64,000 nucleotides of DNA from Xiphias gladius (lineage: Eukaryota > Chordata > Actinopteri > Istiophoriformes > Xiphiidae): the NCBI RefSeq assembly GCF_016859285.1, contig NC_053414.1, positions 12,773,517 to 12,837,516 of the forward strand, read 5' to 3'. The translations under genes and the position numbers were made by a program. How positions within the stretch are numbered: the first letter of the stretch is position 1; every line of letters begins with the position of its first letter. Positions 1-64,000 of the stretch are shown in pieces. The notes below the pieces were generated by a model. That model searched no databases. It saw nothing but the letters and a program-made list of their open reading frames with translations, and was not told the origin of the DNA.

Positions 1-2204
1 CTAACTCTCGACAAGAAAGGGAATAAGCGTGTTTCTCCAAAATGTCCAGCTGTTAATTTAAACAAATAGTCTGAAGCCTTGATACTTGCATGATTAAACC
101 ACAGTGGAGCCTGATTTGTGTAACTGTCAGGTACGGTTGTTGATAAAGTAGTCGTGAGTTGACTCTGTGATAATCTGTGCCACAGTGATGTTCAAATGAA
201 ACTGACACTTGAAACTGAACAGGCTGTTGTCTATTAAGTTACCCCATTCAGCATTTATTCCTCCTTGCATCCATATTTTTGGGTCTAGTGGGTCCGAAGA
301 CATGGATCTCTTCCCAAGATCAGCCTCAGTCTCAGACATCGCCCTCCTGTTTTGGAAGCAGCTATTTTTGTCCGCTCTGACTGCGTCACAGTGAACAGAA
401 GGAGATAAGAGTCAAGGCTTAGGGAAATCTTACATGCCTCATTATGCCTTTCCTCATTTCTGTTGGCTAAGAAGCTGAGGCTGACCATACACGGGCAGTT
501 TTTAAAATGTGCAGAGTAGGGACGCAACAGTTTTATTCGTGAATTTATTTGCCTTTGTACGTGAGGTGGTGTGGTTTCAGCTTGTGTTTACAAAGGCAGT
601 TGTTACATCACAGTGGTTTGCCCTCCATATTTGGTCATACTTAATAAAACCATAAATCAGCATCTCAGAACTGTCTGTATCTGAGGTTACTAACATGAAA
701 AAAAGAGGTTTATATTTTTTTTCAGGCATTTACGTTGCCGGGAGAGTCCTGATAGTTCATTTGTTTTGCTGGGGAAGACAGTTAATATGTTTCTGTATCC
801 ACATTCATTTTAGAAACTGTGAAACTTTGTCTTCCAACCAAATGGTTACTTTATTTAAATATTTTTGTCAGTGAGAAAGACATAGGCCAGACACTTGAAT
901 GGAGACCTGTGACAGCCAGTGGCCTGAGAGTCTAAATGGATGTTGTTTTCAGCAATGTATTACCATTATTGCTGTCAAAACACAAGCTTTTTACCCAATT
1001 CTTACCCACCTTACCCACAGTGCATTGTTACCTCTTATTGAGGTGTTTAATTGTTTAAAACTCTGCTGTTGCCTTAAGATATTTGCTTTATTCATGTATT
1101 ATAAATAAAAGTAACCACCTTACTTTTGGATTCCATTTCTTGAAGAATTAAAATTTTAATTTTTCATTTTTAGCCAATAAACTCTGCTGTCTGTGCTGAT
1201 TCTTGCATATGAATGAAAATAAAATAGTTAAAAGGAGACAATTTTGGTCTGACTGCTAGACCTTGGTTGTATAAAACATGGCAGCTGTGCAGTTTTTACA
1301 ACAGGTCTGTTACATAAGGGGATTTATGAGCCTGACAGCAATAATACATTGCTACTACACTCCGAAAACGTACCATATCTCTTGGATTCAAAGACTTTAA
1401 CTCCTCTGGAAAACACCGTCTTTTCTTCCAGTGTTAGCACCTCTCTGACAGAATCACAACCGTCTATGATGTTAAAATAGCTCTCTGCAGTGCATGAGGA
1501 TTTGTCACAGCGTTTGGTATCTGGCAGGCTGCACAGGAGCTGCTGTTAGAGATGGCAGGTTTGAATAAAGCCACTGTTTATGGTGGCTGATAGAGGGAAT
1601 AAAGCACAACAGGGAACCACCTTGACTCCATGCAGCCACAGCCATAAACAGACAGCAGAGGGAATATTATGTACCAGTGCTCAGGCTGCTGATGCAGTTC
1701 TGGGAATCATCAAAAATCGCCTGTACGGATGAGTGAGTAGAGCCTTGTAATTTCCTTATTGCATCTATAAACTATTGACATGTTTAGGCATTATGTCCCT
1801 TGTGTCATTCCCTCATTACAGACAACTTAAATAAACTTTATAGAGTTTAAATAAACTCTATTAAGTAGAGCCCAAATGATACTGGATTTTAGAGACCAAT
1901 ACCAATGTCAGTATTTGAGAATTTAAAGCCCCTGAAACCTTAGCTTTAAATCTTTAGAATTTCTCTGTAACATTAAATATTTATAACTAAATAAGCAACA
2001 ATCCAATTTTTTATAAAAAAAACATCCTTAGGTATTATTTTTTAAGGGTTTGACATTCAAAATCTCAGTTGATCTGTTTCATCAGAACTGTGTGGATGTG
2101 GTTTGATTACAGACAGGTGACAAATTAAAGAAAAACCCTGGCTCGAGGCTTACTAACACAGTTCATGTTGGGTTTTACTTTAATTTCATTCACCACGTAA
2201 ATAC
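1..2204. other. rnf150 upstream intron, no exon recognised
   Basis: This stretch lies before the first rnf150 exon found in the window, so it should be intron. The short open frames here have no family resemblance and no convincing splice sites. The exons for the signal peptide and most of the protease-associated domain must lie to the left of the window. Confidence 0.6.
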
Positions 2205-2705
2205 CTTTTTTACAGAACTTAAAGAAGGTTCTAGGGGTCCTTAACGAGGTTCTAGTGTTTATTTAGGAGGATCGTTTAGGATGTTTTAGTGCTTGATTGG
2301 AAGGTTCTAGAGGTCTTCTAGGTTGTTGTTGGGGTTGTTTAAAAGGTTTAATTGGTCATTGAAGAGCTTCTATGGATGGTTTTAGGAGGTTTTAGTAGAC
2401 ATTAAGAATGTTCTAGTGGACCTTTAGGAGGTTATGGAGGTCCTTTAAGTGGTTGTAGTAGTCAGTAAGGAGGTTCCAGAGGTCCTTTAGGAGTTTCTAG
2501 GGGTCTTTTTTTTCGAGGTTCTCCCGGTCATTGGAACATTCTACATGTAGTTTTGGAAGATTTGGTGGTCAATGTCAAGATTGTAGAGGTCCCTTTTGAA
2601 GGTTCAAGGAGTCTTGGAGGTTGTAGTGGTTCTTAATGAGGTCCTTGTAGACCTTTAGGAGGTTTCTAATGGGTCTTTAGGGCATTTAAGGGGTCCCCTT
2701 GGTGG
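2205..2705. repeat. Degenerate minisatellite, unit about 21-22 bp
   Basis: A diverged tandem array in the rnf150 intron. The unit reads roughly AGGAGGTTCTAGTGGTCCTT. Clear copies begin near 2225, 2247, 2300, 2390, 2412, 2433, 2467 and 2490, with a spacing of about 21-22 bases where copies are adjacent. One strand is strongly purine- and T-rich with very few C. Copies differ by several substitutions and small indels, so the array is old. No open reading frame spans it. Confidence 0.75.
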
Positions 2706-3175
2706 TTAAACACCTATGGAAGATTTTGCAGTGATGTGTTAACAACGTTCCCCACCACCATCAGCAAAACACCAAATGAGGGAGTGTCTTTTGAAAGATC
2801 GCTGTTTTTCAGTCCAGTAGAGTTCAACACACTTGAAGAATTTATGACAAGGAGCACTGAGGATGTTCTGGAGGCTCGTGGTAGAAGATCACATTACTAG
2901 CACCACTGTGGTTTCTATTCCTTTAATTTGTCCCCCATTTGTATATTTGAACTGCAGACATAAGCAAGAAACCCCACACCTCTCATCAATTTTGAACAAA
3001 ATGTTGCAAAATCCTGATTTGGCCTGGAAGCATGTGATCTCACCTTTTCCCAGCTGAGCCCCATCCGCATCAAACCAGTGGAAATAAAATCAGACAAAAA
3101 AGCACAGAAATCACCAATGACCAAAACTGCTCTAACTGTGAGGTCATGTAAGACGCCATCAGTCACTCACTCACG

Positions 3176-3203
3176 CTATATATATATATATATATATATA
3201 TAT
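3176..3203. repeat. (TA)n microsatellite
   Basis: About 13 uninterrupted TA units. It is followed to about 3450 by A/T-rich sequence containing a piece (TTTATTGAACCAGGAAAG) that resembles fish retroposon tails. Family not determined. Confidence 0.85.
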
Positions 3204-4378
3204 GAGCCGACATATTTATACAACATTTATTGAACCAGGAAAGCCTCATTTACAATAAATGTATCCATTTCTAGTGTGTCCTAGGCAAGATACAAGTAGC
3301 AAACAAAATGACATATAGACAAGCAGCATAGAACCAATAAGAAAAAAATGTCAAAAAATTATAAGTACAAAATTACAAATAAAATTTAAAACCATAAAAT
3401 ATGTAATATTATTAAAAAAATATCAGATAGATAGATATATATTTATAAGGTAATATCAATGTCACAACATTATTTAATGTCACTTTAATGTCGCTGCATT
3501 GGATCAGTTTCGTTTACCTAATTTTATCTCATCTTAACACCGAGCCATCCATCCTTTCTTAAGCTCACTGGTAAACATATCTTACTATACTGAGCATTGT
3601 GTCACAGTGTAAAAGGATTTTTACACTGTAACTTACACTGTGACTTTTGAAACTTGTTCAAAAGTTAAATATATTGCAGTTTCAGTAGTGTTTGTATTAG
3701 GAGCTTGGTGTCTGTTGGCCCTAAAGGCAAAATGCAAAGCGGTCACCTTAGGACAGTGAGCTGAGGAGAGACAGTAGCTGAGAGGGTGCCTCATTTTCTG
3801 TGTCAGAAAATGAGAACACAAGGAGCCCCGATGGGAGTTTTTTCTGTCATGCAGCTTTATACTATAAAACGTGGTGTTCCTGCTGGACATCTTTCAGGTG
3901 CAGCAGTTGAAAGAAGCTCAGAGACTCTGTAGTACAAAATTCTTTATCATCCACATCAAGCAAAGCAACAGATGGTTGCCGGAAGGAAGCCTCTGACACT
4001 GAGACTTCAGTTGTTCTGTCCTGTCTAAAAGCTCCTGGCAGCCTGCCCAAGTTTCCTCACCACCATTCACCCGGGTCTGAACTAGTACCAGAGTTTTTAG
4101 GCCTGCTGTGCTTTAAGTGCAGTTATATATACACCAGGGTTTTGACCTTAGATGTGTGACCACTTACTCTGTTAAAGTAGAGGAGATTCCTAAATGTAAA
4201 ACCTCCTAAGCATTTGCATATTCCAAGGCTGTATCAAATAATAATATTTTTGGCATTAGTAAGGAAGGGATGAATAGCTTTTGGTTACTTTTGATGCCAA
4301 ATCCATTTGTATTGTAAGAAGGGTTGGAGTAATAAGCTCAAAAAAATGTATACAAGATTTCAACATTTTGTCATTATT

Positions 4379-4735
4379 AGGGCTGCAACTAAGAATTAGT
4401 TTCATTAGTGCTTAACCTGTCAATTTTTTTTTTTTTTAGGATTAATCAATTCATTGTTTGTCTGTAAATTGTCAGAAAATATTTTTTTTAAAATGCCTGT
4501 TATATATTGTCCAAGGTGATGTCTCGAAATGTCTTGTTTTGACTAACAATCCAAAACCCAAAGATATTCAGTTTACTGTTATTCATGACAAAGACAGGAA
4601 TCAAATCCTCCCATTTGAATAGCTGAAACTCGCATGTGTTCAGCATCTGTGTGTAGACCTGACTAAAACAATCATTTATTTATCAAAATAACTGCCTATT
4701 TATTTTCTATTGATTGACTAATCATTGCAAAATAA
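4379..4735 (+). repeat. Fish interspersed repeat A (AGGGCTGCAACTAA... type)
   Basis: Starts with AGGGCTGCAACTAA and has the internal landmarks GTCAGAAAAT, CCAAAACCCAAAGATATTCA and AGTTTACTGTTAT. It ends in ATTGACTAATCATTGCA, which is roughly the inverted complement of the start. I recognise this as a very abundant spiny-rayed-fish repeat with palindromic ends, probably a non-autonomous DNA transposon (from memory, not a database match). Other copies here are at 16903-16965, 18995-19270, 38038-38222 and 39139-39512. Confidence 0.7.
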
Positions 4736-4887
4736 CAGAAGTGCATTTCAAACTTGTATTAAAAGATTTTTTCCATTTTACTCACTCAACTGTTTAGTTA
4801 CATTTTCTGTAAATGATGTCTCACTAAAGGTTTCAATGCCCTCTGCACACTGTCAGGATATAAGCCAGGGAAAAACAAAAATCTATA

Positions 4888-4911
4888 TATTCATTCATTC
4901 ATTCATTCATT
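4888..4911. repeat. (TTCA)n microsatellite
   Basis: Five to six tandem TTCA units in the rnf150 intron. Confidence 0.8.
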
Positions 4912-5123
4912 ATACTTTAATTTTATATTTTGTGGTTGAAAACACTGAAATATGTTAAGTCTAAAAAAAATATCGAAATAAGCCTTCACTGTTAGAATTT
5001 AAATTTCCTCTTTAGGTCAAAAAAAAAAATCCAGAAATCCAGACACAGTACTGTGTTACCTCTGTAAATGCAATGACAGCTGCAGCCCTGATTCATCTCC
5101 TAAATGTCTAAGCTGGTGCTTCC

Positions 5124-5125
<2 letters not shown>

Positions 5126-5156
<31 letters not shown>

Positions 5157-5188
5157 GTGTGTGTGTGTGTGTGTGCGTGCGTGTGCAG
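5126..5188 (+). repeat. (TG)n tract serving as the 3' splice region of an rnf150 exon
   Basis: An interrupted TG run (a few GCG steps) ends in TGTGTGCAG, immediately before the exon at 5189. The normal pyrimidine tract of the acceptor is almost fully replaced by alternating TG. The acceptor itself is supported by the phase and by the Gly-Thr-Gly-Asp reading into the exon. Confidence 0.85.
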
Positions 5189-8100
5189 GTACAGGTGATG
5201 TTGTGGCCATCATGATCCCAGAGCCTAGAGGCCGTGAGATCGTGGCCTTGCTGGAGCAGGAAATCGTGGTCACGTTGCACATCACTATAGGAACCCGCAA
5301 CCTGCAGAAGTACGTGAGCAGAACATCGGTAGTGTTTGTCTCCATCTCCTTCATCGTGCTCATGATCATCTCCCTCGCTTGGCTCGTCTTCTACTACATC
5401 CAGAGGTTCCGCTATGCAAATGCACGAGACCGCAACCAGGTACGAGTGTGTGCTCTTTTTGAAAATGAAGTGTAAGTCCATGAGACGATGTATATCTGTC
5501 TAAAAGGGAAACTGACGGCGCAGTGGCGCTGTGGTCTCTTGACAGTGGTCCGTGCATTTTACCATCTGGCGAGGGCCCTGTAAGTCTGTAAGGAGATGCC
5601 AGAATTAGCCTGACAGCTGGCTGAACAGAGACGTGGCAAACCAGTGAACCATCAACCAGCTCAGCTTTCTGGCCCTCTGAGCCAACAGTGCAAATACTTG
5701 CTTTTGCCATCTCTTTATTATGAATGGCCGCCTCTGACGTTCTTGTGACGTCTGGAATGACGATACACCACCGTGCCTGTTATGATAGGAGCTGGTGCCG
5801 TGACAACCATTGTTTGCTTTTTCAATTTGAATTATGTTGATTTATGTTGTACAAAGAATTCAGCCATATTGAACAAATCTGCTTTGTATTTCCAAGGCAG
5901 CCTACTAAGGGAAAGCAGACTTTAAATGGTTTAGGCACGATGGCATGTGTGATATCTAACCATTGTAAGACTATCACTGACGCCACTTGCCTGTCAGTTC
6001 TGTGAATCTGTCGCTGTCTTCCTGGTTTAACTGTTCTTCCAATATTTCCCCGAATTTAATTACCCTTGTTTTGTTTTATGCCAAGGAACTGGAAAATATG
6101 TCGAAAAGATCACATCAATGTCACAGTCTTGAAAATAATCCTGAAAGACATTCCACATGCGCAAAAAATACCATGTATTCCCACATTCATCCAGTTTATT
6201 GCTGTTTCTTTTGGAAATTTATAGGCTTAGGCACTACCTTAAATTGTTATTTTGTAAGTTTCCAGGAAATCAGTATCTCCAAAAAAACATTTCGAGGCAC
6301 ATTTTGTCTGACTGGTGGCTGGCAGCATTTAGAAAATATATTCAGAAGATAGATACTAATACTCTGAAGTCTTAGTATTAAAGTCACATTGTAGCAAAAG
6401 TAATCGGTCAGTTTACAGTTTGTCTCCTGGATCCATTTTATGTTGGTTTCTTATTATTGTGCTTCACTTGTTTTTGTAACAGTGGGTCAGTGGTGGTGTT
6501 TTATACTCTGATCTGTTTGCTTGACACACAGTAAACAATGTCGGCTTTTGGTTCAGTTCATTTCTAAAACAAAAGGAGCGAAGAATAAATATTCACTTCT
6601 GACTGTAACATAACACATGTTGCTTGTTCTTCCGAAATTTCATCAAACACAGTGGAACATTTTTAAACTTTTGATGATTTTCAGCCTCAGTCAGCAAAAT
6701 TTATTGCATAATAACAGACTAGGGAGATGGCTACATACTGCTGAGTCATCCACTGGTTTTTGTCCACTATTAAAAACCTACTGATCTTCTCAGTGATAGA
6801 GGACGATTTTTCTCATTATGTCTTACAGAGACGTCTTGGAGATGCTGCCAAAAAAGCCATCAGCAAGCTTCAAGTACGCACCATTAAGAAAGGAGACAAG
6901 GTAATTGATGTTCCCCACACTGCAAACGGTACATTTCACAGAAACTTCAAAGCATGTCTAGCCATACAGTAACTTCAAAAGTGTACATGAATTTACACAA
7001 ATGCGTTATCCACATGAAGGGCGTTATTTGAATTATACTGTACTTATTTTATTTGGTATATTAATATATTTGAGAATTCATTGGTCTGTCATTTTAAATC
7101 ACTTCCCATTTCTGTGCCGTTGTTCTGTGTTTTAGGAGACTGAGTCAGACTTTGACAACTGTGCAGTTTGCATTGAAGGCTATAAGCCTAATGATGTTGT
7201 AAGGATATTACCATGCAGGTAAGGTTTGTTCGGTCACAGTTGTACATAAGTTAAAAACGAGGCGTCTCCATTCATCTGTTAGATTATTATTAATTTAGGG
7301 CATGAAGAAAGAACATGTACCATAACTGCTGGTATCTCTATATCCTGTGTAATACACCTTTTACTGTGCACCACGTTGTAACAGTCATTCGTGGTTGAAA
7401 TGAATCATTTGTGAACCGCCATTTTGTTTTGTCAGGCATGTCTTCCATAAACACTGTGTAGACCCATGGCTACAAGACCACCGGACGTGTCCCATGTGTA
7501 AAATGAACATCCTCAAAGCTTTAGGAGTCCCAGTATGTTCCTTTTAACTTATGTGGGTTATTTTTGCCTACTCATACACACCTATATTCTTAAAAGATGA
7601 GTATATAACTAACTTCTCTCATTTCTCATATTAAGGCTAATCTAACTTTAAAGTGTAAAACATGAAAGTGATGAAGACACATATTACACATGAGAGCAAT
7701 TCTAAAGACATCTTTGGCATGTTCCAGCTCAACGCAGACTGCTCGGATGAGATCCCTCAGGACTACGAGATGTCCGTCGGAGGTCCAGGCACCAACCCCA
7801 TCAGTGGGGCGAGCGAAATCACAGTTAACGAGAGCTCGGTAGTGCTGGATCCAGCAGGCAGAGCGATAGACCTGCATCCTGATGCAGAGACAGCGCTTCA
7901 GGCAGGGGAGAGCCACATCATTGCCAGCAGTAAGCGCAGACATCACACTGACAGCACTTAACTGCAATTTGATGGTACTTGTACATTACTTCACAAAAAA
8001 GCAGAGATAAGAGAAAGGCAGATAAACTACCTCCTCTCCAAGTAGCTACAACAGTGAAATTCTGCTTACAAACTGATGCATCAGTATTAATAATCTATTA

Positions 8101-11100
8101 ATACATATATAGTGCATAATGAGTACCATTACGTTTACTAACAAGTTTAGTACATTTTAAGTAGGATTTTTAATTCAGGACTTTTACTTGTAATAGAGTA
8201 TCTTCACACTGTGGTATTGGTACTTACCTAAGTAAAGGATCTGAATACTTCTTTAACCAGTGGTCTGTGAGGACAGATCTTAAACTGGGAATTTGGAAAG
8301 TTCAACGTTAATTCACACATATTCAAACATATTTATCAATTGTTAGGAATCGGTTTTCTAACAGGGTGCTAGCGCTGTTATTTACTGCTTTCTGCCAGTT
8401 TTTCAGTCCAGGGTTGAGTGTTTTATTCTGAGGCCTAAACCAGGCCAGCAGCCACCTGGTCAGTCATCCCCGATTCAGATCCTCTTGGGTGATGCAGGAG
8501 GAAAAGAACAGAAAGTCACAACCTAACCCACATACACTCAAATACCCTGTTTGTTAAAGTTATACATTTTAGAACCTTGTGAAAAGGGCTATTGCTTGAA
8601 CTAATGACTTTTAAACACCGGCTAGCTATCACCACTCTATAGTGTGTGTGTTTACTGGTTACTGTATGTGTGTGAGTACATGCACATGCTCATACATGTG
8701 GGTTATTTTTTTTGTTTGTTTGTTTGTTTGTTTGTATCCCTAGAACAGGGATGAAGCCAGAATTTTAAAAGTTTTGAGTCACGTGTTTTTTTCACTGATG
8801 CTATTGTTTCTAGATGGAGGAATAAACAGGGAAAACATTTTCATGTTTTCACATTTTATTTATTAGTTCCACTGATATATTTTCTGTAAATGTTGTTATT
8901 TGCTATGAAGTGTAGTAGTAATAGTAGTAGTAGTAGTATGTTTCAGATTTCCACTACATGATGGTTTAAATTTTGATGTTCAGTTTTTATTGAAATTGTT
9001 TCAGAGAGGTGTTGATTCAACTTAATGGTCACTTCTGAGTCTGCATTTTGTGGTGCTGTTGAAGTGTATTGCTTTATACGGAGAGGTGTGTGTGTTAATT
9101 AGACTCTATCCTCATTGATAAGTTTAGATAAGTTTAGTATTTGTTCAGAGTAATACTGAAAAGGAAAAAAAAAAATCAATATAATCGTACTTTCCAATTT
9201 CCCTTAAAGGGACTCTCCTTCAAGGCACTCAGACTCTTTGTGCTGCTGAGGGTTGGCAGTGGTGGAGTGCCGATCGTGTTGCGTCTTTACCATGAATAGT
9301 GAGCACTGTCGTTAATGGTATTGCAGCTATTATTTTTTCCAGAGTCAGCCATGTACTGGGTGTGTGTTGCAGTCAGGGTCCCAGAAAAAGACCGGAGTTG
9401 CCTCTGGAATGTGGGACTGGCTTGTTGCTGTCTGATGTTTTTGTCTGTCTATCTATCTCTCTATCTATCTCTCTGTCTGTCTAAATATAATGCTGACATG
9501 CCCATGTACTCTGAAAGAATTATTGGTCGCTGTAATTGTTCTACTACAGAGAAAAGATCCCTTCTTGGTAAAAGATATGGGGAACAAAATTCACATTTTG
9601 TAAAAAATAAAGTTTAATCAAAGCTAATATAATGGGTTCAGCCATCTAAATATGTCAGTAGGTGTCAAAACAAACCAGCTCATGTGACGTGATGTTGTCA
9701 ACCACGTCTTAAAGCAAAAGTTTTTATATTCAACAGCCACTCAAAGGTGGGGGAGCGCACATTTAAAATGGCTTTCCAGAAAACATGTAAAGGAAAACAC
9801 AAATGAATGTGCATTTTCATCCATTAACATAATGCAAATATTAGTATAATGTTCATCAAGATCAACAGTTGGTAGCTCTAATTCTCTAGTCAGGTGCCAT
9901 TTAACCGTTGCAAAAGAAGAGGGTGCAATATAATTATGTAATTAAAATCTGGTATCTATGTTTGTTTTCTTGTATTAATTTGAGTAACGTTACATCTCCA
10001 CATGTGAGACAACATAATTGTTCAAATGGGGATACAGGCACACAGTTTGAGACCTTTTTTGCTGAAGGACATTCATGGTGTTGCACACATGAAAAGTGAC
10101 ATAAACATTGGTGAAAAATGAAACAAGAGAGCTTGAAAAATAAGTTTAAATCCCGCCGACTTTCTCACCTCCACAGACTTAACACAGATGCTGTTTGACC
10201 ATCCGAAAAGCACTTCGACTGAAGCATACTGACACCTTAAAAGTGCTACATGCAAGTTTTTGCTATCGCTGCATAACCACCATTAGCATTAACAGCTGTT
10301 ACCAGTCAAGAAGACACGTTGCGAATTCAGCATAAAACTACATTCATTTACTCACCAAGAGCTGCCTCCAGTGGTGGAGAGCGACGCGTGTTTTGCTTCA
10401 ATTTCTATCACTTCTCTTCTTCTACTTAAGTTAGCATGCTAACCAGCTAGCCTCAGCCCGTCCTGTCTTGTAATACCACTTCATTATATTGAGTTGCTTT
10501 AGCGTCCAGTCTGCCCTCAGTCCAACATGAGAGTATGAAGAGATAGGGCTGCATCTTGTAAACACAACAATGACTGAAGCTCTTGGCAAGATCTCACCAC
10601 CACCAGCTCCTGGCAAGAAGTGACGTTTGGCGGATCACCTTTAAGTCAAATTAGCATTTTCCAAAGTTACAGTCTTTGGAGGACAAAGTTTCCGATTCTG
10701 TTTTTCCCAGACTTACTTGTTGAGCTTGCAACGGAGAGATAGTAAATGAAATAGGGAACTACTTAGCTTCAGGTTAACTTTAAAATAAATTTTGCACAGA
10801 ATAACACTGTGAATTTTGTCACCTACAGTGTAGTAGCTTCACAGCCGGTATGGACAGGAGGAACGATTGCAGCAACCAACAACTCTCTTTTACTTTACAA
10901 ATGGGCATGTGAGTATTTAATAAAGAGAGACTGGAATAAATGTGAACCTGTCCTTTAAATGACAATGGCACAAACCCAATGAATTAAACCTTCTTCACAG
11001 TACTCGACTATCTGTGTCCGGAGGTATTGTTGTGACTGCATCCAACAATGACCTGTCAAATAATGAATTACCTCCCTCTCTTGCCCCTCAGGTGAGCACC

Positions 11101-11219
11101 AGCCTCCGCTAAGCAGTGATTCAGACACTTCTTTCATCATGGGCGTGGAGGTAGGTATGTCTGAAATAGACCTGTCCACAGAGCAGGAATGTGACGAGGC
11201 CAAATCCAGAGCAAATTAG
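5189..11219 (+). CDS. rnf150: RNF150, PA-TM-RING E3 ubiquitin ligase (3' part of gene)
   Basis: A membrane-anchored RING-type ubiquitin ligase of the GRAIL/RNF13/RNF130 family; only the 3' part is in the window. Exons: 5189-5439, 6829-6900, 7136-7218, 7436-7532, 7728-7929 and 11092-11219, all with GT-AG borders and agreeing phases, giving about 276 residues. Exon 1 here carries the end of the luminal PA domain and the transmembrane helix ([20 protein letters not shown]), followed by [17 protein letters not shown] on the cytosolic side. The RING-H2 domain spans exons 3-4 with C-X2-C-X14-C-X-H-X2-H-X2-C-X10-C-X2-C, so all eight zinc ligands are present. The tail keeps the family's NESSV and SSDSD segments and ends SRAN. 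The very high likeness around the helix and RING identifies RNF150 rather than RNF130 or RNF13. The a/b ohnolog cannot be decided here. If the 7929 donor is skipped, the frame stops at 7959-7961. Confidence 0.93.
5440..6828 (+). other. rnf150 intron, nothing recognised
   Basis: Unique-looking A/T-rich intron. The open frames at 5987-6375 lack splice sites and likeness to any family I know. The donor GTACGAG and acceptor TCTTACAG define its ends. Confidence 0.6.
7975..8268 (-). repeat. Fish interspersed repeat B (CTTAAGTAAAGGATCTGAA type)
   Basis: Contains GGACTTTTACTTGTAATAGAG and TAAGTAAAGGATCTGAATACTTCTT. These are landmarks of a repeat very common in spiny-rayed fish, recognised from memory. 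Other copies are at 17185-17350 (opposite orientation), 57017-57440 and 61325-61412. It lies in the last rnf150 intron. Confidence 0.6.
8708..8737. repeat. (TTTG)n microsatellite
   Basis: Six to seven TTTG units in the last rnf150 intron. Confidence 0.85.
8740..11091 (+). other. Last rnf150 intron: simple repeats and unclassified repeat-like block
   Basis: The last intron of rnf150 runs from 7930 to 11091. A TCTA/TCTG run lies at 9441-9482. About 10280-10650 has a repeat-like character, including the perfect 14-bp palindrome GTTAGCATGCTAAC at 10430-10443, a motif I associate with fish transposon relics. No exon-like open frame was found. Confidence 0.45.
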
Positions 11220-16098
<4,879 letters not shown>

Positions 16099-16902
16099 GT
16101 CACTGTGTGTAGTCAGGATAAAGGAACCTTTCAACCTTTCTAAAATACACTGTCTCTCTCTTTGTTCTTGGTAGCGTTACTGTAGGTTATGGTCTGTACC
16201 AGACTCAGTCTGCGCACAACTTTAACAAATTGTACTTTGTTTGAAAGCTCTAAGTTTCCTGATTCTATCTGTGCAAAACACTTTTGGAGCCTCATATCAT
16301 TGCAACAGCTGTTGAAACAGGATTGGTTCAGACTGGTGGTTATGGCCACAAAATATTTTCCACACAAAAGTCCATACTAAAGGGCTTTATATCCCCTTTT
16401 TTATGCCAAGTAAGGCATGCAAAACCATTAATTTAAATTTAAAGACTTACCTTTCAAATGAGCACAAGGTTAAGACTATAATCAAAACGGGTTGAAGCAC
16501 GGTAACCTTGATATGTTGGGTACGTTATTTTTTGGTTCGCACACCAAAGTGCGGGTGCCTCTTAATAGGTTAATACATTGATTGTAACGCCTGTAAAAAC
16601 TACTGGATCAACAAGTAAACACAACCATCTGTAGCACCAGCAAGATCTACAAAATGCTGACAGCTCCTGGGTTTATTGTAACCTTCCCACAGGAATTAAA
16701 GAGTTTTTTGAATAGTAAAATATGGGATGTTTCCTGACTGTGAGGAGGACAAACTACAGTAAAGAAGGGTTTATGAAGTGAATGAATGTGAATCAGTTAT
16801 GTTAAACAATTATAAGATACTGTCACATAATTATGAGATAATATCTTAATTATGAGAGTATCTCTGATTTTATTTGACAGCTAATTTTAACTATATTGTA
16901 AC

Positions 16903-16965
16903 TAGTGATTATTTTCATTATGGATTCATCTGTTGCTTATTTTCTCAATTGGTTGATTATTCGAT
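16903..16965 (+). repeat. Fragment of fish repeat A
   Basis: GTGATTATTTTCATTATGGA followed by TTATTTTCTCAATTGGTTGATTA matches the left part of the repeat at 4379-4735. Confidence 0.5.
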
Positions 16966-17045
16966 TTGTACTATATACTGTATATGTGAGCGCAGAGAGT
17001 GGGAGAGAGGCAAGCGGATACAGGGCTGAAACCAGCTGACACTAG
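16966..17045. repeat. Short segment shared with 53018-53085
   Basis: CTGTATATGTGAGCGCAGAGAGTGGGAGAGAGGCAAGCGGATACAGGGC-type sequence recurs with differences near 53018-53085 (GTATATGAGCACAGACAGTAGG, then GCAAGCGGATAAAGGGC). A dispersed repeat of unknown family. Confidence 0.5.
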
Positions 17046-17184
17046 GCAGAATGCAGATACGACGCACTGATGTCATAAATATGTTAATGGTCGTATTACG
17101 TATTTTAGGGACATTAAGCGACTTTACAACCAGACTCTCGCTACATTCCATTGAAAGTAGTTGTTTACAGTTGTTACAAGTAGA

Positions 17185-17350
17185 TTCAAAGCGTTAAGTA
17201 AAAGTACAAAAGAATTAGCATTAAAATATACCTAAAGCCCCAAATGTAAAAGTACATTGTGCAGAACGGCCAATTTCAGAATAATGTATATAATTGGACT
17301 ATAATTAGTAATTCATTGTGTGTACTTTAATATTGCAGCTGGTATTAGTC
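17185..17350 (+). repeat. Fish repeat B fragment
   Basis: Contains AAGTAAAAGTACAAAAG, TGCAGAACGGCCAATTTCAGA and TTAATATTGCAGCTGGT, in the opposite orientation to the copy at 7975-8268. Lies between rnf150 and the fusion gene. Confidence 0.6.
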
Positions 17351-17787
17351 GTTTAGTCTGTTCGTCAATATGAGAACAACCAAATACATCGACAGGTATT
17401 CGGTTCCTACACGTTAATGCCAATGAATTGCTATTGTTGTAATGTTTTTTTTCCCCTGTAGAGGGCAGTAATATGCCCATTAGCATTTAAACGGCGTAAA
17501 ACCAAAGAAGAAAAATGAAAAGAGGAGGAAGTGGAGGAAGCGTGAGAATCCGTATATGGCGGTACGGACTTTTTCCATTCAAAATGCGTTTACCGGTTTG
17601 TCGCCTCTCTTATAAGTGTCTGGAGGGGTGTCGGTCACTACACCATCTGAGTCAACCGTGAACGAATTTTACCACAGCCAAATTTAAGCGTGAAGACAGA
17701 GACCAGTAAGAGATGAAAATGAGGAAAAATTAATTTGCAGTACAATATCATCATGGGAGTGATATTCCATGTGTCAGATTGTAATGG

Positions 17788-18099
17788 TGACGTCGGATAT
17801 TAGATCTAAAAGTCTTCTTTGTCCTGAAAAATTAAATAGAAAAATCCTTAAACTTCGGGCTGTGAGAAGGTGGTCCACGCTTTTATATAATTCCAGTACA
17901 TTTAACAATCTTTAAATTTGGCTGGATTGCTGTACTGGCTACTCCAGCATCTGCCAGATAACACGAAACCTGCTTAACTTGGCTTTATAACATACAATAC
18001 GGAATGGTTTGTTGCCTTGCGAAATACGGTCGTATCGTCTGCAGCTGTCCAAGATGGCGGACCTTACGTGCCGTAAACCGTTTACGCTGGCGCATGCGC
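17788..18099 (+). promoter_or_regulatory. Probable core promoter of the Tc1-AIMP1 fusion gene
   Basis: Three promoter-type motifs sit close together: a CRE-like TGACGTCG at 17788-17795, a YY1/TISU element CAAGATGGCGGA at 18050-18061 that contains the start codon, and a perfect NRF1 palindrome GCGCATGCGC at 18090-18099. No TATA box is apparent. YY1 and NRF1 sites near the start site are typical of TATA-less housekeeping promoters, and TISU elements direct initiation from very short 5' UTRs (established knowledge). Transcription from here is inferred. Confidence 0.55.
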
Positions 18100-21000
18100 G
18101 ACTCACATCTACGGTTGACTCACCGTGTGGTGACAAAGAGGACAGAAGTCAATGCAAGTTGCAAGCTCTAAACACTTCTGAAACGATGGGCCGTAGCGAG
18201 GAGCTCAGTGACTTTCAGCGGGGCACTGTTGTTGGATGCCACCTGTGTAAAAAGACAGTGCGTGAGATTTCCGCCCTGCTAAACCTACCTCGGTCCACTG
18301 TGAGCTGTGTGATTTTAAAGTGGAAACGAGGAGGAATAACGACGGCTCTTCCCCGGAGCGGCCGACCACACAAGCTCAAAGAGGAGGACCGTCAAGTGCT
18401 GGAGAGGGTAGCGCTGGAGACGTGTTTGTCCTCGGTGGAAGCCCTCACCACCGAGTTTCAGGCCGCCTCTGGAGCCAATGTGAGCTCCAAGACTGTCCGC
18501 CGGGAGCTCTATGAGATGGGTTTCCGTGGCCGAGTGTCCGCATACAACAAGCCAAAAGGTGCGTTCAGGAGGTGTGGGAATGAGAGGATCAGCAGTCACA
18601 GGGTAGTTAGCGTGTCCACATACTTTTGTCCATGTACCAACCTCACACCTATATGAGAGTGCTGAAAATTCACACCCCCTCTCTCCATTTCTCTTGTGAC
18701 AGTCTTCCTTTTGGATTTTGGGACCTGGCTGCAAGGATTTATACCCATTCATCCAAAAGAGCTTTATTGAGGTTTAGAACTGACCCAGTTCTTTTTAGCT
18801 GCAACTAAAAACTAAAACCAAACGAATCCAAAAAAAAAAAGCAATATGAGCGGCAATCAAAGTAGACTCGTTTCATGGGCACTTTGTTCTGATGTTGCAT
18901 GGCATAGCTGCATGGTCAGACTAAATTCCTGAGGGGCCCAAGGTCAGCAATGTGTTGTTGGGCCCCGACTGACACTCAAAAACCAACCAGGACTGTAGAG
19001 CTGAAATGACCAGTTGATTGAATTAATTAGAATGACAGAAAATCAATTGGCAACAATTTGGTGATTGACTAATGGTTGAAGTGGGGGTTTTTTTTGTTTT
19101 GTGTTTTTTTTTTTTTTTAATAGCAAAAAAGCACAAAATTCACTGGTTCCAGGATGTCAGATTTGCTAGTTTCATAGTTTTCTATAATAGTAAACTGAAC
19201 ATATTTTGGTTTCAGACTGTTGGTCAAACGAAAAAGGAAATTTGAATATTTTAATATGTTGTGTTTAAACTATTTTCCAATATTTTATACACTGAACAAT
19301 CAGTGAAGATAATTGTTGGTTACAGCATTAAAGAACTTCTATGATGGAATAATATTTCCTGTCACCAGGCTTTCTGTGCGTTCATTAGTTGTCACACAGA
19401 AAAAAATTCAAGTAATTTGATAAAGCACACTTTACAACAAATGAGCTCAGTATAAACTTTAACAGTTAGGTCTTAAAACCAGATTTTGTCCCTCTACAAG
19501 ACCGGGGTCACAAGTTGGAGGACTCATCATAGTTGATATTGTACTTAAGTGGTACAAATTTCTGATCTGCAATTAATGTAAACAGAAGTAATATGTGGTA
19601 AACCTTGGGCTTTTAGGATCTGTAGGGGCCTGTACCCCTGGGCAGTTGGTAGCCCTGATCAAGCTGTCTTGGGGGATCCGGGGCAAAAATGTGCCCTGTT
19701 TGGTCCATATTGGACCCCCCCCACCTTAAATCACTACTCATATGCTGGAATAATAGCACCAGGCTCCAGAGTTTTTGTGTGTCATTTAGTTCGTGGTAAT
19801 TTCAGTAGACACAATTTTATCTTAGAACATGCATCATGTGAGCTAGACGTGCTCTAGCTCCATTGAGTCCTTCCTAAATACTTCCCATAGTTAAACCTGG
19901 AGAATCGCCTGTGTGCTGCTCTCCATTAGAGGTGGACTTGCGAGAATCAGGATAATTCAAAACTGTAGATGGTGTGTTGAGCCTTTTCCAAACGATGAAA
20001 TGCAGATTATTTTATTTTATTATTTATATATTTATTTTATAAATGTGGTTATTTCAAAAAAAAAAAAAAGGTCAATATCAACATCAGCATTGATGTGTTA
20101 CGTCACTGTACATTCATATCATTTAGTTTGGAGCTCAAAGAATATGTTGAAGTGTGCAGTACCTCTTTTATATGCTGCCTCCACTCTCCTGGAAGACTTT
20201 CCACAAGATTTTCAAACCTGGTGCAGGGATTTGCTCCCATCCAGCCACAAGAGCTTTAGTGAGGTCCGACACGGATTTTGGGTGACAAGGCCTGGCTCAC
20301 ATTCTCTGTTCTAGTTTATCTCCAATGTGTTGGATGGGGTCCTGGCTCTCTGCAGACCAGTCAAGTTCTTTGAGACCAAACCAGGAAGACCGTTACTTTG
20401 TGCAGGCGCTGTCATGTTTAAACAGGAAAAGGCCATCCCCAAACTGTTGACACAAAGTTGAAAGCACACTGTTGTTTAAATTGTCATTGTACAGTATGCT
20501 GCAGGTTTTCAGACAATTGAGGTAATGGATGGCTATGTTTGTATTTCAGTCCACCACTGAAATACCTCAAAAACATTTGGAAGGATTGCCAAGAAATTTT
20601 GTACAGACATTTATGGTGCTCAGACGATTAATCCTATGACTTTGGCGATCCCCTGACAACAATTGTCACAAAGTTTGGTTCAACATTCCCTCAGGATTAG
20701 TTGTAATAACTTTTGTGATATCTTTACTTCACCTCTTGTGCAGTCATCAGCTCAAATTATAAATGTGGCCAATAATTTGGTTAATGACCAAATACGAACA
20801 AATCTAACAACATTCCCATCAGTTTCAGCTGTACTTTATTTTTGGAAAAATGGGTTGGATGAAATTTTCTCACTGCTTTTAAAAGAAACATTTCCTATAA
20901 TGCCATCCACATTTATTTTAGTAATATGAGACTCTACAGTTGTCTGTCTTCAGCAAAACCTTTCTTACAACTGTATGACTGTCTGTGCTGAAAAATCACA

Positions 21001-23305
21001 CAGCACATCGTTACACCAGACTAACACAACACAGAGCAAATTAGTTGCAAACAAATACTATAATAAGTGATTTTGAGGTTTAATCCATAGTGTGTTTATG
21101 TACCCAACTGATATGACAGTATTTGTCTGTCTTTGATGCTAGGAGGGGAAAAGGTGAAAAAGAAGCAGGCACCCCACAGCCAAGAGGATGCCAAGGTGGA
21201 CGTGTCTCATCTGGACTTGCGTGTTGGACGTATCATCACAGCCCTGCAGCTTCCAGAGACTGATAGTCTGTATGTGGAGCAGGTCGATGTGGGAGAGGCT
21301 TCTCCCAGGACAGTGGTCAGCGAACTGGCTAAGCACATATCAGTGGACCAGGTACATTATTATGCCATTTAAATAATCTGTTTAGTGGGATTAAAGAATT
21401 TCTGGAGTATAATGTGATTTTTAGATAAAATTATTAGCACAAATATTTTAAATCAGAGTTAATATTTTTTGGCCATGTACAGACTTTACACCTACAGTTA
21501 GGTACATAAGTATTTGGACAATGACATGATTGTGTATATTGCCTCTCTACACCACCACAATGGATTTGAAACAAAACCATCAAGATGTGATTGAAGTGTA
21601 GACTTTCAGCTTTAACTCAAGGGGTTTAACAAAAATATCACATTAACCATTTAGGAATTATAGCCATTTTATACATAGCACCTCATTTTCAGAGACTCCA
21701 AAGTAATTGGAAAATTGACTGACAATCAGTTTCATGGCCAAGTGTGGCCTGTTCCCTCGTTACTTCAAGACAAATTTAGCAGATAAAAGGGTCTGGGAGT
21801 ATATTCCAAGTGTTGAAATTGCATTTGGTAGCTTTCCCAAACAGTCTAAACAAGTTAATCTTGGTTTCATCTGTCCAAAGAATCTACTTCCAGAACTGGC
21901 AGGGTTTTTCAGAGGTTTTCTGGCAAAGTCTAATCTGGCCTTTCTGTTCTTGCATATTACCAGTGGTTTGCACCTTGTAGTTTACCCTCTATATTTACCA
22001 TCATGAGGGCGTCTCTTGATTGTAGACTTTGAAAATGATACGCCTACCTGGAAGAGGCAAACTTTCATCCACAAAGACAAATATTAGACATTAGCTTCTT
22101 TTAAAACATAAGTGAAATTTTATAGCATAGCTTGCTTTCTAACTGCAGCTGGAAAGACAAAGCACACTCCTCTTGCTACTGCTGCCTTTCCGATGGTTTA
22201 TTAGTCCACATACTTTTGTGAACTTTTGGTCTGTGGTTGTTTTACTTGGTTTGGGCTGCCTAGTTGCTCCAGCATACAATGGCATTTATCACTGTGTACT
22301 GTAACACTAAGATTTTCCTGTTTAAATTTTACAGAATAGTGTGTTTTGAACTTTGCAGCAACAGTCTTAGTATGGCCCTTTCCTGTTTTCATCATGACAA
22401 TGCCTTGCATTTGGTAGCTGTTCATGGGAACTCTCAATATCCCGGCCGAAGAGGTGTCTATGCAATTGAAGGAGGCCATCATTAAGCTGGAAAAAAAAAA
22501 AAAAAACTTATCAGACAGATGTCAGAAACTTTTGGAGTGGAAAATCAACAATTTGGTACATTCTTAAAAAGAGGGAATGAACTGGCAAGCTCAGCAACAC
22601 CAAAAGGCCTGGAAGAGCACAGAAGATAACTAAAGTGGATGATCGCAGAAATCTTTCCTTGGTCTAGAAAAACCCTTCACAACATCTATCCAGGTAAAGA
22701 ACACTCTCGAGGAGGTATGCGTATCATTTTCAGAGTCTAAATTCAAGAGATGCCTTTTTGAATGTAAATGCAGAAGGTGCAAACCACTGGTAAACCATAC
22801 CATATCATCTGTCAATACGGTGAACTGGGTCACTGGTGTTTATTGATGATGTGACTGCTGATAGAAGTAGCAGGGTGAATTCTGAAGTATACAGGGCTAT
22901 ACTATCTGCTCAGATTCAGCCAAATGCTGCACAACTGATAGGACAGTGCTTCACAGTACAGATGCATAATGACCCAAAACATACTGCGAAAGCAACCCAA
23001 GAGCTTCCCAAGGCAAAGAAATGGAATATTCTTCAATGGCCAAGGCAGTCACCTGACTTCAACCCCACTGAGCATGATTTTCACTTACTGAAGACAAAAA
23101 AAAGCAGCAACAAGCTGCAGTAAAGGCCTGGCAAAGCCTTTTGGGGAAAGGAGAGCATTTTGAAAGAGCATTTGGTGACGTCAATGGGTTCCAGACTTCA
23201 GGCAGTCACTGACTACAAAGGATTTTCATCCCAGTACTGAAAATAATCCTTATATTTATAATCATGTTGGTTTGTCCAATTACTTTTGAGCTTCTGAAAA
23301 TTAGG

Positions 23306-23391
<86 letters not shown>

Positions 23392-25758
23392 CTGTAATTC
23401 CTACATGGTTAATTCAACTTTTTTTTTTTTTTTTGAACTCCTTGAATTAAAACTGAAAGTCTACACTTCAAACCCATCTTGATGGCTTCGTTTCAAATCC
23501 ATTGTGGTGGTGTACAGAGACAAAATTCTGAAAACGTCGTATTATGTGAATCTGGACAGACATGGATGTCCAGACACTGGTTTGCAGAGGCATTCAACCT
23601 CAAGCAGTAAATCTATTTTATGTTAGTTGGATATAATTTGTTTTTCTTCTCTGTTGTGTAAGGCATGTGAGCTTCAAAAAAATGTGTGTTTAATCTTCTT
23701 TTCCCCGTGCAGATGCAGAACCGCATGGCAGTCCTACTGTGTAACCTGAAGCCAGTCGAGATGAGAGGAGTGGTGTCCCAGGCTATGGTCATGTGTGCCA
23801 GCTCCCCAGACAAAGTCGAAATCCTTGATCCTCCAAGTGAAGCAGTACCAGGGGACAGAGTTACTTTCCAGGGCTTCCCAGGTACTACAATCTGATTTCT
23901 GTACTCTCAAAAACACGCAAATCATTAGCTTAAATGTTACAATCTTTCTCAACCAGACAGACACTAGAGATACGTGTTCACCAGTGAGTGACTCGTCAAT
24001 GACTGTCACCGAGTTGAGCCTTGAGAAAATTTTTCTGCAAAATCTCTCTCAAAGAAATGAAGAACCTTCTTGCTTCTAGGGACAACAGTGGTGTCCAGTA
24101 TTAATTCCTCTGTGAGACACCAAACATGACGTTTTCTCAGAACGTCGTGAGAGAAACACAGTGAAATTTTTAGTCCTCAGTCAGAAACCATGGTCCTACA
24201 TCGCACCATGACACATCCACCGACGGATTTAGAGCTTCAGCGGGCAAAGAAAGACTGCATCCAAATTCTGACTGTGTCAGTAATTTGTGTCAAAATCCCA
24301 CAAAGTGACTGCTGCTACAACCCGCAGACTGACAAATCACATTGTGAATTGAAATCCCAGAGTGCACTGGTGTACGAGTTTAATGCTACTGCTGAAAACA
24401 TATTTACCTCAAACTCAATTTGCAAAATTGGTATTTTATGTTGCTGTTTTTCTTCTGGATGCATAGAGGTGCAAAATGTTGTTTGCTTCATTTTCAAAAC
24501 ATGAGCAGTGCAGATGGATTCTCTGTGTTGATAACATGCCTCTGCTCACGTCTGTTTTGTTCTTTTTGTTTTGTTTTGTTTTTTCTATTAACATCGTAGC
24601 AATTCAGTTCATCAAGTGTTTATCACACAATCAGACATGCCTCAAAATTTATATTGTACAGTCTGACAAAGATTGTGGACCCGAGAAAGAATGTTTTGCA
24701 TTGTTTTCAAGCCGTACTTTGCCTTAGAAATCACCACAATGTCCTGCAGTCTCTGCTTTAGCTGTGCACATTCCTGCGACGGGCACGCACTTCTCAGTTG
24801 GCAGGCAGAACCTGCCTCAGAATTAGAGAAATATTGGCCTTTTTTTGTTTCCGTTTTCTGGGGATTTTATTTTTTTCTTACAAAAAAATAGAAAAGGGAA
24901 ATCAAACCATTCTTTTAAAAAATTTCGCCCATCCCTTTTTGACCATGAAAAAGAAAAAACGCCTTGTATTTCAATTTTGATTTTTTTGTATTTTAAAATT
25001 AAAATCAAATAATCACTTGGTTGTTGTTTTTTAACCCCCTTTTCTGAATACACGGACCCATCTGGCACTGTGTGACATGCAGCGCACCTGTAAGGTTGTT
25101 ATTGCACAGGTTATGGGTGCCTTTAGTTCCACTTGAGGGGAAATCTTAGTGGTAAAGCATACAGTTTTAGACAATACTGACGTTCCTGTTCGTTGTCAGC
25201 CATTTAGGAGTGACCCTTTCCTCTTTCAAAATGATACCCCCCCCCCCCCATGCATAAAGCCAGGTCCAAAAAGAAATGTTTTTCTTCAATTCCATCAGAC
25301 ACCTTTGGGATGAATTGGAATTCATACTGTGAGCAGGCCTCATCGCCAAACCCCACTGCTGGCCTCACTGATCTACTGTGGCTGAATGGGAGTAAATCCC
25401 CGCAGCCAGTTTCCATAATCTTGTGGACAGCCGTTCTAGAAGAGTGGAGGCTGTTACAGTAGCATATTAGAACCCATGGCATTACGTACCACAAAAAATG
25501 TATGAGTCCTGAAATCATAAATCCTGCTGGTGTGACGGTGTCGTGGAGAAGAGAGGAATTTCTTCTAATGTATCAAACTGACTGATTGCAGGTGAACCGG
25601 ATAAAGAGCTGAACCCCAAAACAAGGCTTTGGGAGCAGATCCAGCCAGACCTTCGCACAGATGGCCAGTGTGTTGCAACTTACAAGGGAGCTGCCTTTGA
25701 AGTCGTCGGCAAGGGAGTGTGCAAATCCCAAACCATGAGCAACAGTGAAATCAAATAA
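18054..25758 (+). CDS. aimp1: Candidate Tc1 HTH-AIMP1 (EMAP-II) fusion gene
   Basis: Proposed exons: 18054-18558, 21143-21351, 23713-23881 and 25592-25758, coding for 349 residues. Exons 2-4 are clearly AIMP1-type. They hold a lysine-rich GEKVKKKQ, the OB-fold tRNA-binding domain (about residues 186-290; [45 protein letters not shown]) and the EMAP-II extension ending [10 protein letters not shown]. These fit AIMP1 better than the related tail of tyrosyl-tRNA synthetase. Exon 1 supplies 44 residues of non-transposon origin and 124 residues of Tc1 transposase DNA-binding domain. Donor AAAAG|GTGCGT and acceptor GATGCTAG|GA agree in phase 1. AIMP1 normally has an N-terminal coiled coil that binds arginyl-tRNA synthetase; I found no such exon here. 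The copy has introns, so it is a DNA-level duplicate, not a retrocopy. In mammals AIMP1 sits beside TBCK, not here. Candidate AATAAA at 26522-26527. The AIMP1 exons are near certain (0.95); the joining to exon 1 is inferred. Confidence 0.65.
18186..18558 (+). mobile_element. Tc1-transposase DNA-binding domain, exonised and open
   Basis: From ATG 18186 (residue 45 of the fusion) the frame reads as the N terminus of a fish Tc1 transposase. It starts [17 protein letters not shown], the first helix-turn-helix includes [16 protein letters not shown], the linker SGRPHKL holds the GRP motif, and the second helix-turn-helix ends [15 protein letters not shown]. Similarity stops at the splice donor, where the catalytic DDE domain would begin; the following 100 bases of open frame are unrelated. 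A GTCCACATACTTTTGTCCATGT-like stretch at 18617-18638 resembles fish Tc1 terminal repeats, suggesting an element that lost its catalytic core. A native transposase is about 340 residues, so about a third remains, without stops or frameshifts. Confidence 0.85.
18690..18795 (-). mobile_element. Tc1 transposase C-terminal relic, broken
   Basis: On the - strand it reads [10 protein letters not shown], stop, ILAARSQN, a decayed version of the Tc1 C-terminal segment (LTNALLDEW-x-IP). In-frame stops make it a pseudogene. It lies in intron 1 of the fusion gene, opposite in orientation to the fused exon. Confidence 0.65.
18995..19270 (-). repeat. Fish repeat A, inverted copy
   Basis: TAGAGCTGAAATGACCAGTTGATTGAATTAATTAGAATGACAG and the later AGTAAACTGAACATATTTTGG correspond to the reverse complement of the repeat at 39139-39512, with a poly-T-rich interruption near 19090-19125. 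Confidence 0.5.
20155..20480 (-). mobile_element. Tc1 transposase relic (DDE C-terminal part), broken
   Basis: The - strand carries a decayed C-terminal half of a Tc1 transposase across shifted frames. Recognisable pieces are WGWPFPV-stop-HDSACTK (the HDxAPxH catalytic region), [17 protein letters not shown] (cf. LDWPAQSPDLNPIEHL), [15 protein letters not shown] and the final ESG. Many stops and indels. In intron 1 of the fusion gene. Confidence 0.75.
21490..23545 (+). mobile_element. Near full-length decayed Tc1 transposon
   Basis: Begins ACAGTTAGGTACATAAGTATTTGGACAATGACA-like and has long terminal inverted repeats: CACCACCACAATGGATTTGAAAC at about 21550 is mirrored near 23495-23520, with arms of over 100 bases. 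The transposase is broken. The clearest surviving piece is the frame at 22836-23123, with [16 protein letters not shown] and [10 protein letters not shown], so the region of all three catalytic acids can be seen. An expanded (TA)n tract lies near the right arm. The element fills most of fusion-gene intron 2 (21352-23712). Confidence 0.9.
23310..23386. repeat. (TA)n microsatellite inside the Tc1 copy
   Basis: Nearly 40 pure TA units between the transposase remnant and the right inverted repeat. Confidence 0.95.
23882..25284 (+). other. Fusion-gene intron 3, no feature recognised
   Basis: Intronic sequence bounded by donor CCCAG|GTACTA and, further on, acceptor GATTGCAG at 25591. It includes A/T-rich low-complexity runs near 24840-25030 and a C9-10 homopolymer near 25237. 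The 104-residue open frame at 24190-24504 has no splice sites or recognisable motifs. Confidence 0.5.
25285..25456 (+). mobile_element. Tc1 transposase C-terminal relic, broken
   Basis: Reads HLWDELE, stop, then AEWE, stop, [19 protein letters not shown]: the typical end of a Tc1 transposase with several stops. Located in intron 3, 140 bases before the last fusion-gene exon. Confidence 0.8.
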
Positions 25759-26540
25759 ACTTAACAGAGCTGCTCAAAATAGCTTAGTGCAAATCCCTGC
25801 AGCCAAAACACTGTGGAGAGCCTTCCCAGAAAAGTCGAGGCTGAGATGTTCAACAATCATCTATTCATACACCCTGTACATTCAGCCACAACATTAAAAC
25901 CAATTACCAGTTTTAAAGTTGTGGCTTATTGGTGTATTTGACTGTCCTCATACTTTTGTAGTCAAAGCCAAGGAAGGTTACCCTCTGTTGGACCAATATG
26001 AGCATTACTGTTACATTGTTTTGTTTTGTTTTTTTAAATCATGCAAATCTGTAGTTTTGAATTTTGCCAAAAGAGGGCACTAGAGTACCCATGATATTGT
26101 ACAGCATGTGTGTGGGGATTTGTCGACGTGAGACATGGGAACATGCAGTACACAGCACACAGTCATACTGAGCAAGGAAAAAAGAAAAGGGAAATTCTTC
26201 ATAAGAATCCTATTTAGTTGGAAAGTATCTGATCAAATTTAAAAGCTTTCCCATGACACCATAGTGGTCATTTCCAGTGAACTGGGGATGAAACTCAACG
26301 GTGCAGAAATCCCATTGAAAAAAGGGAAACTTAACAGATTTACTTTCTTTTGACAGTATGAAATGAGTTCAGAAGGAATTAATTTACTTATTGTATAAGG
26401 TCAGTTCTTTGTTCTGCTATGACAGTTCTGTGTTTCTTCAGTGTAAGCCTGACGAGTCAGCCTGTTATGTATCAGTATGCATAGCCTGTGGACAGTTTTG
26501 TTTGAAGGATGTATCCTACCTAATAAATTATTATGTCTGA
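25759..26540 (+). other. 3' UTR of the fusion gene, with Tc1-derived pieces
   Basis: The stop TAA is at 25756-25758. CCCTGCAGCCAAAACACTGTGG and GAGCCTTCCCAGAAAAGTCGAGGCTG (25794-25845) again resemble a Tc1 C-terminal coding end. About 25880-25930 (CAGCCACAACATTAAAACCA) is a common fish-repeat motif. AATAAA at 26522-26527 is the best polyadenylation candidate. Confidence 0.45.
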
Positions 26541-27900
26541 GATCAATGAAGAGACAATGTTTTCTTCACTGATCCTGCTTTCGTTTATCTGCAGTATCCC
26601 AGGAATCCAAGGAAATTGAGAACTGACAGTTCTGAGTTGGTAAATTTGGATGTTTATTTACTGTTTCTTCATCCGGTAAATTTTGTATCCATCCTACTAT
26701 TTCAAGTTGTTATTCTGCTCTTTAGGTGTTGTGATAGGTTAGATAACTTTTATATATCCTACTTCATGGAAAATGTTTGTTTCTTTAGCTTCTAACATGA
26801 TTACTAATTAGCTTGCTTAGCTGCTAAGAAAAAGTAAGTTGTTTTTTGAAGAGCAAAAAATAAACCAACAGAATTTGGTTTTAAAACAAGCTCTTTTGTT
26901 TTTGTTTTTTTCCCCCTTTGGGAGGAGGGAGAAAACCAAGTCCATAAAAAGCCTAAAACAGAAACGCACAAACACATTGTTCTTCCCTTTTTAGAGGAAG
27001 AACTGAAAAAAATGCATGAAAAGAATGGGGATGTGATTCAGGAACTAAGAAGTGGAACAGATTGTTCGAGACGTGATCTTGCTGGTACTTTTTTGACAGA
27101 ACCTTGGGGGGGGTGAAAGGGAATGGTATCACCTTTTTCATGTTCAATGAATACTACTCATTGCCACTGAGGAAGTTATAGACATCCTTTCCAAGGGGCC
27201 AGAGTAAAATCTTACGAGTTTCTCATAAAAGGGAGGACATATCACTTTTACATTGTAGTGACTCTATACATTCTTAATGTTTCATTAATCCTATTTATTT
27301 ATTTATTTAATATTTTTTTTTTTCCCCCCCACTAAACACTACATTTTCATTTGCCAGTGTCAGTTGTAATAAAGTAACGAAAGTTTTCTAAGAAAGCGGT
27401 AGAAAAACAGGCCGAGGTGTTTTTCATCTCGGGCTGACATAAATAAAACCACTTCAATACTAAAAGGTCATGTCATGCCAACGCACACACACCAGTACAA
27501 TCTACTCATGTATAATCTCATAGAGGAAACCATACTGGAGAGTGGAGGTACTGTACAGGGTCATCACTCATTTCTGTCCCTGCATCTGCAATAACAACTT
27601 GTGCAGAGGAGGTGATCCTGTAAGTGTTCAGCCTGTTGACTCTCTGTGGCTTCTTGGAGGGGAAAGTTTGAAAGCAACCACCTGAAACCTTGTTTTAGCT
27701 GAGCTGAGTCAACCTATGAATAAATTGCTTTTCCCCCCGTTGTTGTGCATCCTGTTTTTGAAACACCTCGAAGAGCAGGAAGCCCCACAAAAATTTCACA
27801 GATGCGTCAAAATCTCATTCTGTTTGTGTGGTATTCATTACTCATATATGTTTATTTCATCATCATTGTTGATATTAGCATTTCTCTTGTATAATGATAT
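26541..27900. other. Intergenic, nothing recognised
   Basis: A/T-rich spacer between the fusion gene and tbc1d9 with short homopolymer runs. No open frame with family resemblance, no RNA gene recognised. Confidence 0.5.
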
Positions 27901-27925
27901 ATATGTATTAGTACATACCATACTT

Positions 27926-27937
27926 TATATATAAATA

Positions 27938-27969
<32 letters not shown>

Positions 27970-28116
27970 TATATATATGCATATGTATGTATATGTATGT
28001 ATATATATGTATATGTATGTATATGTATATATATGTATATGTATGTTTATGTATGTATATATATATATATATATATGTATGTATATGTATATATGTGTGT
28101 ATATATATACACACAC
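27926..28116. repeat. Composite (GT)/(TATG)/(TA)n microsatellite
   Basis: (GT)n followed by TATGTATA-type units and ending in TATACACACAC. The open frames across it are low-complexity artefacts. Confidence 0.95.
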
Positions 28117-28519
28117 ACTTAATAATTGGCCATTAATAATTTCTGAAAAATTGATGGTTTTTGGTCAAGGCTGGATTACCAACTGTGGACAAGTGCCCCG
28201 CTGCCCCAGCCCCTTAGGAGCCCCAAAGGCCACAAGGTCATCTGTTTCAGTTACTGTGTGAATCATAAGTGTGTGAGATAATATAAACTGAAATGTTAAG
28301 GGCCCTAAAATGGCTCCTGCATTTGCGCCCTGTGGGTCTTTTTCACAGCAGGAAAAGCACAGGTGTTACCAGTAACATCAAGGATGAGTCTGGTGTTTTC
28401 AAGTGGGCCAGCATGCGCACTACCAGCTCCCTGAATATAAAGCGGCTGACCGGAATTCAGCCATCATTAGTTGTATTATTCGCACCTGTTCTTCTACATG
28501 AAGAGACAGAGGACACTGA

Positions 28520-28795
28520 GACAGCCTGAACCCACAGAACCGCAGGCAAGTTCTCCAAGATGCTTGGGTCAACCTACCTGCCCAGTACCTTGAAGAACTG
28601 TTCGTGTACTGGAGCTGTTTTAAAGGAAGAGTGGTCGCAGCATGTATTGATTTGATTTGGGTTTTTTTTTAATTATTATTATTATTGTTTACTGCACTTT
28701 GTCTTTAGTTTATTGATGAATAAAACCTATTCGTGGCATTATTTCTGAAAGCATCCTCACTTGACATTTAGTGCCTGAAACAACTGAGAAACGGT
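28520..28795 (+). mobile_element. Tc1-like element, 3' end fragment
   Basis: Contains GCAAGTTCTCCAAGATGCTTGG, TACCTTGAAGAACTGT, GTATTGATTTGATTTGG and TTGATGAATAAAACCTATT, then TTTCTGAAAGCATCCTCACTT. I recognise this from memory as the transposase end plus 3' flank of another fish Tc1-like family. It lies about 250 bases before the CpG-rich tbc1d9 promoter. Confidence 0.55.
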
Positions 28796-29039
28796 TTATG
28801 TATCAAGTTCAGGAAACTTCATCCCAATGATGCAAAAAAAAAAAAAAAAAATCACGTAAAACTCGAATCGGAGCTGCTCAACATCGCCCGCTTTGGGAGC
28901 TCTGGGATTTCTACTGCTCATCAAGAAGAAAACAACAGTCCAGTCGTGTTTGTGAACAAGAGCAGCCTGCACTAACGCAAAAGACGACTACCCGATAAAT
29001 TAACCTACTTATTCATTATTTATTTATTGTTTCCTAACG

Positions 29040-29846
29040 TGCCACCGCCTCCTGCTCGCTGACGTCTCGCGATGGCCAGCCGGTGACGCGCTCACTTTAT
29101 TTTGCGTACGGCAGCAGCGGAGGAGGAGGAGGAGAGGAGGAGGACGGGAGGACCGTGGCCTTATCGTTTGGGTTAACACCGGCGGTGTCGTCTTTGTGCT
29201 TCACTACGCGGCCAGACATCGCAGCCGGGGGGGGACCGCGCACACCGTTTGCTGTTCATCGCGACCGGCCGCGACGCGGTTTTTCCGTGCAGAGCGAAAG
29301 AAAAACAACGCAAACGTCGGCGCGGAGCTGCGCGCACCTGCCGCGGAGAATGGACAACAGAGGCTGATCCCAGCACGGCGCCGTGCGGCGGAGATCCGAG
29401 CCGGGCAGCCGACAAAAAAAAAACCCCGGAGAAACTCATTAACGTAAAAGCCTGCTCCGCACGCCGGAGGCTGCTGCTGCCGCCGCCGCTGCAAGAGAGA
29501 GAAGGTTTTTGTGCACGGAATTTGGCGTTTGGACTTCTATACCGCAGGCCGATCCAAAGCGATCCCAACCGATCCGTGCCGGCAGTGTTAATTATAGCAG
29601 GACTCGCAGGCGCGTCTCACTTTCCCGGGAACATCCAGTAGTAGACGATATCTTGAGGGTCGAGAATCGCTCAGGGGAGAGTGCCAGGCCCTCATCGGTG
29701 ACTTAATAATTTAATAATCCTCTCTGAACGCAATCACACATCCCGGCCGGAGCAATTTGATGGTCGCCGCCAGCAGCCCCGTGTGTTCAATGTTCCCTTA
29801 AAAAAAAAAAAAACTAACACAAAAAGAAAAAAAAAACTGGGGAATT
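29040..29846 (+). promoter_or_regulatory. tbc1d9: CpG-rich promoter and 5' UTR of tbc1d9
   Basis: The only long CpG-dense block in the window (dense CG dinucleotides from about 29040 to 29700) ends just before the tbc1d9 ATG at 29847. No TATA box is apparent. The 5' leader has poly-A-rich runs just ahead of the start codon. The transcription start cannot be placed exactly. Open frames here are products of high GC content. Confidence 0.75.
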
Positions 29847-32800
29847 ATGTGGGTCAGTCCCGAAGATGTGTTACTGGCGGGCGCATTATGGATCACCGAG
29901 AGAGCGAATCCATATTTCATCCTCCAGAAACGGAAGGGCCACGGGGATGGAGGCGGAGGACTGGCTGGTGAGTCCCGTCTTTATTACTGTAACGGATCGA
30001 TAACAAAAAAAAAAACAACAACAAAAAAAAGCATTTCTTTAAGCTCTCACACGATGAGGTGGTGACGATCAGGTGCATAGTGACAGTCGATGGTTGGTTC
30101 AGTGACAGTACAGGATGTTAGGTGAAGTGTGTGTTCATGCGGGACGTGAAGAAACACACGCACGGATAAGGGATCACATGACCAATCAGCTGTCACAGCT
30201 GGTCTTTCACCTGAATTGTGTCTGTTTAGTAAAGATGGGGTTTTTTTTTCGTTTTTCGTTTTTTTCCTTTGGCTAATTTATTTTTTCACACTCTTGTCAG
30301 CCAGCCGTAAAAAAAAGGCTGAACCTTTGACCAAGTGTGCTGGGGTAAAAGTGCTGCACATATCGGCTGTCTGATCATACAATTCCTCCAGAAAGGAGAT
30401 GATATTATGGTTTAGACTATGGTTAAAAAAAAAAAAAAAAAAAATACAATGGCTTAGAGTATACCTGCCTGCAAGGGAAATTAGATTTCAGCCATTACAA
30501 CCATACAAATAATAGCAACAGTGGTTTCGGTTGTGCAGCTGCTAATGGCTGTGGAGCCTCAACAACAGTGGATCTATTTGACCACCAACCAGAGGCATGA
30601 TCTGTTTGCTGGCTCATGCTGAATCATTCTCCTTCTTCCTTCTCTCACTCCTCCTCCCTCTTGCTTATTCCATCCAAAATGGGTCAAACAGCAGCAGGAA
30701 GAAGAGGAGGAGGAGGAGGAGGAGGAGGAGGGACAGGTTATGGAAATGACTCGCCAGGGTTCACAGTTTAACAGCCTGTTGTCCAGATTTTTTTTTTTCC
30801 CTCAGAATTGTGAAATTTGCTTCATTCCTTGACCCGAACTCAGCTGGTTGCAGTTTATTACGAAGTGTGGCACCTTCTCAAGTTTAACAGATGCGATGCT
30901 GTTGAGCATCTTTGACAAAATAAAGGAGGACGTAATTCATATTTTGGTATATGAAAACTTCAGATGATGAGATTGTTTGGGTCAGCCAGCGTCTGATTAA
31001 CGCCCGCAAAAATGAGTTGCCGGGCCCCTCTGTGCCCTCCGTTCCTCCCCCAACTCTACAGTTTGTAGCCATTGGGAAGTTGCCCCCTCTGCTCAGCCGG
31101 GAATCCACCCCGAGGTATAGCCTATCATGTTTAACATGCTGTATACGTAGTCAAATATCACAAATTATAGCACTGGAAAGTATTATTTCAGTATTATTTC
31201 CCGGTATCTTTGCTACTCATTCAGAACTGAAGAGAAAATGATGTCCCTATCACTGATTGATCAGTGTTGATCAGCTCAGTTTCTGTTCCCCACTGACAGT
31301 TTTCTCACTGTGTCAGTCAGTGTCACGGCTCGATGAGCTTAACGCCAGTAACTTTAACAAGAGTAAAATCCCTGCCACTGAAGACCAGTCTGACTCAGGA
31401 TAAGAAAAACCTATCATACCAATCTTCTAATTTGATGTCACCACATAGACAGACATCGTGATATAGCACAGAGGTTCCCAACGTTTTTGCTTGTTACGCC
31501 ATAATACGAAGCAGTGTCTACTTGTAAAGCCTCAGCATAGGTTGCATAGCTATGTGTCAACTTTGTTGACTTGTTGAAGAGTGATTTTCTATTCTCTCTG
31601 ATGGGGTAAATTATTAAGAATTTCACAAGAAAAATTTGGGGAAAAAACATGACCCCTGTAATTATCTGGCAACCCCTTTACATTCTTCTCTCAACCCCTT
31701 GTGTGAGTCTCGGCCCCGAGGTTAGGGGCCATATTTGCCCAAAACAAAATTAAAAAAACGTTTTTGACAAAATAACCAGTATCTGTTTCTGAATAATCCA
31801 GTGAACTAAACACCTGACAAAAGAAGGTACTTTATCAAATTGAGGCAAAACTCTTTTAAATGCAGTTTTGTCATAAAGCAGTGGTTGCCCAAAACGCCTG
31901 GACTCAGTAAAGGGATAGCTTCCGCAGTAAACAAATGGCAGAATTCTCTGTTGGTAGACAAGTTTCTATTGTCTCACGGTATATATTATCATATTTCCCA
32001 AAGGCATAAAGTAAACTTTAAGATTTTGGTCAGTTCCAGACTTGGCATACAACTGAACACAATACACTGGTTACAAATTGGGAAAATAATATGGGTAATT
32101 TGTTCCTCTTTTTATATTAATAATTCGCAATCAGACCTGCAGTCTCCTTTTCTCCGTCTCTGGTGTGTTCTTACTATGGCATCACAAAGTGCGCTAAGTG
32201 GTGTTAGGGGATGATGTCATTGTTATGTAAATGCTGAGCTTGCTGACTTGGACTGTGTGCCAGTTGGCGCTCAGCGCCCAGTGACACCGGCACTGTTCTC
32301 AGGCAGTTCTTCCAGGGAGAGGGGAAGCCATCAGCGGCAGAGCTAGGCATAAATCTGCATATTCGGCTTAGCAGGTCTTGAGCGCCAGTGACGGAGCTGG
32401 CAGAGGGCCATGCGAGGTTGGGTGGAAAATGGCAAATGTGTGTGTTGCTCTGATCCATCTCTCCACCAGAGAGCTGCAGCAACCAGGGGAGCTACGGGTG
32501 GCAGCCTCGTGAAAACATCAGCACAATGGCTGCATGAGCGGAGATACAGATACAGAGGGACAGCTGCAGGATTTGTACAATGCAATGCATACAGGGAGAA
32601 ACTGTGAACTAATCAAGTGAGGAAAGGGGACGGGACCTGATGAGCTGCTCCTCTGGCTCTTCAACAGAATGAAGGCTGGGGGGGGCCATCCATACCTAGT
32701 TCCTCACAAAAACCTCTGAACTTTATGAGTCAAACAGGACTTCCTCTACACTCTCCAAATGTGCTCAAGTCCACGTCAGTTTTTATTGACTCAAGTTCAC

Positions 32801-35800
32801 CTCATTAATCTTTATTAACCTTTATAAAGGACTTTATATGTCATCCTACTTTATATTTGGACTCCTCACAGTCATCTGTATTTTCCCTTTAAGGCTCAAA
32901 AACCTTTAAGATGCACATACATTTTGTTCGTATTAGTTAAAAATATTATACATTCAAAAAGTAGTTTCAAGTATTCATTGGTGCCCAATCTAGGAATCAG
33001 GACCCTCTGAGGGGTCGTAAGGGGGTCATGAGATTGACAAATTACGAATTAAGAAAAAAAATCTACACAAATGATGTTTATTTTGTCTGCCTTTCTTTAA
33101 TATTTGCTTAGATAATTTTACTTCTACAGGCTTCCTAAAACTGAAAAAATTAAACAACTGCAGAGGGGAACATCACGTTGGTTGGACTGCCCTGCAACTC
33201 ACACACATACACAACCTGTGGCGAAGGGTCACGAGTTGACGTTGCATCACTTTAAAAGGTTAGAAGCCAAAAAGACTGGGAACCATTGTTTTAAACGAAG
33301 CCTAAGAATCCTGTTTGACCTCACAACGCTGCAATTCAGGTCCGCAAAATTGGATGTGCCTGCTCGGTTGTGTGTTTAAGATGATAGGCTATCAGCGTTT
33401 TCTTACAGTCTTATCTTATAACCAAGTGTTGGACGTAGCAGAAGCACAGCTGGAGGGACACTTTAAAGGAAGTCTCAAATACAAGTATCCAATGTTTTCT
33501 TAATTTGTCCACAATACGTTTTCAATATCTTTCAGAGAGGAACCATAATTTTTTTTTTAAAAATGCAGAACAAAGCCTGTATTCATCAGACAGTAAATAA
33601 ACTCTGAATCAGGCCACTGTGTCACTTGTTACGTAATTTGACACAATTTTGCTTGTAGCATAAAATAAAAGCACGCTATTGCACAATCTATATGGTAACT
33701 ACGGTATGTTTGTCTGGAAGTGTCATGTCAGACCTTTGTCGGCCACACAGTTATCTTGCACTTTATGGCCGGTGTTTAATGTCAGTACACCTAGTGATGT
33801 TGAGAAATGGTGGGAAAGCGGTAAAATATAACTAATGGCTTAAGTGGATGCAGTGAAACTTGCACGTGATGATGATAATCCAGGCTTGTCTCAGCTTTCT
33901 GTTATCTGAAATAGTATTGATTTGGACTATTAATGTAAACACCCTTCCTCCTCCATTTTTTTTCTTCTCCTCCATCGGGTTGGTTTGGCTTGTGAAAAAC
34001 ACCTGAGTGAAAAACACCAATTTTGTTTTTTGCTCTAACGAGGGCTCTGGTTGTGTGTCCTTGTCTGTGTGCAGACAAAGTGCAAGAGAGCACAAAGAAT
34101 CACATGATTTCTGCTCAGGCTCTTGCTTGAGGTGCTTTTTTTTTTTTTAGCCACCACCCCATAATAAACAGAACATGTACCATTACGGCTGTGTGTTGTC
34201 TTTGTTTTGTAGGTTGTGCACCCACTCATTCTGCGTGTGGAAGGAAACTATCACTGTAGAAGCAGAGATGTGAGTTGGAAGAAGCAGTCACATGGGACTG
34301 AGGTTTGACGAACTAATGCTAAATAGACATGTGATGTTTGGGGTTGCCTGTATATAAACAACAGACCTAAAAACTCCTCCAGTAAGTAGCGTATCTAAAA
34401 GAAAGAAAATTAAAAAATCTCTCAATTGAATCAAATCATCCGCAAAATGTTGCCAAAACAACTGAATATACAAAGACCTGAACAAAAACCGGCTTTTCTT
34501 CCATCTGTTTTGGATTTCACTTGTATCAGTCTGACAAGAGGAGGGAAAGGGTGGATGTCAGCTGGTCTTACACCCTCCGAGGTCTCCTTTCTTGTGCGTA
34601 ACCCCTGAGTTTCCTGCGTTAAACCTCAGCTCAAACGTCGCAGGCTGAATCATCCATTACATGCAGTGCAACTGGGGTCCAAATTTGTTGCTTTTCATGA
34701 ATTTTTACCACAAGACTTCAAGAGAGAACTGCAGATACTCACATTTGCTCTATCACTTAGGTATGTTCCTTACAACTACTTTGAGATTGAAATGAAACCT
34801 TCCCTGAGGTCAATGTGCGAGCAACTATTGCACTTTTTCGGTTAAGACTGCTCTTAACTTTTTGATTTTCTTTTTTCAAAGACGAAGTTGTCTTCACACT
34901 CACAACATTTGTTTGTTTCTCACTAGGGGACTCAACCAAACTGTCAGGCTGCATTATCTCATTACTTTGAGTGTAATTAAGACTCTAGTCAACTAAGGCT
35001 GATCTCCTTTTTCATTGACCTCTTCAGCCCCTTTGAAAAGGGGTAAGTGGTTACAAAAGTAACTGAATATTTCATTAGCTTAGTTTATTCATGTATGCCC
35101 AGTAGTTCTCATGACATTGTTCTGACAAGTCAGGAAGGCAATCAGTGACATCTGACATAGCAATCACCATCTAACTGTGTGTAAGTTTCAGTGACATCTG
35201 TTAGGCGTGCCAGTTATTTATTTAGGGCCTAAGTTGTTTTAAAGCGGTGAGAGATACTGATATAAGGAGGAATGTACAAAGGAAAATGGAAGATATATCA
35301 GGGAAGACGGAGAGGAATTGACAAGAGGGAAGGGAGTAGAAGGTAGACAATTAGAGTGAAGGAACCTAACTCATGCAGATGTACTTATAGCATTTCTGTC
35401 TTTCCTCAGACAGAAATAAGAAAACAGTTCAACTTCCCTCGCTTGTCTTGTCTTCTCTCTCTCCCCTCCTCCCCCTCACCCCTTCTCCGTGTGACTCATA
35501 CGGTGTTTGCCCTGACGAGCTGCTGAACAAAAATAACCTGCCTCTCAAGGCAGTTGAATGTACAACTACTGTGAACCAGGGGAGAATATTCACAGCTACC
35601 AACAGCCGCACAGTTGCTTGGGAAATGGTGTCAAAATCGCAATATTGCTAACGGCATATTCATTAATAAAGGAATAGAATAGAATAATCCGTCAAGTCTG
35701 CAGCTGTAACTGTTAGTAGCTTGTGAAAGGTGCACTGTGAAGTCTGTGTTTAGCCTAACAAACACGTTGAATGCATTTCCTTTCTCATAAATCATTTGCA

Positions 35801-38800
35801 AAGTTGATTATTCATAAAATGTTTAAACCTGCATTGTTTATTTACACGCTAGCGGTCTTCTTTCCTGCCGCTGCTGTCAAATTTCTGCATTTCTTGGCAC
35901 GTCACTTCCACATCTAGATCACTGAAATAATGTGCGACCTTTGGCAGGAATGTGTATCACTGAAAAAATGTCACCCCCGCATGCTCTTGCGCATGCATGT
36001 GCATGAGAACAAAAAAAAAAAACCTTGGACCTACTCCAAATAACAAATATCACCTCTAGTAGCCCTATAATAGTGCTAGAGGCGAAAATCTCCACAGGGC
36101 TTCTCTAACAAGTCAGTTTAGGTGCAGATGCTCTGTAGCAGATGTTGGAGGCGCCTATCTGATGAATTAGAGGAACACTCGAGCAATTTATCATTGCACT
36201 TCCATAAAGGAGGGGCTCGAGATAGGGATTAATAAAAGAACGGTCAAAAGCAGAGCAGCAGAGGTCAAGATACCCTGACTTTTAGTTTGTAGCATGGGCT
36301 AGCACTGGAACACCCACTTCTTTCAAACTACACTCCCCTGGTTTGTAAAGCAGGCTTCCAGTTAATATAAATAAATAAATAAAACTCAGATGGCATGACC
36401 AGAATTATTTTCTCAGACTAGACATAGCTCCTTCAGAGCCACAGAAGATATTATACAACTGTTTTCACAGGCTGTGGTATGTCCCCCCTCCCCTTTAAAG
36501 GGGAGTCCCCCTTTAAACTATGAGGTGATTTACTCACCATTAATAAGTCCATTAGTTACAACTCATTAAGTCTTTATGAAGGATGACTTATTTAGAAAGT
36601 GTTACTGGTCCGAAACACAAAGTTCTAGTGTATCTGGTGTCAATATCCAGAGCCACATGCTTGACAAACTATTTTTATTTTTTATTGCACTAAATAAGGC
36701 CTCATTCATTGTTACCAATGCAAACAGCAGTTGTTTTCCACTCTGAGAAACACTGGCGCCTGTTAAACCTCTAGACGCACCATTGCGCCTCATTATATCA
36801 TTACTTTAGCCCATTCATCCTTTTCTCTGTTGACTTTTATCTTTTATCACACTCTCAGTTTGTCAGTTAGTTTCACGCTGGTGGTTATCTGTCTGCATTT
36901 ATTGCCTGGGGTCACATACCAAAATCACATTTTGTTATCTTGTCCACAAATACAACACGATCATAACAAGCTGACTCAGAGCCATACATACTGTTTGCAG
37001 ATCACCGGTCTAACAAGCCAAACAGTTCTAACAAATAAACAAATGCATTTACTGTAGAGCGCTGACACTCAAACCACAGGTTATTTTTCATATATTATAA
37101 ATTTTAAATCACAAGACCTCGTGGGTTTCCCGTTGTTTAGGCATAACAATGTGATCTGAAAGTTCCTGCACTTAATTTGTCGTGAATCTCATATGATCAT
37201 TCATGGTTGTTACATGTCTTAAGGGCTGTTGTTTCACAGGTGAACAAATTTAGAGGTTAACGTGTATCATTAATTAATTTAAGAGTGTGAAGTTTTTACT
37301 GTTTTTGGACCAACACAATGAGATCTCTTCAGAGCCTTTGTGAAACGTCTATCTCAAGTCTGAATTTTACTTGTGTTTTCCATTAAGTGTTTGCCTCTCA
37401 GTCTTTAATAAGAGTTTTCTGGGTTCTTACAGGTCTGCTGGTTGGGACCCTGGATGTCGTCCTGGACTCGAGTGCTCGGATGGCTCCATATCGGATCCTC
37501 TACCAGACTCCTGACTCTTTAGTTTACTGGATCATTGCTCATGGTATGCGCACTTCAACTCTTAAAACTGTGAGGAATTACAGGTATTTGGAGGAAAGCA
37601 AGCCACTAACCTCGAGTCTACTTGAATTTAGTTGGTTGGTTTACACCAGTTCAGGTGACTTCAGGTGATTTTTAGTGATACGGGGTTCTGGGTTATTCCA
37701 GCATAGACCCCTCTGTAATTTTACCCCCTGCACATCCCTCCCCCAGTCTCCACACAACACATGATGTTCTAACATCCTGCCTTTTCCCATGTTAGCTGCC
37801 GAATGCCAAGCATTACATCATGCCCCGGTGGTTTTAAAGGGCAGGATTAGAGGAGCGGGTGCAAAAATTGATGCTCAAATATGAGTGCATGTGTTTTGTT
37901 TTGTTTTTTCATTTGGTTTTTTTATAGCTAATCATGGCATTTCATTAGGATCTGTTGTCATTCGCTGGTGTTAACAATAATGTAATCTGCATATTCTCTA
38001 TGCTTCACACTCAAACTGCCTGTTTTGTCCAGCCAGAGGTATTCAGTTTACTAACACAGAAAACCAAGAAATCCAGCAAATTATCGCAATCGTGAGGTTG
38101 GAACCACTGAATTTGGGGCATTTCTGCTTAAAGAATAACCCAATTGACATTAACTGATGATCAAGATTGTTGATTAATTTTCTGATCAACTTATCAGTAA
38201 ATCAACTAATTATTTCAGCTCTATACAAAACATTTAGGTAAAAAATATCTAAGGAGGCGTTCTGCATTGGGTCAGCCTGATCCTCTGAAACTAGAATAAA
38301 AGAGAAGAATCTGAGGCATATTTGAAGTCATTAATAAATTAAAAAGGCATAATTGGAAAGCCATTTTCTTATTATTTTTTTGGTGGCATAATGCATTCTA
38401 TGTAACAATTTCGGTGTGAACTCGTATACATTTACATATGGACATGTACAGTAATATAGTAGAGTATCTTTTGCACAGAAATGAATCTGGATGACACTTG
38501 ATAAGATTATGGTTTTTGAAATCTAAGGGTCAAACCTTAGACTTGTGATTTAATTTAATTAAGACAGGACACTATTGAAACTCAGGAAAATATGAATTTC
38601 CACATTTGGGAGTATGTGTAACCATGTACATAATTCAGCAGTCCCGTCCAAAATGCATGTATAAAAAGAGTAATATTTGTGTTCCCTATCTGAAATGGAG
38701 GCCTACTAAAGATTAGCCTGGCTTTGAAATGGCATTGGCTCCCCTCTTCTCTCCCCACCCCTCCCAGTTCTTAATTCTGCAACCCAGAGATAGCAGGAGA

Positions 38801-41800
38801 GTGGAGCAGCCTGGCAGACATGGCTAATGCAGTGAATGTGCACTCACGGAAGGGCTGTTTGCAGCAGGGTTGAGGGATAATGGTCCACAAGGCAAGCGTT
38901 AAGGCAATGAATTTCTCCTTTGGGCACAAAAAAATCAGTTTTAACCTCACTGATTACTGACAGTAACAAAATGGTCATTCTAGTGTTGCTGTTTAAACAT
39001 AAAACAGAAGAAATGTATTTCACTCTGCTCTTTGTTCTGATAATGTGACTTGAAGTGACGCTTTTGCTATCATTAGCTTGAACCTTGGTGCTGTCCTGCC
39101 GCTAAAGAGGAACTCCCATATCACTGTGTTGTTCTGCTAAGGGGCTGCAACTAATGATCTTTATCTGTTATACTGCCAATTATTTTCTTGATTGATTGAT
39201 TGATCATTTGTCTGGTCTATAAAAGCTAGAAAATAGGGAAAACTGCCTGTCAAAGTTTCCATAGCCCAAGTTGATGTCTGTCTTCTTATTGCTTTTCTCT
39301 GACCAATACTTTAAATTCCAAAGATATTCAATTTACAATCATAGAAGATAGATACCAATAAATATACACCTCTGAGAAGCTGGAACAAGTGAGTTTTGGG
39401 CATTTTTGCTTACAAAATGACTTAAACAATAAGTCAATCATCAAAATTGTTGCTGATCAATTTTCTGTCTATCTACTAATCGATTAATTGAGTTATTGTT
39501 TCAGCTCTAATCTGCTTCCTACAATTCAAGAGTTTTAATCTACAATACTTGGATATTTCTTAGTTGTTACACGAAGTGACTTTTTTTCAGATTCAAATGT
39601 GGCTGAATTTGAGGGGTCTGACTTCCCCTCCTCCCTCCCCTGCAGGAACTTCCCGTAAAGAGATCACAGAGCACTGGGAGTGGCTGGAACATAACCTGCT
39701 GCAGACACTCTCCATCTTTGAGAACGAGAATGACATTACCACCTTTGTCAAAGGAAAGGTCCAGGTAACTAAAACTTCAGTTTAATGTTTGGAGTCCAAG
39801 TCCTTACATTGCCTGTGTGAAATAACCAAGTCATTGTTCATTGGGTGGAAATTATGGGTAATTAGTATGACACCCTTATTTTCTGGTTAAAGTGTGAAGC
39901 ACGCACGTCCAAATAACTTTTAAAGGTGGTGGATCAAAAAACCAAACTGAAGGCAGAGCAAAGGTATTCCCACTGTACTGAGAGCTTCTAATAACTTTAA
40001 TTCAACAGAGAAACATTTCAGTCTAACAGACATCTATGCTTGATATTGCCAGGTAAACACCACAGAGCAGAACAGGTATCACACAGGAAGTAGACATGAA
40101 CACATCATCCATCACTCAGGTGGTTGTGATCTGCTTGATTGACAGCCAGTCAACTTCCAGTGCTGATACGCGCTAAAGGGATATGTATGTCAATATAAAG
40201 AAAGACATATTCTGCAACATGTTGAATCTACTACATCACAAAAAAGTCATATAAATTATTCAAGAAGGAAGCAAAGCAAACAAAAGTCAAAGACATTAAA
40301 ACACTTTATCAGGCAAAATTGTTTCTTTATGAAATATTAATATTATGCTCATGAACAGTCCATATATGTCCCATTCATAAATACATAACATAAAGGGAGA
40401 ATAAAAGAAAAGACAGAGAAGGGATTTAAAAAAAGGTGGACATTTTAACATTGTACACATTGATAGAGACCTGTCCAACTTTGACAAACAACAGAAAAGG
40501 TTGCCCAGTTTTATAAATCTTCCTGGTTTCAGTAGTTCAGAGTTTGATGGGCGTCATAACATCCTCCAGCCAGCATTTCACAGATGTTGGTGAAGTCTTT
40601 TTTTGAGCTGAAGGGAATCGGACGTCGAGCACGCGGTGCAGAGAAGGCAACAACTGCAGCTTGGATCTTTAAATTTTCAGGGACAATATTGAAAATATCC
40701 TTCAGAGGATTAGGTTGAAAAATTGTGCCATGCATATTGAACATCCCCATCCAGAAATCCACCAGCCGCGGACCCGCATCTGAAATGATCCTCATCTTCT
40801 CCTGAAAAAAGTTTTGCCAATGTACTGCTGGTGCCTTGGAGCCTATGAATTACTCTTAAACCGTATGAGCCCATGCCTGATGCATCGGTCACCTGAACAA
40901 CTGCTGCTGCTGCTTCATTCTCTTACGTTACATCTCGCTGCAGGGCATCATTGCAGAGTACAACAAGAACCACGACATCAAAGAGGACGACGACACAGAC
41001 AAGTTCAAGGAGGCCAGCGCCAAGTTTCGTAAGCTGTTTGGGATGCCCGAGGAGGAGAAGCTGGTCAACTATTACTCCTGCAGCTACTGGAAGGGCAAGG
41101 TGCCTCGGCAGGGATGGCTCTACCTCAGCATCAACCACCTCTGCTTCTACTCCTACTTACTGGGAAAAGAAGGTTGGATATAGATTGTTTCATATTCACG
41201 GGAAACATATTTAGGTGTATATTACCTTATCTATATAACATATGCTTGTGTTTACTTTTATTAATATTTTCAAAACAAGTGGGTGGTTTGATACATTGAT
41301 TGTACAGAAAACAGGATCTTCCAATGATATATAAAACAGGTTAGATCTTGTAAGCGCGTACGGTATATATGGTTGATTGTTTGTTTGCCCCTCCCCCCAG
41401 TATTTTACATATTGCTCCTATCAGTTGTTAAGGTAAAGGGTCTGCAGCCATTTCTATTGGATGGCTTTTTCTTATGAGTGAGTAATAGCATTTTAAAAAG
41501 ATATTCATCCTATTTCACAAGTTTATTGGGATTTGAACTTTAACTTGTCCCCGAGGGGGAAATTTGTCTTGCAGTCAGTTGAAACTCAGAGGACACACAA
41601 ACCTGAACATGAAACATAACAACACACATAAACAAATAACAAAAATGTGTATAAACAAATTCTATAACTTACTTACTCAAGCTCACATAAAACAACGTAC
41701 AGATGACCATGCCAGCAAACCTGCTGCCAGTATTTTTATTATCTCTTTAGCAATCTGCCAATAGGATAAGAATAAAGGAGAACACCCAGAAAATATGAGA

Positions 41801-44800
41801 AGATAAGATTATCAGAGAGCAGAGCCACACAGCCTCCGGCCTCCAGTGCTGGTTTTGTACTTAAGAACCCCTTTTATTATTAAATGCAGATTTGAAGTCA
41901 CAAAATATCAGATTACGTTCTTCCAAAAGAACTCTGACCAGGGTCATGAGTTGGTTGTGTGACTTGCCCAAATATTATACGAGAAGGTCGGATTTTCTAC
42001 CTTTTCTTTTGGATGTAGACTGTCAAATATGCATTAATTAATAGTTAAATAAAGTGAATTAAGTTGACGGTCCTCAATGCGTTTATTAAAGTGATATCTG
42101 ACCTGGGAATACCTGAAGAAATTAATTTTTTTCAAGGGTTATATGTATTTGAGACGTGAAACTATTATTACACGTTATAGTGCAGTGAGTGGTCACACCT
42201 CTCTGTATCCAAACCAGAGGGCCCAAATTGCACTGCAGCCCTCCATATTCTTGTGTGCTTCTCAAGATGAAGCCCTTTGCACGTCTTCAGCCATGTCCTG
42301 AGGGCTACCTTAGTGCAATGATTTGTCTTATCTCGATTATGTATACTGATATCAATCTTAATGTCTCTCTCTATCAGCCAAACTGGTGGTGCGTTGGGCA
42401 GATATCACCCAGCTGGAGAAGAGCGCCACCCTCCTGCTGCCCGACGTGATTAAGGTGAGCACCCGCACCAATGAGCACGTCTTCTCCGTCTTCCTCAACA
42501 TCAACGAGACGTTCAAGCTGGCGGAGCAGCTGGCCAACATCGCCATGCGTCAGCTCCTGGACAACAAAGGCTTCGAACAGGACCGCTCGCTGCCCAAGCT
42601 AAAGAAGAAGTCACCCAAGAAGGTGTCGGCACTCAAGAGGTAAGAAAGAGGTGGCGCGGAGCGGGAACACTTAGGCTAATCAGTAATAAATGCTGTTTAT
42701 ATATGTTTACGTCATGTGCTCAGTTGAACATTAATGCATTATGGTTGGCAGAGGAGTTGATTTTCCAGATTCTTCTGGACGGATGGTGAAAGTCTAAAAC
42801 TTGCAAGTTGTATAACACCCGTGTGTGAGGGAATAAAAGGGTGTTGTATTTCTGAACTCTAGTAGGTCTCTGTGAGATCTTAAGAATGGCCTCAAGATTC
42901 CAGTTTTGTTTGGTCAACACATTTTATGTAAGAATGACTCAGTTTCACTGCAGTCTATTATTATATGAGTCCATTTGCTGCTGTAGGATGGTTGTTCTTA
43001 CATAAAACTTCACTCTGTCTACACAAACAATGAAGTGTCTGTGTAGTTTCAGTCATTCATCCAAATTGTATAACTTGAAAGGAATGAAACTATCTACTGG
43101 ACTGTAACTGTGATTTTAACGGACAATACTGTGCAGGTATTATTTTGCATTAGAGTAAGTACTACAATATCACCTTTTTGCCCCTCTGAGCATTATAATT
43201 ATGCATCAATGACTGCGACTGTTTCAGCCTCAAACCAAGCTGTTACATTCTATATTTACAGAAGTCATCTAATCGGACTCTGCATCTTTTTAGGGATCTG
43301 GATGCCAGAGCTAAGAGCGAGCGTTACCGGGCGCTCTTCCGCCTTCCCAAAGACGAAAAACTAGACGGACACACAGACTGCACCCTGTGGACCCCCTTTA
43401 ACAAGATGCACATCCTGGGACAGATGTTTGTTTCCACCAACTACATCTGCTTCACCAGCAAGGAAGAGACACTGTGTAGCCTCATCATCCCCCTGCGTGA
43501 GGTGAGTCAGCCTGTCTAAATATGTCTCATTGCTCAGTAGAACTTTACACATTAAGATACTTTGACGAAGTGTTTTACTCACAGCCCCGCTATCAAAACA
43601 GCAGTCAGTCACTGGTAGCTGAAGTAAATTGCTAAGACATGTGAATGTGTTTGCAAGTGTTGTCTGGTAGGGGGTTGTCACTGCCCATCTGCTCCAGGAA
43701 GAGAGACAAATACACATAAACACACACAATGCAGCTGCCACGCTGAATCACATTCATCAAATTTAGGTTCACGGACAGTTCTGGATTGGGTGGCACCAGC
43801 TATTTGAAAATTCGCTGTTAAGTTTCTTGTTGTTAAATTAAATTGATTCATGTTAGAGATGTACTAAATTATGTTGAACCATTAAAACCTAAGTGTCGGT
43901 ACCACTTTCTGATAAGGCACCATTTATAAAGGCTTTATAAGCTTTAATTACTTTATTAATGGTTAATAAGTTATTTAGTAATGCTTTACAGATTAGCTGT
44001 AAGACATTAATAGCAACAAATTTTGGGTTGCCAGGTCATGGAAAATCCTCCTTCAGCAGACACTTTGCTAGCACTTACTTGTTAGTAAGTCATGAACAAA
44101 GGGTAGTGGTTTCTAAATTTTTAATAACCCATCGGAAGATGTTATTCATTCGCTTATGAATGTTAATAAATCATTGATAAGGGTTTCAGATTTGTAGATG
44201 TAAATGTTAAGAAGCTGTAAGGAAATGGATTTTTGGCCCAAATGTCCTGCAACCCTTTTTCCAGAAGGTGAATGGTCAAACGGTCCATTAGAGAGGCCCT
44301 CCTAATGAAATCAATAGCTAGCTGTGTGTCGACCTTATTCCAAGTTAGTTACCTCTTTTACTCCTCGAGCTAAATTGGTCGTGAATGAGCGAGCTAACGT
44401 CAGCTTTGTCAGTTGGCTCAATTAGCGATTGAACAGTTAGCTAGCACCTGGCAGTTACTGGGTGTACATACCTTATATATTTCCAACTCATCTGCATGTA
44501 AGGACTAGTTTGTGTGGTGCATTCTGTTTCGTGAGTACTAGGCTATGATGTTGGAGCTTATGAACAGCAGGTACAACCAACTCCAACCAACAAATACATG
44601 TAGTTCCGTATGTCATTTAATATTAAACTGCTTTTCACAGAAATTAAAGCTGGTTAGTGTGGTATTGAATGAGAATTCCTGTTACAGACACATTTGGTTT
44701 CCATGGTTATGGCTGCTTGTCATTTAGTATTTCATGCGGACTGAGACTGCGGATGTTCCCTGACCTCTTCCAGGTGACCATCGTGGAGAAGGCAGACAGC

Positions 44801-47800
44801 TCCAACGTGCTGCCCAGCCCACTCTCCATCAGTACCAAGAATCGCATGACCTTTCTGTTTGCGAACCTGAAGGACCGAGACTTCCTTGTGCAGAGGATCT
44901 CTGACTTTCTGCAGCAGACCACCTCCAAGATCTACCTGGAGAGGGAACTCACTGGCAGCCTTAACAGCTCAGACGACGAGGTAGGACTCATTGAGTGCTT
45001 TTCACCTGAAAAATGAAATGCATGGTTATCAGGAGCTTTTTATTCTAAATGTTATTGTTGATTGACAAGGTCTGGGAAATAATTTGATGGCGTGTGTCCT
45101 CTCCAGGTTTACTCCCAGCATGGGTCCCTGCTCTCAAGCAGCCCACAGCACAGTTTGGGTTCAGAGGGTGAGCGAACATTTAACCTCAATGACAGCAGTG
45201 TGCCCACAGCTACACAAGCCCTCATGACCATGTACCGCCGCCGTTCGCCTGAGGAGTTCAACCCCAAGCTGGTTAGTTCAATTACACTTTGTCAAATACA
45301 ATTAAAAGCATTTAATCTTGTCAAGCGTGATACAGCACAGAGTAATACTACTACGTTCTGTTTCCGTTGAATGTTATTTGTTGTCTCGGATTCTAAGTTA
45401 ATAAGTTGTAATTTTTTCGCTTGGCTTTCCATAATTGGCATTTTCACACCCTTACACTGGATAGAAATTATGCTGCATGGAGAATTGCCGCTAGCAGCAA
45501 CTGTGTTAAAGCCGTTGTAATCCTTAACTCAATGGGACTATGATCCTGTCGTTGCAGTATTCATGCTTTGTGGAGTGTGCAAGAAATCAGTCTATTTAAA
45601 AAAAGAAAAAAATACTGAAACTGAATCTCAGTGATTTTACTCCAAACTGCAGGTAAACAGCAGGACGGGGGAAAAAAAAGGGTAGTGTAATTGTACTTGA
45701 GTTGTAGCATCTCATGAAATTGTTTCTCCTCTTTGCTCAGGCGAAAGAGTTCATGAAGGAGCAGGCGTGGAAGAACCACTTTGCCGAGTACGGACAAGGA
45801 GTGTGTATGTACCGCACTGAGAAGACGAAGGAGCTGGTCCTCAAGGGGATTCCTGAGAGCATGAGAGGGGAGCTCTGGCTGCTTTTCTCTGGTGAGGAAA
45901 TGTTCAGCGAGGCCCGGATAAAGGCGGGCACGACACACTCAGAGCATAGAATACTGCAGTCGATTCAGTCATAAACTGTACCTGATGGGACCACACCCTC
46001 CGTACTACATCGTTACACTTTATCATAACACCACAAGACACACATTTTATGCCAGTGTAATTTATTTACAGACACCCTGTCGAAAAATACGCAATGTAAG
46101 AACAAAAATTTCAACAGCCAATGTGAAACATTAAGCCCAATTTTTTAGTGTCTCTCAAACTGTTGTAAACCTATTGTTTAATGTATTCTTTTCCTCTAGT
46201 ATAAGCTATTTGATTCAGATTATCAGAGAATGAAATTGCTTTTCAAACATTCAGTGCTGGCTTGAGCCTATGTGGTGCCTCCGGGCAAGATCTGAAAATG
46301 CCTCTTCTCAGATTCATTACATTTTAATTTGAAATATTTTTATGCAAAGTCTGAAGACCTAACGTAGGCCGTCTTTCACAGGAGAAAATGGAAAATTAGA
46401 GAAAACTCAGAAAAAAAAACCTTCTTACCCTTCCAATCATCTGGGGACCCCTAATATGTTTTTGGGGACTCCTTTGGGGGGGTTGACAACACCCAAATTA
46501 AGAACCAACCGGGTTAGGAGCTGAGAGAAGAGTTCAAGACTGTACCCCAAAGAATTCGGTGATGATCCTGCTGAAATGACAGAATTGATTTTGATTATCC
46601 AGAAGAAATGGGGTTTGGAGATTTGCTTGAAGCAAAAAAAAAAAAAAACCAAACCATTAGCCGAATGGAAAATTTGTTGCCAACTCTTCAGAGCATCTGT
46701 ATCATGTGACTTTTGCTCTCTTACAACATGCTACATATACGGGTATGCACGTGCTCCAGACTCTCCTGTTTACGAGCACAGTCATGTGTTCCGCATCAGC
46801 AGCAGCTTGTACTCCCCCTCACCTGAGCAGAGCCGGTTTACACACAGCTCCTCCCGCTCTCCAGTGACCTACTTCTGGCTCACTCCGCTTGTTGTCATAG
46901 CTGCATCGTGTTGACCTTAGTCACAATCACCTACGCCCTCTGAAGTGAGTTTTCCTCACAGTAACCTCCAATAAGAAAAAAATATTCACAAAGCGCAAAG
47001 CAAAGAAACACTCAATTTTTGCCTAAATTTTAGAACAAAAGGTATAAAAGCTAGTTGGGTGAGCTTCTGTTCTGGGGCATGTTCCAATAAGCACGGGTAC
47101 TGAGGTATGTGGATAACTGTGCTCAATAAAACCTGGAACCCCCTTTAAACCTGGAACATAGACTAATGTGAAAAGATCTGCTCTGGGTTTTACCATGCAC
47201 TGTTCAGATTCTTATAACTTTCTAAACCTGCAAACAGACCAAATACCAGTGTAAATCAAGTTACAGCCCATTTGCTACTGTCTATTGTATGTTTACTTCA
47301 TATTTCCCCTCAGTCATCTTGCATTGCTCAAATGTAACATTTTTACTACTTTTAAGATCCAAACCATGTGGATTTAAAGCACGCTTAAAGTCACAGCTGC
47401 TCTGATTAATTAGAAGACACCAAAGTCAGAGGCCATTAATGGGACAGTGAGGACAGGTTGTAAAGGAGCTGTCTAGGGAGGTGGCTGTTCAGAAATGTGT
47501 ACACTGACACGTAAAATAAAAATAAAACTAGAATAAAATCCGTGTAAGGTTTACATTGATTGGTTAAGTTGTTATTTTTTCAAAGAAATAATAACATTTT
47601 TCTCCTTTGCGCTTCTGAGATACAGAAGCTACTTTATCACATCCCAGTTTAGATGCCATGACATTTATTTAAACAGTATTCTAGTTTTTTTCTAAGTTAC
47701 TAATCTATTTTTCTGTGCTTCTACTTCAGTTGCTGTGACACTTGAATTTCCCATGAATGGGGATCAATAAAGTTTATCTCATGCTTTATGAATTAAGTAA

Positions 47801-50800
47801 TTTAATGACACCTTTGCGTGTAATCGACCCCGTCACAAACATAGACTTATAGTTTTTGGAGGAGATTTTACATAGAAGCTGCTTTCAACCCTCAAATCTC
47901 GTGCTTCTTCATAGGGGCGATCAACGAGATGGCCACTCACCCCGGATACTACGAAGACCTGGTGGAGAAGTCCATGGGCAAGTACAACCTGGCAACAGAG
48001 GAGATCGAGAGGGACCTGCACCGCTCCCTGCCTGAGCACCCGGCCTTTCAGAATGAGATGGGCATCGCTGCCCTCCGCAGGGTCCTTACTGCCTACGCAT
48101 TTAGAAATCCCAACATTGGATACTGTCAGGTACACGCACTCTTGTTTGTGTTTCCACTACAACTGGCAGAAACCTGGCAGTGCTTGATATTACTTGATTT
48201 TATTTTATGTATTTATTTTTCTGTTTTTTTTTTCTCTACCTCGACTCCACAGGCCATGAATATTGTGACATCTGTGTTGCTGCTCTACGCCAAAGAAGAG
48301 GAGGCTTTCTGGCTGCTAGTGGCGCTCTGTGAGAGGATGCTGCCCGACTACTACAACACTAGAGTTGTAGGTCAGTGTGTGCATCTTCTTGTGTGTTCAT
48401 GTGGGTTTGTTTGATTCACATTCATTTGTATGGTTTTGAAAAATTCAAATAGCTGTATGTGCTCTTTTGTGTAGTTTGTGTGACAGTTTTCGTTTGTATC
48501 GTATTTATTTTCATAATGCTCTTTTTATGCTGACTTCTTGGCCAGGTATGTCTTAAAAAAAAGATTTTAATCTCACTGAGACATTTACGTGCTTGAAGAA
48601 ATGACAGGAAAGAAAATGTTCATTGTTTATTATCCTGTTCTTGCTTCCCCTTTTTCCCCAGGAGCCCTAGTCGATCAGGGCGTGTTCGAGGAACTCGCCC
48701 GGGAGTACGTTCCACAGCTGTACGACTGCATGCAGGACCTTGGGGTTATATCTACAATTTCTCTCTCCTGGTTCCTCACGCTCTTCCTGTCTGTCATGCC
48801 GTTTGAGAGCGCTGTGGTGGTGGTGGACTGCTTTTTCTACGACGGCATCAAGGTCATCTTTCAGCTGGCGCTCTCTGTGCTGCACTCCAACATCCACCAG
48901 CTGCTAGGCTGCAAGGATGACGGCGAGGCCATGACTGTACTCGGCAGGTAAGGAGAGGGAAAAGGGCACTTCATTTTGTATGTCAAGTCTAGGACATTTA
49001 TGTTTTCTCTCTTGTATTCTCATCGGTCTGTACTTTTTCCTCATCAGTCTTCAGTCTCAGTCATTACCACCGGAACAAAAATCCTCTAACTTAAATCCCT
49101 CAAAACTATTTCACAATTTATGAGATAACTTCTTCCATAATCATGAAAGATGCCTTGATAATGTATCTCCTCTGACTAATTGTTTTGTGTGTTGTAGATA
49201 CCTGGACAGTGTGACCAATAAGGACAGCACTTTACCTCCCATCCCCCACCTGCACTCCTTACTAACAGACAATGGAGAACCACATCCAGAGGTCGACATC
49301 TTCAAACTGGTCCGCAGCTCCTACGAGGTAATTAACCTGAGTGATGAAGAGGGTCTTCCTCTGTCTTTGGTCCTGTTTTGGTTTGAGACACACAGGGAAA
49401 GGGTGAAGATCTAATATTTATAAAGTGCCTACCACATGTTAGTTGGATTTGTTAAAGACAGATTTATGATCATGTGCCCAACTGTTTGTCTGCCCATTCA
49501 TCCGTTCATTTTTTGTGCTTTTTTTTTTTTTTTTCCTCAAGAAAACTGTAATGTTACAGCTTTGGATGAAATGCAGTAGGTCTTGAATTTAAATAATAAG
49601 CTTGAATTTAATTATAACTTAAAATGTATCTCACTGAGAAGCCCAGCTGTCTCGGCCGTTCACAATCATGCAGTTGTCTCCAGCCGTCCTTATTGTTTGC
49701 ACGGTGTTAACAATCTTTCAGTTATAGCGCAGTTAGGTTGACCTACATCTTCCTCTGCTTCTCCTTCTCCTTTCGCAACAGAAGTTTGACTCCATCCGTG
49801 CAGATGTGATTGAACAGATGCGTTTCAAACAGAGACTGAGGGTCATCCAAACCATTGAGGATACAACTAAGCGCAACGTGGTAAGGACACATAGATACTG
49901 GTATTACACAAATGAAAGTGTACAAGTAGCGTCAGTTTCAAATGCGTTTACTAGAATGCTCTTGCTCAACCCTGTCGTGAAAAATAGCAGAACAGTAAAC
50001 AGGCAACATGCCAACTCTTTAAGCCTCTTAGTTCAGCAGGTCAAATTAGAATTGAATTCTGAAGCGGAAAGAACCACATTCAAGTCATTGCTAGATACTC
50101 TGCTCTTCCTTTACACTTAATGATATTCTCTGTCTTTTTATTTTTACTTAATGTAATTATATCATGTTTCAGGTCAGAACTATCGTAACAGAGACTGCCT
50201 TCAGTATTGATGAGTTGGAGGAGCTCTATGTGCTCTTCAAGGTGAGTTATAGCTTACACATTCGTGTTGTGGGACTAACAGAACCTTTCTCATCATTTTT
50301 GTGTACCTCCAGCTCCCTCTTACAGTCCTGCCACCACGCTAAAGCTGAAACGCGGACAGGAAATCAAACTGTCACTTGGTCTATAAAGACAAAATAAATA
50401 ATAGCCCAGGAGCCCCGGCATCAGCATGATAGGTATTTTCCTCCAGCGTAAGCTATTCTTGTGCCGCAGGCCTCCATAAACACACGAGAAGATTAATTTG
50501 CCAGTTTATTAACGGCACAGTGTTCATAATGATTCAGGTTATTCAAGAGTGAAATTGTTTTCCAAACACGCTGTCAATGTCTCTGTTGCGCTTCACAAAC
50601 ATGACAGAATACAACTGTGTGAATAGTTGTTGTTAACTAGTCAAGCCACATCGGTCTTTTAATTCAAACTCAGCGAAAAAGCAGCTCTGTCCTCGTGTTC
50701 TTTTAAGTTCCTTTTTGATGTTCACACGGTCTCTTTCAGTTTTAACCATCTCTTCCTCCCTGCAGGCAGAGCACCTGACCAGCTGTTACTGGGGCGGCAG

Positions 50801-53800
50801 CAGCAACCCCACAGAGCGTCATGACCCCAGCCTGCCCTACCTGGAGCAGTACCGCATTGACGTGGAGCAGTTTAAGGGCCTATTCAACCTGCTGTTCCCC
50901 TGGGCCAACGGAGCCCACTCAGAACCCCTGGCCGTGCGCTTCTTCCGTCTCCTTGACCAAAACGGGGATGCCCTCATCAACTTCAGGGAGTTCATCAACG
51001 GGCTGGGTAAGTAGAGAAAGATTATGTGCGCGTCCTTGGGAATATTCTTCAGAACTAATGGTTCCTAAAATAGTGACACTGACTATAAGGTTGACAAATG
51101 GATGTTTTAGGTTGTGATGATTCTGATTTAATATGATGTACCACATTTGGAAACAGTTGAGATACGATCAGTCTCTGAAGCTAGTTGTTGTGCTGTAGGT
51201 GTTTTGTGTCACGGGGACCTCACCGAGAAGCTGAAGCTCCTCTACAAGATGCACGTTTTACCCGGTGAGTGTGCGTCGATGCAGTTCAATGATCTTGGAA
51301 AGTCATCTTTAGGCAACTACAGAAAATGTGTCATTCAGCGGAGTGGGATTATGAGCTGTGGCTCATAAAGAGGTGGCTCAAGCGTCGGTGAGAGAAAAAA
51401 TGTTATGCTTTGTGCTCTTGTGCTCGCTTCACTGGGTAACTTTCTCGGGTCTCCCTATGTCAGCCTGTTTTTCTGAGATAACCGACATAAATTAAAACCT
51501 GAAAAAAACATGTGCTGTATTTTTTAATTCAGCTCTGAACTTGATGAAAACTTAGGACTGGCTTTTCATAATATTTTGACAGTCTGAGGAGCCTATTGTC
51601 ACAGCGTTTCGCCATTCAGTATTAGTGGAAAAGTTGTTTTTACAAGGTTTGTAGAGTCTGAAAAAAGGTAACTCATCAAAAGTAGACTTACGCTTGTCGT
51701 TGTAAAATGCCTTTTGAATGAAAATAAAACGAGTAATTGTTCACATGATGTTTTCATAATCCAAATAAAATATTCTTTTCTTCCAGAAATCACTCGTGAA
51801 CAGGATGAGCCTGACTCTGCCTTTGAAGCCACTCAGTACTTCTTTGAAGACATTACTCCAGAAACGTCAATCGGTAAGGACCTAAGATAAACTTGTGTGA
51901 ATCAAATTTGGATTGACGTCTCTTCCATAGTCACACCATGCAGGTGAATAACCTGGATAACCATATGTCAACATAAGTATTTCAAATCTCCATACTGTAC
52001 AGGGTGCCCTAATTCTTCAACCTCCCGTATCGTTTCATAACCGCATTACCCCATCCCCCACCCTATAACCTGAAGAATTACAAATAGATAGATACATAAA
52101 TGAAAACAGAAAAAAAAACACGTTTGTATTCCGACAAGTACCACAAGACAGCTTTTAATCTAGTTCCTCCCTTTGCATAGTGAAGATGCAGTACATACAT
52201 TTGAGGAAAAACCATTCAAAAAGCAGGAAACAAACCTAAAAAAGGGGGGGGGTCACATATTGTCACATCAGTTATTTTGCAGAAGAGATTTCACCTTATT
52301 AACTACAGAAGTCCAACCATACATTTGGGATTAACTACTTTCCAGCTTTATAAACGCAAATACCCGTGACTGACTGACTAAGTGTTGCAGTTTCCCCATT
52401 GGCCGTTGCTCTTTCAAACTTAATTGGCACAAACAGTTTCCATTGCGTCATCAGGGGGGGCGTTTACAGGCATTGTTGCCAACTAAACACCTTTGTCGCT
52501 AGATTTACCAACTTTTCAGACCCTTAAGCGACCCTTCTTCACAAAGGCACCAAGCGACAAATCTAGAGACTTTTTTTGACAAACCTTAGCTACTTTCCAT
52601 AGAAGAGAGTCGCCAGTATTGGCCAACAAACATGAAGTTAGGCTTTCCCTCTGCAGGCACACCTCTCTATGTGTCTCATTCTACTGACCCCAAGGCAGCT
52701 GACACAGACGTGAATGAGCTTCTAACTTTCTCTCTGAGTGATCATTTTACAAGTAAATAAAGCCGAAATCACAGCACAGCTGATGTCTTTAACTTATTAG
52801 TCTGGTGATTTTGTCAGACGACGTCCTGGATTTCAGGATTTTAGCAGTGCAGAGCAGCAGCTTGGGAATGGCTTGGAGGTGACTGCTGGTTAACATGTGG
52901 TCTAAATGTGCCGCGTTTCAGTCACTATTTCATACTTGTTCCGTTGTCTGACAACAGAAACACAAAAACGTGTAGATAAGAAAAGCTTTATCGGGAATTC
53001 GGCTGTATTAAATTACTGTGTATATGAGCACAGACAGTAGGAGTGGAGCAAGCGGATAAAGGGCGGTCCAACCACATACTAGGTTTTGACCTAGTCTTGT
53101 TATTATTAAAGTCATACTCAGGAGTACAACATCACAATTAGATCTCACACTGCACAGCTACAATATGTTTGAGGAAATTAATTTCTAATTTTCTTATCAC
53201 ATAGTGTTTGGCCTTCAGTTCTTTCTTTTTTTGTTGATCACTGCCAGATGTCCAGTCATTTGTTGTGCTGTTGTTTTGTGCAGAACACACATGTTCATTT
53301 TTACAATACAAAGGACTTGATATTGTACTCATGAGATTTGAATGAGTAAAATCTGTTTTTTGTGGTTACTAGCATAGTCCTGATTTGCAGGGGAAACGCA
53401 TATTTGTCTTAACCTTGAAACTGCAGACATGGCGTGCGGCCTGCATTGTGCACGCTGACAGCGATGAAAGCACAGGCACAATAACAAACATGTAAGGCAG
53501 GGGCCTGCGGGGGGATCCTGTGTTGAAAAATGCAGAGGAGAGAGAAACTGCTTCGAACACCTTTGTTGATCTGACAGCTGTTGTTTGGATAATTAAAACT
53601 GTGAACCTGTGTTATCTGTGTGATGTGGATGTAGGTTCAGTTGATCAAATGCAATATCCGAGACATCAGAGTGGTTTTCCAGTGTATATTTTTCATTAAT
53701 ATGGGCGGGCTCTGATGATATTTTGTACTTTTTACAGAAAATGTGCATATTAATTGAACAAATGTTGATCTAGCTCGACCTCCCTCTTTCCTCAGGTCAT

Positions 53801-55425
53801 GACTCAAAGTGCAGAAGTGAGAAGGATGATGGCTTTGTTAGAGTTACATTTAAGACTGAAAAAGGTAAGAGACATAGGTACATTGATTACAAAAAGAATG
53901 TATAGCTCTAATACGATGTACGATATAGTCGTATTCGCCTAAAATGAACAACTAGATGTTCGAGCTAATTTATTTGCAAAAACCATTCCTATGTGAAATT
54001 GTCTGGTCAAGCAATCTATAAAATTCTTGCCATTTTCACACCATTTTTTGTTGGGTAAAAATATGGTTAAGATTTTCCTTGACTGAACATAATTGAATGT
54101 AGCTGTACACTCTTATCATCCATCTAAAAAGAGAGGAATTTCAGGATACATGAAATACCTCAAATGTTTATACACTATACTTCCATTATGCCATCATCAT
54201 ACACTTACTTACACTACAGGTCTTAGAATAACTCATTAGAAAAACTCATAAATTAAATTTACATAATGAAGTATTTTCTTTTAACTGCTTCAAAGACACA
54301 GGCAGACATTAATGGCCATTTTAATGCTGTTTGAACAAGAAAAACATAATTTAAGCTTGTGATTGAGATACCTAACACCTTCTTTTTACATATTACAGTC
54401 AAGAGACTGAACACTCCAGATTACCGCCATTACTTGAAACTGTGGAACCAGGAGACCAAGCCTAAACTAGAGAAAACAAAAGACCTCCCCAAGCTGAATC
54501 AGGTGAGATTTCAGCCTCTCTACTGATTTCTATGTACAGTATGTATATAAGAAACTAAGTAGTCAACAGTGGAGTATAGCTCACCTTATGTTCTCCCCTT
54601 CAGACCCAGTTCATTGAGCTTTGCAAGACCCTCTACAGCATGTTCAGTGAGGATGTTGCAGAACAGGAGCTCTATCACGCCACAGCCACAGTCACCAGTT
54701 TGCTTCTGGAAATGGGAGAGGTGGGAAAGCTCTTCTCCTCCTCCTCTAGTAGAAGGGACCACAACACGGAGGGGAAATCAGAGCCGTGCATGTATATGAG
54801 AGATATGAGAGAAACGACAGATCCCAAAGCCACCGAGGAGGCCGGGCCTGACGACGTGTTCCAGCAGAGGGACCAGGAAGACGCTTTTGTCCGTGCAGGT
54901 CTGGAGAGCAAGCCGAGCCCCTGTGAGGAGGGGAAAGGGGACGAAGGGAGCGAGCAGCTGCCACCTATGCAAGACATCAAGCTGGAGGACTCGTCTCCCA
55001 AAGACACAGGCATATCCTCTGCCATGCTCATCTCAGATGATGAGACCAAAGATGACACTTCAATGTCATCTTACTCAGTGCTCAGCGCAGGCTCCCACGA
55101 GCTGGATGAAAAGCTGCAGTGTGAGGACATTGCAGACGACACGGTGCTTGTGCGCAGCGACGACGGCGCCGACGGTGAAAGAAGTAACCGGCCTCGCGGC
55201 AGTGGACCCCTGGAGAGAGGGCTGCCCCACAGCACTAGCATTGACAAAGACTGGGCCATCACGTTTGAGCAGTTCCTGGCCTCCGTGCTCACCGAGCAGG
55301 CCCTGGTGCAATATTTTGAGAAGCCAGTGGAGGTGGCAGCTCGTATAACTAATGCCAAGAATGTGCGCAAAGTGGGGCGCCCCCTGCTGTCAACAAGTGA
55401 CTATGAGATCTCCCTATCTGGCTAA
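29847..55425 (+). CDS. tbc1d9: TBC1D9, GRAM-TBC-EF-hand Rab GTPase-activating protein
   Basis: A complete gene, 1292 residues predicted (human about 1266). Exons: 29847-29967, 37433-37543, 39646-39764, 40944-41172, 42378-42639, 43294-43501, 44774-44980, 45107-45271, 45741-45891, 47915-48129, 48253-48370, 48662-48947, 49198-49327, 49782-49880, 50173-50241, 50766-51006, 51199-51264, 51787-51873, 53796-53864, 54399-54502, 54604-55425. All phases agree. The start [18 protein letters not shown] matches the family. GRAM domains lie at about 145-215 and 290-380. The TBC domain (about 510-720) keeps the arginine finger in IERDLHR (Arg561) and the glutamine finger in YCQ (Gln596), so Rab-GAP activity should be intact. 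An EF-hand loop [12 protein letters not shown] begins near residue 894. The acidic, serine-rich tail has [11 protein letters not shown] and ends DYEISLSG. The first intron is about 7.5 kb. The tail exon differs most from human, as expected. TBC1D9 rather than TBC1D9B or TBC1D8, on likeness and on the neighbours rnf150 and ucp1. Confidence 0.96.
30698..30734. repeat. (GAG)n trinucleotide repeat
   Basis: About ten GAG units in tbc1d9 intron 1, non-coding. Confidence 0.85.
31463..31745 (+). repeat. Dispersed repeat (GGTTCCCAAC... type)
   Basis: CAGAGGTTCCCAACGTTTTTGCTTGTTACGCC at the left and GGCAACCCCTTTACA further right are typical of a common fish repeat. A related copy in the opposite orientation lies at 32975-33295. 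In tbc1d9 intron 1. Confidence 0.5.
32200..32620. other. GC-richer non-coding block in tbc1d9 intron 1
   Basis: Stands out from the A/T-rich intron by its composition and lack of repeats. It includes an octamer-like TTATGTAAATG near 32223 and CATAAATCTGCATATTC near 32348. Overlapping open frames on both strands lack family resemblance. Could be a regulatory element; not established. Confidence 0.3.
32975..33295 (-). repeat. Dispersed repeat, inverted relative to 31463-31745
   Basis: GACCCTCTGAGGGGTCGTAAGGGGGTCATGAG and the right end GCCAAAAAGACTGGGAACCATTG are the reverse-complement type of the repeat at 31463. Confidence 0.5.
33300..37432 (+). other. Rest of tbc1d9 intron 1, no gene recognised
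   Basis: Unique-looking intronic sequence up to exon 2. It holds the perfect 18-bp palindrome CTCCCCTTTAAAGGGGAG (36488-36505) and short homopolymer runs. No exon-like frame was found. Confidence 0.5.
38038..38222 (+). repeat. Fish repeat A, right-end fragment
   Basis: ATTCAGTTTACTAACACAGA through GATCAAGATTGTTGATTAATTTTCTGATC to ATTTCAGCTCT matches the right part of the copy at 39139-39512. In tbc1d9 intron 2. Confidence 0.6.
39139..39512 (+). repeat. Fish repeat A, near full copy
   Basis: Begins GGGGCTGCAACTAATGAT and ends ATTGTTTCAGCTCTAAT, with internal GTCTATAAAAGCTAGAAAATAG and CCAAAGATATTCAATTTACA. Lies 130 bases before tbc1d9 exon 3. Confidence 0.75.
40527..40803 (-). CDS. Unrecognised exon-like open frame on the opposite strand in tbc1d9 intron 3
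   Basis: Reading right to left, a strong acceptor (CTTTTTTCAG, ending at about 40804) is followed by an open frame starting GluLysMetArg and running about 90 codons to a stop near 40529. The segment has non-repetitive, protein-like composition ([55 protein letters not shown]). No simple-sequence bias is seen. I do not recognise a family. It could be the last exon of a nested antisense gene, a retrocopy fragment, or part of a mobile element. No partner exon was found. A long non-coding tail (about 40000-40526) could be its 3' UTR. Confidence 0.35.
41515..41800. repeat. Retroposon-like fragment
   Basis: CTTGTCCCCGAGGGGGAAATTTGTCTTGCAGTC is typical of the 3' ends of fish non-LTR elements, recognised from memory. 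In tbc1d9 intron 4. Confidence 0.4.
43895..44190. repeat. Dispersed repeat (ACCACTTTCTGATAAGGCACCATTTAT type)
   Basis: CACTTTCTGATAAGGCACCATTTATAAAGGC and TTATTAATGGTTAATAAG are landmarks of a common fish repeat. In tbc1d9 intron 6. The 44330-44460 stretch with GCTAACGTCAGC-type pieces may be another relic. Confidence 0.4.
47720..47786 (+). repeat. 3' tail of a fish non-LTR retrotransposon
   Basis: GCTGTGACACTTGAATTTCCC followed by GGGGATCAATAAAGTTTATCT is the common tail of fish LINE-type elements (ending in AATAAAGT-ATCT). In tbc1d9 intron 9, 130 bases before exon 10. Confidence 0.6.
52455..52800. repeat. Dispersed repeat with internal GTCGCTAGATT/GCGAC motifs
   Basis: ATTGTTGCCAACTAAACACC, TTTGTCGCTAGATTTACCAAC and AAGCGACAAATCTAGAGAC form an imperfect inverted pair. 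I recognise a common fish repeat from memory. It continues into CACACCTCTCTATGTG sequence and is followed at 53018-53085 by the segment shared with 16966-17045. In tbc1d9 intron 18 (51874-53795). Confidence 0.45.
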
Positions 55426-56620
55426 AGTCGCACCGGAGATTTCACACAAAGACTTGTGCTGTTTTAAAAGGGAAACACAATTATCAGTCGGTGGTGTAAA
55501 AATGTATCAGTGAGTTTTAGAGGAGAATGAGGATAAAATGTAAAATGTATGTGTATGATAGTTGAATGAACGTGACCAAAAACCGCTCTTAGCAATGTAT
55601 TTTACCAGATGTGAAAGACTTTTATTATAACAATCACTAGATTCTGTCCAGCTAAGAGGGAACAGGACATTAATATTAAGGATTTGCTCAGAAGAAATCT
55701 GTGTGTACATGTAGTAGCTGTACTTTATAAGACATTATGCATAGGTGTTAATATTGTAATCTCTAGTACTCTTAGGCTATGTAGATGTAAATGTCCACAG
55801 ATACAGTCCAGCTCCAAACTGGGATATTGATAGTCTACAGTACGTACGATCACCTAAGATTATATCTGGTCAAACTATTGCTTCCTTACTTTACGATTCC
55901 ATTTGCTGCTAATCAAGACTTCTTTTGTTTCTCATTAGAGGACAATATGGAAAAATACAAAACAAACCTGTGGAAATTCAATGGCAGAGCGAATTTTCAC
56001 GTGTGATCATGTAACCTCTGTTTAGCTCCGCATCACGTTAATGCAATGTGTCACTTTTACTAGAAACTGTTTTTCACACACATGCCTATGACTTCCTGGA
56101 TAGTCACCTCCCAAAATAATGTTCCCAATAATTCCTCCAGTTTATTTTCTAAGGATACTACTACTAATAATTATAACAATGATGGAAACAGCACAAAAAA
56201 TGATACAAGCGCAATTCTGTCAAAAACGTTTCGATGGTTCAGGAACTCAAAGGAAGGTTTGTGTTCTAAGAAAAGATCGCTACACTAAGAAAATGCTTTT
56301 TAATGAAGAGCCTGCACTTTTTTTTTTTTAATGTTTACAACAGTGTGATCCACTAATCTGTATTTGCTTGCCTTTTGCTTAGCTATTGTTGTCTGCACTC
56401 CCAACTGAAATGTTGCCCTTTTTCTCTTTTCTTTTTTTAAAAAAACATTTTTACCTTTTCGCGCTGTAACTTTTTTTTTTTTTTTTTTACATTGCTGTTT
56501 TTAAGTTGTTTTTATGTGAACACTTTTTATTTTAAATGTCCAGGTGTTATAACCCTGGATTCTGATGCATTGTGTATCATTCCAATCTAATTAAAAATTA
56601 CAGTTTGATTGATTCAATGC
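55426..56620 (+). other. tbc1d9: 3' UTR of tbc1d9
   Basis: Follows the TAA at 55423-55425. The best polyadenylation signal is ATTAAA at 56590-56595, followed by a GT-rich stretch. A/T-rich with a T17 run near 56470. No coding frame. Confidence 0.55.
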
Positions 56621-57016
56621 TGCACAGTACATTGCCTCAAGCCTTTTTTTTATTGGCTTCATCAGATTCAGTGCCACTATGAGGGTAGTGCAGAGTGTTA
56701 CTGCCATCTGCTGGAAGATCATTTAAGCTACCAATCTCCATTTTCCTTAAGACATGAGTTTTAGCCACATTAAAATATGGTTTAACACAGGCAAAAACAG
56801 CATTATCATTTGTTACTTTTCAACTAGTTTTAAAACGTCTGTTATTTAATTAAACTAAATCACAGTTTGTAGTTGATGTTTTACAGTAGCTCTAGATTTA
56901 CAGCCTAGCCAGAGAATAAATCAAACATACCTGGATTCACAAATTTTGGAGGGAGATCTGAGCTTTTCTATCCTTCTAGCGCTGACATTTATAAGTGCCG
57001 GTGACTGTCTAGTACA

Positions 57017-57440
57017 GTGATGATATGTAACTAGGTACATTTCCACAAAAACTGTACTCAGGTACAATATACTACACTTTATACCTACACTTTAACTGAC
57101 TTTTGCTATGTTATGTTACTTTATACTTATTGTATAATCCACTGAATTCCAGAAGGAAATATTCTTTTTTTTTTTTTACACCTTAAATTAGTAGTTACAT
57201 TGCAGATTAAGATTTTACATAAAAAACACATGATCGGTTTATGAAATAAAACTACTCTTTAAATTATTTAAAATGTTCTCCACCTCTATCAGCTGCAACA
57301 TCAAAATGTTGCTTATGTTAGTGTATTGGTTACAAAAATCCAATAATGTTACACTGACAAGGGCCATTTTGCTGCATCATAAGAACTTTCATTTTTGCTG
57401 CTTAAGTAAAGGATCTGAAAAAAACTTCTTCCACCACTGA
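57017..57440 (+). repeat. Fish repeat B, near full copy
   Basis: Starts GTGATGATATGTAACTAGGTACATTT, contains TACTTTATACTTATTG, AATTCCAGAAGGAAATATT and TTTACATAAAAAACACATGATC, and ends AAGTAAAGGATCTGAAAAAAACTTCTTCCACCACTGA. Intergenic between tbc1d9 and ucp1. Confidence 0.75.
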
Positions 57441-59700
57441 TCTTGTAAAACCTGGGTGTTAATGCAGCATCATGTTCACTATGAAAATACATGCACAACT
57501 ATCTTGTTCCAGTGCAGTTCATAAAACAAACTCTTAAAGGACTTGAAGCACTGCCATCTGCTCCTGTTCAAGTTTCCTCTTTATGATATTAAGAAAGTAA
57601 AACATATTGACAACAAATAATTTGTCAGGTTTTTTTTCCGTTTGTTTAAAGGAGACGATTTGGACTCAAAACATTGCTCTTTCTTAATATGATAACGAGG
57701 AAATTTTAACTGGAGCAGAAGGAAGTGTTTTGAGCCCTTTATGACAAAGACAACAGCAATGTGTGCCTTGGACACAACTGTATTTAACCTCAGTTGGTTA
57801 CAGGGCCTCTCTTTCTCTCCCTCTGCGGACCAAACACACTCTGGGGATGTGGCTCGGGGTCGACCAATCACGGCTCAGTGAGCTCATTCACAGCAGGACT
57901 CTCGGCGGATTAAACAGAGGCATCCCCTCTCAGACACAGGGAAAACTGGCAATGATTAATCAGTCAGGAACGCTGTGTGTTAAACCTGGATAAATGAAAT
58001 GTTACTCACATTCCTAGGGTCTCACACCCGGCTTTCCATAGTTAGTGGAAAGAACAACATAACAACATTAAGGTAATGTCAGTGTCACCTAATTTTTAAT
58101 AAACTGACAGATTTGGTTCCATGATAACTCTTACGTCTCCGCCCGCTAAGCCATGTAGGTCCTGCCACCACGGTGAACTGTGTGGGACATTATGGAATCT
58201 TTGTCGATCTCTGTGCAGACACATTAATATAAACCTAAAACTCAAAAGCAATAAATAGAAAAATCCTTCTAATACCATAGAATCCTCCAACAAAGTAGAG
58301 GATCGATAGTAATAAATTTATGAGTATATAATATATGATAAAATATAAATCAAAAAAAGATGGGACACTTAGAAGCTCTAGAGCTGCTTCGTTTAGCATA
58401 TGTTGTGCTTTAATTTTCTCAACCACAAAATCTTGTTTTTAAATTTCCAAATGTATATTATTGTCATTTTTAAAATTATTATTAAACACTAAAACATTCA
58501 AACTCGATATACTAATTCAGTCTAAACAACAACCCTGCAATAAATCCTACCTTCATGAAGGTTATACTGAGAGGTGTTTCTATTATTTCGTCTACATTGT
58601 TTAGTATATTAGGTTATCAAAGGCAGTTGACTACATATTAGAAGTACCACCCAGTGCAATTTAATAGCACCACAAACTACGGTTGTATCGACACCTCTCT
58701 CAAGCATTTTCAACAAAAACAAAGGTAGGACTTACTGCACTACATTAGTTTTAGCTAGGTGTACCTAATCAACTTGCAGCCAAGTGTATTTGGGAATAAG
58801 GGCACATTTGCATGTTCCCGTTTTCTTCTTTCCAAAAATCTAATTTTCCCATAATCCCCATACGGTTAAGGGCTGAATTTAGGGCAAGGTATTATGAAAC
58901 AGGCACCACCCGTGCTAAACTGCTGAGAGGCCAAACACGGTGTGATGCAAAGTTCTTATCTGCTCCATAATGACCCTTGCTCACCAGTTCGCGTCACGGC
59001 TCTCCCACCCCTGAGATATAACAAAAAAAAATGTGTGTCTGGTGTCCGACTGTGACTGTTAAAGAAAAAATCAGACATGAACAACAGTGTATAACTGGGT
59101 TTAAATGAACTCACGGGCACCTCCTGCGTGATACAACACCTCTGCTACAAAAGTGAAAGGGCAGTGTGGGGGTTTGTCTATGAAGACCACTGAAGACACC
59201 TTCACTAAGCCAATCAGCTCCAAATGCTTTCCCTGTCGTTCACACATCTCTTCTGTCATTGGCTCAGAGCAAGCACAAGCCTCCAACGAACCTGACCGAT
59301 AGTGTTTTATTATAACTCTTCTTAAGCGCAGACACTTGGTCTAATGAAGTAAATAATGACTTAATATTGAGTCAGTGGCAGACGCAGGACAGATGGAAAG
59401 CCTGCAGACATCTCCAGTTTCTTCTTAGCGTACTGAATGCCAATGTGAAGTCAAGGCAAGAAAATAACATTTACAAATATTGATGATAGTTTATGGACGC
59501 TTCTGAAAATATGCCACAATTTGGATGAAAAGATACTGGGGTTACAGTCACAGAATGGAGAGGCAAAATAGTTGTTTTTCTGAAAAGTGCCTGCACTGTG
59601 GGGTAAATTGAACATTGACTTTCTGACAGTCGGTGGACTTTGATTTGACCCGGGTGTACAGGAGTACAGTAACGCCTCTCTGTGGATGTCATAAATAAAA
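57441..59700. other. tbc1d9-ucp1 spacer, nothing recognised
   Basis: No coding frames with family resemblance. About 57780-57990 is GC-richer and free of recognised repeats; it could hold ucp1 regulatory sequence, but no specific site can be defended. Confidence 0.45.
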
Positions 59701-59713
59701 GCCAGCCAGAGAA

Positions 59714-59848
59714 TATATAAATGCAGAGCAAAAGATGCTTCTCTCCTTCATGTGAAGTGGGGCCCTTTATGGATTATAACCTGGCCTATCAAATACTGCC
59801 CGGCAACAAACAACCAAGGATCAAAAGGAACCTTACATTTTAGACAAT
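59714..59848 (+). promoter_or_regulatory. ucp1: ucp1 TATA box and probable non-coding first exon
   Basis: TATATAA at 59714-59720 stands about 345 bases before the ucp1 ATG. From about 59745 a leader would run to a good donor (GACAAT|GTAAGT, ending 59848). The acceptor GGCAGCAG at 60047-60054 would then place the ATG at 60060, five bases into the next exon. Inferred from motifs only. Confidence 0.45.
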
Positions 59849-60059
59849 GTAAGTATGTTTGAAATTTTTACAATTAATCTCCTCTTTTACTGCCGGCTCA
59901 TAAAAGATATCATCGTTCACTGACATCTCAGTTTTACAGATAAAAGATTTGCATATGGGGTTAAAGTTTATATCGTGGTTTTCCTACAAGAGAGTCCAAC
60001 GCTGACTTGCTTCTGCACGTGTGTCTCTGTGTGCGTACCTGTCACCGGCAGCAGGAAAC

Positions 60060-61951
60060 ATGGTAGGACTCAAACCCTCAGATGTTCCCCCTCCACTGGG
60101 GGTGAAGATGGCGAGTGCTGGAGCAGCAGCCTGTATAGCTGACATTGTCACATTTCCTCTGGACACGGCCAAAGTCAGACTACAGGTATCTGTGCAGTAA
60201 TACTGGCAAAGAAGGACAAAGATTATTCACGCGTTACTGGTATCACAAGACCTATGACATGTTTTCTTCACATTTACTAAAATGCACCAGGTATTACATT
60301 GCAATTATAATGATTAGCTACCCAATTTGAAATAAACGACTTAGGAACACAGTGTGATGTTGGCTACTATTGACCGACCAGGTCGACTTTCAGCTTTGTC
60401 CGCCTCAATACCACTAAATCAATTATACTCATCGACGCTTCTGTAGCTACATGCTGCACCTTTTCTTCTTGAGGTTGTCCTACTTTTGTGCTGTGAAACC
60501 GGTCTTAGCCTTGAGTACAATCTGTGACCACAGATTCAGGGCGAGAAGAAAGCAGTGGAAGGCATCCGGTACAGAGGGGTGTTTGGGACAATCAGCACCA
60601 TGATCCGAACAGAGGGGCCCAAGTCTCTGTACAACGGGCTGGTAGCCGGTCTGCAGAGACAAGTGTGCTTCGCTTCCATCAGAATCGGCCTCTATGACAA
60701 TGTCAAAAATTTCTACACAGGTGGAAAAGACAGTAAGTGATTGCAGTACTTTTAAAGTACAAGCAAGCTTTTGTTTTTTTTAATGACATATTTCTTTATA
60801 TATCATATCCCCGGTAACAGAAATGGTGAATTAAAATCATGAATTTAAATGTCCCATGAAACATGCATGTCAAGTGAATTTTATTTGTACAGCCCACAAT
60901 CACAAACCCGTGTTTCAAGGGGCTTTATAACCTGTACAGCCTGTACATCAACAAGAGGAAAAACAAAACAGAAACACTGTAACATAGGAAAAAAGCCAGA
61001 CACCTTAGGAAGAGCATCGTGGAGGGATCCCTCCTCCACTACAGCCAGATGTGCAGCAGCTGCTGTTTGTACAATAAAGACAGAAGTAACAGCAGCAGAA
61101 GTCTCATATTGAGATACAATTTCAATGCTAAATAAATAAAGTACACAGCGTGTAATATTAAGTGCATGTTAGGTGTAGTAAGAGTTTCAGCCAAAGTGTA
61201 TGAAGACCTGAGGGCAGTGACACTGACGTTGTGAGAATTGAGACTCAGGGTTTGTTTTGTTTTTGTTGTTGTTGTTGTTGTTGTTGTATAGATAGAAAAG
61301 CATATTTTCGTGCTGTTCTGAAACCTTTTACCTAAGTAAAAGTATCAATATCACCATGACAAGGACACTCACGTTCAAGTCCTGCACTCGAAATCGTGCT
61401 TAAGTAAAAGCACATGCAACTACCGGTGGCTGTTCCTGTCTTTTCGTCTCCAGACCCGGGCGTGCTGGTGCGTATCCTGGCCGGCTGCACCACGGGTGCC
61501 ATGGCAGTGTCCTTTGCGCAGCCCACCGACGTGGTCAAGGTTCGCTTCCAAGCCCAGGTGAACCTGGACGGCGTGGCTCGTCGCTACAGTGGCACCATGC
61601 AGGCCTACAAACACATCTTCCAGAATGAGGGCTTACGTGGACTCTGGAAAGGTGCCGCGGAGGAAGCGCGCTTCGAAATGTCATGCTCTCTTGGGTCTCG
61701 CCTGACATGAAAGTAAGACCCAGAATAGCTTTGCAGCTGATGAGTAAAGTGCGGTTTTTGTTTTTTGTTTTTTTTTATTCCTTTCCGGCTTCTTTAGGCA
61801 CCCTACCCAACATCACAAGAAACGCACTGGTCAACTGCACAGAGCTGGTTACGTACGACCTGATCAAGGAGGCCATTCTTAAACATAACCTGTTGTCAGG
61901 TGAGAGAGAGGGAGAGAGAGAGAGAGCACCCACGCACGTGTGAGATACAGT

Positions 61952-61984
<33 letters not shown>

Positions 61985-62651
61985 TCAATGCCGTCCCAGA
62001 CAGACAGACAGCTGATTGGGCAGAAGTCCACACACCCTCTCAGCCCCTTTAGCTCCTCCACAGATGATAACGGCACACATGCCGGTACAGAACACGGCTT
62101 AACCCCCCGGTTGGTTAATAAGACATTTGCCCCTTTCACACGTTTACACCCCCCCGACGCCGGTTTTCCGTGAACAAAGGCCCGGGTCCACGGCCCCTTT
62201 CCGCCTCTCTCCGCAGACAACCTGCCGTGCCACTTTGTGTCCGCGTTCGGCGCCGGCTTCGTCACCACGGTGATTGCCTCCCCGGTGGACGTGGTGAAGA
62301 CCAGGTACATGAACTCACCCCCGGGCCAGTACAGGAGCGCCGTCAACTGTGCCTGGACCATGCTGACCAAAGAGGGCCCGACCGCGTTCTACAAAGGGTG
62401 AGCGCTTTCTGCCCGAACCCCGCCGCACCTTTATTCGTTATGATTGAAAATATATATATATTCAAGCAATGAAAACCTGAGCCGTTGTTCTTCACTTCGA
62501 GCCTCTGACCTCGTCTTGTTTTTTTTTGTTTTGTAGATTTGTGCCCTCATTTCTGAGGTTGGGATCGTGGAATGTCGTGATGTTCGTGTCGTTCGAGCAA
62601 ATCAAGAGGGCCATGATGGTCACCAAGAAGCGGATCGAGGCCCCGAATTGA
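60060..62651 (+). CDS. ucp1: UCP1, mitochondrial uncoupling protein
   Basis: An inner-membrane mitochondrial carrier that dissipates the proton gradient; in fish, which lack brown fat, its role is less settled. Exons: 60060-60185, 60534-60732, 61454-61651, 61798-61899, 62217-62397 and 62537-62651. All phases agree, giving 306 residues, the usual fish length. Three carrier repeats each have a Px[DE]xx[KR] signature: [11 protein letters not shown] (Pro33), [11 protein letters not shown] (Pro132) and [11 protein letters not shown] (Pro231). The start [12 protein letters not shown] and the last-exon [12 protein letters not shown] and FEQIKRAMM are typical of UCP1-UCP3. Placement next to tbc1d9 indicates UCP1, since UCP2/UCP3 lie elsewhere. 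Intron 1 is short (348 bases). Introns 2 and 4 carry repeats. No breaks. Confidence 0.96.
60875..61112 (+). repeat. Abundant fish interspersed repeat in ucp1 intron 2
   Basis: TTTTATTTGTACAGCCCACAATCACAAA, GGGGCTTTATAACCTGTACA, ACACCTTAGGAAGAGCATC and GGAGGGATCCCTCCTCC are the ordered landmarks of a repeat very common in spiny-rayed fish (recognised from memory). Not coding in spite of the open frame. Confidence 0.7.
61264..61287. repeat. (GTT)n microsatellite
   Basis: About eight GTT units in ucp1 intron 2. Confidence 0.85.
61325..61412 (-). repeat. Fish repeat B fragment
   Basis: CTAAGTAAAAGTATCAATATCACCATGACAAGG and GTCCTGCACTCGAAATCGTGCTTAAGTAAAAGCAC match the left arm of the repeat-B family. 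Ends 40 bases before ucp1 exon 3. Confidence 0.6.
61901..61982. repeat. (GA)n and (CA)n microsatellites in ucp1 intron 4
   Basis: A GA-rich run (61901-61926) begins right at the exon-4 donor, and a pure AC run follows (61953-61982). Confidence 0.9.
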
Positions 62652-63115
62652 GTTTAGTGCTTCAAAGTTTGACTGAAAAAAAAACACCACTGGATGAAGA
62701 AACCTAATGTGTACCAATTCGGGTTTTTTTTTGTTTGTTTTTTTTAGCTTTATTCAACAATCTTCTTGTCCTGTGGTGACAAAGAGGACAACCCTTTTTT
62801 TAAAAAAAAGAGGAGTACTGGACAGTCTACCTTGTGTTTGACTTCATGTTCAACTCCTGTATCAAGAAGACACACACCGCTCCTTTCATATTTATAAATT
62901 TGTCATAATGAGCCCATTCCAAATAGTTTGGGAGTGAATGATATGAACACAAGCTTGTGATAACCTCCTCTGGGAAGTGGGGTTTGCACTTTAAGACCTG
63001 TGACTCTAAATCTGCCAGTCATACATTTCAGGCAGCTTTAACCAGTGCAGGTTTTTATATTAAAAAAAAAAAAACAATACCGGTGCCACAATAAAATGTA
63101 AAACATGATTATGTA
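62652..63115 (+). terminator. ucp1: ucp1 3' UTR and polyadenylation signal
   Basis: The TGA is at 62649-62651. AATAAA at 63090-63095 is the first good polyadenylation signal, giving a 3' UTR of about 460 bases. Confidence 0.6.
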
Positions 63116-63215
63116 AAGCTTAAAATATATTTGACCTGTTTTACACACACTGTGCTTGCTTCTTTCACTTGCCCCTACAACACATGGACACAAAACACAT
63201 TTCAAAACATCTAAC

Positions 63216-64000
63216 TGTATTTATTAACTCAGGGCAAGTTGTGTAAATCATTACAGAACTTCCTCAAAAGCAAATCACAGCATTAAAATAGCAGGTAATG
63301 AAAACGCAGTATCAGTCGTCAGGCATACATATTTATGGAAAGCAGGCGAACAACGTTTTTTGAGCTCCACATCATTATCATTAGATAATACAGGTGGCAT
63401 TAATGGTATCAGTGGGGACCTGTTAAACCATGCGCAACCATTCAGATGAGAAACCCCACGGTGGAATTCATTCCTTACATTAGGCTTCAGCCATGGTCTC
63501 CAGACATAAATATCCAATTCCTGAGCAGGACAATTGTGAGAACAAACACAAACAAGACAGAAAAAAATACGGTAGTTAATCGCCATTTTTCAATAACTGT
63601 CTGTAAACTGCAACAATTTGGCTACTTGCTCACTGAAAGTGCTTCTACGCTCACAAACGACAGAGCTGTTCGTATCACCCCAGTCCTCTGCAGCAGCTCT
63701 CATTTCCCCTTCATGAAGTACAATTAGCCCCTGGAATGGTCATTTCTGAGGTATAGGGTGGTAGATTCTTGCTCTACTTTTAAAACAATTAAGTATGACT
63801 ATAACAAGAACAGAACATGACTAATGAACCACAAAACCAAATATAAGAGGATTCATTTGTTTGAATTTTTGAGGAATGTGAGTGTTTAAATGTTCCGCGC
63901 TGGTTATGCAGAACCTTGCTGCCTTCTTACACCTGATCAAACAATGCCAGGGGCTTTGGAGAAATCGGGGGGGGACCATAATAACCCTTTAAAATACTTT
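63216..64000 (-). other. Possible 3' UTR of a convergent gene
   Basis: The - strand reads GTTAATAAATACAG at about 63216-63229, an AATAAA signal. The following (leftward-transcribed) sequence to the window edge has no coding exon. In vertebrates ELMOD2 neighbours UCP1, so this may be the end of elmod2; that identity is inference only. Confidence 0.25.

Follow-up and report, generated by a model that had tools for sequence, protein, structure and literature searches.

A candidate fusion of a Tc1 transposase helix-turn-helix region with a duplicated AIMP1 gene in Xiphias gladius

The locus and its predicted four-exon gene

The stretch of DNA analysed here, hereafter the window, comprises 64,000 nucleotides of the 691-Mb genome of Xiphias gladius (C15:12773517-12837516). 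Frames near 41 and 43 kb of the window carry GRAM domains and a frame near 48.7 kb carries a Rab-GAP TBC domain (Pfam); we take these to be TBC1D9. The frame near 61.5 kb, in which Pfam found a mitochondrial carrier domain, is presumably UCP1. Frames at 5 and 7.7 kb were assumed to belong to RNF150; Pfam returned weak, unrelated matches below the cut-off for the first and no match for the second.

The gene of interest was modelled from four intact exons (18054-18558, 21143-21351, 23713-23881 and 25592-25758), which together give 349 codons followed by a stop; each of the three introns is bounded by GT and AG (Table 1). The original prediction had described the open frame at 18054-18558, its donor (AAAAG/GTGCGT), the acceptor at 21143 and a continuous 349-residue frame, all of which were confirmed on the sequence, the four exons joining in phase. 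The splice signals and the phase are compatible with the joining of 18558 to 21143, as far as the sequence goes; the acceptor at 21143 has the phase found in the complete AIMP1 copy described below, whose upstream exon likewise ends in phase 1. The predicted product more likely has 305 amino acids, starting at ATG 18186, and would have 349 if the upstream ATG 18054 were used; both start codons have A at -3 and G at +4. We infer that the HTH exon is spliced to the EMAP-II exons, that the gene is expressed and conserved in other fishes, and that its product binds DNA.

After exon joining, transposase-derived and host domains share one open frame. In the joined protein, Pfam recognised tRNA_bind (E 5e-28) and the Sleeping-Beauty-type HTH_SB (E 2e-10), the latter at 40.8 bits, under the curated cut-off of 43; HTH_32 and HTH_Tnp_Tc3_2 were likewise under their curated cut-offs. 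The C-terminal part, an EMAP-II domain as in AIMP1, matched the human AIMP1 structure (PDB 4r3z, E 1.4e-80), and the HTH part matched the PAI subdomain of Sleeping Beauty (PDB 2m8e, E 2.6e-4).

Table 1. Features of the predicted gene and of the Tc1-related sequences around it (positions in the window)
Feature	Positions	Strand	Evidence
CpG-rich stretch, putative promoter and first exon	16950-18558	+	CpG observed/expected
Dispersed repeat, MITE-like, inverted ends, about 500 bp; carries AAGATGGCGGAC motif and upstream ATG 18054	17634-18136	+	Copies in genome
Possible N-terminal extension, 44 codons (repeat end and leader), doubtful coding	18054-18185	+	Open, in frame
Putative captured Tc1 exon: two HTH motifs, GRP linker, own ATG, phase-1 donor	18186-18558	+	Pfam, PDB match
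Tc1 terminal inverted repeat remnant, intron 1	18613-18627	-	Exact 15-base match to terminal repeat of relic L027
Short relic, same Tc1 family as exon, 75% DNA identity to provisional reference sequence	18714-18773	-	
Decayed Tc1 catalytic-domain relic, exon's family, intron 1, 2 stops and indels; neutral control	20177-20491	-	
EMAP-II exon 1 (start of tRNA-binding OB fold)	21143-21351	+	
EMAP-II exon 2	23713-23881	+	
Decayed Tc1 relic, exon's family, intron 3, stops and indels; neutral control	25164-25485	+	
EMAP-II exon 3, stop codon TAA	25592-25758	+	

When the EMAP-II part was used as a genome query, 11 exon matches were obtained at four loci, namely the window, C15:13.90 Mb (minus strand), C12:18.73 Mb and C24:7.88 Mb, the last of which we take to be, probably, tyrosyl-tRNA synthetase. 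The copy at C15:13.90 Mb, 1.1 Mb from the window, translates into a full AIMP1, coiled-coil exons included, and has the same phase-1 junction (KKG/GEK). The locus on C12 (C12:18730395-18731413) holds an AIMP1-like copy with at least one coiled-coil match and an EMAP-II part that has diverged to 43-58% identity with the window exons; one of its coiled-coil matches is clear (61% over 31 residues, E 7e-7) and one is weak (E 1). As the genome retains an intact AIMP1 at a distance of 1.1 Mb, and another AIMP1-like copy on C12, we regard the window gene as a duplicate. For the same reason, a conversion of the AIMP1 gene itself into one for a DNA-binding protein is not supported. Duplicated aimp1 genes of zebrafish are tabulated in PMC7414715.

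Composition of, and probable selection on, the candidate first exon

Residues 1-127 of the Tc1 protein, in a provisional reference version, match 18186-18569 at 72% identity (tblastn). The proposed Tc1 origin stands for this part, in which HTH, GRP and HTH follow one another from 18186; the N-terminal 44 codons are not Tc1 coding sequence. Codons 1-28 (18054-18136) lie within a dispersed repeat that makes up 83 of the 132 bases of the N-terminal extension, and 18137-18185 may be a Tc1 leader. At least 51 matching pieces of this repeat were found, itself included, the others being 65-91% identical to it (40 of 42 candidates scored). Several of the copies examined carry a AAGATGGCGGAC-like motif, and the repeat may in this way have dispersed start codons and motifs resembling promoters. 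The AAGATGGCGG motif at 18054 was rejected as a host promoter mark because it is part of the repeat.

At its other end, the exon closes with a donor of 8/9 consensus (AAG/GTGCGT). Similarity to Tc1 had been said to stop exactly there; this is right for the coding part, which is over by 18569, and wrong for the element as a whole, as a remnant of its terminal repeat lies beyond the donor. Allowing up to two mismatches, these 15 bases from the terminal repeat of L027, a relic that belongs to the exon's Tc1 family and is itself broken, have 5 matches in the window against 0.32 expected. The catalytic part was presumably deleted between 18569 and 18613. With the provisional Tc1 reference as the tblastn query, the catalytic DD34E domain was not found in the HTH frame, and the remaining catalytic pieces of the window have decayed and lie apart from that frame. 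Unlike a Tc1-like transposase, the HTH exon has no adjoining or in-frame catalytic domain and a single terminal-repeat remnant beside it, and would no longer be able to move itself. A genome search that skips common words reported no second DNA copy of 18137-18760, and viral and prokaryote collections searched with the HTH exon gave no match.

To find candidate first exons, we scanned 8000-21130 for an ATG frame followed by a phase-1 donor scoring at least 7/9. Seven sites passed; the HTH exon alone scored 8/9, and the other six had donors of 7/9 and frames of 2-20 codons. A scan at this threshold could miss the true first exon, since the remaining two donors of the gene score just 7 and 6. 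A frame of this kind exceeds what chance readily yields: among 500 first-order Markov copies of the region, two contained a phase-1 donor (at least 8/9) with an ATG frame of at least 100 codons. The CpG observed/expected ratio is 0.94 over 17000-18560, compared with a mean of 0.43 in 250 segments of 1500 bp, and falls to 0.25 in 18559-19100, so that the CpG-rich stretch ends at the donor of the HTH exon. Other 1500-bp segments reaching 0.75 lie in 27.75-30.75 and 61.0-63.0 kb. Within the stretch, 16976-17178 is a dispersed repeat, 5 other copies of which have ratios of 0.53-0.97. We interpret the stretch as a likely promoter and first exon, and the Tc1 HTH exon is, by the scan used, the best candidate for the first coding exon of the AIMP1-type gene. 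A promoter shared with the complete AIMP1 through duplication was rejected, the best piece within 17000-18560 reaching E 0.06.

Selection on the HTH exon was assessed against Tc1 DNA, likewise a provisional reference, in a comparison covering 49 of the 124 codons. Mismatches by codon position number 9, 7 and 22 in the exon (pN 0.142, pS 0.592), 17, 8 and 14 in the relic of intron 1 (20177-20491, 5 gap runs), 15, 10 and 9 in that of intron 3 (25164-25485, 3 gap runs) and 6, 11 and 9 in L027. The exon exceeds the three relics at third positions (44.9% divergence versus 14.8-20.0%; Fisher P 0.006), while first-plus-second-position divergence is about alike (16.3% in the exon, 18.3-21.2% in the relics). 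Overall, the exon has diverged more from this reference than the relics have (26% versus 19%), and it contains neither stop nor frameshift. Its alignment has one single-codon gap in 124 codons, compared with 8 gap runs in 385 nt of the two window relics (P 0.004). For the relics, identity to the provisional Tc1 DNA is 78-81% with no third-position excess, which lends support to that reference.

Collectively, these comparisons suggest that selection has probably acted on the HTH exon. Because first-plus-second-position divergence resembles that of the relics, selection after capture is likely, short of proven. The third-position signal may reflect an older or different Tc1 lineage, and part of it may predate capture, when the element was mobile and under selection; the record of gaps and stops appears to be the firmer argument. 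In a neutral simulation, the probability of an intact frame was 0.0055 at 74% identity and 0.16 at 90%, and it hinges on the share of the divergence that arose after capture.

The reading that competes best is that a functional AIMP1 duplicate uses another 5′ exon, the HTH frame being a fossil of Tc1 that has remained open by luck. Stop-free frames are common among the other HTH matches of at least 110 aa in the genome (27 of 66), too common for such a frame to be accepted as proof of selection. A fossil would also fit the relic-like first-plus-second-position divergence, and the gene could begin upstream with one of the six short ATG frames that end in a weaker phase-1 donor, as true donors score down to 6, or at a non-coding 5′ exon. 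Against this stand the 8/9 donor and the location in a CpG-rich block, a combination unique to the HTH exon in the scan, and the fact that, of the family relics inside the gene, the two longer ones are broken despite their lower overall divergence. We consider a fossil unlikely, and prefer an HTH exon that belongs to the gene.

Other Tc1-related sequences were seen in the window and in the genome. Of the 149 genomic HTH matches listed, the closest apart from the exon itself is 37% identical over the exon, and L027 is 49% identical over part of it. In a family search, the window exon stood at 72% identity and the other 119 matches at 31-46% (118 of 20,016 candidates scored). The notion that this Tc1 family is nearly gone from the genome was dropped, as four of its relics were found in the window itself. 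Intron 2 (21505-23560) contains a long AT repeat and a degenerate Tc1-like element; at 30% identity, the element seems to belong to a different family, and its ends, near 21506 and 23273, resemble terminal repeats. On C18, L003:1531-2268 (C18:10221327-10221707 and downstream) holds a 246-residue open frame from ATG in which a Tc1 HTH pair precedes a low-complexity tail rich in S, T, E and K and Pfam reports no catalytic domain; it is a second candidate for a domesticated Tc1 HTH. On C20, a Tc1 HTH copy (L002:1501-1917, minus strand; C20:24009188-24009604) lies in frame after a centrin-like exon (E 4e-10 to PDB centrin), across a GTGAGC donor, which indicates that frame continuity between an HTH and a host exon can be due to chance.

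The duplicated EMAP-II exons

The EMAP-II domains of the window gene and of the complete C15 copy are identical at 154 of 180 residues. Over the 543 nt of the three exons, dN is 0.068 and dS is 0.427 (ratio 0.158), with no indel and no internal stop, and three pieces of flanking intron are 79-83% identical. The EMAP-II exons are under purifying selection. Polarisation of 22 residue differences with human AIMP1 placed 17 on the window branch and 2 on that of the complete copy, leaving 3 undecided. The window branch carries about 24 replacement and 20 silent changes, with replacements below the neutral expectation (P 0.0007, an approximate value that assumes equal silent rates). Its residue changes include losses of basic residues, and through these branch-specific changes the EMAP-II core of the window gene is now acidic (pI 4.95, versus 7.81 in the complete copy); the HTH part has a pI of 9.83.

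The original prediction had also remarked that the normal AIMP1 coiled coil was not seen, and our searches agree. No coiled-coil exon was found across the whole window with a provisional human AIMP1 sequence as the query, and three fish exon peptides reached E 0.31 at best within positions 1-40000. The idea that intron 1 or the sequence upstream conceals a coiled-coil exon was rejected, the matches being at chance level at best. The coiled coil, which is present in the complete copy, docks AIMP1 in the multisynthetase complex, and a window protein without it would not be expected to dock there.

A dying duplicate or pseudogene, still unbroken, would explain the fast window branch (17 of 19 polarised residue changes) and its lost basic residues, but the overall dN/dS ratio, the departure of the approximate branch estimate from neutrality and the preservation of every splice site make this improbable. 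Still harder to credit is an EMAP-II-only protein transcribed from inside intron 1 and translated from ATG 21136, which precedes the acceptor in frame with the EMAP-II exon (ATG CTA GGA GGG GAA), as this ATG has a poor context (T at -3), the CpG scan found no CpG-rich block in intron 1, and an ATG stands at the corresponding place in the complete copy as well, inside the acceptor.

A probable host-transposase fusion with an unusual partner

We consider it fairly likely that the locus is a functional AIMP1 duplicate whose first coding exon was supplied by a Tc1 transposase remnant. The original interpretation is supported in part, the joining of the two portions being predicted. In the history that we propose, the three EMAP-II exons of AIMP1, together with their phase-1 acceptor, would have been copied to a site about 1.1 Mb away on the chromosome. 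Upstream of this duplicate, a Tc1 element would have lost its catalytic domain, and the donor at the end of its HTH part would have been spliced into the free phase-1 acceptor. The resulting product, probably of 305 aa, would consist of a basic two-HTH module followed by an EMAP-II domain. Its function can be proposed from its parts: it would most likely be a free, partly nuclear nucleic-acid-binding protein, in which the HTH part may confer affinity for DNA or RNA and the acidic EMAP-II part may make protein contacts. More speculatively, the duplicate might have become a nuclear protein that binds specific DNA sequences, with the HTH pair sitting on old Tc1 ends genome-wide and the acidified EMAP-II domain, freed from tRNA, recruiting partners; we regard this as possible, though doubtful.

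Tetrapod host-transposase fusion genes, among them SETMAR and KRABINER, were reportedly described by Cosby et al. in 2021. In PMC8616336 and PMC12062965, such genes are described as joining a transposase DNA-binding domain to a host domain via alternative splicing. The window gene shows the same pairing, but it is found in a fish, its splicing is predicted, and its partner is the EMAP-II tRNA-binding domain, whereas the tetrapod partners act in transcription regulation. PMC12062965 also reports that the Caenorhabditis F-box A2 genes captured a Tc1/mariner N-terminal HTH at the N-terminus of a host-family member, that this HTH is under purifying selection, and that a broad transcriptional role was judged unlikely. 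The window gene resembles these in carrying a Tc1-type HTH on the N-terminus of a host-family member, and differs in being a separate event with a different partner. Since, by that precedent, a captured HTH need not regulate transcription, caution is warranted in assuming DNA regulation by the window protein.

With AIMP1/p43 (PDB 4r3z, 8ong), the window gene shares the EMAP-II domain with its three exons and phases; unlike it, the window gene has an HTH module in front and an acidic EMAP-II core, and neither coiled coil nor linker was found. As in Sleeping Beauty PAI (PDB 2m8e, 6urs), the first HTH is recognisable, and the GRP linker and second HTH are recognised by Pfam. No AIMP1 fusion appeared among the papers listed in searches of largely open-access literature. 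The reading with the best support appears to be that a duplicated AIMP1 has become a host-transposase fusion, one whose partner domain is unusual.

If transcribed as modelled, the gene would represent the capture of a transposase by a translation-machinery gene in a fish, in a duplicate that kept its splice phase and lost its own 5′ exons. For the effect of the swapped N terminus, a natural comparison is at hand in the complete copy that this genome also carries, and the same-family Tc1 relics within the gene provide a neutral yardstick.
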